Position numbers and translations under genes: made by a program
The notes under the pieces: model-generated
Told to the model about the DNA's origin: nothing
Database searches by the model: none
What the model saw: only the letters and a program-made list of their open reading frames with translations
Part shown: one piece after another, positions 1 to 64,000 of the stretch
How positions within the stretch are numbered: the first letter of the stretch is position 1
Layout: the number at the start of each line of letters is the position of its first letter
NCBI GenBank assembly: GCA_020348445.1
Contig: CP070751.1
Coordinates: 2,273,153 to 2,337,152, forward strand
Source of the DNA: Thermoplasmata archaeon
GTDB taxonomy: Archaea > Thermoplasmatota > Thermoplasmata > GCA-020350865
Length of the DNA: 64,000 nt
Direction of reading: 5' to 3'

Positions 1-1568
1 GCATCCTCGGAATCCAAATCATTCAATTCATTACAAACTTTGACAGTCTCATCGAGTTTACCCTGTAACATCAGGGTTTTTGCCTTTTTAAGGTGAGCAT
101 CCCTTTCCTTGGGTTTGATTTGTAAAATCCTGTCATAGCAGACAATGGCTTCGTCATAGCGATCAAGTTCACACAGAAGTTCGGCTTTTTTATAGAATTT
201 TTCCAAGTCATCTGGATGTGTTATCAGAGCGTTGTCATAGCATCTCAGTGCCTCTTCAAAGCAGGCCTCTGCATCTTCATATCTGCCCAGGTTGTTGAAG
301 ATCTCCCCTCTGAATATCCAGCCCTCATCATAATCTGGGTTGAGTATAAGGGCATTTCCAAGGGATGCCAAGGCCTCTTCGGATCTGTTCATGCTGTTTA
401 ACGCGTCAGCTTTGGCATACCATGCGTGATCGTAGTTGGGATTTATATCAAGTGAGAGCTCTATAAGTTCCAATCCCTTTTCTGCTTGGCCTAATTTGTA
501 AAGAGCATATCCCTTGGCGTAAAGTGCATAATCAAAATCTGGCACGAGTTCAAGGGATTTATCATGATATTCTATCGATTCCGAGTGTCTGCCCATTTTA
601 TCCAGAGCATTGCCTATGTTGTTCCAGGCTATCTCGTAATCGGGATTGACTTCAATGGCTTTTTCGAAGTATGGAATGGACTCATCATATCTTCCCAAAT
701 TGTAAAGTGCATTACCGATATTGTTCCAAAGCACCTCGTCCTGGGAATCGTATTTCAAGGCCTGTCTGTAGCAGAACAGTGCATCCTCGAGCCTGTCCAT
801 ACCATGAAACGTGTAACCCTTGTTGTACCAGGCATGTTTGTAGTTTGGTGACAGTTCTAGGGCATGATCAAAGCAGCGCAACGCCTCCTCCTGGGCACCC
901 AAGATGAACAATGAAAAACCCTTGTTGTTCCAAGCCTCTTCATCTTTTGGATTCAAACTGAGGGCCGTATCATAACATTCGATGGCCTTTTCATATTCTC
1001 CAAGAGAATACAATGCCCGTCCTCTACCTGTCCATGCTCTCTCGAATTCCTTGTCTATTTTCAAAGCCTTATCGTAGCACTCGATGGCCTTAAGCGGTAT
1101 TTCCAAGTCCTCATAAAGTGTCCCCTTCCGAAACCATGCATTTTTATTCTGTGGATTGATCTTCAAGATGGTGTCATAGCATGCCAAGGCGCGTTTGGTC
1201 TTCCCAAGTTGCGCCAAAGCATTTGCCTTATCGTATAGGGCGCTTTTGTATTCGGGATTGATCTCCAGAGCCTTATCGTAAATTTCCACTGCCTCTTCAT
1301 ATTTATTCATATGACTCAGAGCACTGGCCTTGTTATACCATGCTACTTCATACTTTGGATTGGCCTCTATTGCCTTGTTGTAGCATTCAATGGCATCTTC
1401 TCTCTTTCCTATGGCGTCCAATGCCACGCCCTTGTTGTTATAGGCTATCTCATTTTGAGGATCTATTTTTATGGCGCGATCAAAATGCTCTAGGGCTTCC
1501 TCGTATCTATTGAGGTCGCATAATTTGTTGCCTTTGGATAGATGCACATTCAAATCTGGTTTTTCCAA
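1..1568 (-). CDS. TPR-repeat protein (3' end outside window)
   Basis: The frame is open without a stop from a TTG at 1568 to the window edge, about 522 residues. It consists almost entirely of 34-residue tetratricopeptide repeats (roughly 14-15), recognisable by recurring motifs such as AWYNKG, YEEAIECYDKALEINP and AWNNIGNAL. TPR arrays form superhelical scaffolds for protein-protein contacts; no catalytic domain or signal peptide is visible, so a cytosolic scaffold is the most that can be said. The TTG start is chosen because GAGGAA lies about 7 nt upstream, no ATG occurs in frame near the start, and an in-frame TGA lies further upstream. The gene is divergent from thiC. The C-terminus is missing, so a further domain cannot be excluded. 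Confidence 0.85.
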   Translation of the reverse strand, partial: MEKPDLNVHLSKGNKLCDLNRYEEALEHFDRAIKIDPQNEIAYNNKGVALDAIGKREDAIECYNKAIEANPKYEVAWYNKASALSHMNKYEEAVEIYDKALEINPEYKSALYDKANALAQLGKTKRALACYDTILKINPQNKNAWFRKGTLYEDLEIPLKAIECYDKALKIDKEFERAWTGRGRALYSLGEYEKAIECYDTALSLNPKDEEAWNNKGFSLFILGAQEEALRCFDHALELSPNYKHAWYNKGYTFHGMDRLEDALFCYRQALKYDSQDEVLWNNIGNALYNLGRYDESIPYFEKAIEVNPDYEIAWNNIGNALDKMGRHSESIEYHDKSLELVPDFDYALYAKGYALYKLGQAEKGLELIELSLDINPNYDHAWYAKADALNSMNRSEEALASLGNALILNPDYDEGWIFRGEIFNNLGRYEDAEACFEEALRCYDNALITHPDDLEKFYKKAELLCELDRYDEAIVCYDRILQIKPKERDAHLKKAKTLMLQGKLDETVKVCNELNDLDSED

Positions 1569-1697
1569 GGGGCATTCCTCTGCGGTAGGTAATTGATAGG
1601 CATGAAATAAATAGTTTTCTTCCTTAGTTCATAAGAAGAAGATTATCAGGGCCATATTCCAAACGTTTTAATATCACATGATTCAATAGGGCAGCCG

Positions 1698-2972
1698 ATG
1701 ACTCTGATTTCAGAAGCAAAAAAAGGCCTATCGGATTTGATTTGCGAGGTGGCCAAGCTCGAGGGTGTGGATCCTGAGAAGCTCAGAAAGCAGATTGCTG
1801 ATGGCAGGGTAACGATACCGTATAATCCTATCCATTCCCCGAAACCACTGGCCCTTGGAGAGGGATTGAGCGTTAAGGTCAATGCCAATATCGGCACCTC
1901 ACCTGATCATGCCGATTTGGATGAGGAGATACAAAAGGCCAAGGTGGCCTTGGAATATGGCTCAGATGCCGTAATGGATCTCAGTATCGGCGGTGATTTG
2001 GACCAGATAAGAAGAAAATTGATCGAGGTTGTGGATAAACCTTTTGGCACTGTTCCTATCTATCAAGCCGGTATCGAGGCTGCAAAAAAGAGTGCGGTCG
2101 TGGACATGACAGAGGATGACATGTTCAACAGTATTGAAAGGCATGCCAAGGACGGTGTTGATTTTATTGTGGCCCACTGCGGAATCACATTGGAGAGTGT
2201 AAACAGGCTGAAGAATCAGAAGAGGATAGTGGATTTGGTTTCCCGCGGAGGTTCTTTTCACACAGCGTGGATTCTCCACAATCAAAAGGAGAACCCGATC
2301 TACGAGAATTACGATTATCTTTTAGAGATGGCCCAGAAATACGATCTTACACTCAGTCTTGGGGACGGGATGAGATCAGGCTGCATCTACGATGCAAATG
2401 ACAGGGCAAAAATGCAGGAACTTTTGATAATAGGGGAGCTTGTGGAAAGAGCCAGGGAAAAGTGTGTATCCACCATAGTGGAAGGCCCAGGCCATGTTCC
2501 CTTGAACATCATCGAGAGCAATATTAAGATCATGAAATCAGCAACAAAGAACGCACCGTACTATGTCTTGGGCCCTCTTGTCACTGACATAGCGCCAGGC
2601 TACGATCATATAGTGGGTGCAATTGGCGGGGCCATAGCAGGATACGCAGGTGCAGATTTCTTGTGCTATGTCACTCCCTCTGAGCATTTATCTTTGCCAA
2701 CTGTGGAGGATGTGAAGGAAGGGGTGATCGCAGCCAGAATAGCGGCCCACAGCGCTGATCTGGCAAGAGGCTTGGGCTGGGATATAGACATTGAAATGGC
2801 CAAGGCAAGAAGGGACTTGGACTGGGAAAAGATGTTCAAGTTGGTCATCGATCCCGAGAAGGCACGAGGTTACAGGGACCAAAGAAAACCAACTTCTGAG
2901 GAGTTCTGCTCCATGTGCGGGGATCTGTGCGCAATAAAATTACCAAAAAAATATTTGAGAGGGGAGGATTGA
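1698..2972 (+). CDS. thiC: Phosphomethylpyrimidine synthase ThiC (radical SAM)
   Basis: ThiC converts aminoimidazole ribotide to HMP phosphate for thiamine synthesis, using a [4Fe-4S] cluster and S-adenosylmethionine. At 424 residues it is the short form lacking the N-terminal extension of enterobacterial ThiC. Family signatures include VNANIGTSPDHAD, YGSDAVMDLS, LSLGDGMRSG, EGPGHVPL, LGPLVTDIAPGYDHI and ADFLCYVTPSEHL. The C-terminal cluster motif reads CSMCGDLC, C-x2-C-x3-C, one residue shorter than the usual C-x2-C-x4-C. A TATA-like TTTTAATATC about 28 nt before the ATG suggests a leaderless or nearly leaderless mRNA, and no TPP or cobalamin riboswitch is apparent. An alternative is the paralogue BzaF (5-hydroxybenzimidazole synthase); no other thiamine or B12 gene is nearby to decide. 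Confidence 0.9.
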   Translation: MTLISEAKKGLSDLICEVAKLEGVDPEKLRKQIADGRVTIPYNPIHSPKPLALGEGLSVKVNANIGTSPDHADLDEEIQKAKVALEYGSDAVMDLSIGGDLDQIRRKLIEVVDKPFGTVPIYQAGIEAAKKSAVVDMTEDDMFNSIERHAKDGVDFIVAHCGITLESVNRLKNQKRIVDLVSRGGSFHTAWILHNQKENPIYENYDYLLEMAQKYDLTLSLGDGMRSGCIYDANDRAKMQELLIIGELVERAREKCVSTIVEGPGHVPLNIIESNIKIMKSATKNAPYYVLGPLVTDIAPGYDHIVGAIGGAIAGYAGADFLCYVTPSEHLSLPTVEDVKEGVIAARIAAHSADLARGLGWDIDIEMAKARRDLDWEKMFKLVIDPEKARGYRDQRKPTSEEFCSMCGDLCAIKLPKKYLRGED

Positions 2973-3015
2973 GGAAGAAAACTGTGTTCTTTCCCCTCTG
3001 ATATTGGAAGATTTT

Positions 3016-5406
3016 TTATTCGTATCTCAGGGCATCCCCAGGTTTAAGATGAGTAGCACGCCAAAGGGAAGGCTGTATCACCAACAGGGTCATAACAATG
3101 GTAAGAATCAGTGATATGAAAATGTACTCAACAGGGAATATAAAGGCGATATCAATGTGCATCAATTCATATATCATCTGATTAAGATACATACCAACGA
3201 AGAAGCCCATGGGAACCCCGGCTGCCCAGCCAAATAACGCTATTACCAATCCCTCGGTTCCGAAGACAGAGCGGATGCTCCTTGAACTTGAGCCAAGGCA
3301 ACGAAGCATGCCTATCTCCTTTGTCCTCTCCACCACGTTCATTGTTAGCATGCTGGCAAGCCCTATCATCGTTATGAGCACGATTATGCCTCCCACAGCC
3401 ATCATGAGGTTCATAACCTGCTGGTTGGCCTGTTGGTTCTGCTCCTCCGCAACATAAAGGATGAGATTGTTCACCACAAATCCTCTTTCTAGCATAGTAT
3501 CCTCGATTTCTGTAGCCACCCTGTCTATGGCATCGTGGGACGAGGATTCTGTAACAAAAGCAAATCCTGTGACCTCATCCCCCATCATGAGCTTGTTCTG
3601 GAGGGTCGAAATGGGAATAAAGCATGACATACCATTGTTCATAAGGACCGAGGAAAGACCAATGACCTCAAAGGAAAAGGTCCCGGTGGCCATCTGAACC
3701 TCTATATTATCACCTACCCTGATATCATGAATATCGGCCAAGGTCTTACTAAGTACTATCACGGATACATTGCTCTGCTCATCAAACTCATTATACCATC
3801 GCCCCTTATCCAGGGTTCTTTTATAGTCGTAAGCCACCGTATTATAGGTATAGCCAAAGACGGTAAGGGTATCATCTTTGAACATTACCTCTGTTACCAC
3901 AAGAGGTTCTGCGGTCTTTATTCCATCAATATCCAAGAGGACATATTGAAGGTCCTCATAAAGGGGCCTTCCCCCCTCTGGGGATCCTGTTGATATGATA
4001 TCGCTTGTCAAGTATTCGAATTCCTGGCTTACTGCTGCCTGTATGGAGAGCCCAGTGGATATAATGGCCAAAAACATGCCGACTGCAAGCGTTATCTGTA
4101 GTATAGTGGATAATGAACGCCCCTTCTTTCTTGCCATGTTTCGAAGACCCATCTGGGCACTGCGGGGAAGACCCTTCATCTTCATGAGCGCTAGATCGAA
4201 TCTTGATTTGCCATAGTTGGCTTGTATGCCGTGGTTCTCCATACCTTCCCTTGCTGTCATGCGAAGAGTCTTTATCAAAGCTGGGAATGTGGAGAGCAAT
4301 GTAAGACCCAAGCCCACTGCCATGCTTGCGAATACTACAGGAAGGTAAACGCCAAAACCTGGGGTGATTCCGAAGAAGGTATCTGCCAAAAACGATACCA
4401 TGAGATGTGACATATATATCCCCAAAATCCCACCTAGAAGGGAGCCAGTTCCTCCCATGATAAGTACTGTTTGAGTGTATGATCTCAGCACCTGAAATTT
4501 TGTCGCACCCACTGCCTTTAGCTGCCCTATCTCCTTTTTCTGCTCTGTGATCATTGTGTGCATGGTGTTGGAGATTAGGAATACAGAGCAAAAGAGGATC
4601 ATGAGGGTGAGTATGACAAAGAAGCTCGACATGTTAGAGAATTGTTGTTCCCCGGGCCAGTCGCCATTAAGCCTGACATCGGGAATCTCTGTAAACGATA
4701 CAAACTCGGTGTGCGCAAGAAGATACGCTTGAATATCCTCCACTGCTTTATCTGCATCCTCCTGTGTATTCTTCTCTAAATCAAAGCTGATGATGTTAAA
4801 ACCTGACGAGTTGGATAGCATATGAACAGTTTCCATATCAGCATAGAAAACCGCGAGGCCGAACATGGGGTAATCAGAGTAGAGAAGCGAATGGCCTGTC
4901 CCTGAAATTACCAGTCCCTGGACATTTCCTTCGAAATCGTAGACTTTTACTGTATTCCCTACTCCTCCTTGATAGAGGTTTACTCTCTTCATGTTCCTGT
5001 CCGCAAGAAGCTCCATATAGCCAGGTGCCTCTCCAGAATCCTTTGCAACTATGTCAACATTCTGCTGTGAAAAATTCTGGATTCCAATTATTATGACATC
5101 ATTTCGCCGCTCTCCAATGTACATCCTTGTGTAAAAAACTGATCTACCTTCCACGGCATTGACATTGTCCAGGTCATTGAGATCCTTTTGCTGTGAATCA
5201 TTTAAAACCAAATCCGAAATCCAGATCCGAACATCGTACATGTTGCTGTCCTCAACCTCCTTTTCCATGGCTTCGTCCATGAGAGGCACAACCGAAAACA
5301 GGCCCAAAGCAGCAACTGCCAGCGTGATGGTGAGCACTGTGAATACTGTCCTGGCCTTTCTTTTTCCAAGATCTCTAAAAGACTTTTTCCCAAGGGCAGA
5401 TACCAT
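3016..5406 (-). CDS. FtsX-like ABC transporter permease
   Basis: A MacB/LolCE-type permease of about 796 residues with two homologous halves. Each half starts with a membrane helix near a conserved LRNMARKKGR-type or DLGKRKAR basic turn, is followed by a large extracytoplasmic domain, and ends with an FtsX core (TEQKKEIGQLKAVGAT and VERTKEIGMLRCLGSS are the coupling-helix-like motifs). Such permeases work with a LolD-like ATPase in lipoprotein release, peptide export or mechanotransmission; the substrate here is unknown. The ATPase gene lies directly upstream and its stop is 2 nt before the alternative GTG start at 5415. I prefer ATG 5406 because AGGTGAT sits 5 nt upstream of it. Convergent with thiC. 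Confidence 0.9.
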   Translation of the reverse strand: MVSALGKKSFRDLGKRKARTVFTVLTITLAVAALGLFSVVPLMDEAMEKEVEDSNMYDVRIWISDLVLNDSQQKDLNDLDNVNAVEGRSVFYTRMYIGERRNDVIIIGIQNFSQQNVDIVAKDSGEAPGYMELLADRNMKRVNLYQGGVGNTVKVYDFEGNVQGLVISGTGHSLLYSDYPMFGLAVFYADMETVHMLSNSSGFNIISFDLEKNTQEDADKAVEDIQAYLLAHTEFVSFTEIPDVRLNGDWPGEQQFSNMSSFFVILTLMILFCSVFLISNTMHTMITEQKKEIGQLKAVGATKFQVLRSYTQTVLIMGGTGSLLGGILGIYMSHLMVSFLADTFFGITPGFGVYLPVVFASMAVGLGLTLLSTFPALIKTLRMTAREGMENHGIQANYGKSRFDLALMKMKGLPRSAQMGLRNMARKKGRSLSTILQITLAVGMFLAIISTGLSIQAAVSQEFEYLTSDIISTGSPEGGRPLYEDLQYVLLDIDGIKTAEPLVVTEVMFKDDTLTVFGYTYNTVAYDYKRTLDKGRWYNEFDEQSNVSVIVLSKTLADIHDIRVGDNIEVQMATGTFSFEVIGLSSVLMNNGMSCFIPISTLQNKLMMGDEVTGFAFVTESSSHDAIDRVATEIEDTMLERGFVVNNLILYVAEEQNQQANQQVMNLMMAVGGIIVLITMIGLASMLTMNVVERTKEIGMLRCLGSSSRSIRSVFGTEGLVIALFGWAAGVPMGFFVGMYLNQMIYELMHIDIAFIFPVEYIFISLILTIVMTLLVIQPSLWRATHLKPGDALRYE

Positions 5407-5417
5407 AGTAATCACCT

Positions 5418-6092
5418 TTAAGTGTTGACAACCTGCCCATCCAGGATGGTGATTCTCTTGCTAGCCCTTCTTGCCAGTTCCTTGGAGTGGGTTACGAAGA
5501 TTACGGTCTTGCCCTGCTTGTTAAGTTTCTCAAGAAGCTCGAACATCATCTTTTCGGTCTTTGAATCGAGGTTCCCAGTGGGTTCGTCCCCGATTATTAT
5601 CTTGGGATCGTTTGCAAGGGCCCTTGCTATTGCCACCCTCTGCTGCTCCCCACCCGAAAGCTCGCTGGGCAGGTTGTTCAGCTTGTCACCCAAACCCACA
5701 AGCTCGAGGTTCCTTTTGGCTATCTCTCGTCTCCCTTTTACGCTGCCCTTCTTTGCTAGGTCCATGGGTAGCATGGCATTCTCAAGGGCAGTTAATGTTG
5801 GGAACAACTGGAAGAACTGGAAGATGATACCAATGTTCTCCCCGCGCCATTTGGCCAGTTTATCTTCCTTCATGCTGTCTATTCTCTTTCCGTCCACAAT
5901 TACAGCACCCTTTGTTGGTCTGTCTATGCCCGTTATCATGTTCAGCAGGGTGGATTTCCCGCTGCCTGATGGCCCCACAATGGCGATAAGGCCCCCGTTG
6001 TCCATGACCAGATTGATGTTCTTCAGTGCCTGAAATTCTGTTTTCCCAGAGTTGTATACCTTATCAAGATCTCTCAATTCGATATTTACCAT
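5418..6092 (-). CDS. ABC transporter ATPase, LolD/MacB type
   Basis: A complete 224-residue nucleotide-binding subunit. It has Walker A GPSGSGKST (residues 40-48), Q-loop near residue 91, signature LSGGEQQR (144-151), Walker B IIIGDEP (165-171), D-loop NLDS and switch histidine in FVTHS (H201). The sequence is of the MacB/LolD family that energises FtsX-like permeases without substrate translocation through the membrane. AGGAGGT lies 6 nt before the ATG. It is translationally coupled to the downstream permease, so the two almost certainly form one transporter. Confidence 0.95.
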   Translation of the reverse strand: MVNIELRDLDKVYNSGKTEFQALKNINLVMDNGGLIAIVGPSGSGKSTLLNMITGIDRPTKGAVIVDGKRIDSMKEDKLAKWRGENIGIIFQFFQLFPTLTALENAMLPMDLAKKGSVKGRREIAKRNLELVGLGDKLNNLPSELSGGEQQRVAIARALANDPKIIIGDEPTGNLDSKTEKMMFELLEKLNKQGKTVIFVTHSKELARRASKRITILDGQVVNT

Positions 6093-6202
6093 GTTTTTAC
6101 CTCCTATATTATCCGATACATTTTACGGCGTTTACACTAATTCTTGCCTATTTTTCACAACTTTTTTCTATACTGGCTTAGTTTTTAAAAAGCTCAGATT
6201 CC

Positions 6203-7036
6203 TTATCCCCTCCTTGGCTCATGTGGGGGATTGTACTGGGAACTTCCATTGAACTCGTTCTTTGAGAGCACCAGTATGAAGATAGCGATCAGTGCGAACA
6301 GTGTCCCCAATATGGTAAACAATCCTAGGATCGCACCTGTCATTGCAATTCCCCAACCAGTTCTTCTGAATGCCTGCAGTGCACCGATTAATGCTATTAT
6401 GGAAAATAATACAATTAGAACTCCGCAGACGATAGTCACGCTCCTGATAAGATCCCAGGGAGGATAGCTGCCTTTTTCCACCACTCCAGAACCAGTATCC
6501 ATTGTAAAAGAGTATTCATTTGAAAAGTCCTCTTCTTTATCCCGGGAATGACGTGATGGATCGATAAATGTCTTGTAAATAATTGTTATGTACCCTTCCT
6601 TCTCAACCATGATCTTCCGATTTCCCGAGGGTACGTTACAGAGTATATAGTTACCATCGGAATCTGTCTTTGTGCTTAGGGGTTCTCCTACAATGGATAT
6701 ATTTACCCCGGCAATGGGAGTTCCATTTTTTGCCACAACAGTTCCTGTGATATCACCGTTTTGTTCCTGGCCAAAGAAGGTAAATCCCTCTTCCATATCT
6801 CCGAATACAAATCCAAAACTCAAAAGGGCCATACCCCCTACTATACCAAGAATAGCGGTAATAAGTAGCAATGCACCTGCAATAGATGGTTTTGAGGATT
6901 TCCCTTTTACAGGCGGTGGCGGGGGTTCATAGTAATAATGATGATGTATTTCCATTGGTCGTTCATAGGCCGGGGGCTTTTGTGCAGAATCAGGTTTCTC
7001 TTCCATTTTTTCCATCTCCTTTTCATTATTTGTCAT
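6203..7036 (-). CDS. Membrane protein with carboxypeptidase-regulatory-like domain
   Basis: About 277 residues. The N-terminal 45 residues are hydrophilic and carry a HHHYYYEPPPPP run; a membrane helix follows (about 50-75). Next comes an external domain starting GDITGTVVAKNGTPIAGVNISI and including TDSDGNYILCNVPSG, the pattern of carboxypeptidase regulatory-like/transthyretin folds. Three or so further helices end the protein. ATG 7036 is preferred over the longer GTG at 7045 because GAGGTGA sits 6 nt upstream; that Shine-Dalgarno overlaps the stop of the PspC-domain gene, indicating coupling. The His/Tyr/Pro-rich N-terminus resembles that of the neighbouring PspC protein, so the two may interact. 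Function unknown; envelope sensing is an inference from context. Confidence 0.75.
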   Translation of the reverse strand: MTNNEKEMEKMEEKPDSAQKPPAYERPMEIHHHYYYEPPPPPVKGKSSKPSIAGALLLITAILGIVGGMALLSFGFVFGDMEEGFTFFGQEQNGDITGTVVAKNGTPIAGVNISIVGEPLSTKTDSDGNYILCNVPSGNRKIMVEKEGYITIIYKTFIDPSRHSRDKEEDFSNEYSFTMDTGSGVVEKGSYPPWDLIRSVTIVCGVLIVLFSIIALIGALQAFRRTGWGIAMTGAILGLFTILGTLFALIAIFILVLSKNEFNGSSQYNPPHEPRRG

Positions 7037-7041
7037 ATTTC

Positions 7042-7410
7042 TCACCTCGGTGGTTTAAAATGGTGGTGATAATGTATTGCCCCTGGGCTGTATGTAGTAG
7101 AAACTTGTTGCTGTGGATAATAATAGCTTGGGTACTTATCCACGAATATCCACAATACCAGGTACACGATCACACCTATTCCTACGCTCAGTATGGTCAC
7201 AACAATCCAAAGAAGTCTTACTAATGTGGGATCCATATTAAAATGACCTGCAAGACCCCCGCATACTCCGGCAATCCACTTGTCACTTGTAGATCTGTAT
7301 AGTTTCCTTGGTGGATGATAGTGGTGCTGTATTTGATGTGGGGGTTGGTGGGAATCCCCATAATCACCAGTGTTCGCCTCATTTATGGGTTTTGTTTTGG
7401 GTTCTGTCAT
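7042..7410 (-). CDS. PspC-domain membrane protein
   Basis: A 122-residue protein with a PspC domain: KLYRSTSDKWIAGVCGGLAGHFNMDPTLVR followed by a single membrane helix (LLWIVVTILSVGIGVIVYLVLWIFV). PspC proteins sense or respond to membrane stress. The tails flanking the domain are rich in His, Tyr and Pro (HHYHPP, HYHHHF), a trait shared with the next gene, to which it is translationally coupled. It heads the leftward cluster with the LolD/FtsX transporter. A TATA-like sequence at about 7453-7463 (read on this strand) and AAGGTGAT before the ATG give it its own promoter and ribosome-binding site. Confidence 0.88.
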   Translation of the reverse strand: MTEPKTKPINEANTGDYGDSHQPPHQIQHHYHPPRKLYRSTSDKWIAGVCGGLAGHFNMDPTLVRLLWIVVTILSVGIGVIVYLVLWIFVDKYPSYYYPQQQVSTTYSPGAIHYHHHFKPPR

Positions 7411-7553
7411 GCCGCATCACCTTTTTTTCTTGTGATACGATTATCTAAATCAGAATATATATAAGGCAAAGAAAAACAGTTCCTAAATAAACTTTAGTAA
7501 GAATCTTCCGATAACTTTTATATATGAGAAGTTTTACCTTTTCAGGTGCTTAG

Positions 7554-8828
7554 ATGAAATCAGAGGACTCTGGCCGATCATTTTTATTATCTCGTGCTGT
7601 TGAGGAGCCGTTGGAAGCCACATTTGAATTGGGAGAGAATATAAAGGATATCTCATATAAACAAAAAAGGCCCGTTGTCCTGGGGATTTTAGGTCATATA
7701 ATCTTTTTGATATTTTTGGTACCTAGCATATACTATATCGTTTCTCTCATTGTTGATGGATTTCGCGGACGAGCCGAACTCACAACAGGATTGATCTTGG
7801 GTTCCTTGGTTTTTGGGCTGATACTCATATTTTTGATATCGATTACAGCAACGTCTATTATCTATCTCGTTCAAATTTATAAGTTCAATACCTTCCTTCG
7901 GAAGCGTTATTCTTTGATTGCGGGTCTTTCCACAGCAGAAACAAAGAAAGAGATCCCAGAAAAAGAGGAACCAAAGAAAAAGACCAAAGGCGAGGGTAAA
8001 TATCTAAAAAATCCTATATTTGCAATGCTGGACTTGGTCGAGGAATCCATGCATGAACTGCCTCAGATAGTCAACCTCATAAGATATTGTACATACTTCA
8101 TAATGGTCACAACATTATTTTTAATAATTACCATTTTTTTCAAAATGACCATGGATATTGAGATGTTTTTCTTAACAAGTTACTGGGAGCTAATTCTCGG
8201 AGCAATCGCTGTTGTATTGTTCCTTCCGGCTCTCAAATTACTGCTTGATTCTGAGATGCAATTTCGGTTCCTTGAGATTCGGCATAACATAATCGATGGT
8301 GTTAGGTTTGAAGAGGATATCACCGTGCCCGAGGGTGAAGATTCACTGAAAAGGCTCATTGCCTACTTGACTGAATCCGATCCTTACATAAAGAGTTCAG
8401 TTTTAGTAAATAAGGCGAAATTTCGTGAAGATGTGGTTCTTGAGGGTGAATCTGGCAAAGAATATCGATTTGATGCGTACTTTTCAGATTTCAACATTTT
8501 AAAGGAACAATCCATCAGTCTGGGTATGCCAATGGGAGGTTACGCGGTTTTCATCAAGGTGTTTTCTGAAGATATTGCCCTAAATAAGCTTAAAAAGCTC
8601 CGCAAATCTGTAACAGATGTTTGCGAAAAGGAGGATACTTTCCCGTTGAGAATAATCGCCCTTCAAAAGAAGATAAAGGAACTTCCAGATGATGTGTACG
8701 AATATGTGCTTGAGAATCCGGTGATATTAAAACGTACACCGACACACATCCAAATCGCTGCCGAGGATGAAAAGGTATATTCGTTCATACCGATGATATC
8801 TTACGGAAAGGGGGTGGGTAAGCAATAG
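7554..8828 (+). CDS. Four-helix membrane protein of unknown function
   Basis: A 424-residue protein not recognised as a named family. Two membrane helices lie at about 42-65 and 76-103, a Lys/Glu-rich linker (KKEIPEKEEPKKKTKGEGK) follows, then two more helices near 180-205 and 212-232, and a soluble C-terminal half of about 190 residues with mixed alpha/beta character. AGGTGCT precedes the ATG and a TTTTATATATG box lies about 30 nt upstream, in a promoter region shared with the divergent PspC gene. It is followed after 49 nt by a winged-helix gene. Any role is inference; the divergent arrangement hints at membrane homeostasis. Confidence 0.7.
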   Translation: MKSEDSGRSFLLSRAVEEPLEATFELGENIKDISYKQKRPVVLGILGHIIFLIFLVPSIYYIVSLIVDGFRGRAELTTGLILGSLVFGLILIFLISITATSIIYLVQIYKFNTFLRKRYSLIAGLSTAETKKEIPEKEEPKKKTKGEGKYLKNPIFAMLDLVEESMHELPQIVNLIRYCTYFIMVTTLFLIITIFFKMTMDIEMFFLTSYWELILGAIAVVLFLPALKLLLDSEMQFRFLEIRHNIIDGVRFEEDITVPEGEDSLKRLIAYLTESDPYIKSSVLVNKAKFREDVVLEGESGKEYRFDAYFSDFNILKEQSISLGMPMGGYAVFIKVFSEDIALNKLKKLRKSVTDVCEKEDTFPLRIIALQKKIKELPDDVYEYVLENPVILKRTPTHIQIAAEDEKVYSFIPMISYGKGVGKQ

Positions 8829-8877
8829 TAGCTTTCTTCTTACATCTTTTGAACTGAAATTAAAAGTGTGGTTCGTC

Positions 8878-9267
8878 ATGGCCAAGAAGTACAAGAGCTG
8901 GGAGCTTTACATGTGTCTTGCACTGAACAGGCTCGTCATGGAACTGGATCTGGACCTCTACCAGGATGGGCTAGAGGAAAAGCTCGATGAGATCTTGGCC
9001 CAAAGGGATGTCAAATTGCCAAAATCAGAGATATCGTACGAGATAAAGTCCAACTACCAGATGACGAACAAGATATTGAACAAATTGAAGGAAATGGGCC
9101 TAATCGATATAGAATTCGAGGATCCAATTTATAGTATCACCATTACGAAAAAGGGTGTGTTGTATATCCGTAAACACAACGAATTTTATATTTCGATGTA
9201 CGAGGATATTATCCGTGACCACTACAAATACCGGCAGATTCCCGCGTGGTTCAGGACAAAGGGATAA
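8878..9267 (+). CDS. Small winged-helix protein
   Basis: About 129 residues. The central part (SEISYEIKSNYQMTNKILNKLKEMGLIDIEFE...YSITITKKGVLYIRKH) has the helix-turn-helix plus wing pattern of archaeal winged-helix regulators of the HTH_45 type, including the typical TxKG near the wing. N- and C-terminal helices may dimerise. ATG 8878 (MAKKYKSW) is preferred to the GTG at 8866, though neither has a strong Shine-Dalgarno. It lies 49 nt downstream of the four-helix membrane protein and may be cotranscribed, perhaps regulating it or the divergent envelope cluster. Confidence 0.7.
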   Translation: MAKKYKSWELYMCLALNRLVMELDLDLYQDGLEEKLDEILAQRDVKLPKSEISYEIKSNYQMTNKILNKLKEMGLIDIEFEDPIYSITITKKGVLYIRKHNEFYISMYEDIIRDHYKYRQIPAWFRTKG

Positions 9268-9312
9268 AGAACTGAAGGATTATTGTTCATCATGTTTTTA
9301 AATAAAATGAAC

Positions 9313-9981
9313 TTACTTAATAGCGTAGAAGTTTTCAAAGAAACATTGGGATATATCCGAATCCTCAACCTCTGAGATCGCTTCATCCAATTTCATTTTC
9401 AATTGGGGGAACATCTTCTTGAGATCCATTAAATATTTTTTTCCAGATTCTATATCGATTTCAGGATGGAATTGCACTCCCCATACTGGTGCGTTCTTGA
9501 TTTGAAATGCCTGAACATTGCATTGTTCCGAGGAAGCCAGAATATTAAAATCATCAGAAAGGTTACAAGCTTCATCAAAGTGTGAATTGAAAACAAGAAA
9601 ATCTCCTTCTAATCGTTTAAAAAGGGGATTACCCTTTGTGAGGCACACTAGCTTCCAACCGATCTCGGGAGTTTTTGACTTTCGGACACCTTTGAGCCCC
9701 AGCAATGCCCGTGCAATCAGCTGATGTCCAAAACAGATTCCCAATGTCGGGATATTTTTATCGATAATTTCTCGTACCAATTCCATTTCTTTTTCGATCC
9801 ACTTTCTATCGTTTAAAATGGATTCTTCGGAGCCCGAAAGAATGATATGATCATATTTATCGAGATCTTTAGGGAATTTTCGTTTAGAGGCCTCGAATAT
9901 TTCCAAATCTTCCTGATAATATTTTGAGAAATATTCTGAATATTTTTTATTTATGAAGTTATCTAAAACCAATGTTGTCAT
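9313..9981 (-). CDS. Class I glutamine amidotransferase-like protein
   Basis: A stand-alone 222-residue GATase-1 domain. The nucleophile elbow is LGICFGHQ (C83) and the His-Glu pair is in GVQFHPEID (H172, E174), so the triad is intact. Glutamine would be hydrolysed to supply ammonia, or a gamma-glutamyl bond cleaved. It resembles the GMP-synthase glutaminase subunit but no ATP-pyrophosphatase partner is next to it, and the C-terminal 40 residues are extra. A GMP-synthase-like or gamma-glutamyl hydrolase role is possible. GGGGGC lies just before the ATG. Confidence 0.85.
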   Translation of the reverse strand: MTTLVLDNFINKKYSEYFSKYYQEDLEIFEASKRKFPKDLDKYDHIILSGSEESILNDRKWIEKEMELVREIIDKNIPTLGICFGHQLIARALLGLKGVRKSKTPEIGWKLVCLTKGNPLFKRLEGDFLVFNSHFDEACNLSDDFNILASSEQCNVQAFQIKNAPVWGVQFHPEIDIESGKKYLMDLKKMFPQLKMKLDEAISEVEDSDISQCFFENFYAIK

Positions 9982-10057
9982 GCCCCCTACACAAGAATAT
10001 GATTATTAAAATATTTCTTTATCACAGCTGAAAGTTAAAAATGGTTTATACGTTTCC

Positions 10058-11821
10058 TCACTTCATCACACCTTGTGTCCCACATTTTGGACATTGTACC
10101 TTTTGTGGGCCAGGTTTCGTTACCATGAAAAATATATTATGGCAACTGGGGCAAGTAACCTGAAGTGTTTGGGTTTGTGGTTGGATCGGCGTTGTTTGAC
10201 CAGGTAAAGAAGAAGAAGTTTGTTGGGGATATTGTTGGATTGGATATGTGGGGGTGGGCCCTTTTGCTGCTTTACTACGCTTATACAGGACCAATGTTGA
10301 TGCTATGGCTAAAGCTACAATTATACCAATGATCCCAGACAATAAAAGTAGCGGCAACCCCTCTTCGTCTGCCCCATCCCCTCCATCCCCTTCATCCGGT
10401 TCTTCCTGTGCACTTATCACGACTGTAAATTCATCGGACCATTCTGATGAATCACCGTGGATATCAATGGCACATACTGTAATGTTGTAAGTACCTTGTG
10501 AAGACCAATTATGAGATAATGAGTCCGTGGTTCCAGAATTGACATAGTCTGTCTCGGAAGTATTACCATCGTCCCAATCAATTCTATACTTGACCTGGTC
10601 ATCATTTGGATCCAATGCAGATACAGAATATGAGTAAGTTTTATCCACATCCCCGCTTTCAGGGCCCTGGGGTTTATCTGGTTTATTTGGCGGCTTTTGT
10701 GGGATTGCACATTTAAGTGTCCTTTCGTTTTCATCGTAATAACTGATATGGAGATAATCCTTGCTGTCCATTGCTATAGACGAGTAGAGGCCAATATTCT
10801 TCGAGGAATCCACAGTTTCTTCGATCCAACGGGATCCATTATATTTCTGATACCTAAGCTCGTTGGTTTCGAAATTATCATTATTTATATCACCCCAGGA
10901 ATAGCATATGGTTGGATTATCATCACTGTCCAGGGCTATTGATCCTGAAAACCCACTAAATTTAGTAGTGGCTATGGTTTCGCTGCTCCATACGCCTGCC
11001 TCCCTTACAGCGTACATTACGTTAAAATAGTAAACTCCATTCATACTATCTACGAAAAAATCGAAGTAACTCATATGTGGATCTCCATTGCTGTCAAGTG
11101 TCAATGATCCGGCATGGCTAACATATTGTGGTGAATGGACGATTTCTGTATCCCAATTACTTTGGGTCCGTTTGGCATATCTCACATCCCAACTCTCATT
11201 CGCAGTGTATCCGATATGCGGATTGTCATTTTCATCCACTGCTATAGAAATATAGAAACCCACATCTCCTTGTGAATCTACTGTTTCGATGTCCCATTTA
11301 CTTCCCGTCCATTCTGTATATTTGAGGTCCAAGGAGGTATTATCATAATAGCTGATATGAGGATGATCGCTGCTATCCAGTGCAAGTGATGAGAATTGGC
11401 CCACATCTTTCTCCGAATCCACAGTTTCGATATTCCATTTGCTCCCACTCCATTTTGCATATTTCAAATCACCGTTGGTTTGGTCATAATAAGAGATATG
11501 CGGAATATCATTACTATCCACAGCCAATGATGAAAAATAGCCTATATCTCCTGCACTTTCGACGGTCTCAACCTTCCAATTGCTTCCAGTCCACTTTACA
11601 TATTTGAGATCTTCACTAGCATTATCAAAATAACTGATGTGCGGAAAACCACTGCTGTCCATTGCTATGGAATTGTACATTCCCACATCATCGGCAGGAT
11701 CTGGAATCTCGATGTTCCACGTCTCGGCCTTCACATTTTCGCTTTTAAGATTCACAAACCCAAAAAATCCCCCGATTATCATGAACCAGATAATGCTAAT
11801 TGAGACAAATCTATAGTTCAT
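10058..11821 (-). CDS. Membrane-anchored seven-repeat propeller with PKD domain and zinc ribbon
   Basis: From ATG 11821 (MNYRFVSIS) the protein has 587 residues; a longer open frame reaches 11962 but would put 47 residues before the signal sequence, and AGAAGG precedes 11821. A signal helix is followed by seven repeats of about 46 residues with the core SSLAVDSNDIPHISYYD...LKYAKW, as expected for one seven-bladed beta-propeller. A PKD-like domain (NKPDKPQGPESGDVDKTYSY...WSSQGTYNITV) follows, then a membrane helix (LPLLLLSGIIGIIVALAIA), a Pro/Gln-rich linker and a terminal zinc ribbon CPSCHN...CPKCG. The topology puts the propeller outside and the zinc ribbon inside. Ligand unknown. Confidence 0.85.
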   Translation of the reverse strand: MNYRFVSISIIWFMIIGGFFGFVNLKSENVKAETWNIEIPDPADDVGMYNSIAMDSSGFPHISYFDNASEDLKYVKWTGSNWKVETVESAGDIGYFSSLAVDSNDIPHISYYDQTNGDLKYAKWSGSKWNIETVDSEKDVGQFSSLALDSSDHPHISYYDNTSLDLKYTEWTGSKWDIETVDSQGDVGFYISIAVDENDNPHIGYTANESWDVRYAKRTQSNWDTEIVHSPQYVSHAGSLTLDSNGDPHMSYFDFFVDSMNGVYYFNVMYAVREAGVWSSETIATTKFSGFSGSIALDSDDNPTICYSWGDINNDNFETNELRYQKYNGSRWIEETVDSSKNIGLYSSIAMDSKDYLHISYYDENERTLKCAIPQKPPNKPDKPQGPESGDVDKTYSYSVSALDPNDDQVKYRIDWDDGNTSETDYVNSGTTDSLSHNWSSQGTYNITVCAIDIHGDSSEWSDEFTVVISAQEEPDEGDGGDGADEEGLPLLLLSGIIGIIVALAIASTLVLYKRSKAAKGPTPTYPIQQYPQQTSSSLPGQTTPIQPQTQTLQVTCPSCHNIFFMVTKPGPQKVQCPKCGTQGVMK

Positions 11822-11968
11822 ACTAACGCCTTCTCTTATATCTGGATACATTTTGCTTTTTATTAACTTTTTGTGCGTTATTTGTTGTTTAAATGCAAAA
11901 AAGGAAGGCAATCCTACATTTCCAGTCAGCGAAGTCGTTAAGAGAGGATCGCAAAAAACCAAAAAAAT

Positions 11969-13576
11969 TCACTTGACCCACTTTTTCGGAACGGATTCAG
12001 GATCGTGGGGATCAGAGCCCCATTCCTTCTCGATTGCATCGCACCATCCATCACCATCTGAGTCCTTTTGGATGTTGCTCAGTATTTCACTTGCCTTCTC
12101 GAAGCAGTTACTATGTGAAGAAATGTGTTTCAGAATCTCTTCAGCGTCCTCCTTTGAGAACTGTCTTAAAAATGCCCTGGCCAACATCAATCGCACTGAA
12201 TCGATGCGATCCCAGGCTTTATTTTGACGGATGAACACCTGAGTCTGAAGGATAAAATCGCTAATTTTTTCGAAATCTTTCCCCATCTTATCAAACAGAT
12301 ACTTGATATCCTCGAAGTATTCCTCGGTTGTGAGCTTCGCTTTTGTGCTTTTCTTAAGGTTTCTTGCCACAATATTGATAGCATCCTTAAAGTTCCTGTT
12401 CACAAAGGGGTCTTCATCCAAGTTGATCACTTGATCTTTTCTTATTCTGAGATATTTTCTTTTACTCTGTTCCCTCCTGAAGGAAACGCCGCTTAAGAAT
12501 GCGGACTCAGTCAAATAATATGGATCGACCTTGTATTTTTTAGCTGAGGTCTTGATGTCTTTATCGTGCCCCAATATATACGATAACTTAACCTGGGACT
12601 CGACTGGAGTGAGATCACCGGAAGGAACTGCACCCAAATCTATGGGTATTAAGCCCGTGTCAAATTCAAAATCTGATACCCCTCCCAGTACCTGCGAGGA
12701 AATCACCACAAAATATTCCTCTTTAAGTGCCTTTTTTATCATAGGCATGATGGAATTCTTCTCCAGCTCCTTTGTATGCACATTTCCAGGTCCATAACCT
12801 GCAATCACAAGGCCCTTTTCGCACCTTTCCAGAAATTTCAAGTAATCCAATTTTGTAAAGAAAGGATTTGTATAAATGAGCTTTACCCCTTCCTCGAACT
12901 TACCATCATAATATGTGTTATATCCGTTTTCCTGGCTTATATCAGCGATTGTCGATGCTATCTTCCTCCAATCTTCAAAGGCCATATCTGAAGAACCTTT
13001 TTCAACAACCGGGTGTGTGTATATCTCATGATAGTATTTTCTCTGATTCTCCTGCTTTAAGAATCCCTCGACAAGGTCCGCCCCTGGCACAAGCCCTCCC
13101 TCTTCGTACCTTATGGATTCGATGGCGCCCCCGCAACGAATCAAATAAAGTTTGTCCAGAGGCCTAACGAACCTCTTGTATTTCAAGTCCTTCCCATATG
13201 TTTTTAATTCATCCCAACTTATCTTTGCGATTTCCTCCCCCGCAAATGCATCTGGTTCCCAATTATGTTTCTTCTGTAATCTCGAACTGTAAACCGTCCT
13301 ACCGAAATTAAAAATAACGGCAACACAGGGTGGATCAACCCTGGTAAGAAAGATCAAGGAATTCCTTATGTTCTCCCCTGCATCAGTGGAGGAGAAACCG
13401 GTTTTGAGGGGTCGTTGAGATCCGGTTATGGCTATGTTGCATTTCATATTCTTCATCATATATCTCAAAGCAGAAAATGCCCATGCCATTGTATCTGTCC
13501 CGTGTGTAACCAGTATCCCAAAATCAGCCATACTTTTATAATCCGATTCCTTTGATCGTTTTTTTGTTCTGGTCAA
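11969..13576 (-). CDS. Asparaginase/GatD-like protein lacking the nucleophile segment
   Basis: A 535-residue member of the asparaginase fold. It starts just before the second active-site motif (GILVTHGTDTMAW, T27-D28) and continues through ITGSQRPL, FGRTVYSSR, LYLIRCGG and the C-terminal domain (GLVIAGYGPGNVHTKEL...VVISSQVLGG...DLTPVESQVKLSYILG). The normal first segment with the TGGTI nucleophile is absent. The start is a TTG with GGAGG 8 nt upstream, and the upstream spacer holds no missing exon-like frame. After the asparaginase core come about 160 helical residues and a thrombospondin-type-3-like calcium motif (DSDGDGWCDAIEKEWGSDP, about 505-523). Closest in kind to GatD of archaeal tRNA-Gln amidation or to type I asparaginase, but probably not catalytic in the usual way. 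Confidence 0.8.
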   Translation of the reverse strand: MTRTKKRSKESDYKSMADFGILVTHGTDTMAWAFSALRYMMKNMKCNIAITGSQRPLKTGFSSTDAGENIRNSLIFLTRVDPPCVAVIFNFGRTVYSSRLQKKHNWEPDAFAGEEIAKISWDELKTYGKDLKYKRFVRPLDKLYLIRCGGAIESIRYEEGGLVPGADLVEGFLKQENQRKYYHEIYTHPVVEKGSSDMAFEDWRKIASTIADISQENGYNTYYDGKFEEGVKLIYTNPFFTKLDYLKFLERCEKGLVIAGYGPGNVHTKELEKNSIMPMIKKALKEEYFVVISSQVLGGVSDFEFDTGLIPIDLGAVPSGDLTPVESQVKLSYILGHDKDIKTSAKKYKVDPYYLTESAFLSGVSFRREQSKRKYLRIRKDQVINLDEDPFVNRNFKDAINIVARNLKKSTKAKLTTEEYFEDIKYLFDKMGKDFEKISDFILQTQVFIRQNKAWDRIDSVRLMLARAFLRQFSKEDAEEILKHISSHSNCFEKASEILSNIQKDSDGDGWCDAIEKEWGSDPHDPESVPKKWVK

Positions 13577-13693
13577 AGTATTCCCTCCAGCTAAACCAAA
13601 TCACCGAAAGAGTTGTTTGAATTAAAAGTTTATGCCTAAAAGGGCGAGAAACATTCAAAAATTTAAATAACCCAAATTCATTCTCTCTAAGCC

Positions 13694-14275
13694 ATGTTCC
13701 CCTTAGGTCATATAGGTATAACCATTGGCATTGTATATCTGATGCTATCGTTATTATCCTCTAGAAATAAACTCAGCGACCCTCGTAAATCGCCATTCGA
13801 AGAACTGGATTTCCGGTTCGTTATATTTGCAGCACTTTTACCTGATATCGTTGACAAGATCGTGGGGATGCTGATATTTAAAGATGAATTCTCAAATGGC
13901 AGGATATTTATGCATTCTGCCGTCGTAATCGGCATATTGTCCATATGTTACTTCATTGCAGCCAGAATTAAATTAAAAAGTGCTCTTATTACCATATGCT
14001 ATATCTTTTCCGTATGGATGCATCTATTATTGGATATGATGTGGGTGGAACCAAAGACTCTGTTTTGGCCACTTATGGGTTTAGATTTTCCAAGATCTGA
14101 TGTTGAATTTTCTGATTACTTTGGGATGCTAATAACGAATTCCTTCACATATTTTACGGAGATTTTGGGTGGTTTGATAATAATCATATTAATTATTAGG
14201 CACAGGTTGTTTATAAAAATGCATCTTATTGAATTTATTAAGGATGGAAAACTTAAAATATTGTCTGAATCCTAG
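13694..14275 (+). CDS. DUF457-like membrane-bound metal-dependent hydrolase
   Basis: A 193-residue, mostly hydrophobic protein. It keeps the histidine pattern of the YdjM/DUF457 group: FPLGHIGI at the N-terminus, FMHSAVVIGI near residue 76 and HLLLDMMWVEPKTLFWPL near 114-131. These residues are thought to bind metal within the membrane-embedded active site; physiological substrates are unknown. A TATA-like ATTTAAATAA about 28 nt before the ATG suggests a leaderless transcript. It is convergent with the DUF998-like gene, with which it shares its last four bases. Confidence 0.8.
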   Translation: MFPLGHIGITIGIVYLMLSLLSSRNKLSDPRKSPFEELDFRFVIFAALLPDIVDKIVGMLIFKDEFSNGRIFMHSAVVIGILSICYFIAARIKLKSALITICYIFSVWMHLLLDMMWVEPKTLFWPLMGLDFPRSDVEFSDYFGMLITNSFTYFTEILGGLIIIILIIRHRLFIKMHLIEFIKDGKLKILSES

Positions 14276-14961
14276 ACGAGAAATAAGTGAAGTTCCTTGC
14301 TTTTTCTTAACATAGGCATTTCTTTCTTTCCCCCATCTTGGCCCTGGTCATACAACCTATATCCAAAGACCATGGAAAAAATTGCTATTGAAATGATTGG
14401 GATCATCTCCGCGATGGCATTTGAGCCTGAAGGTTGGGGCATAAAAAAAAGTGGAACAGCAATAAGTCCGAAGGCTAAAAGAGCAAATGCAAGCCATCCA
14501 AGGGTCCTTTCAGATTTTTTTTTGAGGGCCATCCCAATGAACACGAGGGACACTCCAACCAATATAAAGAAAGTGATGGAGAAGAAGGTATGGGGGGCGC
14601 CTGTGGATTCCGGGAAAATACCAATTCCGATCAATGCGCAAGCATCCATAAGGTAGAACGAGGATCCAATTTTACCCAGTCGAGAATTCAATGCAGGTAT
14701 CTTTCTCATGCCAACCACAAAACAAACACCCAGGACACCTGCTATCACAAGACCGCAGTTGAACAGAACCGAAGCCATGCCGTGTGCAGCCCAAATGGGT
14801 CTATCCCCTGGAGATCCTCCCAAATCCGAGAGGTAGTTCTCTGTCCAACTGAACCAGGGACAAAGGAGAATAGCAAGAGCGATGCATGTCAATCCAATTA
14901 TCGGTGCCAGTATCCCGCAGAGCCCGGATATTCTTGTTGAGACAAAGGAGTTTCCGGTCAT
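14272..14961 (-). CDS. DUF998-like integral membrane protein
   Basis: A 229-residue protein with six predicted membrane helices. The N-terminal ISGLCGILAPIIGL...WFSWTENYLSDLGGSPGDRPIW block, especially NYLSDLG, is characteristic of the DUF998 family, whose function is unknown. The stop codon overlaps that of the convergent upstream-facing gene through a shared CTAG. The C-terminal tail is basic (KKEMPMLRKSKELHLFLV) and probably cytoplasmic. Confidence 0.8.
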   Translation of the reverse strand: MTGNSFVSTRISGLCGILAPIIGLTCIALAILLCPWFSWTENYLSDLGGSPGDRPIWAAHGMASVLFNCGLVIAGVLGVCFVVGMRKIPALNSRLGKIGSSFYLMDACALIGIGIFPESTGAPHTFFSITFFILVGVSLVFIGMALKKKSERTLGWLAFALLAFGLIAVPLFFMPQPSGSNAIAEMIPIISIAIFSMVFGYRLYDQGQDGGKKEMPMLRKSKELHLFLV

Positions 14962-15128
14962 CTTTTCATTAGCAAATAAGAGTAGGGGTTTTTTAACTTT
15001 TATGGGTCCGGTTGCCCCTTCCTCTTTTTGATAAAAAATATATAATTAACACACTTCTTCCACCACTTGAGTGTCATTTTGATAAAGATTTAAGTTACGA
15101 TTCTTATTATCTGCAAATTAAGTTTTAC

Positions 15129-15533
15129 TTAATGTTGATGAAGTTTTAATATCTCAATTGCCTGTTCGAGTTTTCTATCTCTTTTTCCGGTTTTAATCTT
15201 TTTCTTTTTTGAAATATCCTCAGCCTTTTTCACGATCTCCTTAATGTTCGTTTTTTTAACGATGGCCTTCCAGATTTCCTCCCATTCCCCTTGGATTGCG
15301 TTTACATCCTCCCCCCATTCAATTGGATTGACATAATCGATTCTTTCGGATAACCTATGAGTTTTTAATTTTAAAATATCGAGTTCCTCATCCAATCCCA
15401 CATAATAAAGCTGGATATCTTCTTTTTTCAATATCCTTTTAATTTCCTTCAGCTGGTTACAATCATTGATGATTTCGTGTAGGCTTTGTCTTAACTTAAG
15501 CCTGTATATCAAATTTAGTGTATCCTCGTCCAA
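15129..15533 (-). CDS. Hypothetical charged helical protein
   Basis: 134 residues, rich in Lys, Glu, Ile and Leu, and predicted almost wholly helical; the segment from about 90 to 125 (KTNIKEIVKKAEDISKKKKIKT) is strongly basic. No domain is recognised, and there is no signal peptide or membrane helix. It stands alone between a DUF998-like gene and another small unknown gene transcribed in the same direction. Confidence 0.55.
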   Translation of the reverse strand: MDEDTLNLIYRLKLRQSLHEIINDCNQLKEIKRILKKEDIQLYYVGLDEELDILKLKTHRLSERIDYVNPIEWGEDVNAIQGEWEEIWKAIVKKTNIKEIVKKAEDISKKKKIKTGKRDRKLEQAIEILKLHQH

Positions 15534-15715
15534 GTATCTTCCCCAGATAGTTCTGTGTGATGTATGACCTATCGAATATTAAAATTTATGCCCAATTAAG
15601 AATACAACCTAATATTCTTTCCCTGGTTACCTAGATGTTGATTTAAATATCAATAATATATGTAATGAAAAATAGGTACTATTTTTGTCAAATGAAGTAA
15701 AAGAAGAAAAAAGGC

Positions 15716-16153
15716 TCAACTTTCACTTTTTGGTACCATTTCCAACTTTTCCTTTAGAGCCATAACGACCTCAAACAGTTTCTCCTTGCAATTCTCGTCA
15801 TCTATATGCCGTTCCATTGGCCCCTGGGTAAGAAGGTATATATCAGGGCGATCATGTAGTGACATATAAGGAACCATGAGTATCTTGAGGTAAACATTCT
15901 TCTCTTTTTGGATTACCTCAGCTTCTGCAGCGTACCGATTCCCTTTTTTGGTCAGCGCACCGCCTGGAATAATTGAGCGCTTGAAGGCCTTCTTTCCTTC
16001 ACCCCATATTGCAATATGACGCATAATCTCTTTATCCCATTTTTTTTCCTTAAACTTGAACTCTTTATCCTCCAATACCTTCTCGTATATTTCCATAAAT
16101 GAGTCCACTGTTTGATCCTTTACAACGAATTCATCCCATATTCCTTGTCTCAT
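15716..16153 (-). CDS. Hypothetical small cytosolic protein
   Basis: 145 residues from ATG 16153 (MRQGIWDEF), chosen because GGTGAT lies 5 nt upstream; a longer frame begins at 16180. The sequence is mixed alpha/beta: an N-terminal helix region (DSFMEIYEKVLEDKEF), a central strand-rich part (AAEAEVIQKEKNVYLKILMVPYMSL) and a final helix. There are no cysteines in clusters, no membrane helix, and no family I recognise. Confidence 0.6.
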   Translation of the reverse strand: MRQGIWDEFVVKDQTVDSFMEIYEKVLEDKEFKFKEKKWDKEIMRHIAIWGEGKKAFKRSIIPGGALTKKGNRYAAEAEVIQKEKNVYLKILMVPYMSLHDRPDIYLLTQGPMERHIDDENCKEKLFEVVMALKEKLEMVPKSES

Positions 16154-16432
16154 TTTAATCACCAAACCCCGTATCCACAACTCGCCTTGTCTGTAAGGTC
16201 GAGCCTCTTATATTATCAAATGACTTCATTGAGTGGGATGTGATTAAAGATATTTATTTCTTTTGTGAGGTTTGGAAATGAAGGTCATATGATGTTTTTA
16301 GACTTATATAATGCAAATAATTATAATCCTCCATATATCCCCTGATAATTTATCGAAATGTTTATTACAAAATATAAACATCTCAATTGTAATCAGAACT
16401 TCAAAATTAAGATGATAAGGGGGATATTAATC

Positions 16433-16777
16433 ATGAACATGAGAGTAATGGGGATTGTCAAGGAAAAGGAGAGTGGAAAACCACTTTCAGGCTTACTTGT
16501 TTGTGCATACGACAAAGATCTAATCTATTCTGACTTACTTGGAAAAGCTAAAACCGGCTCAGATGGAAAATTTATTATTGAGTACGATTCTAAAGACTTC
16601 CAAGAGCTGCTTGATAAGAATCCTGATATCTATCTTGATATCTATCGGGAAGCTGATGCAAACATTGCCCATCAAAAAAAGGTCAAACCCATATTCACAA
16701 CCAAGAAATCCATTAGGTATAGCGCAAGTTCCTCGGAAAAATTTTACATAGAAATTCCACGGAAACGATTGGGTTAG
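16433..16777 (+). CDS. Small carboxypeptidase-regulatory/transthyretin-like domain protein
   Basis: 114 residues from ATG 16433 (MNMRVMGIVKEKESG), selected because AAGGGGGAT lies about 5-7 nt upstream; the open frame extends further upstream without support. The sequence GIVKEKESGKPLSGLLVCAYDKDL...TGSDGKFIIEYDS matches the start of a carboxypeptidase-regulatory-like or transthyretin-like beta-sandwich, here without signal peptide. AATATAAAC at 16371-16379 is a possible TATA box. Cytosolic location is inferred; role unknown. Confidence 0.65.
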   Translation: MNMRVMGIVKEKESGKPLSGLLVCAYDKDLIYSDLLGKAKTGSDGKFIIEYDSKDFQELLDKNPDIYLDIYREADANIAHQKKVKPIFTTKKSIRYSASSSEKFYIEIPRKRLG

Positions 16778-17522
16778 CTGCTCTTTAAACGGAACCTGAT
16801 GTTTTTTACTCGGTTTGATCAGGAGGTTGTATAAATAACTTAAGGTTTCAAGGGAGGTGTTTGGTTTTCTGGGAGGTATTTATCCTCACAAATACATAAA
16901 ACAAGAAACTCAAGTCGGTTTTTTATTGAAACTTTCCTTGTGTTTTTTTGCTTTTAATTCCCATATATAAGCTCGTAATCTACCTCGACAGACTATGGCT
17001 TTCTCGTGCGGCAATTTCCCGCGGCGAATCAAAGAGTGCTCTTCTGACAAATCTATCACCTTGACCTATGTTTATTTGCCCCTTCATTTGATATAAAAGG
17101 AAGTATACAAATTTCGATGCTGATTATCATAACAAAAATTCACTCTAATATGATGTAAATACATATTTTGGAATCGAAGCGCCCAGCAGATTTCAGAAAA
17201 GTCATACTCCAAGGGCACTGACCAAATTATCGGGAAATAAGGTCTTTTGTCTGACAGAGTTTAAGTGCTCTGCTTAGCTTTAAAATAAGAATTTAGCTAT
17301 GGTATATCCCAAGAAAATGACATAATAGAAAAACTTATATAGTCTGACAGATATATATGTATTGTCTGACGAATGTCAGTCAAATGATGGAGAAGTATGA
17401 TATAGACCTTTGTTTACGGGCCTATTAAAACGCTAGAAACCAGACATCTGGAAATTCTAAAAAAGCAGCATACTTACCATCACTCCTGTAAAATGCAAAA
17501 AAAACGAAAGGAGGTGAAAAAC
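16778..17522. other. Long gene-free spacer (about 745 bp)
   Basis: No convincing ORF or RNA gene is seen on either strand. Two items stand out: a TATA-like CATATATAAG at 16962-16971 followed by a small GC-rich patch around 17010-17030, and the repeated GTCTGAC motifs near the promoter of the downstream secreted-protein gene. Confidence 0.5.
17249..17379 (+). promoter_or_regulatory. Promoter with repeated GTCTGAC motifs
   Basis: GTCTGACAGA occurs at 17249-17258 and again at 17342-17351. The second copy abuts a TATA-like ACTTATATA (17333-17341). A third GTCTGAC at 17364-17370 forms a perfect dyad with the following bases (CTGAC-GAAT-GTCAG, 17366-17379), about where transcription would begin. 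The layout suggests an operator for the gene starting at 17523. Confidence 0.5.
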
Positions 17523-17960
17523 GTGAAGGTATATCCAAGGAAAACTGCCCTTACTGCGGCAGTGCTTTTCCTAGTGATGGTCTTTGCAGCACCTGTTGTA
17601 TCTGCATCTGAGGACTTCGGCTCTTACTATGACGGCCCATGTCAGGCAGATAATATACCTGAGATGGATCCATACGCAGAGCCCCAAGACCCCCCCATGG
17701 AGGAGCCTCAGCCAGAAGAGCCTAAAACTGATCCACTCCTTGAGGTAAAGGATCAGCCAGAAGATCCACATACACCACCACCGGAAAACCAACAAAGCAC
17801 AGAGCCCGAGGAAATCACACCACCTGATATACCTCAAGAAGTTGAGGAGGAACCCATACCACCAGACCCCATTTCCCCAGAGGAGCCCTCACCCGGAAAT
17901 GGTAAGTCGAATGCCCACGGCAAAGGATTCCTACGCAACCTCTTAAGAAAAACTAAATGA
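17523..17960 (+). CDS. Secreted Pro/Glu-rich protein
   Basis: 145 residues from GTG 17523, which has a near-perfect AAGGAGGTGA 5 nt upstream; the ATG 30 nt earlier has none. A signal peptide (KVYPRKTALTAAVLFLVMVFAAPVVSA) precedes a low-complexity segment of about 90 residues dominated by Pro, Glu and Asp (PPMEEPQPEEPKTDP and similar). The last 20 residues are basic (GKGFLRNLLRKTK). The acidic extended middle and basic tail suggest a cell-surface spacer or ion-binding polypeptide. No catalytic motif. It has an unusually elaborate promoter and is followed by a clear stem-loop terminator. Confidence 0.75.
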   Translation: MKVYPRKTALTAAVLFLVMVFAAPVVSASEDFGSYYDGPCQADNIPEMDPYAEPQDPPMEEPQPEEPKTDPLLEVKDQPEDPHTPPPENQQSTEPEEITPPDIPQEVEEEPIPPDPISPEEPSPGNGKSNAHGKGFLRNLLRKTK

Positions 17961-18368
17961 GATCCATGGGTAAGGACCTAAAAGCCCCTTACCCTAATCT
18001 TTACTTATTTTATTTATTGAACAAAGAAATTCAGTCTTTTTTCCGAAGATCGGCATAAGACTTGTAAGCTATATCCATAAGCGGATCAAGTATGTCATTA
18101 CAGATAAATAGAGGCTGTCAACTTTGCCCCTCCTCCGTGTTCCTCTTAATCCCTATTTAAAAGATATTTAAGGAACACTTTGCCCCTCGGTTATGCTATT
18201 AAATAATAGATCTTAAACCTCAGGGCTCCCTGCCCTCTCCTCCCACCCTAAACATCCCAAACCAACAGCATATAAATCCTGTAAGTTGACACCCACGATA
18301 AATGAACCGATAATCTTAAATCGCCTCCACACCATTGGATTTCTCAGATAATATCAGGGGATATCCAT
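17961..18368. other. Spacer upstream of deoA with repeats (about 410 bp)
   Basis: After the terminator the spacer has a 12-bp direct repeat ACTTTGCCCCTC (18121-18132 and 18177-18188). Between the copies an imperfect inverted repeat pairs GTGTTCCT(C)TTAA (18137-18149) with TTAAGGAACAC (18168-18178). A small AGGGC-TCCCT-GCCCT hairpin lies at 18222-18236, and a TATA-like CATATAAATC at about 18269-18278. No ORF is supported. Confidence 0.5.
17968..17998 (+). terminator. Stem-loop terminator after the Pro/Glu-rich protein gene
   Basis: GGGTAAGG (17968-17975) pairs perfectly with CCTTACCC (17987-17994) across an 11-nt loop, followed by a T-rich stretch. It begins 8 nt after the stop codon. Confidence 0.65.
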
Positions 18369-19877
18369 ATGAAGATAGTTGCAAAACGATTACCACTTTA
18401 CACAGGAGGACCTGACATTGTGGTCATGGGAAAAGAGCATGCAGCAGAACTTGATCTTCACCCAATGGATCGAGTGCATGTAACAAATCCTAATAATCAG
18501 TCCAAGTCCTTGACCGCATATTTACATTTCTGGCATGAAGCAAATCCTGTTCTGGGTGTATTCGCTAACACATTCGATAAGCTGGAGATAGAAGACGGGG
18601 AAACTGTATCAATATTTCCCGCACCCAAACCCAGTTCCATCGCACACATTATAAACAAAATGAACAGAATGCAGCTTTCGGAGAAGCAGATATTTGAGAT
18701 TATAAGGGACATTGTTGACAACAAACTCACAGACCTGGAAATAGCCTCTTTCATAACTTCCATATATATGGGTGGAACCACTTTAGACGAAGCTACGTAC
18801 CTTTCCAAGGCAATTGCCAAGACGGGAGATACTCTTTCCTTTGATGCCGATATAATCGCAGATAAACACTGCTCGGGCTCGGTTCCAGGGAACAGGACCA
18901 CACCCATCGTGGTGCCGGTCATTGCCGCTTTAGGGATTACAATTCCAAAATCCTCATCTCGCTCCATAACCTCCCCCGCAGGAACTGCAGATGTAATGGA
19001 AGTGTTCTGCCAGGTGTCTTTTGATAAAGATGAAATCAAGAAGATAGTTTCAAAGACCAATGGATGTATTATCTGGGGAGGAGGACTCAGAATAGCCCCC
19101 GCCGACTCAAAGCTGATTTCAGTGCGTAAACCATTAAAAGCCGATCCAGAGGGACTACTTATGTCCTCCATATTGTCAAAGAAATACGCAATGGGCGCGA
19201 CACATGTAATACTTGATATTCCCCTTGGCCTTGAAACGCGATACAAGAACATTGGGGAGGCAAGGCTGCTTGAGAGGGAAACCATCATGATTGCCAATAG
19301 ACTAGGGATGAAGGCGAAGGTGGTGATCACAGACGGGGACGAGCCCATAGGAAGCGGCATCGGTCCTGTATTGGAGGCCATTGATGTGCTGAAAGTCCTG
19401 CGAAACGATGACGACGCACCTTCGGATCTTCGAAAAAAGGCTCTCCTTGTTGGAGGAAAGCTGCTTGAGCTCATAGGCCTTGAGAAATTCGATTTTGAGG
19501 GCAATGGTGCCGATCTCATGAGCTCCGTTTTATCAAGTGGCAAGGCTTATGAGAAATTTAAACAGATAATAGAGGCGCAAAAAGGAGACCCCGAGGTCAC
19601 TGTTGAGCAACTTAGAAAACGATTATCGGAACACACATTCGATATCGAAGCTGACAGCTTTGGAATGATATACGATATACAGAATCCGGTTGTAGCCAAG
19701 GTTGCAAGAATGGCTGGAGCTCCTCAGAATTCAGGATGCGGAATTTATTTTCATTATAAATTTCAGGATGCCGTTTCCGCTGGGGATGTATTGGCCACGG
19801 TCTACTGCGGAAATCCTGATAAATTGAGGCGAACAAAGAGAACCTTGGAATCTAATAAGATGATATTCATCAAGTGA
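18369..19877 (+). CDS. deoA: AMP phosphorylase
   Basis: A 502-residue enzyme of the nucleoside phosphorylase II group. Archaeal AMP phosphorylase converts AMP (also CMP, UMP) and phosphate to ribose-1,5-bisphosphate and the free base, the entry to the archaeal pentose bisphosphate pathway that leads through R15P isomerase and type III RuBisCO. Diagnostic are the N-terminal extra domain of about 85 residues, absent from bacterial thymidine phosphorylase, the phosphate-binding KHCSGSVPGNRTT (166-178), SRSITSPAGTADVMEVF, and the C-terminal swivelling domain (AGAPQNSGCGIYFHYKF, GDVLATVY). Its length is normal for the family. Neither R15P isomerase nor RuBisCO lies in the window. The mRNA leader is about 75 nt if the TATA-like box near 18273 is used. 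Confidence 0.95.
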   Translation: MKIVAKRLPLYTGGPDIVVMGKEHAAELDLHPMDRVHVTNPNNQSKSLTAYLHFWHEANPVLGVFANTFDKLEIEDGETVSIFPAPKPSSIAHIINKMNRMQLSEKQIFEIIRDIVDNKLTDLEIASFITSIYMGGTTLDEATYLSKAIAKTGDTLSFDADIIADKHCSGSVPGNRTTPIVVPVIAALGITIPKSSSRSITSPAGTADVMEVFCQVSFDKDEIKKIVSKTNGCIIWGGGLRIAPADSKLISVRKPLKADPEGLLMSSILSKKYAMGATHVILDIPLGLETRYKNIGEARLLERETIMIANRLGMKAKVVITDGDEPIGSGIGPVLEAIDVLKVLRNDDDAPSDLRKKALLVGGKLLELIGLEKFDFEGNGADLMSSVLSSGKAYEKFKQIIEAQKGDPEVTVEQLRKRLSEHTFDIEADSFGMIYDIQNPVVAKVARMAGAPQNSGCGIYFHYKFQDAVSAGDVLATVYCGNPDKLRRTKRTLESNKMIFIK

Positions 19878-20070
19878 CGTAAAAGCTCTGGATTTTGACA
19901 AGGAGTTTTTCAATCAAAGGATTATAGGTTGTTTTAATAGAACCTAAAAATGGATTTGAAAAATTTAAAAAAAAAGAAGGTTTGGGAGAGAGGAGCATCT
20001 CTAATACGTTGGAATGAAAATTTGTAATTACCGATACTAACAAACAATAGATAGTATCATTTTATTAACG

Positions 20071-20235
20071 TTATTTCTTATGAGCCACGCAGTACTTTGA
20101 CCTGCCCGATGCATAACTCTTGCACCTTTTACCAGCTTTGGTCTTAGCTGCGCATTTCGCTTTCTTCTTTGTACCTTTTTTAGCGGTCTTCTTCTTTGTT
20201 GTCTTCTTCTTTTTACCTTTCTTTTTCTTTGGCAA
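20071..20235 (-). CDS. Tiny Lys-rich protein with Cys3-His zinc-site pattern
   Basis: A 54-residue protein starting at TTG 20235 with AGGTGAT 6 nt upstream. The first 27 residues are almost only Lys, Thr, Gly and Ala (MPKKKKGKKKKTTKKK...). The C-terminal half carries a C-x9-C-x10-C-x2-H pattern with the local motifs KCAAKTKAGKRCKS and KYCVAHKK. The same pattern (C...T.AG.RC.....YC..H) occurs in small zinc-binding domains of many phage and bacterial proteins. The basic tail and zinc site suggest a nucleic-acid-binding or nucleoid-associated protein; that is inference. It is easily missed because of its size and TTG start. Confidence 0.75.
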   Translation of the reverse strand: MPKKKKGKKKKTTKKKTAKKGTKKKAKCAAKTKAGKRCKSYASGRSKYCVAHKK

Positions 20236-20317
20236 GTTACATCACCTATCAGGGGGAAATGATTTATGGTTTAATATTCTTTTGCAGAGAATTTAAAATT
20301 TTTATTATTTTCAGGAA

Positions 20318-20977
20318 TCAACATCCGCAAATAAAAGCATCATCAAACACTTCTTCATCCAATAGATCTCCAATACGGTAATAATTGATATATTTCACCC
20401 ATTCAGAATGAGGGATAGCAAATTGCGATTTTTCAATTTCCCATATCATAGAATCTATTACGCCATCAATTGTTCTGATTTTTTCGTCAACGAATTTACC
20501 TGCCTGTTTTATATTGGGCGCAAGTAATGTGAAAATAATATCATCTTGGTATGAAAAGAAAGTATAAGCAAGAAAAGTAATTGCAGCTTCGTCTGTTGCC
20601 GCAAAATCTCTAAGATACTTAAATACAGATTCTGTTTTTTCGGGTTTTATATCCAGGGTTACAGAAAAGCGTCCCCAGGATTCGAGATCAACGTAATCTG
20701 GTATTTTAAAGAAATTGGGTGTGAAAAGCTGAATGATCTGCAGGTCCCAAACACCATCCATTTTCAGTAAAAACTCGGTAAACAATCTTGGAAGTGATTC
20801 AAAATCCTTGACATCGAACATCATATTGATATCTGAGTGAGTATAACATCTATCTGTATATAACAATTTAACCTGTTTAAATAGTTGCCAATCCCTCAAT
20901 TCCTTGTATTTCTCATTTATCCGCTCAAAAATATCTTCTTTGCCTGCCTCAACATCTATCATCACAATTGTCATCAT
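20318..20977 (-). CDS. Protein with two tandem Lrp/AsnC-like ferredoxin-fold domains
   Basis: 219 residues that appear to consist of two repeats of a beta-alpha-beta-beta-alpha-beta domain resembling the Lrp/AsnC ligand-binding (RAM) domain: TIVMIDVEAGKEDIFERINE...SDINMMFDVKDFESLPRLFTEFL...GVWDLQIIQL, and FSVTLDIKPEKTESVFKYLRD...DIIFTLLAPNIKQAGKFVDEKIRTIDGVIDSMIWEI. There is no helix-turn-helix domain, and the chain ends in CGC. It may sense a small molecule or act as a heteromeric partner. GGGAGGC precedes the paired ATGs. Family identity is moderate confidence. Confidence 0.6.
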   Translation of the reverse strand: MMTIVMIDVEAGKEDIFERINEKYKELRDWQLFKQVKLLYTDRCYTHSDINMMFDVKDFESLPRLFTEFLLKMDGVWDLQIIQLFTPNFFKIPDYVDLESWGRFSVTLDIKPEKTESVFKYLRDFAATDEAAITFLAYTFFSYQDDIIFTLLAPNIKQAGKFVDEKIRTIDGVIDSMIWEIEKSQFAIPHSEWVKYINYYRIGDLLDEEVFDDAFICGC

Positions 20978-21099
20978 CTTAATTGCCTCCCCTGGCCTTT
21001 TTTACTTGGGGCCGTATGCCGTACTTTTAAATATAATTTTCGCATTATTAACTCACGAGTTCCTCAACTGGATTTTTATGAGAATATGAAGATTCCAAA

Positions 21100-21195
21100 T
21101 TATTCTATATTCTCATCAACCCAGACCTTGAGCACCTCTTGAAGCTTCTCTTTCTTTTCAGAATCGAAGTCTTTAGAGTGCCTGAGATCAAGTGG
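21100..21195 (-). pseudogene. Possible C-terminal gene remnant
   Basis: A short frame reads protein-like up to a TAA at 21100-21102 (...KDFDSEKKEKLQEVLKVWVDENIE), but an in-frame TGA lies only about 30 codons upstream and no start or ribosome-binding site is present. It may be the tail of a decayed gene. Nothing else is seen in the spacer between 20978 and 21327. Confidence 0.3.
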
Positions 21196-21327
21196 TCAAC
21201 TTGGAAAAGGAGGTTTTTGTTCAACTTAACCCACGATTCGTTGACTATTATTTCTCCCTGCCATACAAAAGATTTATGAACTTAATTCGTTATTATCCAG
21301 ATGAACCAACCCGATAGGAGGGGTAAT

Positions 21328-22125
21328 ATGAAAAATATGCAAAAGAACATATTAGCAATATCCTTGGTATGTGCGCTCTTTATTGCCATTTCATTGACTG
21401 GATGTCTTGATGACAATGGTGGCGGCAAAAGGGAGGAAGAAAGTGATAAAATAACACCTCCTGATTATAAAATCGGTGACACTTGGACAGCAAAAAATAC
21501 TCCGGAAGAGGGAGAGCCATTTACCATGACCCTCACTGTAACGAGTGAATCCTACTTGTATGAAGGCGAAACTGTTATGATTCTTTCAGTTGAATATTTT
21601 ATGGAAGAATATGTCGAGGAGAACAGTGGGCTCACTTTTAACGATACCACAGGTTCTGGAACGGCATATGCAGAGAAGACTTATAGTGAAATAATTTATA
21701 TGGAAATAGATATGACCACCCAGATAAAATACCAAGGCTCCGATGAATGGCACGATGTCGAAATGGAGCAGAAAAGCACTTTCCAACATGAAGGGAACGA
21801 ACCTTCTAAGCCCTCCATCGGGGATACTTGGACTATAACAGAAACTGAAGACTATGAATATACAGTATGGATGGATGGTCAGAAGATTTCTAATGAATCA
21901 GATTCAAAGACAAAAACAAAAAACTATGAAGTATTGGGGAAGAAAAATGTCACTGTCGAAGCAGGTAAATTCGATTGCTTTGAAATAAGATTCGATATAG
22001 TCGAGGAGGATTCCTACACCATTGAATATTACTCTCCTGATGCAAAAATAGACGTAAAGACAGTAGAGTACGAAGATTCCAATATCATCAACATTATTGA
22101 GTTAATCTCATACGATGTTTCATAG
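21328..22125 (+). CDS. Secreted lipoprotein of unknown function
   Basis: 265 residues from ATG 21328, preceded by GATAGGAGGGG about 5 nt away; an upstream ATG at 21301 has no such site. A signal peptide (MKNMQKNILAISLVCALFIAIS) ends in the lipobox LTGC, so the mature chain should be lipid-anchored through Cys. A Gly/Glu/Asp-rich linker and a mostly beta domain follow, with two similar parts each containing IGDTWT (YKIGDTWTAKN and SIGDTWTITE) and a later VEAGKFDCFEIRF. This pattern occurs in archaeal lipoproteins of unknown role. Monocistronic. Confidence 0.8.
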   Translation: MKNMQKNILAISLVCALFIAISLTGCLDDNGGGKREEESDKITPPDYKIGDTWTAKNTPEEGEPFTMTLTVTSESYLYEGETVMILSVEYFMEEYVEENSGLTFNDTTGSGTAYAEKTYSEIIYMEIDMTTQIKYQGSDEWHDVEMEQKSTFQHEGNEPSKPSIGDTWTITETEDYEYTVWMDGQKISNESDSKTKTKNYEVLGKKNVTVEAGKFDCFEIRFDIVEEDSYTIEYYSPDAKIDVKTVEYEDSNIINIIELISYDVS

Positions 22126-22253
22126 TAAAAAAATCGATTAGACAAAAAAAAATGTAACCTTAGTATTTCATTCGCAATTTTGATCTTTATTCAAAATAAT
22201 CATATGGTATTACACTTAAAAACCCAATGTGACCTTCAATTCCCTTTGGATCA

Positions 22254-25200
22254 TCATTTTTCTTCCTCGTCGACCTTTATCTCCACCACATCATTGAGAT
22301 CGTCCTCAATAGATGATGCTTTTCCATCCCTCTCCAAGGCTTTCAGTTCGAATAAATAATCGTCAATCTTCTTATCCAAAATTAGAAAGTGATTTTCCTC
22401 AAGTTTACCATCCTTGACATGACCTTTGATCTCTTCCCTGAGGGAGATCAGTTCTTTCTCGCAGGTCATGTAATCGTCCTTATATTCTTTGAATATCTCA
22501 TCTATCTTTTCCAAATATCCGCGAAGCTTGCCACGCTTCTTTCTTAGTGATAAAAATCCAAACATGAATAAAAGGATCGATGCAATAATTGTCAATCCAG
22601 TGACTATCGGTTCCATGGTCTCCCAGGTAATTCCCTCCGCTTTTACTTTTGTTTCACCAGTTATGAATGACCAATTATAATTGTCATCCAAGCTGATACT
22701 ATTTAAATTCTTTGCATTTGTGGAAATGCTCACATTGTATTGGGTCTTGGCGGTTAAAGGAGCATTAGGCGTAAATATAAGGGTGGTTCCCTCCCACGTG
22801 AAAACACCGCTTACAGCCGGAGTTATGGAAAATGCATCTTCAGTATCATCTTTATTCATTGGCTCACTAAACGAAATCGAGATGGTGGTATCCATGGGTA
22901 CATTTGTTCCTGTAGGTTTCCAGGAATTATCCAAGGCATATGGATGGATCACACCAGCAGCTGATTCCGTGGTAAATTTCCAGCTGTACTCTGAGATTAA
23001 GCCATTTCCTGTTAGATCACTGGCATTTGTGCTTATATTAATTATGTATTGAGTGTCATATTGCAGATTATTGCTTAGGGTAAATATCATGGTATTTCCA
23101 CTCCAGGAAAAAGTACCTGGGATTTCCGGAGAAATCGAAAATGCACCCTGAGAGTTTGTGTGATTCATTTCCTCACTGAAAACAATTGTTATGGTTGTGA
23201 CTATGGGGATATTGTCACCAGTGGGGGATTTATCAATTATCGTTGGTGGAATATCTGTTGTTGACCTAAATACGATGCTTTTTTCCTCGGATAACACCCC
23301 CTCCCCTTCTAAGTTTTTTGCAGAGACTTTATAGTAATATGTGATGCCGTTGGTTACATCTATGTCATTATAAAACAATACATTAGATATCTCCTCCAAA
23401 AATGTCTCTGTACCGGGATTATATCCCCTATATATTCTGTAATTTGTAATGGGAGATTTACCGCTTGAAGTGGGAGCATTCCAGGTCAATCGTATGTAAG
23501 AATCCGTGGACTCTGCCTGGATATTCTGGGGGACCGAGGGTGTGGCCACCAAGGTGGTCTCGTTGGGGCTGTTGGATGTTGAGCCTAAGTTATCCAGTTC
23601 ATCATAAGATTTAATTGCAAACCAGAACCTGGTGCCATGGCTGAAACCCGAGACAATATGGTACTCTGTGCTACCTGCACTTTGGGGAGTCCAACTCTGC
23701 ACATATGTTGCTGAAACATCCCAATTTGCATCGGTGATTGATCCTGTTGTCGAATATTTTACAATATATCCAGAAGCAGAACCTATACTACCGTTATCAC
23801 TTGGCGCGGTCCATGTCAGGTTGATGGAATCGAATGAGGGATTTAGTGCAGTCAAATCATTTATGGGAGTAGGGGGGCTGCTGTCAACAGTAAATTGCCA
23901 GGATATCATAATGAGGTTATCGAAAATATCCATAACCCAAAGGGATACTGTGTGCAATCCATCATCGAGTTCGATTGCGGGTGTATATGATACACCACTT
24001 TGTGTAACTGTTGTAGAGGATGTTACATTTATTCCATCAATTTCAAGCAATACACTATTTTCGTTTATCCCAGCAGGATCGCTATAACTGCAATTGATTG
24101 TTATTAAATTGTTATTAGTTACATAGTCTTGGGAAGGCTGGAAATCCGAGATGGTTGGTGGATCCGACTCGACATGGGAGACGAGGGGGAAATTATCCTG
24201 CCCGCCACCGTTTAAGATATAAGGATTGTCTACTATGCCAAAAGGTGCAATAGAATCAGGTACTGTCCAGTCCATCCACCAGTTGCCCTGCGAGTTGAAA
24301 TCCCAGAGGTTACTGCCGTCATCGTAGCCCTGTATATTGACTGGATCATGGACGCTAGTGCTGCCATTGTTGTTGGCAATGTTGTTGTGATGAATGAGGT
24401 TGCTGGAAGAAGAATTGATGTAAACCGCGTAATATGAGTTATTGTTGATGTCGTTATAGGAAATGATATTCTCATTGGATGATGATGAGATATTGATTCC
24501 GAATTCGCTGTTGTTTACTATGGTATTTTGACTTATAGTGTTGCTGCTTGAGGATTTGATCATAATACCGTCGATTGTGTTTGATAGGATATCGTTGTTT
24601 GTGATCTCATTGTAATTGCTCATGGAATAAAGGAAGATTCCTGACCTGTTATTTGATGTGATCTCATTTCCAGATATGATGTTGTCGTTCGAGGAACTAA
24701 GACAGATACCGCTTTTTTTGTTTGATGTGATAGTGTTTGCCGAAATCGTGTTGTCATTGCTGAAAAGCATGAGATTGACACCATGATCTCTATTCATGGT
24801 GATGTTGTTGCCTGAGATCGTGTTATTGTTGCAACCATTAGTAAAATAGATGCCTTCATATATATTCCATGATATATTATTGCCTGAGATAATGTTGTTG
24901 CTGGATTTATGGAAGTAAATGCCACGATAATTTGAGAACACATTGTTGTTTGAGATAATATTATCATTTGAATCATGCAATTCGATGGCATTCCACGATT
25001 GATTGGTGATATTATTGCCTGAGATTGTATTGTTTGTGCTTGAAAGCCAAAAAGCAATGCCATAACCATTATATGAAATAGAGTTGCGAAAGATCGTGCT
25101 GCCGTTGGAGGACGAGAGATATATTCCATATAAAGTATCTGAAATGTGGTTGTAAGAGATCGTGTCGTTGTTGGAACTTTCGAGATGTATACCTCGGCTG

Positions 25201-28200
25201 TTTGATTTGATAATGTTTTGATATATTGCGCAATTATTTGCATGGTCTAGATATATGCCGGCATCCGATCCCCCGCTGTTTGTAATATTGAACTCTGTGA
25301 TGGTCGTTAAGTTTGCCTCGATTATAACCACATGTCCATTCCCACCCCCATCTATTACTGTTAGATTTCTATACTCACCCACGAGGTTCAGCGTCTTGTT
25401 CACTATAACATTCTCATAGTACCTTCCAATTGCTACCCATATCGTATGACCGTCCAGGGTATCAGGGTCGTCTATGGCTTCTTGTATCGAAAGGAATACC
25501 TCCAGTGTATCCAGATTGGTCACCGGATAGGCTGAAGGTAGTGTCCATCCACTGGAATTTGCCCATGGATAATGGTCTAAGTTAATTCCACCAGTTATGG
25601 GCCTGGGAATGTCCACGAACCTGTCGCCGTCGTCATTTGGTGTCGTCCAGTCGTCCCAGTGATTGCCACCTTGTGGATAGGGGAGGTTCCAGGAGTTGGT
25701 GCCATCATCATATCCATGTTGGGTGTTGGATATGAAATTGTTGTGATATATCAGGTTGCTGTTTGATCCTTCAAGGGAAATCCCTTCGTTGTTTGAAAAA
25801 ACGTTATTATTCAAAATCGTAATGCCATCTGAAGATTCGAGGCGGATTCCATATTGGGTGCTTAAACTGACATTGTTGCTAGAAATCGTGCCCCCGGTAC
25901 AACTGTTAAAGTTGATGCCGATCCTGTGATCCGATATGTTATTTTCCGTGATATTGTTGTTATTGGAATTACCGATGTAGACTGCAATATCGTTATTTTT
26001 GATTTTGTTATTCGAGATAGTGTTGTCATTGCCTTTATTTATAATATGGATTGCGCTCTGTATATTCCAGGTGATGTTGTTGCCGGAAATAGTGTTATTA
26101 TTACACCAGAGAATAAGAAAGATACCCCAATCGTTGTCCGATACATTGTTATCCAAAATATCGTTGCCTGCTGAATTACTGAGGTAGATGCCTTCATCGG
26201 TGTTGGAAACCACATCATTTCCCGAAACAGTATTATTATTGCTTGAAAGAGAGAGTAGAATTCCATTATCATTGTGCGAGATGTTGTTGTCCAGAATCTT
26301 ATTGTCGGTACTGGATGTAAATAGCACTATACCATAAATTAGGTTCCAGCTGATATTGTTTGATAGGATCGTGTTGTTGCCGGAGGAGTTGAGGTATATG
26401 CCATTATAATTATTCAAGGCTGTGTTGTTAACGATTGTGTTGCCCTTGCTGGAGTGATCCAGGCAGATGCCATCGAGATTATTCCTGATGAAGTTGTTGC
26501 CAGAAATTACGTTGTTGCTGGAAGCATCGAGGTAGATGCCATAACGATCATTCATGGTGATATCGCTGGAAGAGATCGTATTTCCATTGGAAGAATCCAG
26601 GTAAATGCCCTCCCGATTGTTCGAAGTTATATTGTTGCCAGAAATGATGTTATTACCGGAAGCATCAAGGCGGATACCAATCCCACTGTTTTCAGAGATG
26701 TTGTTGCTCGTAATAGAGCTTTCGTGGGAAGAAGAAAGGCGGATTGCGGTATTCTCGTTAAAGATCACGGTATTGTTAATAACGGTGCTGTTTATGGAAT
26801 CGTGTATTCTTATTCCGTAATCAGAAGTAAGATACCTCTGGGCGATCTCGATTTCTGAAAGCGAGCGGTTGTATATGGAGACCTCGTCTATGAGGCTGTC
26901 GATATACCTTCCACCGTAATCAGGGTTGTAACTGAAATTTACAGGATTTTCATTTAAGGCGATAAGGCTGGGATATGGATTGTCCTGATTGCCTCCGTTC
27001 TCCTCGACTCCGTTTACGAATATTCTCACAAGCCCGGTAATACAGTTGAAGGTTCCAACAATATGGGTCCATTGATTCAAGGGGATGACCGTAGAAGACC
27101 ATCTTGCTCTCCAGTCTCCATTTACATAAACATCCATTTGCGCGTAATTGCCGCTGTTAATCATCAGGTTGTATGCATAACCCTTGTAAACTATGGTCTG
27201 ATGTGTTCCGGTATAGGATTCAAGTTTGACCCACGCCTCGATGGTGATGTTCTTCGTTATATTCAGGCTGTCAGATGTGGGGATGGTGACATAATTGTTA
27301 CTTGACGCTTCGAAATCACCTGCTCTTTGGAATTTCCCAGATGCTGTGCTAACACCGTTTTCTGCTCTCCCGTCATTTCCCATTCCCGAGTAGTCAATCA
27401 CTTCGCCTGCTGCCCCGCTCCAGGATGCCTCGTCCATCTTCCAGTATCCCACGAGGCCATTTTTATCGATATATGCCCTGCCAGAGATATTGTTTCCCTG
27501 GATTGTATTATCGTGGGAGTTTTCCAGATGAATATTATCGATTTTGTTCCCGTTCAGGATATTTTGGGTAACATTGTTTTCACTGGAACTCATTAAATAT
27601 ATTCCACTTTGCCTGTTGGAACACACTGTATTGTTCGAAACAGTATTGTTTTTAGAAGAATCGAGGAGGATGCCCACATTGTTGAATCTCACATCATTGT
27701 GGATAATTTCGTTGTTTTCGGAATCAATAATTCTTATTCCGCTTGTGGGGAATTGATAAAGTCTGGCAACCTCGCTTTCTAAAAGCATGTAATTATAGAT
27801 TCTGACCTCATCGATTTTACCGTGGAAAAACCAACCTTGAAAGTACATACCAATCTGCATTGGACCTGTGCCAATATAAGCTCCAGTTGATGTATCACTT
27901 ACTTCTAATATTCCGTCTCTGTACAATCTTCTTTCTCTGGTAACACCGTCATAGGTTCCAACCCAATGATGCCATTCATTGACATCGGGATATGGAATTG
28001 CAGTAACGAGGTCATCACCCCAGAACGCAAACGTGAATGTATCTTCCACTCGATATCCAAAATGCAATCCCTCATTTTGTGCTTCTACTCCATGTGAAAT
28101 AATAATATCCCCGGTACCTTTGCTTTCTCTATACGTCCAAGCCTCCAATGTAAAGGACTTCCCGACTCCCCCTATCTGCAAACTGGAACCGGCACCGACA

Positions 28201-30773
28201 TCAACGTAATCCTCATTATCGTCGAATGTTCCCGCTCTTCCGAAATTAACTGCGGTGGTGTTTGCATTCCCATAAGCGGTCCCATGATTTGCCTTACCCG
28301 AGTGGTCCTCTACCTCACCTGGAATCCCACTCCATCTTCCTTCATCCATTTTCCAGTACGCGACAAGCCCGGAATCAATGATATCTTCCGGACCCACAAC
28401 CACGTTCTCCTCAATCACATTGTCATTGGAATTTTCAAGAAGGATACCCTCCAGTTCATTATCAAGAAGGGAGTTGGAAATCATCGTGTTATTGTTAGAA
28501 TTCACAAGGTGGATGCCGTTATCGTTGCTAAAGGCCAGGGTATTGTTGACAAGATTGTTTCCATCTGAATGGGAAAGACATATACCGTACACGGAAATTG
28601 TAGCATGATACAAAGCATCAATCTCCCCTTGTGAAAGCGACCGGTTGTAAATCGCAAGCTCGTCCAATGCACCTTTCCAACCGCTAACCCATGACCACCC
28701 GATCCGCAATGGGTCATTCCCTGCATGAATTCCTCCAATATGCGGTTGTGTTCCTCTCAGGATGCCGTTTACGTAGATGCAAATATCCGAGCCGTCGTAC
28801 GTGGCTACAATATGATACCAATTGTATGGTTCCACTGCCTCCGAGCTTACAACTTCCGTATAACCGCTGGCAAATCCATTTGAGCTGACCCAGAAGCGGG
28901 GATATATCCCACTGGGATATAGCAAATCCAGCGCGTAGGCCATCTCACCAAGGTCCCAATTCTGATGTTTGTAAACGATTCCTCGATTCACAGTCACATC
29001 TTCAGGGTAAACCCATGCACTGATGGTAATCTCATCTGTAATATCCAGACTTGCAGAATCGCTCGCTTCGATATACTCGCCATTATCTGTAAAATAACCT
29101 GCCCTTCCGAATCTACCGAATCGGGTCTTTGGTTCGTTTACTGCAGTTCCGTGATTCCCCTGACCCGAATCATCTGTAACCTCATTCTGGGTTGTGTCCC
29201 AGAACCTCTCATCCATCCTCCAGTATCCAACAAGATTGGTTTTATCAATATCCACCAAGCTGTAAACGTTGTTATCCAGGATATCATTGTCATGGGAGTT
29301 TTCCAGATGCACATTATCGTCACCATTTCCCTTTAACGTATTTTGGCTGACATTATTTTCACTGGAATTCACAAGATATATTCCGTTAAGTCTATTGGAA
29401 CCAATTGTATTGTTAATGATATCATTGTATTCGGAGGAATGGAGAATGCAACCCCATTTGTTCAGGCTCACCTCATTTTTGGTAAGGCTGTTGTATGTGG
29501 AATCTTCAATTCTAATACCGCAGCCGGAAAAACGATAAAGACCTGCAATCTCACTTTCGGTTAATGCGGAATCGTAGATTGCAACCTCGTCGATTACACC
29601 CTTGAAATATTGAGTATTGTAATCACTGAATCCTATGAAAAGATCGATTGGAGTTCCCGCTATACTGGCTGACCCGGTGGCCGAATTAACCAAGACACCG
29701 TTCACATACATCCTCAGGGTGGTGCCCTCTTTTTGTGCAACAATATGGTACCATTGATCAGGAGATAATATCGGTCCATAAATATTCGAAATAACAGGGG
29801 TACCATCACCATACTCAAATTGAGGTTGGAAACCAGGTTGCGTCCTGATTCTATAGCCCATGTAGTTACCTGCAAATCCACTGAATTTATGGACTATAGC
29901 GTCATGGTTGTCCTGTGCACCTTCAGGTTTGACCCAAACCGAGATTGTAATATCCGATGTTATATTCAAACTGCTGGATTCGGGAACGCCTACAAAATCG
30001 TTTACTCCGTCGAAGTACCCTGCCCTGCCCATCTTTGCATCGTTTGTGGTATCTGCACTGCCATTTGTAAAGCCATGATTCTCGAAAATTCCAGAATCCC
30101 TCACATCGGAGTTTATTCCTTCCCACCTGCCCTCGTCCATCCTCCAGTTCCCCACAAGTCCTGTTCTGTTAATTCCATCAATTCCCTCAACGATGTTCTC
30201 ATCAATCACATTGCCGTGGGAGTTATCCAGATAGATATTGTCTCCTTTATTTCCCGCAAGGATATTGGAGGCTACCGTGTTATCGCTTGAGTTTACCAGG
30301 CGGATGCCGTATCGACCATTTGAGCGGATGATGTTGTTGGTGATGTTACAATTCTGGACATTATCCAGTTCTATCCCGGAATCAAAGGTGCCGTTTCCGC
30401 CGTTTGTGATGGTAAACCCGGTGATATTCACCCAGTGGGAGATGATATTCACAACATCGCCAGTACCCTGGCCGTTTATGGTGGTATTTGAGGTTCCGTT
30501 TCCGATTATGGTGAGAGTCTTGTTCACTGTAATGCTCTCATTGTACGTACCTGCCCAGACATATATGGTGCCACCCTCAATGGAGTTGTTGATGGCGTCC
30601 TGAATGGTAGGGTAATCACCAGGCACGGTAATGGCTTCTGCATCCTCAACAAAATTATTTATAACAATTAATCCCGTGAACATGGTCCCCAAAAGAAAAA
30701 TAATAAGGATTGTAGACCTGATCTTTTTACTCGTTATGATAGAAAATTCAACTTTCTTATGATTCCCACTCAT
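22254..30773 (-). CDS. Giant cell-surface protein: NosD beta-helices with four nested LamG domains, FN3, Ig-like, membrane anchor and cytoplasmic tail
   Basis: 2839 residues. After a signal helix (about 14-40) comes a NosD-type opening (PGDYPTIQDAINNSIEGGTIYVWAGTYNES) and a long right-handed parallel beta-helix of roughly 22-residue rungs (NISGNNITSNN..GIYL). Four concanavalin-like LamG domains, each opening LVxYWxMDE, interrupt it at about 208-410, 518-720, 809-1001 and 1111-1314. A second NosD helix starts near 1758; both helices end in a GYDDG..W...G..W.DWT cap. Then follow an Ig-like domain (about 2200), two FN3 domains (about 2300 and 2415), two Big_5-like domains (about 2510 and 2610; FSEEMN, FSEPMN), a membrane helix (about 2722-2745) and a 90-residue charged helical tail. 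Likely binds or processes surface polysaccharide; the function is not established. Confidence 0.9.
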   Translation of the reverse strand: MSGNHKKVEFSIITSKKIRSTILIIFLLGTMFTGLIVINNFVEDAEAITVPGDYPTIQDAINNSIEGGTIYVWAGTYNESITVNKTLTIIGNGTSNTTINGQGTGDVVNIISHWVNITGFTITNGGNGTFDSGIELDNVQNCNITNNIIRSNGRYGIRLVNSSDNTVASNILAGNKGDNIYLDNSHGNVIDENIVEGIDGINRTGLVGNWRMDEGRWEGINSDVRDSGIFENHGFTNGSADTTNDAKMGRAGYFDGVNDFVGVPESSSLNITSDITISVWVKPEGAQDNHDAIVHKFSGFAGNYMGYRIRTQPGFQPQFEYGDGTPVISNIYGPILSPDQWYHIVAQKEGTTLRMYVNGVLVNSATGSASIAGTPIDLFIGFSDYNTQYFKGVIDEVAIYDSALTESEIAGLYRFSGCGIRIEDSTYNSLTKNEVSLNKWGCILHSSEYNDIINNTIGSNRLNGIYLVNSSENNVSQNTLKGNGDDNVHLENSHDNDILDNNVYSLVDIDKTNLVGYWRMDERFWDTTQNEVTDDSGQGNHGTAVNEPKTRFGRFGRAGYFTDNGEYIEASDSASLDITDEITISAWVYPEDVTVNRGIVYKHQNWDLGEMAYALDLLYPSGIYPRFWVSSNGFASGYTEVVSSEAVEPYNWYHIVATYDGSDICIYVNGILRGTQPHIGGIHAGNDPLRIGWSWVSGWKGALDELAIYNRSLSQGEIDALYHATISVYGICLSHSDGNNLVNNTLAFSNDNGIHLVNSNNNTMISNSLLDNELEGILLENSNDNVIEENVVVGPEDIIDSGLVAYWKMDEGRWSGIPGEVEDHSGKANHGTAYGNANTTAVNFGRAGTFDDNEDYVDVGAGSSLQIGGVGKSFTLEAWTYRESKGTGDIIISHGVEAQNEGLHFGYRVEDTFTFAFWGDDLVTAIPYPDVNEWHHWVGTYDGVTRERRLYRDGILEVSDTSTGAYIGTGPMQIGMYFQGWFFHGKIDEVRIYNYMLLESEVARLYQFPTSGIRIIDSENNEIIHNDVRFNNVGILLDSSKNNTVSNNTVCSNRQSGIYLMSSSENNVTQNILNGNKIDNIHLENSHDNTIQGNNISGRAYIDKNGLVGYWKMDEASWSGAAGEVIDYSGMGNDGRAENGVSTASGKFQRAGDFEASSNNYVTIPTSDSLNITKNITIEAWVKLESYTGTHQTIVYKGYAYNLMINSGNYAQMDVYVNGDWRARWSSTVIPLNQWTHIVGTFNCITGLVRIFVNGVEENGGNQDNPYPSLIALNENPVNFSYNPDYGGRYIDSLIDEVSIYNRSLSEIEIAQRYLTSDYGIRIHDSINSTVINNTVIFNENTAIRLSSSHESSITSNNISENSGIGIRLDASGNNIISGNNITSNNREGIYLDSSNGNTISSSDITMNDRYGIYLDASSNNVISGNNFIRNNLDGICLDHSSKGNTIVNNTALNNYNGIYLNSSGNNTILSNNISWNLIYGIVLFTSSTDNKILDNNISHNDNGILLSLSSNNNTVSGNDVVSNTDEGIYLSNSAGNDILDNNVSDNDWGIFLILWCNNNTISGNNITWNIQSAIHIINKGNDNTISNNKIKNNDIAVYIGNSNNNNITENNISDHRIGINFNSCTGGTISSNNVSLSTQYGIRLESSDGITILNNNVFSNNEGISLEGSNSNLIYHNNFISNTQHGYDDGTNSWNLPYPQGGNHWDDWTTPNDDGDRFVDIPRPITGGINLDHYPWANSSGWTLPSAYPVTNLDTLEVFLSIQEAIDDPDTLDGHTIWVAIGRYYENVIVNKTLNLVGEYRNLTVIDGGGNGHVVIIEANLTTITEFNITNSGGSDAGIYLDHANNCAIYQNIIKSNSRGIHLESSNNDTISYNHISDTLYGIYLSSSNGSTIFRNSISYNGYGIAFWLSSTNNTISGNNITNQSWNAIELHDSNDNIISNNNVFSNYRGIYFHKSSNNIISGNNISWNIYEGIYFTNGCNNNTISGNNITMNRDHGVNLMLFSNDNTISANTITSNKKSGICLSSSNDNIISGNEITSNNRSGIFLYSMSNYNEITNNDILSNTIDGIMIKSSSSNTISQNTIVNNSEFGINISSSSNENIISYNDINNNSYYAVYINSSSSNLIHHNNIANNNGSTSVHDPVNIQGYDDGSNLWDFNSQGNWWMDWTVPDSIAPFGIVDNPYILNGGGQDNFPLVSHVESDPPTISDFQPSQDYVTNNNLITINCSYSDPAGINENSVLLEIDGINVTSSTTVTQSGVSYTPAIELDDGLHTVSLWVMDIFDNLIMISWQFTVDSSPPTPINDLTALNPSFDSINLTWTAPSDNGSIGSASGYIVKYSTTGSITDANWDVSATYVQSWTPQSAGSTEYHIVSGFSHGTRFWFAIKSYDELDNLGSTSNSPNETTLVATPSVPQNIQAESTDSYIRLTWNAPTSSGKSPITNYRIYRGYNPGTETFLEEISNVLFYNDIDVTNGITYYYKVSAKNLEGEGVLSEEKSIVFRSTTDIPPTIIDKSPTGDNIPIVTTITIVFSEEMNHTNSQGAFSISPEIPGTFSWSGNTMIFTLSNNLQYDTQYIINISTNASDLTGNGLISEYSWKFTTESAAGVIHPYALDNSWKPTGTNVPMDTTISISFSEPMNKDDTEDAFSITPAVSGVFTWEGTTLIFTPNAPLTAKTQYNVSISTNAKNLNSISLDDNYNWSFITGETKVKAEGITWETMEPIVTGLTIIASILLFMFGFLSLRKKRGKLRGYLEKIDEIFKEYKDDYMTCEKELISLREEIKGHVKDGKLEENHFLILDKKIDDYLFELKALERDGKASSIEDDLNDVVEIKVDEEEK

Positions 30774-31110
30774 ATTTCATTCCTCCGGCGTTACTGTTTT
30801 ATATCTTTCAATGTTGTAATAGGTTCATTCGCTGTAGGGCCATTCTTTGGACCAGATTCCACCTATACCAGACTTAGATATTAATGCTTTGGTAGTATAT
30901 GATGTTATGCTGAATTCGAAGTCTTCGTTCAAATTCTATTGCAGGTTCACGGCTTGTTAAGGGGTGCTAATCAACGAATAACTGGATTATTTATGAATTA
31001 TTTAATATTTTAGATATTGTAAAATAAATGTCTAAAAAGTGTTCCATAAATCATTAATATGCAGGATTTAATATATTTATAGTCAATAATTTGACTCTCG
31101 GGGGTATTTT
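30774..31110. other. Divergent promoter region (about 335 bp)
   Basis: AT-rich spacer between the giant leftward gene and the first SBBP gene. It holds the duplicated upstream motif at 31031-31049, a TATA box and a dyad at the right end, described separately. No ORF or RNA gene is seen. Confidence 0.55.
31031..31110 (+). promoter_or_regulatory. Promoter of SBBP protein 1 with dyad after the TATA box
   Basis: The sequence TCTAAAAAGTGTTCCATAA (31031-31049) recurs upstream of the second SBBP gene. A TATA box AATATATTTATAG spans 31070-31082. Directly after it is a perfect dyad, AGTCAA-TAAT-TTGACT (31081-31096), then a G-run and the ATG at 31111. Transcription should start near 31101, giving a leader of about 10 nt. 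Confidence 0.6.
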
Positions 31111-33825
31111 ATGGGGAAAAACAGTAGGCGACCAGTACTGGTAGGTATAGTATTAATGATATTATTAACGGTGCAAATAGCGCCTTTCTGGGAACCGATA
31201 CACGATAATGTTTCTTTTAAATCGGCCCTAACTGAACCTACAGAGGCAGACTTTGCTTCCCATGCTATTGAAAAATTGGTACCGTCAGAGCCTGAAAAAA
31301 GCCCTGTTGTCCAAGATGAGCATCCGTATTCTGCATCGGATCTTCCAGAAGTGGAACAAAGCTACTTCACAGAGAACCTTGGTCAATGGGAAGACCACAT
31401 AAAGTTCCTTGCACAGACCTCTTTTGGTTATGCAGCATTTGCAGAAGATGGCATTTACTATTATATGGTCCTTGGGGGGGAGGGCCATACCATAAAGATC
31501 ACATTTGAGAATGCCGGGATATCCTTTCCTACTGGACTTGGCGATTGTGGATTCGAAAGTAACTTTTTTTACGGAAATGACCAAACCAAATGGATTTCTG
31601 AAGCAAGAAGTTACAAAGAAGTACTATATGAAAATGTATGGCCAGGCATCGCCATCCTGTATTATTTCAAAGACAAAAATCTCAAGTATGACATAATTGT
31701 AGGTGAACATTCTAATCCCCAAGACATCTCATTTGTCGTAGAAGGACATAAGGAGCTGAATATCGGGGAAAATGGTCTTGAAATATCCATTTCAAAAAAG
31801 GTCCTAATAAGCGATACTGGCCTTGTTGCTTTCTACGAGGACGGGGAATCCGCATCTATACAATTTAAAAAGATCAACGACAACACCTACGGTTTCGATG
31901 TTGACAAAAAGGACGGGAAAAAACTAACAATCGATCCAATTGTATTCTCAAGTTCAACATTCTTGGGCGGTTCGGGATATGACGTGGCAAGGGATATGGA
32001 GTTGGACTCAAATGGCAACATAATAATTCTTGCAGATACATGGTCAGTTGATTTCCCCAACACAACAGGGGCATATCAGACCTATAATGCTGGAGGTATG
32101 GATGTAGTTATCACGAAGATGGATCACAATACCAGCTACATAATATTCTCCACCTATATCGGTGGCGTGACCTGCGATTTCCCCCATGCCTTGGATCTCG
32201 ATGACGAGGGCTATATATATGCCACAGGTGAAACATGGTCCAGGGATTTCCCAACAACTAACGGTACCTTCCAGGAAGAGGCCCCAGCAGGAAGTACAAA
32301 TGTCTTTGTCCTAAAGCTCACATCCTCGGGTAGTGATCTGATATACTCCACATATGTAGGAAGCAGCTATCCCGACTGGGCTACAGACATCGAGATTTTA
32401 AATGGGTATGCCTATGTGGTGGGTTATACCTATTCTTATGATTTCCCTTATGTAGATTATCCAATTAATAATGCCCACGGGACTGTTTTTTTCTTTATCC
32501 TGAACCAGAATGCGTCAAACCTAACGCACACTGCATTTTGGGGTGGATTCCAAAACGAGATGGCATATTCATTGGAAATCGATTTTAATGGAGATATAGT
32601 GGTGGGTGGAACTACAAATTCCATGGATTTTCCCACCACAAAAGGAGTATATCAGGAAAATGCCACAGATTGGAACAACGGATTCCTGCTGAGGTACAGG
32701 CCGTCAACCAGCGAAATGCTATTCTCCACTTACATTGGCGGGAGTGCCCTAGATGAAATTCGTTCAATATATTTGGATGCGAACAGTGATATATACTTCT
32801 CAGGCATCACAAATAACCCTGAGTCTTCTGGACAAATACCATTTCCCACAACTGAAGGGGCATATGATAGAACGTACAACGGAAGCAAGGACGCCTTTAT
32901 TGGAAAGATGTTAAGTGATGGTACAAAGCTGATTTTTTCCACGTTATATGGCAGTCAAGGAGAAGAGACGGTGGGAAGCATCGATGTGGACAGCCAGGGC
33001 AATATTTACTTCATATGTAACCTGAATTCGGACGTGAACTTCACAGTCACACCAGATGCTTTTGATTGCACATTCAATCAGGAGGACGATGTGGTGTTTG
33101 CGGTTCTGAATGCCGATTGCTCAGATGTTCTTTATAGCACCTACCTGGGTGGAAATTTATCAGACTTGGGGGAAACCTGTCTTCTTTCCGGGACAGACGA
33201 AATTCTCCTTTTGGGAACCACAGCCTCCAAGGACTTTCCCTCTACAAATGGATCGTATCAGACAGAAAACGATGGCTCCGGGGTTCTGTTTATCTCCAAA
33301 TTTGTCGTTGGTGACTTTTTATTTTTGCACGAGGGATGGAACCTGATTTCCATACCTCTTGTTCAACAGGATGACAGTCTCACAAAAGTCCTTGGATCAA
33401 TTTCCGGATGCTATGATGCAGTTCAATGGTATGATCCAACTGATACAAGAGATTCCTGGAAGCACCACAAAGTGGGAAAACCTTATGGTAACGACCTGTT
33501 TAATTTAAATGAAAAAATGGGTTTCTGGATCCATATAACACAATCTGGAGGCACACTATTCAATTATACTGGCATTCGCCCCTCGATGAATCAAATAATT
33601 TCCCTTCGTCAAGGCTGGAACCTTGTAGGTTACCCCTCTGAAACTGTGTACAATCGAATCCAAGGATTGAACATAATCGATTTTGGCATCGAAGTGGATA
33701 TGATAATCTGGTTCAACGCAAATTCCCAAACCTGGCATAAGATGGGTTCTGAAGATTATTTTGTGTTCGGCAGGGGTTATTATATCCATGCAAAAAGCGA
33801 ATGTGATTGGGAAGTTCCTTTGTGA
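31111..33825 (+). CDS. Secreted SBBP beta-propeller protein 1 with C-terminal GWN tandem module
   Basis: 904 residues. A signal peptide (RPVLVGIVLMILLTVQIAPFW) is followed by an N-terminal domain with YFTENLGQWEDHIKFLAQ and NDQTKWISEARSYKEVLYENVWPGI, the usual companion of SBBP proteins. From about 290 to 730 there are some eight beta-propeller repeats (STFLGGSGYDVARDMELDSNGNI...DFPNTTGAYQ...DVVITKM). The last 170 residues form a module with two related halves: HEGWNLISIPL...YDAVQWYD...KMGFWIHIT and RQGWNLVGYPS...MIIWFNA...GRGYYIHA. No membrane helix follows it. It lies in tandem with a close paralogue. Propellers of this kind are thought to bind extracellular ligands; ligand unknown. Confidence 0.9.
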   Translation: MGKNSRRPVLVGIVLMILLTVQIAPFWEPIHDNVSFKSALTEPTEADFASHAIEKLVPSEPEKSPVVQDEHPYSASDLPEVEQSYFTENLGQWEDHIKFLAQTSFGYAAFAEDGIYYYMVLGGEGHTIKITFENAGISFPTGLGDCGFESNFFYGNDQTKWISEARSYKEVLYENVWPGIAILYYFKDKNLKYDIIVGEHSNPQDISFVVEGHKELNIGENGLEISISKKVLISDTGLVAFYEDGESASIQFKKINDNTYGFDVDKKDGKKLTIDPIVFSSSTFLGGSGYDVARDMELDSNGNIIILADTWSVDFPNTTGAYQTYNAGGMDVVITKMDHNTSYIIFSTYIGGVTCDFPHALDLDDEGYIYATGETWSRDFPTTNGTFQEEAPAGSTNVFVLKLTSSGSDLIYSTYVGSSYPDWATDIEILNGYAYVVGYTYSYDFPYVDYPINNAHGTVFFFILNQNASNLTHTAFWGGFQNEMAYSLEIDFNGDIVVGGTTNSMDFPTTKGVYQENATDWNNGFLLRYRPSTSEMLFSTYIGGSALDEIRSIYLDANSDIYFSGITNNPESSGQIPFPTTEGAYDRTYNGSKDAFIGKMLSDGTKLIFSTLYGSQGEETVGSIDVDSQGNIYFICNLNSDVNFTVTPDAFDCTFNQEDDVVFAVLNADCSDVLYSTYLGGNLSDLGETCLLSGTDEILLLGTTASKDFPSTNGSYQTENDGSGVLFISKFVVGDFLFLHEGWNLISIPLVQQDDSLTKVLGSISGCYDAVQWYDPTDTRDSWKHHKVGKPYGNDLFNLNEKMGFWIHITQSGGTLFNYTGIRPSMNQIISLRQGWNLVGYPSETVYNRIQGLNIIDFGIEVDMIIWFNANSQTWHKMGSEDYFVFGRGYYIHAKSECDWEVPL

Positions 33826-33858
33826 TTCGCATTTGATGGTTATTTTGAAAATGAAGTG

Positions 33859-33936
33859 TCTAAAAAGTGTTCCATAATCCTTTAATACCTAGAGTTGAAT
33901 ATATTTATAGTCATAAATGACGCTCGGGGGTTTTTT
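33859..33936 (+). promoter_or_regulatory. Duplicated promoter of SBBP protein 2
   Basis: The same TCTAAAAAGTGTTCCATAA occurs at 33859-33877, with a TATA box AATATATTTATAG at 33898-33910. The next bases form a perfect dyad GTCAT-AA-ATGAC (33910-33921). The sequence differs from that of the first copy, but both arms still pair, and the core GTCA...TGAC is kept. G-run and ATG (33937) follow as in copy 1. Confidence 0.6.
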
Positions 33937-36657
33937 ATGGGGAAAAACAGTAGGCGAACAGTACTGACAAGTATAGTATTAATGATATTATTAACAGTGC
34001 AAATTGCGCCTTTCTGGGAACCGATATACGATGATGTTACTTTTAATTCGGCCCTAACTAAAACTACAGAAACAGAAGTCAATGACTTTGCTTTTGACAA
34101 ATCGGATTTGTCAGAGCTTGAAAAAATCCCTGTTGTCCAAAATGAGTATCTGCATTCTGCATTTGATATTCCTGAGATGGACGGCGGCTACTTCACAGAG
34201 AACCTTGGTCAATGGGAAGACCACATACACTTTCTTGCCCAGAGTTCCTTTGGTTATGTTGGACTAGGCAATGATAAAGTATTCTATTATTTAGTCCAAG
34301 AAAAAAACTGTCATGTCATCACTGTCAGCTTCCATAATGCTGATGGTACTAATCCTGTTGGCGGAAGAGATGCTGGATTCGACAGTAACTATTTTTACGG
34401 AAATGACCAAACCAAATGGATTACAGAAGCAAGAAGTTTCAAAGAGGTCCTATATGAAAATGTATGGCCAGGCATCGACATCCTGTATTATTTCAAGAAC
34501 AAAGATCTCAAGTATGACATCATTGTGGGTGAAAACTCTGAGCCCAAGGACATCTCAATAACCATCGAGGGTCATACCGGCCTTAACATACAAGAGGACG
34601 AACTTGAGATATTTGTTTCGGATGGAGTATTATTAAGTGACAAGGACCTTGTAGCTTTCTACGAAGATGGTGAGACCACACCCATACAGTTCAAAAAATT
34701 CAACGACAACACATATGGTTTCACTGTAGAAAAAATTGATGGAAGGGTACTGACAATCGATCCATTTGTACTTTCCACCTCGACATTTTTCGGAGGATCA
34801 AGTTCTGATTCGGCAAGGGATGTGGCAGTTGATGGGAGCAATAACATAATAATCTTGGGGGATTCTTATTCAGAGGATTTCCCCAACACAACTGGAGCCT
34901 ATCAGAATTACAATGCTGGAGCAGGCGATATCGTAATCACAAAGATGAATCATAATGCCAGCGAACTGATATTCTCCACATACATCGGTGACTGGGGAGG
35001 GGACATCCCCAAGGGTATAGAAGTTGATGACAATGGTGATATTTATGTGGCAGGTACCACATGGGCATGGAATTTCCCAACGACCTTAGGTGCCTTTCAG
35101 GAATCTGACCCTTCAGGTACATATCCCGATGTTATAGTCTTCAAACTTTCTGCTCAAGGTAGTGACCTGTTGTACTCAACATATGTTGGCGGTACTCAGA
35201 GCGATGGGGCATATGACATAAAAGTCAAGGATTATAATGCCTATATCGTGGGAAATACACTTTCCTATGATTTCCCCACAGTGGGGCCTCCTGTTGGGGA
35301 TCCCCACGGTACAGTTCTATTCTTCATATTGAATAATGAAGGCTCAAGACTTCTGAATTCGGCATTCTGGGGAGGACTCAACAACGAGTTTGGATATTCC
35401 ATTGCCATTGATTCAAATGGCGATGTTGTCGTGGGTGGAGGCTCCAGTTCCATGGATTTCCCAACCACATCTGGAGCATATCAAGAAACAGTAAATGACT
35501 TGAGCAATGGCTTTGTTTTAAAATATCGTCCATCAACTAATGAGACAGTATTCTCCACGTTCATTGGCGGGGATGCTGGCGAAAATGTTATTTCTGTAAA
35601 TGTCGACGAAGAGAATTATATCTATTTCACAGGGACAACAGGTAATCCAGGTGAAGAGATGATACCGTATCCCACAACACCAGGTGCCTTCGACAGGACA
35701 ATTAACGGAAACAGGGACGCATTCATCACAAAGATGGACCCAAATGGCACCATGTTGATTTATTCCACTTTCATAGGAAGTGATGGTCTTGAGGAGGTCG
35801 GTAGAATTGATGTTGATTGCGAGGGGAAGGTTATACTGACGGGTTCAATTGATTCGGATGTGAACTTTACTGTAACTCCAAATTGTTTTGATGATTCCTA
35901 TAATGGAGAGGAGGATGCAATCGTAGTAATTCTGAATTCTGATGGCTCAGATCTCATATATTCCTCTTTTTTGGGAGGGAACGAGTCAGATAAGGGATTT
36001 GTGTGCTTCCTAAGAGATTCAAATGAACTCCTCGTTTTGGGCATGGCAGTCTCTTTGGACTTTCCTGTGACCTATGGAGCCTACCAGACTGAAAACAAAG
36101 GTTATGGTGACATTTTCCTAACAATCTTCAGTATCGGAAATTACACGTTCTTGCATAATGGCTGGAACCTGATCTCGATCCCCATGATTCAGCAGAACAC
36201 AAATCTTGGCGTCGTATTGTCATCAATAAGTGGATATTACGATGCCATCCAGTGGTACGATGCAAGCGCCACATTGGATCCATGGAAACACCACCAGATT
36301 TCAAAACCCTTTAATCTGAACGACCTAAATGACATCGAACACAAGATGGGATTCTGGATACATATAACAAAACCCGGTGGCGTCCTTTTTGAATACCTCG
36401 GCACACACCCAACTGAGAATCAAATGATTACTCTTTATCCAGGTTGGAACATGGTGGGCTATCCATCCCTTACAAACTACAACATAACAGAGGGATTGAA
36501 TAAACTCACCTTCTCAACAGATGTTGATGCAATCATTACCTATAACGCTGCTGCGCAAAGATGGGAACGGCTTGGAGAGTCTGATTACTTCCAAATCGGA
36601 AAGGGGTATTACATCCATGCAAAATCTGAATATGTTTGGGAAGTTCCCTTTGAATAA
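33937..36657 (+). CDS. Secreted SBBP beta-propeller protein 2 with C-terminal GWN tandem module
   Basis: 906 residues from ATG 33937 (MGKNSRRTVLTSIVLM), which aligns exactly with the paralogue's start; the longer open frame from 33895 runs through the promoter. Architecture equals that of protein 1: signal peptide, N-terminal domain (YFTENLGQWEDHIHFLAQ, ARSFKEVLYENVWPGIDILYYF), about eight SBBP repeats, then the GWN tandem module (about 735-906; HNGWNLISIPM...KMGFWIHIT and YPGWNMVGYPS...GKGYYIHA). The two genes arose by tandem duplication that included the promoter, then diverged mainly in the repeat loops. It ends ...VWEVPFE without anchor helix. Confidence 0.9.
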   Translation: MGKNSRRTVLTSIVLMILLTVQIAPFWEPIYDDVTFNSALTKTTETEVNDFAFDKSDLSELEKIPVVQNEYLHSAFDIPEMDGGYFTENLGQWEDHIHFLAQSSFGYVGLGNDKVFYYLVQEKNCHVITVSFHNADGTNPVGGRDAGFDSNYFYGNDQTKWITEARSFKEVLYENVWPGIDILYYFKNKDLKYDIIVGENSEPKDISITIEGHTGLNIQEDELEIFVSDGVLLSDKDLVAFYEDGETTPIQFKKFNDNTYGFTVEKIDGRVLTIDPFVLSTSTFFGGSSSDSARDVAVDGSNNIIILGDSYSEDFPNTTGAYQNYNAGAGDIVITKMNHNASELIFSTYIGDWGGDIPKGIEVDDNGDIYVAGTTWAWNFPTTLGAFQESDPSGTYPDVIVFKLSAQGSDLLYSTYVGGTQSDGAYDIKVKDYNAYIVGNTLSYDFPTVGPPVGDPHGTVLFFILNNEGSRLLNSAFWGGLNNEFGYSIAIDSNGDVVVGGGSSSMDFPTTSGAYQETVNDLSNGFVLKYRPSTNETVFSTFIGGDAGENVISVNVDEENYIYFTGTTGNPGEEMIPYPTTPGAFDRTINGNRDAFITKMDPNGTMLIYSTFIGSDGLEEVGRIDVDCEGKVILTGSIDSDVNFTVTPNCFDDSYNGEEDAIVVILNSDGSDLIYSSFLGGNESDKGFVCFLRDSNELLVLGMAVSLDFPVTYGAYQTENKGYGDIFLTIFSIGNYTFLHNGWNLISIPMIQQNTNLGVVLSSISGYYDAIQWYDASATLDPWKHHQISKPFNLNDLNDIEHKMGFWIHITKPGGVLFEYLGTHPTENQMITLYPGWNMVGYPSLTNYNITEGLNKLTFSTDVDAIITYNAAAQRWERLGESDYFQIGKGYYIHAKSEYVWEVPFE

Positions 36658-36719
36658 TAATTATTGTAGAAAAATATATTAGTAAAGGGAGCATGTAACC
36701 CAAAGGTGAGGGGCAAATT

Positions 36720-38258
36720 GTGAATTGGCAAAGACAAGTAATCAGAATTTCTTCCATACTCCTGTGTATTATACTGCTTGGAATAACCTTGGGGAGCTCA
36801 TGGAACGTTCATGCACAAGAAGATTCTGTTCCCGTAGAAATAGTATCGACAGATGATTATGATAAAACCATCGAGCCTAAAAGTACTGCCACCTATAATT
36901 GGACTCTAGTAAATAATGACATCAACAACACCTTTGGAGTAGAGATCTCCAAATCGTTGTCAGAATTGGGCTGGACCGCAAATCTAAACCAGGATTATTT
37001 AACTTTGGAGCCAGAATCGACATGGATAGTTGTTCTGAGCGTAACTCCCCCAAAGGACATGAAGCGAGGTGAATTAAAGATCAACTTGAATTTCAATATC
37101 ACAAATAAAACTGGTCGCTGGTATGTTGAACTTCCTCCTGTTTTAACTGAAGTTTACGAGGATCCCAAGGTAATGGGCCTCTTTGATAACCCTTTACCAT
37201 CGCCTCTAGACAATAAGTATGGCGTATTTTTGCTCGATATAATCATTTGGACACTCATCGTTATAATTGCCTATCTGATCTTCGAACAATTAATTCATCG
37301 TTGGACCAAGAAGACGAAGACCGAACTTGACGACATCATATTTAAAATTATAAGATCACCTGTTCTAATCCTCATGATATTATATGGAATTATAACGTCT
37401 TTGGAGGTTTTGGATCTTCCAAAAAATATTGTCGGCTACGTTGAACAGGTATACTTTATCGTCCTCATAATCGTAGTGACTTGGGTTATTTTTAAACTGT
37501 TTAAAGACATCCTAATTTACTACGGAAAGATCTACGCTGAGAAGACTGAGAGCCAGATCGATGATATTCTAATACCAGTTATAGAAAAGGTTGGTGCCAT
37601 CATCATTGTTATGGTTGCCGTGACCATCCTTTTGGCGTACACAGGTATCGATTTGACCATGCTTGCAGTGGGGAGCATAGTAATTAGCATGGTGATTGCC
37701 TTTGCACTCCAGGACACGATCTCTAATTTCTTCAGTGGAATATACATTTTGACAGATAGACCTTTTAAGGTGGACGATCTGATACTTTTAGAATCGGGTG
37801 AAGTCTGTAAAATCGAACATATAGGAATGAGAAGCACCCGTTTGTACAACACTTTAGAACATACAATGATAATAATGCCCAACAATAAGCTGGCCAACGA
37901 CAAAATAGTAAATTACACCGAGCCAGATACAAAATTCAGGATAAGTGTGCAGGTGGGAGTGGCGTATGGAACAGATCCCGATAAGATAATCAAGATTCTA
38001 TTGGATATCGTAGAGAAGAATCCAAACCTTATACATGAACCAGAGCAGTACAAGCCCTCTGTGCGTTTTTCCCGGTTTGCAGATTCCAGCTTGAATTTCG
38101 AACTTGTTGTATGGATAAACGATGTAGAGGATAGATTTGACCTTACCACAAAGATTAACAAAGAGATTGATAGGAAGTTCAAAGAAGAGAACATCGAAAT
38201 TCCATTCCCTCAGAGGGTTGTATGGATGAAGGATGTGAAAAAAAGCAAACAAAAATGA
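36720..38258 (+). CDS. MscS-family mechanosensitive channel with an N-terminal ectodomain
   Basis: 512 residues from GTG 36720 with AGGTGAGG upstream. A signal peptide (residues 1-33) is followed by a beta-rich extracytoplasmic domain of about 115 residues (STATYNWTLVNNDINNTFGVEI...WIVVLSVTPPKDMKRGELKI), similar to archaeal NEW3/CARDB-type domains. Four membrane helices follow between about 165 and 340; the last is the pore helix leading to ALQDTISNFFSGIYI. The MscS beta domain (RPFKVDDLILLESGEVCKIEHIGMRSTRLYN...IIMPNNKLANDKIVNY) and cytoplasmic alpha/beta domain are complete. It releases osmolytes on hypo-osmotic stress; the ectodomain may couple gating to the cell envelope. Confidence 0.92.
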   Translation: MNWQRQVIRISSILLCIILLGITLGSSWNVHAQEDSVPVEIVSTDDYDKTIEPKSTATYNWTLVNNDINNTFGVEISKSLSELGWTANLNQDYLTLEPESTWIVVLSVTPPKDMKRGELKINLNFNITNKTGRWYVELPPVLTEVYEDPKVMGLFDNPLPSPLDNKYGVFLLDIIIWTLIVIIAYLIFEQLIHRWTKKTKTELDDIIFKIIRSPVLILMILYGIITSLEVLDLPKNIVGYVEQVYFIVLIIVVTWVIFKLFKDILIYYGKIYAEKTESQIDDILIPVIEKVGAIIIVMVAVTILLAYTGIDLTMLAVGSIVISMVIAFALQDTISNFFSGIYILTDRPFKVDDLILLESGEVCKIEHIGMRSTRLYNTLEHTMIIMPNNKLANDKIVNYTEPDTKFRISVQVGVAYGTDPDKIIKILLDIVEKNPNLIHEPEQYKPSVRFSRFADSSLNFELVVWINDVEDRFDLTTKINKEIDRKFKEENIEIPFPQRVVWMKDVKKSKQK

Positions 38259-38377
38259 TTGATATCTGATTATCATATTTTTACTTTCATTTAACTCCCC
38301 CACTCAGGTTTTTAAAGACTTTTTTCTATAAGATTTCAGGTACATCGATATTACCTTATCTGTAAGGGGGAGTAGAA

Positions 38378-38893
38378 ATGACTTATGATGATCTAAAGGA
38401 ATTCAAAGGTCGCAAGTATATGGGAATGCCCATAGGAGGAAGGCATGTATGGAATTACCCAAACGGGGTTTGGAAAGAGGAAAAGGTTGATCCAGAAGCC
38501 TGGATTTTTGAGTTTCAATCGATAAAACAAAGGAGTAAATCTGCTCCAGAAAATTCCGGTGTCCCAATAAACACTCAGTATCACTGGTATATCTTAGCTG
38601 ATCAACGGGTCAGAAAAATCGATAAGGACACGTATGAAACTGTAATGGAGGGTGTAAAGCACAAGCTCTCCCACAAAAGACCGCATTGGCGCAAATGGAG
38701 CAGCGAATATCTGAATAACATATCGGACAGGGACAGAATAATGGCGATTTTGAAAGATATGCTCTTGCGACTTACAGTTGACCGCCGATTTGAATATGAA
38801 AATGCAGCAGAGATGTACTTGAAACCGGAAGAAGGTGATGTCAAAGACTGGGTGGGAAATAGACGTGGGGGACTAAAAAGAGATAAGTTCTGA
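38378..38893 (+). CDS. Hypothetical protein
   Basis: 171 residues with AAGGGGGAGTAG shortly before the ATG. The N-terminal part contains GMPIGGRHVWNYPNGVWKEEKV and a QYHWYILADQRVRKIDKDTYETVM segment; the whole is rich in Trp, Tyr and basic residues. No signal peptide, membrane helix or cysteine cluster. I do not recognise a family. It ends close to, and is convergent with, the cold-shock gene. Confidence 0.65.
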   Translation: MTYDDLKEFKGRKYMGMPIGGRHVWNYPNGVWKEEKVDPEAWIFEFQSIKQRSKSAPENSGVPINTQYHWYILADQRVRKIDKDTYETVMEGVKHKLSHKRPHWRKWSSEYLNNISDRDRIMAILKDMLLRLTVDRRFEYENAAEMYLKPEEGDVKDWVGNRRGGLKRDKF

Positions 38894-38974
38894 TGGGTAA
38901 AGTTGAAACTCATATATCGAGGAGAAAAATAAAAAATAGAAAGAAAAAAAGATCTGTTTTTAAACCAACGCAGG

Positions 38975-39166
38975 TTATAGTTTCTTTACATTGGTTGCTT
39001 GTGGGCCCTTTGGGCTCTGTTCGATGTCGAATTCTACAGAATCACCCTCATTCAGGATTGTTCCTTCCGAAAGGGCGTTTTTATGCACGAACACATCCTT
39101 GCCGTCTTCGATTTCAATGAAACCATAGGACTTCCGGTCGTTGTACCATTTCACAGTTCCTTGCAT
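38975..39166 (-). CDS. Cold-shock domain protein (CspA type)
   Basis: A complete 63-residue OB-fold RNA chaperone. It shows the family start [19 protein letters not shown] (RNP1 KSYGFIEI), RNP2 DVFVHKNAL and the ending QATNVKKL. Such proteins melt mRNA secondary structure; they are common in bacteria but patchy in archaea, so acquisition from bacteria is possible. GGAGGTGAAAT lies before the ATG. A perfect inverted repeat at 39181-39199 sits between the TATA box and the ribosome-binding site. Confidence 0.95.
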
Positions 39167-39180
39167 TTGATTTCACCTCC

Positions 39181-39211
39181 TCAGATACTATGTATCTGAT
39201 TCTTAAATAAA
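39181..39211 (-). promoter_or_regulatory. Cold-shock gene promoter with perfect dyad
   Basis: Reading on the minus strand, a TATA-like TTTATTTAA (39202-39210) is followed by TCAGATAC-ATA-GTATCTGA (39199-39181), an 8-bp perfect inverted repeat with 3-nt centre, directly abutting the GAGGAGGTG ribosome-binding site. It could be an operator between TATA and start site or, if transcribed, a hairpin next to the ribosome-binding site. Confidence 0.6.
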
Positions 39212-39462
39212 GAATTTTCAATCAAAAAGTCGTGAAACCAAATTTGGTAGATCCAAAAGGTGTTAGGCTTTTTAATCTTCATCTTTATTACACTCTTGGT
39301 AGACGATAACTACTATAACTACTTTTCCATGCCATTTTACATTCTCGAATAATGGGTATTTATCTTGTATTATGCACAGATAATGTAGTACTACTGATAA
39401 ATTTCCCAAGATCGAATCTGTCAATACAAATGTTTAAGGTCTAATATGTCATATCCATACTC

Positions 39463-39663
39463 ATGGGGCAACAAGAGGTTTATGACTTTCTAAAAGCACA
39501 TCCAAATGAATGGTTCACTTCAAAAGAGATCAGCGAAGGAATAAATATCTCCATCGGCTCCACCACAGTATGTCTTAAGAAGCTACGAGAAAACAATGAG
39601 GTACAATATAAAGCGATAGGGAAAAAGGGTGGAAAGAGAACTCAATATTCTTATAGTTTTTAG
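39463..39663 (+). CDS. Small winged-helix DNA-binding protein
   Basis: 66 residues forming a minimal winged helix: VYDFLKAHPNEWFTSKEISEGINISIGSTTVCLKKLRENNEVQYKAIGKKGGKRTQYSYSF, with recognition helix around ISIGSTTVCLKKLRE and a basic wing (KKGGKRTQ). The pattern resembles MarR-like archaeal regulators. It follows a 296-bp spacer behind the divergent cold-shock gene. Target unknown. Confidence 0.7.
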   Translation: MGQQEVYDFLKAHPNEWFTSKEISEGINISIGSTTVCLKKLRENNEVQYKAIGKKGGKRTQYSYSF

Positions 39664-39924
39664 AATTCGATTTTTTAAAGTCACAAATTTCGGACATCTT
39701 CCATATACGGAATTTTGTACGAGCTAGTTTTAGACCACGCGGTTTTTTAATAGGACCATATGATTTGCGGGAGATCACTTTGTTTTTGAGGTTGCGCAAA
39801 TCGGTGTGTCGGTCAACAGGTTGATAGACAAAAAAACTGTGGGGAGGAGGTTTAAAATCTCTTAATAAAAAGAGTGATTATCAATAGAAAATTTTTTATC
39901 TGTTTATTGCAATAAGTTGCTGTC

Positions 39925-40551
39925 ATGGAAGGGAAGAGATGTATGAACGAAGATAATAGGAGATCAGGAACGAATTTACTCATAATCGGGATAACATTGT
40001 TTTTAATTGGCCTCTTTGATAACCACATATCAGATTTGATTCAGGAATTCAATGATGATGTTCGTATTTACGGTTGGGGTTGGATCCCCCAGCTTATAGG
40101 AGGCCTTCTGGCGATATATGGATTCATGATACTTCTTGAGGAATATCTAGCAACCAGTAAACAGCCATACCCTGGGGTACCTCAACCTACTCCTTTACCT
40201 CTTTTGTTGTTCATGGATAAAGAAATAAAAAAGGTGATATGGCTGCTTATGATCGTAGCCTTGGTTATATACATTCTATCACCGGGTCTACAATGTCAAA
40301 CCGTGGTCATTATTCTATTGGTCCTGGCGATTATATTCCTGATTTTTAGGGGAGAACAGCGCCCTTATTATCCCTATCCGCCTCCATATTATCCACCACG
40401 GCACCAAATGCCTTACAAAGTACGCTCTGCGAAACCTCCCCCATCTCCTAAAGGTGGGAGGGTTAAAATTTGTAAAAGATGCAACACATTGCTCGAGCTT
40501 GATTGGGTTGCATGCCCTATTTGCGGTGAACCCACGTTAGATAAAAGATGA
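39925..40551 (+). CDS. Four-helix membrane protein with C-terminal zinc ribbon
   Basis: 208 residues (or 202 if translation begins at the second ATG, 39943). Helices lie at about 17-35, 51-72, 93-111 and 115-132, followed by a Pro/Tyr-rich linker (RPYYPYPPPYYPPRH) and a rubredoxin-knuckle zinc ribbon CKRCNTLLELDWVACPICG. The zinc ribbon is probably cytosolic, as in the propeller protein encoded at 10058-11821. Not a recognised family. Confidence 0.7.
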   Translation: MEGKRCMNEDNRRSGTNLLIIGITLFLIGLFDNHISDLIQEFNDDVRIYGWGWIPQLIGGLLAIYGFMILLEEYLATSKQPYPGVPQPTPLPLLLFMDKEIKKVIWLLMIVALVIYILSPGLQCQTVVIILLVLAIIFLIFRGEQRPYYPYPPPYYPPRHQMPYKVRSAKPPPSPKGGRVKICKRCNTLLELDWVACPICGEPTLDKR

Positions 40552-40582
40552 TTTTGCGTACAATTTTCGGAAGATAGTTTCT

Positions 40583-40612
40583 GGGGCGCGCAAAAGGGGG
40601 CGCGTCGGTGGA
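40583..40612 (+). repeat. Extragenic repeat element, copy A
   Basis: A 29-bp stretch beginning GGGCGCGCAAAA and ending CGGTGGA (40584-40612) matches copy B at 58892-58920 at 24 of 29 positions, all differences being transitions. CGCGC and GCGCG can pair as a hairpin. It lies 32 nt after a stop codon. Confidence 0.5.
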
Positions 40613-40682
40613 GGAATGGGAGGTTAGGGGAAACGGTAGGGGGGGTTACGAGGGTGGTTGATGTACAGTTGAGATTACGTAT

Positions 40683-40763
40683 GCAGTTCCCACCCATGAG
40701 AGGTGGTCTCAGTTTTGCGGGAGGCCTATCCGCGAAGGTGTACACCGTCTTGGAGTGAACTGC
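40683..40763. other. Cloverleaf-like structured segment
   Basis: An 81-nt segment closed by GCAGTTC (40683-40689) and GAACTGC (40757-40763). Inside are two hairpins of 5 bp with 7-nt loops (CCACC/GGTGG, 40690-40706; GCGGG/TCCGC, 40717-40733) and a GGTGTACACC palindrome (40737-40746). Spacing imitates a tRNA, but T-loop and U33 consensus bases are missing on both strands, so it is not called a tRNA. Confidence 0.45.
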
Positions 40764-40824
40764 TTCTTCTAATTTTCGAGGAGGGTTTGGGAGGGTGTGA
40801 ATGGTATATTATACTGAAACCAAA

Positions 40825-40834
40825 AATATAAATA
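40825..40834 (+). promoter_or_regulatory. TATA box of C25 peptidase gene 1
   Basis: AAATATAAAT lies about 90 nt before the ATG at 40921, giving a leader of about 65 nt. The paralogue at 55918 has the same layout (CATATAAATAA at 55822-55832) and a related leader ending AAGGAGGGAGAGA. Confidence 0.5.
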
Positions 40835-40920
40835 TTCACAATATAATTGCGATCTGGCTTTATAAGGGAATCGCCAAAAAGGACGTTCTCAGAGGGGCCA
40901 ATATAAGGAGGGAGAGAAAA

Positions 40921-43857
40921 ATGAGAAAGGAAAAGGTAATAAGACTGTTTTTATCTCTAATGACAGCTTTTATTTTGGTGGTAAGTGTGTTTGCAAGCGA
41001 AAATACTACATATTATAACGAGATGGATAAGTCCGATGCAGAAAGACTTGAGATAATTCAGCCATCTCAACCACAAGTAACACCCCAGCCAGATGAAAGG
41101 TTCTTCGAGATGGAAAAGGAAACGATTTTAACACCAACGGAGCATGGTAATGACCATGAGGATTTAAAGACTCTAGAAAACAACAAAGTAAATGAAGAAT
41201 TGATCATTGAAGAAGAAACGAGGATAGAAGAGTCCTACGAATTACTTTCTGCAGCGCCACCCGGGGGCTCAAGCACTTACGATTACGTTATCATCACCAC
41301 AAATGATATTGTTGATAATAGTGAAGAACTTGAGCATTTTGTCAATATGAAAGAAATTGAAGGACATTCTGTAAAAATCGTAACTGAAACAGATTTTGAA
41401 GGTCTTACAGGTCAATATCCAAATGATCGAGCCGATAAAATACGAAAGTGGTTGATCGATAATTATCAAACCATGGGTATTGAGTATGTTTTGTTTGTTG
41501 GAGATCCTGATCCTGAAGATTCCAGGGATCCAGGTGATCATGTTGGAGATGTTCCAATGAAGATGTGTTTTACACAATCCTTTACTCCTTTTAATCCGGG
41601 TATTCCAACTGATTTGTACTTTGGAGATCTGGATAGCAATTGGGATTTAGATGGTGATGGAATTTACTGCGAATTTGATTCAATTCTAAATCCGAGAAGT
41701 CCAAATGGGTCAATTCATGAGGATACCTTTTCAATTTTTTGGATTGGGGAAGTCATGTGTAATTTCAGTACCAATTATACTTTTTGGACGTATAGTGATG
41801 ATGCGGTAAAGGTCATGCTTGATGGGGAGTACATCATTGATAATTGGACTCCACACACACAAACTGTTGATGAAGCAACTCGTTTTATGAATGCTGGAAG
41901 ACATGATCTGCAAATATTCTATCGTGATGATTATGGTGATGGGATTATTCGATTGTATTGGAGAACCGAGGTTGATAAAAATGATCCTTGTTTTTTTAAA
42001 AATCAAATTATTCCTTCTTATAACCTTTATGATGAAGGTGGCATTATAGGTGGACTTACTGGGTACTACTATGACAACCCTGATTTTACTGATCATAAAA
42101 TCACTAGGAAGGACCCAGAGGTTGCATTTTTCTGGGGAAGTGGAGATAAGGGATTAAATGATCCAGACCATCACACCGAGGTCATTGTTGGAAGAATTCC
42201 TGTTTACGATGATGATTACGGGCATCTTGAAAAAATTTTTAGAAAAATCATTGATTACGAAACCGATCCAGGTGATATAAGCTGGCGGAAATCTCTTCTT
42301 CTTCCAATGGTGCCCATGGATTCCAAAACTCCAAGTTGGGGTCTTGGTGAAGCATTAAAGGACAATGTTGCTATTCCAAGCGGTTTTTCCTATTACCGCA
42401 TTTATGATGAGGATTACGCATCCTCCGGCGGTCCAACTCCCGAAATCTGGCCTTGTTACTATGATAACACCTACAACGAGTGGAAAAAGGGTTATGGTAT
42501 GGTTACCTGGCATACCCATGGAAATGAAATAAAAGGTACAAGAGTAATGCATCTTGATAATATATCACATCTTGATGATTCAAAACCATCATTTACATTT
42601 CAAGCATCCTGTCTTAATTCATGTCCAGAGCGAAAAGACAATCTAGCATATTCATTGCTCAAACATGGAGGGATTGCAACAGTTTCATCCACAAGAGTAT
42701 CCACATATACGGGAGGTCATTATACATCATTTTATCCACAGCACGTTATAAACCATGATATGGCATATTTCTACACAGGGTATGTCATTTATTATGGAAT
42801 AAACGCGGGGTCTGCACTAAAAGTTGTTAAGAGTGCACATGATCCAATTGGAGCGAATACCCTAAGATATGTTCTCTATGGAGACCCAGATTGCTATCTT
42901 CTGATTACTAATCCCAATGAACCTCCTGTTGTGGACATAAATGGCCCATATACTGGATACGAGGGAAGTTCAATAACATTCGATGCCAGTGGGTCTTATG
43001 ATCCCGAGGGCGATATCTTAGATTATAGATGGGATTTTGATGACGATGGAATTTGGGATACAGAATGGTCAGCAAGTCCCACTGTTAATTATACTTGGGG
43101 TGATGATTACACAGGAGATGTAAAAGTCGAAGTTCGTGATCAACTTGGGAAAACAGGTAATGATACCACTACAGTTAATGTTTATAATTTGGCTCCAGCA
43201 ATCGAGGATGTTAAAGCCTATATTCTTGTGGACTTCACCCTACGAGCAGCCGGCGAGAAATATCACAATGTAGAGATGCTCATTTTAGAGGATGGCTCCC
43301 AAATCGGATACGCGGAAGTTGTCAGGTATCCTGGAAGCCCGGATGATCAGAGCAAAACTTTGGTGGATGTGAAATGTAATGTTACCAAGGTCATCTCGGT
43401 TAAGGTCTTGTATACTCCCTTAAACGACAAAGTAAACGGTCAGCCCAACGGCGCCACCCCATGCTGGGTGAACGTCTCTTTTGAAGATGGAGGTTATAAT
43501 CGCTCTCATCATACCTTCAACGTCAAGCATCCCAATACATGGGAGTGGATAATTGGTGTGAATAAATTCTTTTTAAATCATGAGATGACCTTTGAGGCCG
43601 ATGCCTCTGATGTGGGAAGCGATGATTTGACATTCACCTGGGACTGGGACGATGGAACATCTGATACAGTAACCACTTATTACAACGACGTAGCAAATCC
43701 AGATCCCTTTCCAAGCCCCGAAGGAACCTATCCCTTCTTGGCAATGGATGTGGCAAAACATACTTTCACTGTAAGCGGAAGCTACAATGTCGTGCTAACG
43801 GTATCGGATGATGATGGTGGTGCATCAGGTGTTGTTTTAACCATTTCCCTGATTTAG
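40921..43857 (+). CDS. Secreted gingipain-like (C25) peptidase with inserted PA14 domain and PKD domains, 1
   Basis: 978 residues from ATG 40921 (MRKEKVIRLFLSLMTAFILVVSVFA), behind GGAGGGAGA; the upstream extension of the frame runs through the promoter. After the signal peptide and an acidic pro-like region, a clan CD/C25 fold begins at YDYVIITTND (about 118). A PA14-like domain (about 258-383; DAVKVMLDGEYIIDNW, RHDLQIFYRDDYGDGIIRLYW) is inserted before EVIVGRIPVYDDDY. The catalytic dyad is predicted as His in WHTHGNE (H533) and Cys in FQASCLN (C564). A PKD domain (about 670-755), a linker domain and a second PKD-like domain (about 880-978) follow. No anchor helix. Probably degrades extracellular protein. 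Confidence 0.9.
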   Translation: MRKEKVIRLFLSLMTAFILVVSVFASENTTYYNEMDKSDAERLEIIQPSQPQVTPQPDERFFEMEKETILTPTEHGNDHEDLKTLENNKVNEELIIEEETRIEESYELLSAAPPGGSSTYDYVIITTNDIVDNSEELEHFVNMKEIEGHSVKIVTETDFEGLTGQYPNDRADKIRKWLIDNYQTMGIEYVLFVGDPDPEDSRDPGDHVGDVPMKMCFTQSFTPFNPGIPTDLYFGDLDSNWDLDGDGIYCEFDSILNPRSPNGSIHEDTFSIFWIGEVMCNFSTNYTFWTYSDDAVKVMLDGEYIIDNWTPHTQTVDEATRFMNAGRHDLQIFYRDDYGDGIIRLYWRTEVDKNDPCFFKNQIIPSYNLYDEGGIIGGLTGYYYDNPDFTDHKITRKDPEVAFFWGSGDKGLNDPDHHTEVIVGRIPVYDDDYGHLEKIFRKIIDYETDPGDISWRKSLLLPMVPMDSKTPSWGLGEALKDNVAIPSGFSYYRIYDEDYASSGGPTPEIWPCYYDNTYNEWKKGYGMVTWHTHGNEIKGTRVMHLDNISHLDDSKPSFTFQASCLNSCPERKDNLAYSLLKHGGIATVSSTRVSTYTGGHYTSFYPQHVINHDMAYFYTGYVIYYGINAGSALKVVKSAHDPIGANTLRYVLYGDPDCYLLITNPNEPPVVDINGPYTGYEGSSITFDASGSYDPEGDILDYRWDFDDDGIWDTEWSASPTVNYTWGDDYTGDVKVEVRDQLGKTGNDTTTVNVYNLAPAIEDVKAYILVDFTLRAAGEKYHNVEMLILEDGSQIGYAEVVRYPGSPDDQSKTLVDVKCNVTKVISVKVLYTPLNDKVNGQPNGATPCWVNVSFEDGGYNRSHHTFNVKHPNTWEWIIGVNKFFLNHEMTFEADASDVGSDDLTFTWDWDDGTSDTVTTYYNDVANPDPFPSPEGTYPFLAMDVAKHTFTVSGSYNVVLTVSDDDGGASGVVLTISLI

Positions 43858-44026
43858 TAATAATAATCGCCTTTTGATGGGTGGGCACACAAGAAGGTGC
43901 AGAAGGGAGATATAATATCTCCAAAAAAAGGGAAAAACACATGCACCACTTCTTTCGAACACAAAGCATCGGATACATAAAATATAGCTTTTGCCTTTCC
44001 TTTAGCAAGAATACAGGTGGAGAACC

Positions 44027-44596
44027 TTGACCAAAAACCACTACCAGATACTGGGTGTTTCTCGCAGTGCAACACACAAAGAGATCAAATCTGCTTACCG
44101 CGCCCTTGCCATAAGATATCATCCAGACGTGACACGCTTGGACAAGGAAAAGGCCGAGGAATGGTTCAAGCAGATCTCTGAAGCCTACTGGATTCTCAAG
44201 GATCCGTATAGGCGCAAGAAATACAACCTTACCCTACCTGCTCCCGCGAAAAAAACAAAAGTGATTTACGAGAAGCCGCCACCTTGGGAGCTTCAAAAAG
44301 AAGAAGATTGGATATGGGACGAGCGCCAGCTACGATACCGCAAGAAACAGACCAGTGATAATGGCATGTATGTGGCTCGTTCACCCTTCAGTTTTCTAAA
44401 AAATGGAAGGATTTATCGCCCCAAGACCCGTTTTGACAGGCTCAAGGAGGACTTTCAGAAAGATATGCAATCTTTCAGATTTTGGCTGATTAGGAGGGCA
44501 CGAATTACGCGCTTGAGGTATCGACTGCTTCTTGACTGGCTCAATAAAAGACGCCTTTACAGCCGGCATTTCAAACACCAAAAAAACAAATCTTAG
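44027..44596 (+). CDS. J-domain protein
   Basis: 189 residues beginning with a full J domain (NHYQILGVSRSATHKEIKSAYRALAIRYHPDVT...WILKDPYRRKKYN) including HPD at 32-34, which stimulates DnaK ATPase activity. There is no G/F region, zinc domain or substrate-binding domain of DnaJ; the rest is a basic, aromatic-rich segment (RLKEDFQKDMQSFRFWLIRRARITRLRYRLLLDW) that may contact membrane or nucleic acid. TTG start 44027 is supported by AGGTGGAG. No DnaK or GrpE gene is in the window. Confidence 0.88.
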   Translation: MTKNHYQILGVSRSATHKEIKSAYRALAIRYHPDVTRLDKEKAEEWFKQISEAYWILKDPYRRKKYNLTLPAPAKKTKVIYEKPPPWELQKEEDWIWDERQLRYRKKQTSDNGMYVARSPFSFLKNGRIYRPKTRFDRLKEDFQKDMQSFRFWLIRRARITRLRYRLLLDWLNKRRLYSRHFKHQKNKS

Positions 44597-44754
44597 ACAA
44601 AATTTACGTAAGAAAACTTTAGACTGGCTATACTTTCTCTTAAAGTCCCGAATTCATCAATTAAACATTATATTAGCGCAAATTTTAGACCTTGATAATA
44701 GACCCGAAAAATACTTATCCAGTCATTCCATATAGGTCATGATAGGGTGGGATT

Positions 44755-47700
44755 ATGTTAACGCATTTTTCAACAAATCTCAATACCAAAGTGTCCGCTA
44801 TCTTTTGTAGAAAATTTTACATGAAAAGTTTTAAAAAAAAGGAGTATAAGCCCCTAGAAAGTTACAGTTCAAAAGCAACACTTATTCTTACTTTTTTAAT
44901 TTTAACATCGGCTTTTTCAGTGAGAATAGGAACTTCTGCATCTACACCATCGGGTATACGACTTTCATGGACCCAGAATGCCACCAACTCCACAATTGCA
45001 ATCCTTTGGGAGACAGACAGTGCAGGCAACCCCAACGAGGTTCAGTACGGTCTCACTTCATCCTGTGAGATCGGCACGACATCTGGCTTCAGCTTTGCAG
45101 ATTCATGGGGAGTCTATTATACACATCAGGTTGAACTTACAAGCCTCTCTCCAGACACGAAATATTTCTACAAGGTTTCGGGTGACAGTGGAGAATGGAG
45201 CTCAGTATATAACTTCACAACAGCCCCTGATTCATCAATCAACTGGACCTTCTTGGTTGCAGGTGATTCCAGGAGCAATTATGGTGATTGGGACAGTGTG
45301 GTTCAGGCCATGGCTGTGAACACAGAGGCACGTTTGCTCTTCTTCGGAGGCGACATAATAAGCGACTTCGATACCCAAAGTCAGTGGTATGAATGGATGA
45401 TCCCGGCCGAACCCCTTGTCTCTCATGTGCCTTTTATTTCATGTAAGGGCAATCACGAGGACGACTCAACCGGAGATCCTTGGGACAATTATCTCAACAC
45501 TTTCGCATTTCCCGGAAATGAAGATTACTTCTCTTTTGATTATGGAAATGCACATTTCATAGTGCTGAACTCGGAGGACACCACCAATTCCTCACAATTG
45601 TCATGGCTGGAAAGCGATCTTCAGGCCGCTTCATCGGACCCGTCGGACCCCTGGATATTTGTCACTTTCCATAAACCTCCTTATAGTTCGGGAGGACACG
45701 GTTCGGATCAGGACACCAGGGACAATTTCGTTCCCCTTTTCAGGGATTACGATGTTGATATTGTATTTTCGGGGCACAATCATTTCTATCAGAGAACCTA
45801 TCCACTTAACTGCTCGAATATTGACTTTCCAGTCATTTCCGATTATGTGAAGAATTTCTACTATTATCCCGACCCATTATTTGTAATAGCAGGAAGGGCA
45901 GGGGCTGGATCAAGGGAACCGAATAACGACCCAGGCTGGTTCGTTGAAGAAACCATGACCTCTGAACTTCACTACATGAAGATCGATGTTTATACCAATG
46001 GAAGCGTTCATGCCACTGCAAGATACACCGACAATACCATATTCGATGACTTCTGGATAATAAAACACGGCACAGCTCCTCCTCGCACTCCACCCCCTCA
46101 ACCTCCTGAACAGATTCATATCGCCACAACAGGTGATACTACTGAAATGGTTGTAACGTGGGTGACCCGGGGCTCAACCCCAAATTCCACAGTTGAATAC
46201 GGGACGTCTTCGGGATTATACGATTATTCAACCCATGGAAGCAACCATACATACACTGATGGTGGTTGGGTCGGGCAGATCCATGATGTGGTTCTCACAG
46301 GACTTTTACCTGACACAGAGTATTTCTACAGGGTTGGTGATGAATCACTTGGATGGAGTTCGGAATTTAACTTCACAACTCCTCCTGATTATCATAAAAA
46401 TGTATCATTTGCAGCCTATGCTGACCATGGTCAGAGTTCCAATGCTCAAGCCACAACTGCCAATATCATAGCAGATTCATCAATTGATCTCATTGTTCAT
46501 GCTGGTGATCTTTCCTATGCAAACGGCAACCAGCCTGAATGGGACATCTGGTTCAATCAGATAGAGGAGAACGTTGCAAGAAAACCCTACATGATAGTAG
46601 CAGGCAATCATGAATTAGTTTATGATATAAATGCAACTCTTGCGCGATTTAATATGCCCTATTTACAATCAGGATCAGATTCAGAATTTTATTACAGCTT
46701 CAATTACTCCATGATTCATTTTGTAGCAATATGTTCTGATGTTGATTACTCTATAGGCAGTGAGCAATATAACTGGTTGGTTGATGATTTAGCAGCAGCA
46801 GATTCAGATAGAGTTGTTCATCCTTGGATTATAGCATTTTCACATCGACCAATGTACAGCTCCAATACCCAACATGGGAGTGATTTATCTTTTAGAAGTG
46901 ACATAGAACCGTTGCTTGATTTATACAGTGTGGATCTCGCAATTTGGGGACATGATCATGCATATGAGAGAACGTATCCAACATATCAGGAGATACCATC
47001 AGATACTGATCCGAGACTCTATATCAGCCCCATAGATACGATCCATATGGTGGCAGGTATGGGGGGTGCCCAGCTTTACACCGGCTGGAATAACCCCCAA
47101 CCAGATTGGTCGACTTATCGGGAGGCTGATTGGGGTTATGTTAGAGTTACAGTGGATACGGATGGAAATCTTCATTCTGAATTCATCCGCAACGTTGATG
47201 GTAAGGTCCGTGATGAATTCTGGATAGTAAAGGAAGGAGTTATCCCTCCCTTGCCTCCAATCACCGAGGATATCACATTGATACCAAGAGGTGCTAATTG
47301 GCGCTACAATGAAACAGATCCTCAACCTGTAACAAGTCCGAACTGGAACCAGTCAGGTTACGATGATAGTGGATGGCTAACAGGGGATGCTCCCTTTGGA
47401 TTTGGTGAATCCGTAACGTATGGAACCGAACTCAATGATAATGATGGAAGCTACTACTTCAGAAAGACTTTTGAAATCGAATCGGTGGATGATTTCGTAT
47501 CCTTGACCCTGTATGTAGCCTCGGATAACGATGCCATGGTCTATCTTAACGGAATTTTAGTGGATGATGATTCAGGGGCCAATCATGAATTCGAATACTG
47601 GAACCGAGCAGTGGAAATCCCTCTTAGTGCTCTTCAGGAAGGTACCAACATCATCGCCGCCTTTGTTTATAACACCGCCGGATCATCAGATGCATACTTT

Positions 47701-48933
47701 GATCTGAAACTGGAAGGCGAGGTTATTACAGATGATGGAACCACTTTAACTCTACAGCCAGGCTGGAACTTGATTTCCCTTCCCTATATTCAGTACATTG
47801 CCGATGTAGACACTGTCTTCTCCTCCATATCAGGATCATATGACTCAGTTCAATGTTATGATGCATTCGACAAAAGCGATCCCTGGAAACATGACAATAT
47901 CCATAAACCATCCAATTTAAATGATCTCAAGATAGCCAATCATACCAAGGGGATCTGGATACATATCACTGATTCAGTGGAAGTGCCTTTCGATGTCCCG
48001 GGTCATCGGGCCACTGAGGACCAGACAGTTGCACTATATCCCGGGTGGAACCTGGTCGGTTATCCTTCCTTAATCAGCTGTAATAGAACCGAGGGCCTAA
48101 ACAATACACTATTTGGAACCCATGTAAACAAGATTATATGGTACAATTCATCCACTGGAAAATGGCATAGCATGGGTGAGAACGATTATTTCGAGGTTGG
48201 AAGAGGTTACTATATCCACGCTTTAACATACCATGTATGGAAAATGAAATATGCACATATTCCACGTATACGCATTTCCGTTCCTGCATACTTCTCCCCT
48301 GGACCATTATGGGATCAGGCAATCTCTGACGCTCCAGCAACAGCTATCATGATCATGAATCCATCAAACGGTCCCGGCTCTTCATTTGATCAAACCATTG
48401 CCGATACAGTGGCCCAGGCACAGGATAAGGGAATAAAGGTCCTTGGCTATGTTTATACTCAATACGGTGGCCGGAATTCAGCTGTCGTCAAGGCAGATAT
48501 CGACAACTACACCGCTTGGTATAGTGTGGACGGTATATTCGAGGATGAGGTATCCAATGATGCAGTTGATTTAGCCTATTATCAAGACTTGGCAAATTAC
48601 ATCAGATCTGGTTCAGGCTCCTTCATCATGCTCAATCCCGGAACAGTTCCCGATGAACAGTACATGGATGTGGGGGATGTCGTGGTGGTCTTCGAAGGAA
48701 CTTACGCCAGTTACGCAGGTGCGAGTTTTCCGTCATGGCTCGATAACTATCCCCGCACACGATTTTCGCACCTCGTCTATGATACCGCCCTCGCAGATTT
48801 TCAAGATGCTTGGTCATTGGCTTTGAACCATACAGTGGGCTATGCCTATATAACAGACGACGTTGCACCCAATCCATGGGATACTCTCCCGAGTTATTGG
48901 GACCTGGAGGTTGATGCTAGCAATAATTCCTGA
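44755..48933 (+). CDS. Secreted protein with two metallophosphatase domains, jelly-roll module, GWN module and Spherulin-4-like domain
   Basis: 1392 residues with a signal sequence at about 42-62. Two units of purple-acid-phosphatase type follow, each an FN3-like N-domain and a metallophosphatase domain. Unit 1 has GDSR, GGDII, GNHED, HKPPY and GHNHFYQRTYP; unit 2 has YADHG, GDLSY, GNHEL, SHRPMY and GHDHAYERTYP. Unit 2 keeps the Tyr that gives purple acid phosphatases their colour; unit 1 has Ser there. A galactose-binding-like domain (about 838-995), the GWN tandem module (about 1000-1165) and a C-terminal Spherulin-4-like domain (IRISVPAYFSPGPLWDQ...KVLGYVYTQYGGR...VDGIFEDEVSND) complete it. 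Probably releases phosphate from extracellular organic phosphates. The next gene starts 11 nt downstream. Confidence 0.9.
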   Translation: MLTHFSTNLNTKVSAIFCRKFYMKSFKKKEYKPLESYSSKATLILTFLILTSAFSVRIGTSASTPSGIRLSWTQNATNSTIAILWETDSAGNPNEVQYGLTSSCEIGTTSGFSFADSWGVYYTHQVELTSLSPDTKYFYKVSGDSGEWSSVYNFTTAPDSSINWTFLVAGDSRSNYGDWDSVVQAMAVNTEARLLFFGGDIISDFDTQSQWYEWMIPAEPLVSHVPFISCKGNHEDDSTGDPWDNYLNTFAFPGNEDYFSFDYGNAHFIVLNSEDTTNSSQLSWLESDLQAASSDPSDPWIFVTFHKPPYSSGGHGSDQDTRDNFVPLFRDYDVDIVFSGHNHFYQRTYPLNCSNIDFPVISDYVKNFYYYPDPLFVIAGRAGAGSREPNNDPGWFVEETMTSELHYMKIDVYTNGSVHATARYTDNTIFDDFWIIKHGTAPPRTPPPQPPEQIHIATTGDTTEMVVTWVTRGSTPNSTVEYGTSSGLYDYSTHGSNHTYTDGGWVGQIHDVVLTGLLPDTEYFYRVGDESLGWSSEFNFTTPPDYHKNVSFAAYADHGQSSNAQATTANIIADSSIDLIVHAGDLSYANGNQPEWDIWFNQIEENVARKPYMIVAGNHELVYDINATLARFNMPYLQSGSDSEFYYSFNYSMIHFVAICSDVDYSIGSEQYNWLVDDLAAADSDRVVHPWIIAFSHRPMYSSNTQHGSDLSFRSDIEPLLDLYSVDLAIWGHDHAYERTYPTYQEIPSDTDPRLYISPIDTIHMVAGMGGAQLYTGWNNPQPDWSTYREADWGYVRVTVDTDGNLHSEFIRNVDGKVRDEFWIVKEGVIPPLPPITEDITLIPRGANWRYNETDPQPVTSPNWNQSGYDDSGWLTGDAPFGFGESVTYGTELNDNDGSYYFRKTFEIESVDDFVSLTLYVASDNDAMVYLNGILVDDDSGANHEFEYWNRAVEIPLSALQEGTNIIAAFVYNTAGSSDAYFDLKLEGEVITDDGTTLTLQPGWNLISLPYIQYIADVDTVFSSISGSYDSVQCYDAFDKSDPWKHDNIHKPSNLNDLKIANHTKGIWIHITDSVEVPFDVPGHRATEDQTVALYPGWNLVGYPSLISCNRTEGLNNTLFGTHVNKIIWYNSSTGKWHSMGENDYFEVGRGYYIHALTYHVWKMKYAHIPRIRISVPAYFSPGPLWDQAISDAPATAIMIMNPSNGPGSSFDQTIADTVAQAQDKGIKVLGYVYTQYGGRNSAVVKADIDNYTAWYSVDGIFEDEVSNDAVDLAYYQDLANYIRSGSGSFIMLNPGTVPDEQYMDVGDVVVVFEGTYASYAGASFPSWLDNYPRTRFSHLVYDTALADFQDAWSLALNHTVGYAYITDDVAPNPWDTLPSYWDLEVDASNNS

Positions 48934-48944
48934 GGTGTGGTGTT

Positions 48945-51440
48945 ATGTTTACCTCAACAAAACCACGTGATAGGATGGATTTTCTTATATCTCGTAATGA
49001 TAATAGGAACATAAGATATATAAACAGATTTTGTAATATTTTTATATCTATGGGGATTATGGTAAGGCGATCTTTGAAATTTCAAATAGTATGCATAATC
49101 GTGTTGTTAATGATTACTTCGGAAGTTCCACTGAGAGTGGAAACAGTCGCAGCCGAACCACCGCTGCAGCTGGAGCATGGGGAGGGAAATTTCACCTATG
49201 AAGACGATGGCGGGAATATCGACAAGCCAGTAAGGGTATTCTATATATATCCGGAGACCTTCGATACCACCGATGATCCCAGGATCGTGTTCGTTCTCCA
49301 TGGCTATTATCGGGATGCGGAGAAGAGGGTGCGAGGGTACCGCCCCTACCCCCACCTGTACGATGCTCTATTCCTTTTTCCAGAGTTCACAACCGACGAC
49401 TGGCCCGATTCGCAGCACTACCACGAGGGGAATGTCCTGGCGGACAACGGTACCATGAATCCCAGGGCCGATTGGAGCTACAGCACCATTTTGGAGATAT
49501 TTTACCAGGTGGTAGCCTCCGTTCCAAATCCTCCCGATACATTCGACATACAGGGGCACTCCGCAGGGGCTTATGTCGCACACAGGATGGCATTCCTTAT
49601 GGATGAGGCTCCCTTCGGTCACATCGTTGTGGCAAATGCTGGCTGTTATCTCCTTCCGACCTATGATGAACCTTACCCTGACGGCATTGCGGACATGGAT
49701 ATCTCAACCGCTGACCTTGCCCTCGCCTTTTCCAGAGACCTGACCCTCACCCTGGGAACCTTGGACAATGACCCAGATGCACCTCTTCTGAGCCATACAG
49801 AGTGGGCTGAAGCCCAGGGGCCCCATCGCTTTGCCCGGGGGCACTATTTCTATAATTATTGCAAAAATCTGGCCGCGAACCTCAGTCTGCCATTCAGGTG
49901 GAAGCTGGTAGAGGTCGAGGGTGTCGGTCATAGCCCTAACGCTATGGCTCCGTCTGCGATTGAGGCCATCTTCGGAAGCCATTCAAGGAACTTCACCCCA
50001 CTGGATGACGCTCACATAAAGTATAATAATAACAACTATGGCGATGAACCGGTGATACAGGTGGATGCGGACTTCGGGATGAGGGCTTTTCTGAAATTCG
50101 ATCTCACATCTCTTGCGGACGTCCAGATCAAGTTCGCAGCCCTGCGGCTCAATGTCACCGACTCCAGCGAGGGAATACAGTTTGTGCACTTTGTACCGGA
50201 CAACAACTGGAGCGAGGACACACTCACAAATGATACCAAACCTGATTTTGCCGAGCAGGTATCCACCGGATATGGTGGCATCGAATATATCACCACGGTC
50301 ATGCGCCTCACGGAGTTCGTCCGGACCCATCAAGGAGATGTGGTGTCGTTGTACATGGAGACAAACTCCTCTGATGGATTCTATTTCTCATCCAAGGAGG
50401 CGGGTCATGCACCCGAGATTCTGATATGGGAGGTGGAGGAACCGCCACAAACCGAAACATTCACACTTATTCAAGCAGGTGATGGCTGGTCCTACAGTGA
50501 GGTTGATCCCCAACCTGATCCAGACTGGAACGTGCCTCTATTCAATGATAGTGCATGGTCAAGTGGACCAGCGCCTTTTGGATTCGGGGATCCCATAACC
50601 TACGGAACCGTTCTCAATGATAATGATGGAAGTTACTACTTCCGAAAGACCTTTTATATAGATCCTGGTGTTGAATACGAAAACCTAACAGTCTATGTGG
50701 CCTCGAACAACTATGCCATGGTCTATCTGAACGGCATCCTGGTGGACGATGACTCAGGTGCCAATCACGAATTCGAATACTGGAACAGGGTGGTGACCAT
50801 TCCCGGAGATTACCTTCTTAAAGGGACCAATACCATTGCCGCTTATGTATACAACAACGTAAGCTCACTGAATGTGTTTTTCGATCTTAGGTTAGACGGC
50901 GAGATCATTGTAAATCATCGGCCTACCATTACCCTTCATCCCGGATGGAACCTGATATCACTTCCCTGTGTTCAAATTAACGCAGATATTGATACAGTTT
51001 TCTCCTCAATTTCGGGATCGTACAATGCGATCCAATGTTATGATGTTCTGGACGCGGAAGATCCCTGGAAACATTACCACATTGATAAACCATCTCATTT
51101 GAATGACCTTCATGAGGTCCATAATGATATGGGAATCTGGATACACATCACTGATTCTGAGGATGTTCTTTTTGAGGTCCCTGGGATTCTACCAACCGAG
51201 GGACAAACAGTCACCCTAAAACCTGGCTGGAATCTTGTTGGTTATCCAAGGTTGACAAATTCAACTAGAACTGAAGGTCTCAATAACACAGTGTTCGGAA
51301 CCCATATCAACATGATAATGCGTTTCGATACGACTTCCGGTAATTGGGGGAACGTAGCTGTGGACGATATTTTCGAGGTGGGAAGGGGATACTGGGTCCA
51401 TTCTCTGACCTCTCATGTATGGAAATTGAAACTTGATTAA
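48945..51440 (+). CDS. Secreted alpha/beta-hydrolase (esterase/depolymerase-like) with DNRLRE, jelly-roll and GWN modules
   Basis: Up to 831 residues. GAGGTG supports ATG 48945, 11 nt after the preceding stop, but the signal peptide starts only at residue 39 (MVRRSLKFQIVCIIVLLMIT), so 49050 or 49059 are alternatives; a TATA-like TTTTTATATC at 49036-49045 may serve them. The hydrolase (about 72-342) resembles polyhydroxybutyrate depolymerase/feruloyl esterase types: FVLHGYYRD, nucleophile GHSAGA (Ser206), LGTLDNDPDAP as possible acid and EGVGHSPNA as catalytic His. A DNRLRE-type beta domain (about 349-498), a jelly-roll domain (about 503-659) and the GWN module (about 662-831) follow. The last two are very close to those of the upstream protein. 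Confidence 0.88.
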   Translation: MFTSTKPRDRMDFLISRNDNRNIRYINRFCNIFISMGIMVRRSLKFQIVCIIVLLMITSEVPLRVETVAAEPPLQLEHGEGNFTYEDDGGNIDKPVRVFYIYPETFDTTDDPRIVFVLHGYYRDAEKRVRGYRPYPHLYDALFLFPEFTTDDWPDSQHYHEGNVLADNGTMNPRADWSYSTILEIFYQVVASVPNPPDTFDIQGHSAGAYVAHRMAFLMDEAPFGHIVVANAGCYLLPTYDEPYPDGIADMDISTADLALAFSRDLTLTLGTLDNDPDAPLLSHTEWAEAQGPHRFARGHYFYNYCKNLAANLSLPFRWKLVEVEGVGHSPNAMAPSAIEAIFGSHSRNFTPLDDAHIKYNNNNYGDEPVIQVDADFGMRAFLKFDLTSLADVQIKFAALRLNVTDSSEGIQFVHFVPDNNWSEDTLTNDTKPDFAEQVSTGYGGIEYITTVMRLTEFVRTHQGDVVSLYMETNSSDGFYFSSKEAGHAPEILIWEVEEPPQTETFTLIQAGDGWSYSEVDPQPDPDWNVPLFNDSAWSSGPAPFGFGDPITYGTVLNDNDGSYYFRKTFYIDPGVEYENLTVYVASNNYAMVYLNGILVDDDSGANHEFEYWNRVVTIPGDYLLKGTNTIAAYVYNNVSSLNVFFDLRLDGEIIVNHRPTITLHPGWNLISLPCVQINADIDTVFSSISGSYNAIQCYDVLDAEDPWKHYHIDKPSHLNDLHEVHNDMGIWIHITDSEDVLFEVPGILPTEGQTVTLKPGWNLVGYPRLTNSTRTEGLNNTVFGTHINMIMRFDTTSGNWGNVAVDDIFEVGRGYWVHSLTSHVWKLKLD

Positions 51441-51594
51441 TCCCATCTCAGTCACCTTTTCGTGGGACAAACTAAATATAATATATTCATTTATAAATTC
51501 TTAGAAATTAATTAGCTTGAAAGGGAACTAAAATATAGATGATTTGATTTATACAAAAAAAGAATAAGGGAAATAGTAAGGGCCAGTGAATAAA

Positions 51595-52791
51595 ATGGAA
51601 ATGGAACATTTTGTACCACTAACAAAAGCGGAGCTGGTAAATGAACTTGAATCAGAATTACCCACGGAGATTCAACCTCGGTTCCGTCAATTCGCCAACT
51701 TACTTTCCTCCACAATTCATAATGATTTTCATAAAAACCTGGAAGATCTAAAGGAATCGTACAGGCCCTTTGATCCCGATCCCGATGTTCCCATAAGAAA
51801 TCCTGTGAAGGATCCCGATGACACTCAATTTATGAAACGCCTTGATTATCTTCTTAAGAAGGCCAACTTTAAGAAGTTGGGTGAAAAAGAACTCAACCAC
51901 GCACTTACCACTCACTCGCTATATTCAAGAAGTGTGGATGTGAACCTATCAGAACTTGATGAATGGGCACTTTATCACCGTGGCCTTTCAAGAAGGATTC
52001 ATAAAATAAAAAGCTGGAAAACCCTCTTTCGACAGCGGAGGCTCGAGGTGGAAAGCTATGATCGTCTGGTTCTTGCCATCAGGTTCACACCCGGTTTTAT
52101 TGCCAGCTCTGAAGAGCGGCGCAATGCCCTGGATTCGGATCATATCTATATCAAGTACTTTAGGAATGTTCCCCTAAATGACCTCGAGATGGTGTTTCCA
52201 AACACCAGCTACCACATGTCCATTTGGGACAAAATAAAGGTTGCAGTGCCCACACTGGGTGCAGCAGTTCTGGCTGCGGGAAGGGTGCTGCCTGTGATTT
52301 TAGCAGTGGCAGGAGGCGTTGCGGGGGCATCCATGGGCGGCCTTGAAATGGCAGCAGTTGGAGGTGCACTTGGTGCCCTTATCGGAATCGCCTTTCGGGC
52401 GTACATCAACTACAAGAACGCACGCATCACTTATATGCAGGCCCTGACCGAGGGATTGTACTTCAAAATACTGGATAGCAATGCAGGTGTTTTCCACCGC
52501 CTTTTGGATGCTGCAGAAGAGGAGGAGGTAAAGGAGGCACTTTTGGCGCAGCATTTTCTAAGGGCAGCTCCTTTAAGTGAATCAGAACTTGATGGTGCTG
52601 TTGAGGGATGGTTCAAAAAGAAAAAAATTCCCTTTGATTTCGAGGTTGATGACGGACTTGCCAAGCTCTATCGTCTGGGGCTGGCCAGAGAGGACAAGGG
52701 AAAATGGAGTGTTATTGATTTGAAGGATGCAATAATTCATTTGGACGAAAAGTGGGATGCTTTATTCAATCCTACAACTGATTTAAAGTGA
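51595..52791 (+). CDS. DUF3754 (TMEM143-like) membrane protein
   Basis: 398 residues from ATG 51595 (a GTG lies 9 nt upstream). The features ESYRPFDPDPD near the N-terminus, HIYIKYFRNVPLNDLEMVFPNTSY in the middle, and two or three Ala/Gly-rich membrane helices (VPTLGAAVLAAGRVLPVILAVAGGVAG and AAVGGALGALIGIAF) are typical of DUF3754. The C-terminal 120 residues look like a winged-helix-type helical domain. Human TMEM143 and cyanobacterial relatives have no settled function. A cytosolic N-terminus is inferred. Confidence 0.88.
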   Translation: MEMEHFVPLTKAELVNELESELPTEIQPRFRQFANLLSSTIHNDFHKNLEDLKESYRPFDPDPDVPIRNPVKDPDDTQFMKRLDYLLKKANFKKLGEKELNHALTTHSLYSRSVDVNLSELDEWALYHRGLSRRIHKIKSWKTLFRQRRLEVESYDRLVLAIRFTPGFIASSEERRNALDSDHIYIKYFRNVPLNDLEMVFPNTSYHMSIWDKIKVAVPTLGAAVLAAGRVLPVILAVAGGVAGASMGGLEMAAVGGALGALIGIAFRAYINYKNARITYMQALTEGLYFKILDSNAGVFHRLLDAAEEEEVKEALLAQHFLRAAPLSESELDGAVEGWFKKKKIPFDFEVDDGLAKLYRLGLAREDKGKWSVIDLKDAIIHLDEKWDALFNPTTDLK

Positions 52792-52892
52792 TTTGAAGTT
52801 CATGTAAAAATAACTCCGTTGGCATAAGCCTAATACCGTTAAGTATAGATACCAAAGATGAATTGCATACTAAGATAGAAGGAGGTGGAAAT

Positions 52893-53558
52893 ATTTCGAA
52901 AGATAACAAGATTAAGATCACCAAAGACGGTCCCTATATTGTTAAAAACGCAATCCCCCTCATGAAAATGAAAATTGTAGTAAATTCAGAGGGAGATGGA
53001 ATTGACTGGAAGATTGGGAAAAAATACCCCTTACAAAAAAACATTGCCCTCTGCAGATGTGGAGAGTCCCGCAACAAGCCATATTGTGATGGGACCCATG
53101 AGAAAATCGATTTTGATGGAACTGAAACCGCAGACAAAAGCCCCTATCTCGACCTGGCCTTGGTGTATGATGGTCCAACCTTGAAGTTGACTGATGTGGA
53201 GGAGATATGTGCAGCCTCACGGTTTTGCGCACCTGAGGGAGGAACATGGGAGCTCACAGAACGCTCAGATGATCCCAAGGCTAGGAAACTTGCGATCCAA
53301 CAAACTGCAAACTGTCCGTCCGGCCGCCTTGCGATTTGGGAAAATGAGACCGGCGAGGAAATCGAGCCTGAATTGAAGCCCTCCCTAGGATTGGTTGAAG
53401 ATCCTCATAAAAATGCCAGTGGACCGATCTGTGTGCGGGGGAAAGTTCCCATCGAATCTGCTGACGGTTTCACATACGAGATTCGCAACCGCGTTACCCT
53501 GTGCAGATGCGGCAAGTCATCCAATAAACCGTTTTGCGATGCTAGCCATCTCGATTGA
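52893..53558 (+). CDS. Double-CDGSH iron-sulfur protein with Fer4_19-like middle
   Basis: About 222 residues. Two CDGSH motifs, CRCGESRNKPYCDGTH and CRCGKSSNKPFCDASH, each supply the Cys3-His ligands of a [2Fe-2S] cluster. Between them a divergent ferredoxin-like part (EEICAASRFCAPEGGTWEL...QQTANCPSGRLAIWE) matches the YjdI/Fer4_19 pattern. Such proteins are redox or cluster-transfer factors in bacteria and archaea. The best ribosome-binding site, GGAGGTG at 52881-52887, is followed 5 nt later by ATT (52893) rather than ATG, GTG or TTG; the only standard start in frame, TTG 52863, lies upstream of that site and has none of its own. An ATT start is therefore proposed. Confidence 0.88.
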   Translation: MSKDNKIKITKDGPYIVKNAIPLMKMKIVVNSEGDGIDWKIGKKYPLQKNIALCRCGESRNKPYCDGTHEKIDFDGTETADKSPYLDLALVYDGPTLKLTDVEEICAASRFCAPEGGTWELTERSDDPKARKLAIQQTANCPSGRLAIWENETGEEIEPELKPSLGLVEDPHKNASGPICVRGKVPIESADGFTYEIRNRVTLCRCGKSSNKPFCDASHLD

Positions 53559-54016
53559 TAGCTAATGATGGGAGTCTTTTTTGACTTGTGATGAGTGAGG
53601 TGGTTGAGGAAACTAAAGATGGGAGGGGATCGAGGTATGAGGATGGATATCTAAAGATGGGTCCAAATGGGGCTTGGTTCTTAAATATATTCCATATACC
53701 ATTGGTCACGGGACATCCCTGGGCAATCCCGCAGAAGGCATATTTTTACATTCTCCCATCTTTAAATCAAGGATTATAGAATATAATTAAAAGTTAAAAA
53801 TATTATCAATTTATTACAAAAAAATATTAACAATTCGAAAGAAATAAATATCCAGAATTCATTTACGATTTTTATTGGAGGGAGACTAAGGAGTAGGTGG
53901 AATAAGATAACCGAGGACTTGAATTTATCGAAGTCATGAACTAATTTCAATCGTCTTTTTATCTTTTTTCACTTTCCTTTTGTTGAACCTTTAAATAAAT
54001 CAGGAGGGAGTAAGAT
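53559..54016. other. Gene-free spacer (about 460 bp)
   Basis: The left part is purine-rich with repeated GATGGG/GAGG words and holds an open frame (53588-53779) without ribosome-binding site or protein-like composition. The right part is AT-rich and ends in the CAGGAGGGAG ribosome-binding site of the LamG gene. No RNA gene is seen. Confidence 0.5.
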
Positions 54017-55687
54017 ATGAGATCAAAGAAGACAAGTATAATGTTAGTAATAGTTATGATCGCCACTGTGTTTGCAGTGGCCGTGTCTGGGAGTGCGGAA
54101 GGAACAATTCCAGATGGAATGGTTTCCTATTGGAGATTGGATGAAGGGGGTGGAGGGATTGCAGGAGATTCTGCAGATGCGAATGATGGGAACCTAAAAC
54201 CTATTACTGGTCCATCTTGGACAACAGGTAAAGTTGGAGGTGCGCTGAGCCTTGATGGTCTGGATAATTATGTAAATTGCGGGAATGATGCAAGTTTGGC
54301 AATTACTGGGAGTCTCAGTATTGAAGCCTGGATTAAACCAAATGTGGCAACAGATAAGTATCAAATTGTAAGTAAGTGGGATAATGTTGCTGGTGGAAGA
54401 TCTTATTGGTTGGATATTGGTCAAAATAATCTAAGATTTTACATATCCAGTGATGGATCAAGTGGTGATGGAATCGCATATACAATTAATGCGGGACAAT
54501 GGCAACATGTTGTTGGAACGTTCAGGGATTCTGACAATCTACTCAGTTTGTATATAAATTCTGCAAACGTTATTTCAAAAACATCCACCCAGAATTCCAT
54601 TTACAGCAGTTCAGTAGATGTTTTAATTGGTGCATTACATGTAACTGGTTCTCCTGGTAGATTTTTCGATGGTCTAATCGACGAAACTCGAATATATAGC
54701 AGAGCATTAACTGCAGCTGAAATACAGGAGCATTATAATGGAATCTTTAACAATAATGCTGATCTGGCAGGCCTGTGGCATTTTGATGACGCTTCTGACA
54801 ATATTGCGACAGATTCTTCAAGTAATAATAACCATGGAATTTTATTACCATCTGGTCCAACATGGACAACTGGTATAGTTGATGATGCGTTAAGCTTCGA
54901 TGGTGTGGATGATTATGTAAAAACTCCAAATCTTGGTCTAACTGGTTCGTTTAGTGCTGAGTTCTGGTTTAAGCCGGATTCTTTCCCGCCTTATGGCCAA
55001 TATTCTGAAATGATACTCAGCGATATTTGGGATGATGAAACTTCCACATGGTCATCAGATGGTTTTTACATCGGATTTAGAAAATGGGAACCTACTCAAC
55101 TTACATTCCAAATAAGAACTAATTTGAATCATATTACCTCCTCAACAACCTTATCCTCTGGACAATGGTACCACGCAGCTTTTACACATGATGCAGATAC
55201 CACCATATCAAAGATATACATAAATGGAGTAGAGGATGCAAGTGGTTCTGGTGGTAATTTTGTGGATTCCACTTTACCTCTAAAGATTGGAGCTGACCAG
55301 CTCTTTCTACCACATTATTTTGATGGTGATCTTGACGAAGTCGCAATCTGGGATAAAGCCTTAACATCTGATGAGGTTTTACTACATTACACCAACGGAC
55401 TCATTGGAAAAGACTATTGCTATGTACCACCGGACCTAGCCATCCAAAACCTGTTCCAGGAAATCGGGGAAGAAAATCTACCACAAGGCACTGAGAACAG
55501 CCTTTTAGTAAAACTGGATTCAGCACTCGAATCTCTGGAGAACGGTGAGGATAAAGAGGCAATGAACGTATTAAATGCCTTCATAAATGCCGTGGAGGCA
55601 CAGAGAGGAAAGAAGCTCACAGACGCGCAGGCTGATGAGCTGATTGCAGCTGCAGAGGACATAATAACGACTATAAATGAGAGCTGA
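54017..55687 (+). CDS. Secreted protein with two LamG domains and a helical C-terminal domain
   Basis: 556 residues with CAGGAGGGAG before the ATG. A signal peptide (SIMLVIVMIATVFAVAVSGSAEG) is followed by two concanavalin-like LamG domains, about 32-245 (MVSYWRLDEGGGG...NDGNL...LDGLDNYVNCG...LIDETRIYSRALTAAEI) and 250-460 (LAGLWHFDDASDN...FDGVDDYVKTP...DLDEVAIWDKALTSDEV). The last 90 residues are helical (ENSLLVKLDSALESLENGE...LNAFINAVEAQRGKKLTDAQAD), a type of ending seen on many secreted proteins of sediment microbes. Probably binds carbohydrate; no catalytic site. Confidence 0.85.
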   Translation: MRSKKTSIMLVIVMIATVFAVAVSGSAEGTIPDGMVSYWRLDEGGGGIAGDSADANDGNLKPITGPSWTTGKVGGALSLDGLDNYVNCGNDASLAITGSLSIEAWIKPNVATDKYQIVSKWDNVAGGRSYWLDIGQNNLRFYISSDGSSGDGIAYTINAGQWQHVVGTFRDSDNLLSLYINSANVISKTSTQNSIYSSSVDVLIGALHVTGSPGRFFDGLIDETRIYSRALTAAEIQEHYNGIFNNNADLAGLWHFDDASDNIATDSSSNNNHGILLPSGPTWTTGIVDDALSFDGVDDYVKTPNLGLTGSFSAEFWFKPDSFPPYGQYSEMILSDIWDDETSTWSSDGFYIGFRKWEPTQLTFQIRTNLNHITSSTTLSSGQWYHAAFTHDADTTISKIYINGVEDASGSGGNFVDSTLPLKIGADQLFLPHYFDGDLDEVAIWDKALTSDEVLLHYTNGLIGKDYCYVPPDLAIQNLFQEIGEENLPQGTENSLLVKLDSALESLENGEDKEAMNVLNAFINAVEAQRGKKLTDAQADELIAAAEDIITTINES

Positions 55688-55713
55688 GCCTAGGTAAAAC
55701 AGATTGCTTAGTA

Positions 55714-55731
55714 GGGGCTCGCAAAAAGTGG
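55714..55731 (+). repeat. Possible partial copy C of the extragenic repeat
   Basis: GGGGCTCGCAAAAAGTGG starts 27 nt after the LamG gene's stop and resembles the first half of copies A and B. The remainder does not match well, so this may be chance. Confidence 0.3.
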
Positions 55732-55917
55732 TATGTTGGCAACGAATTGAGAGACCAGTGGAAACTTCAGAGGTGAGGGTTGGGGTGGGATGCAAAATAG
55801 TAATATTATTCCTGAGCCAAACATATAAATAAACATAACTACATTACTGGCTTGGTAATAAAAAGAACTGCCAGATGAGACAATCTCAAAAGTACCAATT
55901 CAAGGAGGGAGAGAGAT

Positions 55918-58866
55918 ATGAGAAAAATAAAGGCAATAAGATTGATATTGACAGTAATATCCACTTTTGTTTTGGTGATAAGTGTGGTTGCGGCTGTATA
56001 TGGTACAAATGGTACCATGATGAAAGAGTCCGAGCCCATGCAGCTCGAGATCAATCAGCAATCTCAACCACAAGCAGAAACCCACCTAGGGGAAACAGTT
56101 ATCGAGAACGAAGAAAACCCTGTTTATGAATCTGAGAAAGGCGATCCTGGGGAATCGAAGATAATCGAGGGCAACATAGAAAATAAAGTAATCACCGTTG
56201 GGGAAGAAGAGAGCAATATGCTATCCAACGGACCGCCTTCTACTTCAGAATCAAATCCTATACCCTTTAGCACTTACGATTATGTGATCATTACTACAAA
56301 CGATATTGTGGCAAACAGTGAGAGACTTGGCAATTTTGTCTATTTTAAGGAACTGATAGGACATAGCGTCCTGGTCGTTACAGAGGATGATTACGACGTG
56401 CTCACTGGCCCACCGCCAAATGGCAGGGCAGAGAAGATCAGACAATGGTTGATTGACAACGAGCCCACAATGGGGATAGATTACGTCCTGTTGATTGGAA
56501 ATCCAGATCCCGATGAGCCCCTGGATCCAGCAGATTCTGTAGGTGATTTGCCAATGAAGGCCACAATGTACGGCTACTTCGATCAGAGCCAGAGCAATAT
56601 TCCAACGGACATGTACTATGCCGAGCTGGAAGGCGATTGGGACCTTGATGGTGACGGGTACTATGCCGAAAATGTAGATTTCAACAATCCCGAAACACCC
56701 GATCCCATCAATATCAATACCGACTATTTCTCTGCACGATGGGAAGGGTACGTTTATTGCGATTTCACAGAGGAGTACGAATGGCAGACTTTCACGGACG
56801 GTGGTGTGAAGCTCTGGATAGATGGTGTTAAGATCATCGACAACTGGGACCCATTCAGCGAGCATGGCCCCGAAAATGACAAGGTTATGAGGGACATGAC
56901 TGCAGGCTACCATACTATCAAGGTCGAATACAAGGAGCATACTGGTGACGCCATCATGAGGCTCTATTACAGGACAAATGTGAGTTCAAGCGATCCAAAT
57001 CACGTGGGCCGTCAGATCATACCCCTGGACCATCTAAGGAACGAGACAGATACTGCCGACGGCCTCACCGGCAGATACTTCAACAACATAGATCTAACAG
57101 GTCCGCCTGATCTTTACAGACCCGATAACGAGGAGGTCAATTTCATCTGGGGGACCGGAGACAGGCATCCTAATGGACCCCAGAACGATGCCGATGTCTG
57201 GGTTGGCAGGATACCTGTCTACGATAGCGACTATGAAGAACTGGATAGCATCCTGGGCAAGATCATTCAGTACGAAACCGACCCTGGGGATATCAGCTGG
57301 AGGGAGTCCATTCTCATACCTGTATGGCCCCTAACCGACACCACCCCCGCCTATCAGTACGGCGAGGAGGTGCTCAACGATTATGCAATCCCTGCCGGAT
57401 TCTCATACTACCGGATATACAAGGAGGACTACTCCCCAGTGGGAGGACCCACACCTGAGGATTGGCCCACCTCTTGGACCAAAGTTTTAGGTGAATGGCA
57501 AAATTGTTACGGGGCCGTGACGTGGTGGACCCACGGCAGCGAAACAACTGCATCTAATATATTCTCCTCGTCAAAGGCTCAATACCTAAACGATTCAAAA
57601 CCATCCTTTACTTTCCAGAACTCTTGCGGCAACGCAGATCCCGAGACCACAAACAACCTGGCGTATGCAATCCTGAAAAACGGTGGAATAGCTACTGTAG
57701 GATCAACCAGGGGTTCAACTGGCTCCCGTGGTAACTGGACCTATGACTCTTCAAAGTATGCCAATCCCAATTTTGGTTACGCGTACTTTAAACATGTCAT
57801 CCAGGACGGCTGGCCAGCAGGCAAAGCCCTGGTTGAGGCCAAGAAACCCACGGGCAGTATACACAATAACGAACTGAACTACAACCTCTTTGGAGATCCC
57901 GAGACTTACCTTCTGCTTACGTTCCCTAATCATCCACCAGTTGCGGATGCAAACGGACCTTATTCTGCAGATGAAGGCACCACTGTTGTATTTGACGGAT
58001 CAGGTTCATACGATCCCGAAGGCGATCCGCTTGAGTTCAGGTGGGACCTAGACGGTGACGGGAATTGGGACACAAACTGGTCGTCAAGTGCCACAGTTAC
58101 CTTTACATGGGGCGACGACTACACGGGTAATATCAATCTTCAGGTGAGGGACCTGCTTGGACTCAAAGGCGAAGATACCACGACTGTGACAGTGAACAAT
58201 GTTGCGCCCACAATTGAAGAAATAAAAGCATACATAACGGTCAACTTCACGCTGCGCATAGCAGGTGAGAAGTGGCACAACGTCGAGCTGTTCGTCTTAG
58301 AGGACGGTACCCAGATTGGCTACGCTGAGGTGGTGCGCTATCCAGGAAGCCCAGACGACCAAGCTGTAACAATCACAGCAATATGCGATGTCACCAAGGT
58401 CATTTCAGTTAAGGTCCTGTACACACCTTTGAATGATACTGTCAACGGCCAAATAAATGGTGCAACTCCCTGTTGGGTGAACATCTCCTTTGAGGATGGT
58501 GGTTATAACCGTTCTCATCATACCTTCAACGTCAAGCATCCAGATACCTGGGAATGGATAATTGGTGTGAACAAGTACTTTGTTGGTCATGAGATAACAT
58601 TTGAATCCACTGCATCCGACCCCGGAAGCGATGATCTAACTTTTACCTGGTTCTGGGATGATTTGACTCCTGATACAGTGACCACCTACTTCAATAATGG
58701 AGTTAGTCCAGATCCATACCCAAGTCCAGGTGGAATTTATCCTGTTTCGCAGTTTGATCAACATGGGCACACTTTTTATGCCAACGGGAATTACAATGTC
58801 CAGCTGACAGTGACCGACGATGATGGTGACAGTACGAGTGTTGTCATAGTTGTTATCTTGATTTAG
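55918..58866 (+). CDS. Secreted gingipain-like (C25) peptidase with inserted PA14 domain and PKD domains, 2
   Basis: 982 residues, AAGGAGGGAGAGA before the ATG. It has the same architecture as the peptidase at 40921: signal peptide (IRLILTVISTFVLVISVVAA), acidic region, C25 fold beginning STYDYVIITTND, inserted PA14-like domain (GGVKLWIDGVKIIDNW, YHTIKVEYKEHTGDAIMRLYY), catalytic His in WWTHGSE (H539) and Cys in FQNSCGN (C570), a PKD domain (PPVADANGPYSADEGTTVVFDGSGSYDPEGD) and a second PKD-like domain at the end. The N-terminal two thirds are more GC-rich than in paralogue 1, while the C-terminal thirds are close at DNA level. Likely an extracellular cysteine peptidase, perhaps with Arg or Lys preference as in gingipains; specificity cannot be read from sequence. 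Confidence 0.9.
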   Translation: MRKIKAIRLILTVISTFVLVISVVAAVYGTNGTMMKESEPMQLEINQQSQPQAETHLGETVIENEENPVYESEKGDPGESKIIEGNIENKVITVGEEESNMLSNGPPSTSESNPIPFSTYDYVIITTNDIVANSERLGNFVYFKELIGHSVLVVTEDDYDVLTGPPPNGRAEKIRQWLIDNEPTMGIDYVLLIGNPDPDEPLDPADSVGDLPMKATMYGYFDQSQSNIPTDMYYAELEGDWDLDGDGYYAENVDFNNPETPDPININTDYFSARWEGYVYCDFTEEYEWQTFTDGGVKLWIDGVKIIDNWDPFSEHGPENDKVMRDMTAGYHTIKVEYKEHTGDAIMRLYYRTNVSSSDPNHVGRQIIPLDHLRNETDTADGLTGRYFNNIDLTGPPDLYRPDNEEVNFIWGTGDRHPNGPQNDADVWVGRIPVYDSDYEELDSILGKIIQYETDPGDISWRESILIPVWPLTDTTPAYQYGEEVLNDYAIPAGFSYYRIYKEDYSPVGGPTPEDWPTSWTKVLGEWQNCYGAVTWWTHGSETTASNIFSSSKAQYLNDSKPSFTFQNSCGNADPETTNNLAYAILKNGGIATVGSTRGSTGSRGNWTYDSSKYANPNFGYAYFKHVIQDGWPAGKALVEAKKPTGSIHNNELNYNLFGDPETYLLLTFPNHPPVADANGPYSADEGTTVVFDGSGSYDPEGDPLEFRWDLDGDGNWDTNWSSSATVTFTWGDDYTGNINLQVRDLLGLKGEDTTTVTVNNVAPTIEEIKAYITVNFTLRIAGEKWHNVELFVLEDGTQIGYAEVVRYPGSPDDQAVTITAICDVTKVISVKVLYTPLNDTVNGQINGATPCWVNISFEDGGYNRSHHTFNVKHPDTWEWIIGVNKYFVGHEITFESTASDPGSDDLTFTWFWDDLTPDTVTTYFNNGVSPDPYPSPGGIYPVSQFDQHGHTFYANGNYNVQLTVTDDDGDSTSVVIVVILI

Positions 58867-58891
58867 TAGTAATTACAGTCCTTTAGAATTT

Positions 58892-58920
58892 GGGCGCGCA
58901 AAAAAGGACGTGTCAGTGGA
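58892..58920 (+). repeat. Extragenic repeat element, copy B
   Basis: 29 bp matching 24 of 29 positions of copy A (40584-40612), located 26 nt after the stop of peptidase 2. CGCG can pair with CGTG through a G-U, keeping the hairpin of copy A. Confidence 0.5.
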
Positions 58921-58977
58921 TTGGGAGGCCATATGACAACAAATGTAGGGGTGAGGTGAAATAATATGCATATGCTT

Positions 58978-60300
58978 TTAGCAGATCCTCTGAGATGAGA
59001 TCGAAGAAATAACATTCCCTTTCGAATCATAGATGGTGTTAACACTCAGTTCAATATCTATCTTTTTACCATCCTTGGTCATTATTTTCATTTCTTTATT
59101 TCTCAATTTTCCTGTTTTGGCCCATTCATCGAAGCATTCCCTAGCATAAGCCTTGGATTCTTCCGCATATATACTTAAAAGAGGCATACCTATGAGTTCA
59201 TCTCTTGAATAGCCCAGTGTTTTTATTGCCATATCATTGCATTCTAAAATTTTCCCCTCTGGGCTGACCCTATAGAATAGATCGGGTGAGGTATTGAAAG
59301 TTGTGCGATATATTTCTTCGCTCATTAGTAACGCTTCCTCCGTCTTTATTTTTGCCCATGCAAAGGAGAGCTCTTCAGCCAGCTCTTCAAGAAGGTGAAT
59401 CTCCTCTTCATCAATTTCATACTCTGATTTAGAGCACATGGTCAATACCCCCACAATAGAATCCTGATATTTCATGGGAATAAGTATTGTTTGATGTTCT
59501 TCCTCTTGCTCATAGTACCCACATGTGGCACAATATCCTTCATTGCTTCTCATCCTCTGGTTAGATTGGGATTTCAATACGGCCTTGATACACTCGGGTG
59601 CTTCACCTTCACCATCAGGCCCTATTTCCCAGGTACTCTGTTGATGCTTTCCACTGTGTGCTAGGGGTACTATTTTGCCACTGTTATCATCCAGAACAGC
59701 AATGGCTATATCCATGTAATCCCTCGTTTCGATCAATTTATCACATGACTTTTGCATAAGTGAAGATAATTCTGATTCGCGGCCGATTATTTGTCCTATT
59801 TCCTTTATTGAAAATAGCAAACTATTCAGATACCTGATCCGTTCTTCAGTCAGTTTGTTCAAGGTGATATCCCGGACAATGCCAAGCATACGAATTGCCT
59901 TCCCATTCTCATCCCTAATGACGTCTCCTGTTTCAGAAACCCAGCGCACGGTGCCATCTGGCCAGACGATTCGATGTTCGATTGCGTATTCTTTACCATC
60001 TTTAACACAGGCATCTACAGAATCCTGAACAAATTGTCTATCATCCGAATGAACGCTACCTAAAAATGCATCATAGGTAGCGCCGAATTTACCCTTATTG
60101 AATCCAAACATGGGTTCGATTGTTTCGGACCAGTGCAGATCTCCGGTGAGAATGTCCCAATCCCAACTGCCGATATTGGCTGCTCTTTGTGCCAATTTAT
60201 ATCTCTCTTCACTTCTTTTCAGCGCCTCCTCCACCTTCTTTTGCGCAGTGATGTCTTTAGGTTTCTCGACCTTTGTTTTAGAATCCTTATTCTTCTCCAT
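58978..60300 (-). CDS. PAS-GAF-PAS sensor protein without output domain
   Basis: 440 residues. A short coiled start (KKVEEALKRSEERYKLAQRA) leads into a PAS domain (about 36-150; NIGSWDWDILTGDLHWSE...WPDGTVRWVSETGDVIRDENGK), a GAF domain (about 165-315; SELSSLMQKSCDKLIETRDY...TILIPMKYQDSIVGVLTM) with a GYCATCGYY element, and a second PAS (about 325-440). There is no histidine kinase, cyclase or DNA-binding domain. The last PAS breaks off at SSISSQRIC where homologues continue with an RDIT(E) helix, so the gene may have lost its 3' end. Cytosolic; ligand unknown. It lies 133 nt downstream of the VCBS gene in the same direction. Confidence 0.85.
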   Translation of the reverse strand: MEKNKDSKTKVEKPKDITAQKKVEEALKRSEERYKLAQRAANIGSWDWDILTGDLHWSETIEPMFGFNKGKFGATYDAFLGSVHSDDRQFVQDSVDACVKDGKEYAIEHRIVWPDGTVRWVSETGDVIRDENGKAIRMLGIVRDITLNKLTEERIRYLNSLLFSIKEIGQIIGRESELSSLMQKSCDKLIETRDYMDIAIAVLDDNSGKIVPLAHSGKHQQSTWEIGPDGEGEAPECIKAVLKSQSNQRMRSNEGYCATCGYYEQEEEHQTILIPMKYQDSIVGVLTMCSKSEYEIDEEEIHLLEELAEELSFAWAKIKTEEALLMSEEIYRTTFNTSPDLFYRVSPEGKILECNDMAIKTLGYSRDELIGMPLLSIYAEESKAYARECFDEWAKTGKLRNKEMKIMTKDGKKIDIELSVNTIYDSKGNVISSISSQRIC

Positions 60301-60433
60301 TTACTTCCCCCTTCTTTTTTCCTTCCCGGAATCCCCACTTTCCGAAAAGGCAATTCTCTAATCTGCTCGGTTGTATATAATATTTCTGTTAGTTATTGTA
60401 CAGATTCTGAATCTTTATTCAGATGTTTATTAA

Positions 60434-63400
60434 CTATATTGTCTTCAGTTCCCTAAGTCTATCCTTATACTTTTCTTCGAGAAGTGTTAATTGAATGTAG
60501 GTCAATCGTTCCTTTTCAGTATCAACTTTAATTTCGGTATCTATATCGATTAATTCCGAAACAGATGTACTTTCATCAAGGCGGCGTTTGTACTTGCGGT
60601 ACAGCCGCTTTTTTCGAGTAATGACCATGGAACCCAAGATCACTGCACCGATACCCATTAATATACCCATGACCAGTTCACCTATCTCGAATTCCACACC
60701 CCAGAACCTTATCAGGTTCGGGTCTTTTTGAACTTTCGGATCCAATGGTGCGTAGTCATCGTAATCGGGCACACCGTCGTTATCATCATCAAAATCCGCA
60801 TTATTGGCTATCCCATCCATATCTGTATCCAAGGGCACACTAGTGTTATCCTTGGGATCGGATCCCGCAGCCTCTTCGATATAATTTGACCAGCCGTCAT
60901 TATCGTCATCATCGTCCATGTCATCAGGGATATTATCTCCATCAAAATCGGGAGGGTGGTCATTGGCATCGTGGATGTCTGTTCCGTAACTGCGCTCCAG
61001 ATCATCGGAAAAACCGTCATTATCATCATCATCATCGGCATTGTCCCCGATGCTATCGTTATCAGAATCCTGCCATTCGGTCCTGTCTTTAGGGAATTGG
61101 TCACTGTTATCTCCCCAGCCGTCATTATCGAGGTCCCTCCATTCTGTTGGATCATCTGGGAAAGCATCATCGAACTGATCCCCGTGTCTGTCGCCATCTG
61201 AGTCAACGTATTCGAAGGGATCCCAAGGTAAGTCCTCACTATTATCTCCCCACCCATCACCGTCGCTATCGACCCATTCAAATCCATTATCTGGAAAAGC
61301 ATCTATAAAGTCTGGGTATCCATCGTTGTCATTGTCCGGTTTAAAATCTATACAGTTTCTATTCAATCTTATAGTAAAGGAATTACTATCTTCATTTACA
61401 AAGGCAAGATCAAGATCAATATCATTATCCACATCACCCAGGATAGTGGATCTGACACGGGATATAGTTGGATAATCCTCCCTAAAGTAAAAACCGCCCT
61501 TTCCGTTATTTTTATAGACCGTAATTGAGTGGCCATAATAGTTACCAATGATTAAGTCTTGATCACTATCTGAATCTATATCTCCCAAACACATAGATCG
61601 CGGGTATTCTCCCACAGGATAGTCCGTCTTCGTACCAAAATTACCTAAACCATCGTTTTTTAGGATCGAGACACTTTCACTCCAAGCATTTCCTACAATA
61701 ATATCTAAATCTCCATCACTCTCCACATCACCGAATATAACTGCTTGTGGATTATCACCTACTGGATAATCGCGACTCCACGAGAATTCACCAGCACCAT
61801 TATTTCTAAATACTACTACCTCATCATCTTCGGTATCTGCCACTACAATATCCATATCATTATCTTCATTGATATCTCCCATATAGATTGCGCTTGGATT
61901 ATCGAGTCCATCGAGACCACCATAATTTTTTTCATTCCCGAAACCCCCTATTCCATTGTTAATACGAACAGAAAGATCATTGTCATTTTTGTTCAAAGTA
62001 ACCATATCTATAAAATTATCCCCATTGACCTCTGCTAGATATAATATTGGGCCCGAACCCATTAAATATTTATATTGAGATCCAAAGATCCCAGTCCCAT
62101 CATTTTTTCTAAGCGAAACATATCCAGAGGAGGCAGTCCCTCCACCTGAGTAGAATAGATCTAGATCTCCATCATTATTTATATCGCCCAATGCAACTGT
62201 ATTTGGACGGTTCCAGTCATCTACTGTATAATCGGTTCTTTCACCGAAATTTCCATGGCCATCATTAAAATATACTGATATTGTACTGCTTCCATAATTA
62301 GCGATGACAATATCAGATATATCATCTCCATCGATATCGCCCATAAATAAAGAACGTGGTCCAGATTCCATAGGATAATGTGTTTCTATATTGAACCAAC
62401 CATGACCTTCATTTATCAGTATTGAGATTCTATCCGGTTTTGGCCTACCATTAGGAACTGCAATATCCAGATCACCATCCTTATCAATATCACCTAAGTC
62501 AAATAACCTAGGATATCCGCGCCCCACTTTAAACTCTAACTTGGCCTTGAACGAACCGTCTCCAGAGTTAATAAATATTCCGACAATATTCTCTAGATTT
62601 AATTTTTTTGTTATTAATACATCCAAGTCACTATCACCATCTATATCATCTAAATGTATGAAAGATGGATAATCGCCAGCAGGATAATCAGTTCTATCTG
62701 GGAATTTTCCGGTGCCATCGTTCTTTAAAACAGATATTGAATCCTCACCTGGGTCCAATATAGGTCCCTTGTTCGTCACCACTATATCCTGATCAGAATC
62801 TCCATCTATATCACCTAAAGAAATCGAGTATGGGTTATTAAAGTCCGTGTAATTGGTTAAATCTACAAATGCCCCCGCTTTATCATTAAATAAAACAACA
62901 ATTGTATCATTATAGGGTAGTGTGGCCACAATATCAAGATAATTATCTCCATTTATATCGCCCATGTGAATATCCTCGGGGTGATATCCTACCCAATAAT
63001 CTTTTAAATTACCATATTGTCCACTTCCATCATTTTTCAAAACCGAGACATTATAGTTCCTACTATTAGCGGTTACAATATCTAGATCGGAATCTCCATC
63101 CACATCGCCGACATAGAGATGAAATGGCCACTTACCCACCACATAATCTTGTTCTGATCCGAAATTACCAAAGCCATTGGTGTTGAATCTCACAGTGACA
63201 CGGTCATCGTAGGGAATGGCGTGAACAATGTCCGGATCGCCATCACCATCGATATCACCCATCATTAATGAGGACTGCCCCGCTACATCTGAATAGGTTG
63301 TTTTGTTTTCAAAGTTACCTTTTCCATCATTTGTCATCGTATAGAAATTGTCATCATCCATACTCGCAGTCACAACATCAAGATATCCATCGCGATTGAT

Positions 63401-63574
63401 ATCTACTAATGCGACATCCATGCAACATATTCCCATTTTATACCATTGTACACTTGTTTCTATTTCTACAGCATCCGCAGGTTCTGATATGAAAGCCAGA
63501 CCAGAAAAAAGGCTCAAAAACATTCCTATTACTAGCGCACAAACTATACTCCTATCCGATTTGATTTTCCACAT
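60434..63574 (-). CDS. Surface VCBS/FG-GAP propeller protein with thrombospondin-type-3 stalk, membrane anchor and cytoplasmic tail
   Basis: 1046 residues behind a GGGGGGTAAT ribosome-binding site. A signal peptide (1-36) is followed by many VCBS/FG-GAP repeats up to about 740, each with a calcium-binding DIDGDGDLDIV-type loop and a VLKNDGxGxF strand; the number suggests about two seven-bladed propellers. A stalk of aspartate-rich thrombospondin-type-3-like repeats (about 745-938; DSDGDGWGDNSEDLP, DDDDDNDGFSDDLE) leads to a membrane helix (about 960-984) and a charged 60-residue helical tail (KYKRRLDESTSVSELIDIDTEI...LEEKYKDRLRELKTI). The tail resembles that of the giant LamG/NosD protein. 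Likely a calcium-stabilised adhesin or receptor. Confidence 0.9.
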   Translation of the reverse strand: MWKIKSDRSIVCALVIGMFLSLFSGLAFISEPADAVEIETSVQWYKMGICCMDVALVDINRDGYLDVVTASMDDDNFYTMTNDGKGNFENKTTYSDVAGQSSLMMGDIDGDGDPDIVHAIPYDDRVTVRFNTNGFGNFGSEQDYVVGKWPFHLYVGDVDGDSDLDIVTANSRNYNVSVLKNDGSGQYGNLKDYWVGYHPEDIHMGDINGDNYLDIVATLPYNDTIVVLFNDKAGAFVDLTNYTDFNNPYSISLGDIDGDSDQDIVVTNKGPILDPGEDSISVLKNDGTGKFPDRTDYPAGDYPSFIHLDDIDGDSDLDVLITKKLNLENIVGIFINSGDGSFKAKLEFKVGRGYPRLFDLGDIDKDGDLDIAVPNGRPKPDRISILINEGHGWFNIETHYPMESGPRSLFMGDIDGDDISDIVIANYGSSTISVYFNDGHGNFGERTDYTVDDWNRPNTVALGDINNDGDLDLFYSGGGTASSGYVSLRKNDGTGIFGSQYKYLMGSGPILYLAEVNGDNFIDMVTLNKNDNDLSVRINNGIGGFGNEKNYGGLDGLDNPSAIYMGDINEDNDMDIVVADTEDDEVVVFRNNGAGEFSWSRDYPVGDNPQAVIFGDVESDGDLDIIVGNAWSESVSILKNDGLGNFGTKTDYPVGEYPRSMCLGDIDSDSDQDLIIGNYYGHSITVYKNNGKGGFYFREDYPTISRVRSTILGDVDNDIDLDLAFVNEDSNSFTIRLNRNCIDFKPDNDNDGYPDFIDAFPDNGFEWVDSDGDGWGDNSEDLPWDPFEYVDSDGDRHGDQFDDAFPDDPTEWRDLDNDGWGDNSDQFPKDRTEWQDSDNDSIGDNADDDDDNDGFSDDLERSYGTDIHDANDHPPDFDGDNIPDDMDDDDDNDGWSNYIEEAAGSDPKDNTSVPLDTDMDGIANNADFDDDNDGVPDYDDYAPLDPKVQKDPNLIRFWGVEFEIGELVMGILMGIGAVILGSMVITRKKRLYRKYKRRLDESTSVSELIDIDTEIKVDTEKERLTYIQLTLLEEKYKDRLRELKTI

Positions 63575-63788
63575 GTATTACCCCCCCTAAGGGTTTCAAT
63601 TGTACAATCAGGAAGTTTTTACAAATATAAATATTTTGACATACCTTATTGAATCATAGAATTATATTAATAAAACCCAGTGCTAAAACGCTATGCAAAT
63701 ACAATGGAACGTATATGTGTGGTGGCATCAAAGGAGGGAGGCACAGACTGCGGGAGGTGAAGCGGGTGATGACAATCCGATAAACTCG

Positions 63789-64000
63789 TTACCGTAATCT
63801 CCTCCAAAACACATACAACAAAACAGTCATTATTATGACAACAATTCCGATTACAATGCCTATTTGTCCAATATTCTCTATTGCACCCTTTGTGGTCTCA
63901 CCACCATTTTGAGATGAAGACACATTATGCGACTCCAGTATTTGAGTCGCCAGGGAGAACGAAATTAATAAACCAGTATCGATTCCTTTAAGTAGTTCTT
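63789..64000 (-). CDS. C-terminal end of a membrane-anchored protein (5' end outside window)
   Basis: The frame is open from the window edge to a TAA at 63789-63791, 70 codons. It ends in a linker (SSSQNGGETTKG), one membrane helix (IGQIGIVIGIVVIIMTVLLYVFW) and a short basic cytoplasmic tail (RRLR). This is a typical C-terminal anchor of an exported protein. It is too short for family assignment. It is oriented like the VCBS gene downstream of it. Confidence 0.65.
   Translation of the reverse strand, partial: ELLKGIDTGLLISFSLATQILESHNVSSSQNGGETTKGAIENIGQIGIVIGIVVIIMTVLLYVFWRRLR

Follow-up and report, generated by a model that had tools for sequence, protein, structure and literature searches.

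The 64,000-nucleotide stretch of Thermoplasmata archaeon DNA analysed here (the window) contains a gene for an asparaginase-like protein whose segments stand in the order B-A-C and whose nucleophilic Thr is replaced by Ala. The frame (11969..13576, minus strand) is open with continuous coding bias, and two normal GatDs are encoded elsewhere in the genome. Judged from the sequence, the N-terminal asparaginase domain is very probably circularly permuted. The explanation that we favour, with moderate confidence, is that the product is a pseudo-asparaginase, in which ligand binding (Asn, Asp, or something similar) would occur without turnover and be relayed to a partner by the C-terminal tail.

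Reading frame and segment order

The coding sequence comprises 535 codons. The TTG start with a good GGAGG site, given in an initial annotation of this DNA, was recovered exactly: the ribosome-binding site read from the sequence lies at 13584..13588 (minus strand), 7 bases before the TTG. Codon bias was scored with 21 further long ORFs from the window as reference (training genes: 0.15-0.36 bits per codon). The whole ORF scored 0.20 bits per codon and the two other frames about -0.7. By parts, the values were 0.18 for segment B, 0.12 for the linker that follows it, 0.20 for segment A, 0.27 for segment C, 0.16 for the helical tail, and 0.41 for the TSP3 tail, with a slightly negative bias at residues 1-17. 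The coding bias is unbroken across both segment junctions, and the linker shows no dip. The window contains no N characters, and no Rfam families were found at 11700-13900.

The asparaginase homology claimed initially holds for both domains, which exceed their curated Pfam cut-offs in the whole protein (PF00710: 89.4 bits, cut-off 22.5; PF17763: 55.6 bits, cut-off 34.6). Their order is another matter. PF00710 positions 79-177 match residues 20-118, while positions 1-77 match residues 142-219, ahead of the C-terminal asparaginase domain. A search of the genome with PF00710 likewise returned two pieces in the same frame and in reversed order, 79-177 first (63.4 bits) and then 1-77 (28.1 bits, E 3.4e-6). 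An isolated 88-residue piece (residues 136-223) also matched PF00710 positions 1-77 above the cut-off of 22.5 (31.6 bits, E 1.4e-7). In a profile built from 40 ordinary relatives, positions 179-247 correspond to residues 20-90, positions 97-172 to residues 138-213, and positions 304-420 to residues 220-342. A profile of segment A from the same 40 relatives scored the real segment at 29.1 bits, whereas 5000 shuffles reached 7.9 bits at most. With Pfam and our own profiles alike, the order is B-A-C instead of the A-B-C of relatives and class 1 asparaginases, so the N-terminal domain appears to be circularly permuted.

All segments are encoded on the minus strand. Segment B (residues 18-118; 13223..13525), equivalent to PF00710 79-177, starts directly at the strand before HGTDT. 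It is followed by the linker (residues 119-141; 13154..13222), in which coding bias persists. Segment A (residues 142-219; 12920..13153) corresponds to PF00710 1-77, which is N-terminal in ordinary enzymes, and segment C (residues 223-343; 12548..12910) is the Asparaginase_C domain; both match the profiles. Segment A, composed of strand 1, the SSDM segment and its helix, thus now sits between B, the HGTDT half, and C. In place of the usual TGGTI-bearing first strand the protein has DKLYLIRCGGAIES, followed by the SSDMAFEDW segment, which is identical in an ordinary asparaginase from a Clostridia MAG (L039).

The TGGTI segment that the initial annotation took to be missing is therefore present downstream as RCGGAIES (residues 147-154, within 142-219). 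Its companion statement, that the remainder of the fold is preserved, holds for segments B and C, but the segment order has changed. A local truncation does not fit either, as the roughly 118 bases between the ORF start and the divergent gene at 13694 leave too little room. Loss of the segment by truncation or frameshift was ruled out: TGGTI was not found in the three frames upstream of the ORF, and the segment was located downstream.

An assembly artefact that fused pieces of two asparaginase genes is very unlikely. The gene is known from one assembly only, but identity to relatives is about 20-35% for each of segments A, B, and C, none of which is a copy of either genomic GatD. The segments also share one frame and strand with no Ns, and the change falls exactly at the catalytic position.

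Natural permutants are known from other folds. The cpRAS GTPases likewise have a conserved fold with motifs in rotated order, according to the excerpted text of PMC2430557; their fold is unrelated, and they form families, whereas the permuted asparaginase is a singleton so far. For asparaginases, permutation is not mentioned in two reviews (PMC8256714 and PMC8948990). Titles and abstracts shown by literature searches described no circularly permuted asparaginase, and those on asparaginase pseudoenzymes and on permutation in general likewise had no such member of the family.

Active site

The position of the primary nucleophile, the second Thr of TGGTI in all 40 relatives, is occupied by Ala151 (GCC; 13124..13126, minus strand). 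Four other conserved residues (coordinates on the minus strand) are retained. Thr27-Asp28 of HGTDT (13493..13498) are kept, with T and D in 40/40 relatives. Lys102 (13271..13273) aligns with the active-site Lys in a column that is invariant in 41 rows (Lys in 40/40 relatives), and Ser195 of SSDM (12992..12994) aligns with the segment-A Ser present in each of the 40. The residue before GG is Cys148, where every one of the 40 relatives has Thr. Thr27, Asp28, and Lys102 correspond to Thr89, Asp90, and Lys162 of E. coli asparaginase II. In that enzyme Thr12, Tyr25, Thr89, Asp90, and Lys162 are crucial, according to the consulted part of a review (PMC8256714). The equivalent of the catalytic Tyr is uncertain, as the candidate Tyr157 lines up with the one in the GatD-type DYRTG and not with that of the archaeal type I enzyme.

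Compared with the class 1 L-asparaginases of T. kodakarensis (5ot0) and Pyrococcus (1wls, 4q0m), the protein shares both Pfam domains, the Thr-Asp of HGTDT, the active-site Lys, the segment-A Ser, and the fold of B and C. It differs in the order B-A-C instead of A-B-C, in the replacement of the nucleophile Thr by Ala151, and in an extra tail of 190 residues.

The same replacement has been made in the laboratory. PDB titles include nucleophile-mutant entries with bound Asn, namely 5dnc (T19A) and 7c8x (T13A, with L-Asn), in which we take T19 and T13 to be the TGGTI Thr. In these two entries and in the engineered E. coli asparaginase II T12V, the same position carries a side chain without a hydroxyl; those proteins are laboratory-made with normal segment order, whereas the present one is natural and permuted. 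T12V bound L-Asn as the wild type did and gave no product in the assay, according to the portion of PMC7567106 consulted. For human ASPG T19A a loss of activity is reported in the consulted part of PMC5443537, where the printed primers seem to alter a neighbouring codon, so we do not count it as evidence.

With Ala151 in place of the nucleophile an acyl-enzyme presumably could not form, and Asn would hence not be hydrolysed. The binding pocket, for Asn, Asp, or some related ligand, would be retained. The change from Thr to Ala with Thr27, Asp28, and Lys102 kept, taken together with T12V and the Asn-bound mutants, most simply suggests binding in the pocket without hydrolysis. The initial annotation had suggested a pseudoenzyme as well, and the idea is supported for another reason than the one given: the nucleophile segment is present but moved, with Ala151 for Thr.

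Alternatively, the protein could still be an active amidohydrolase with a relocated nucleophile (e.g. Cys148 before GGA, or Thr27), with Asn, Gln, or some other amide as substrate. Retention of Thr27, Asp28, Lys102, and Ser195 and the Cys148 peculiar to this protein would agree with such activity. Class 1 enzymes, however, need their primary nucleophile, as the lack of product with T12V in the excerpts of PMC7567106 illustrates, and no precedent was found in the consulted portions of the asparaginase literature. We consider a relocated nucleophile quite unlikely.

Predicted structure and C-terminal tail

Structure prediction with AlphaFold2 was sensitive to the alignment used. With rows of B and C only, most B and C blocks reached pLDDT 60-94 and residues 114-200 stayed below 50. 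Adding fragments with MAFFT mostly put segment A, or else a portion of B or C, in the wrong place, hence subsets of rows were tried (120 + 48 + 420 + 630 + 576). The best-anchored full-length alignment that placed A correctly, A8, was chosen from these trials; it contains 25 A fragments and 18 B-C fragments (44 rows including the query). The A8 model had a mean pLDDT of 67.2 and a pTM of 0.59. Its pLDDT is about 80-90 for the greater part of residues 163-216 and below 50 in linker 108-135 and loop 150-162; two strands (140-148, 182-191) and one helix (200-216) are formed. Segment A is thus predicted to fold as in asparaginases. Since A8 was selected for correct anchoring of A, its model shows compatibility, conditional on the homology of A, and is no independent proof.

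With Foldseek alone, superposition in sequential order was poor (TMq 0.36 and rmsd 10.6 in the top row), which is expected for a permutant and equally for a poor model. A second structural aligner matched 5ot0 with Z 17.4 and rmsd 3.7 over 235 residues, pairing model residues 15-363 with chain residues 73-328. This in-order alignment covers B and C only and leaves out the first 72 residues of the chain, as permutation predicts. Among the 50 matches listed by this aligner, 42 are asparaginases aligned from chain residue 72-107. Of the other eight, six have their first aligned residue at 49 or lower, and the two GatD matches begin at residues 77 and 86, which in the GatD chains lie in or before segment A. 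When segment A alone was compared with PDB sequences, there were just 2 matches, neither of them meaningful (E 0.61 and 0.96).

Both the helical region and the calcium-type tail of the initial annotation were found. AlphaFold2 predicts, at moderate pLDDT, a long helical stretch of six successive helices at residues 392-502 (12071..12403, minus strand), in which no Pfam family scored above its cut-off. It is followed by a TSP3-like calcium-type motif with DSDGDG at residues 505-526, DSDGDGWCDAIE (11999..12064, minus strand). The motif is a single repeat that stays under the Pfam cut-off of 25 for PF18884 (19.1 bits in the whole protein, 21.8 bits in the tail alone). When residues 346-535 were compared with the host genome, none of 18 non-self matches was significant (best E 0.0275), and 16 of the 18 fell on the TSP3-like motif. 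At two of the loci found in this way (L050, and L053/L055, which are one ORF) the ORF starts with a hydrophobic stretch, as in exported proteins. The permuted asparaginase gene has no such hydrophobic start when inspected by eye, and no signal peptide is obvious, in line with the absence claimed initially. An ORF of 1047 codons in the window (60437-63577, minus strand) weakly matches the TSP3-like tail end at two places.

The protein is probably a ligand-responsive regulatory or scaffold protein, a role proposed from its features, in which the helical tail and the TSP3-like, possibly calcium-binding, motif may serve as an output or interaction module. A fuller version of this proposal is that the class 1 asparaginase fold has here its first natural circular permutant, in which permutation and a single Thr-to-Ala change gave a cytoplasmic non-hydrolytic Asn/Asp receptor, with the tail and TSP3-like motif coupling binding (possibly together with calcium) to a partner. 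This version is tentative, and we see it as possible rather than probable. L-asparaginases are leukaemia drugs and hence among the most studied enzymes. If the permutation is real, such a natural permutant would indicate that new chain ends can be accommodated in the N-terminal domain, a point of interest for folding and for engineering. The natural exchange of Thr for Ala, if confirmed, would likewise provide a ready-made Asn/Asp binder or sensor.

Distribution and genomic context

A second permuted gene was not found in 60 relatives, 389 genomes of the phylum, 400 of the class, and 5 of one other class (the sets of relatives, phylum, and class overlap, and each includes the host genome). The initial annotation had proposed searching related genomes for the architecture that it saw as truncated; among the matches listed for the phylum and class sets, the window gene alone has permuted spacing. 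With a permuted-order profile, for which scoring in the 389 phylum genomes covered the top 3 candidates of each genome, it spans 1026 bases, and the other B-to-C matches among those listed span at most 828 (most 729-771). Viral contigs yielded no match, and no permuted gene was found in phages, where 3 records covered 17-24% of the query, or in plasmids, where 4 records covered 19%. Scanning of genome contigs for exact 8-residue patterns, which finds close relatives only, returned one locus, the Clostridia asparaginase L039 with the ordinary order A-B-C.

PF00710 had no match in a same-genus genome (G001) or a same-order genome (G002), which is not evidence of absence, as G001 probably has assembly gaps. 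G001 contains two GatE-family genes, one of them 88% identical to that of the window genome, and no GatD (loci L064, L066, L069, L070). Two stretches of it that were read contain runs of 100 Ns. Because of these N runs, and because it has GatE-family genes without GatD, G001 is probably incomplete. The permuted asparaginase is so far a lineage-specific singleton. As no second permuted copy was found, selection and independent assembly cannot be shown.

A DNA rearrangement in a now-decaying gene, with a pseudogene that is open by chance, has to be weighed. The catalytic Thr is lost, and neither an orthologue nor a same-genus copy was found in the searched genomes. Against decay stand 535 open codons with gene-like codon bias in every segment, the good ribosome-binding site, retention of other active-site residues, and a long, new tail that itself shows coding bias. 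From one sequence a pseudoenzyme cannot be told apart from a decaying gene, though 535 codons are open; on balance we regard decay as unlikely and retain the non-hydrolytic binding protein as the preferred reading.

The host genome is 5.16 Mb in one contig and is listed as 81.66% complete. It encodes two complete GatDs with TGGTIAS and GatD_N, which score 518-556 against the GatD NCBIfam models. Their genes (G000:C1 3724420-3725406, L002, and 4116470-4117420, L003) encode proteins 44% identical to each other. Two GatE-family genes (G000:C1 2877674-2878102, L062, and 3729075-3729497, L063; 35% identical to each other) are present too, one of them about 3.7 kb from a GatD. The genome perhaps has two parallel tRNA amidotransferases. 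The initial annotation had proposed looking for gatE, and GatE-family genes do exist, but they belong with the canonical GatDs, and the nearer one is about 0.59 Mb from the permuted gene. With two complete GatDs and two GatE-family genes in the genome, the permuted gene is not the GatD of the cell. In a PF00710 search of the genome with E up to 10, the only hits were both GatDs, the permuted gene (as two pieces), and one match of 11.9 bits, below the cut-off. A separate N-terminal half that complements the protein, as once suggested, is not among them: the other PF00710 genes are the two complete GatDs, and the next match is the one of 11.9 bits.

The protein could still be a GatD-related subunit that alters tRNA amidation, a GatD that produces no ammonia and pairs with GatE-family proteins. 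It shares the asparaginase domains with archaeal GatD, a subunit of the Glu-tRNA(Gln) amidotransferase GatDE, and the GatD models give its best NCBIfam scores (110 and 105 bits); two GatE-family proteins would be available. These scores are, however, far below the respective cut-offs of 310 and 324. The order is rearranged, the nucleophile is absent, and GatD_N (PF18195), matched by both genomic GatDs, had no match in the permuted protein at E up to 1. Considering also the two complete GatDs and the lack of a gatE nearby, we regard a GatD-related role as very unlikely.

The neighbouring genes show no clear functional link to the permuted asparaginase. A divergent gene for a YdjM-like membrane protein lies at 13694-14275. 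On the other side, on the minus strand, are a gene for a DUF7253 protein with a weak PKD-like match below the cut-off (10058-11962, TTG start as listed) and a class I glutamine amidotransferase gene (9313-9981). The product of 10058-11962 is a predicted repeat protein that, by eye, possibly begins at an ATG inside the frame, ahead of a hydrophobic stretch, and has at its end a transmembrane-like stretch and a zinc-ribbon-like tail with CxxC...CPKCG. The longest open frame of the window, 2840 codons, is found at 22257-30776 (minus strand).
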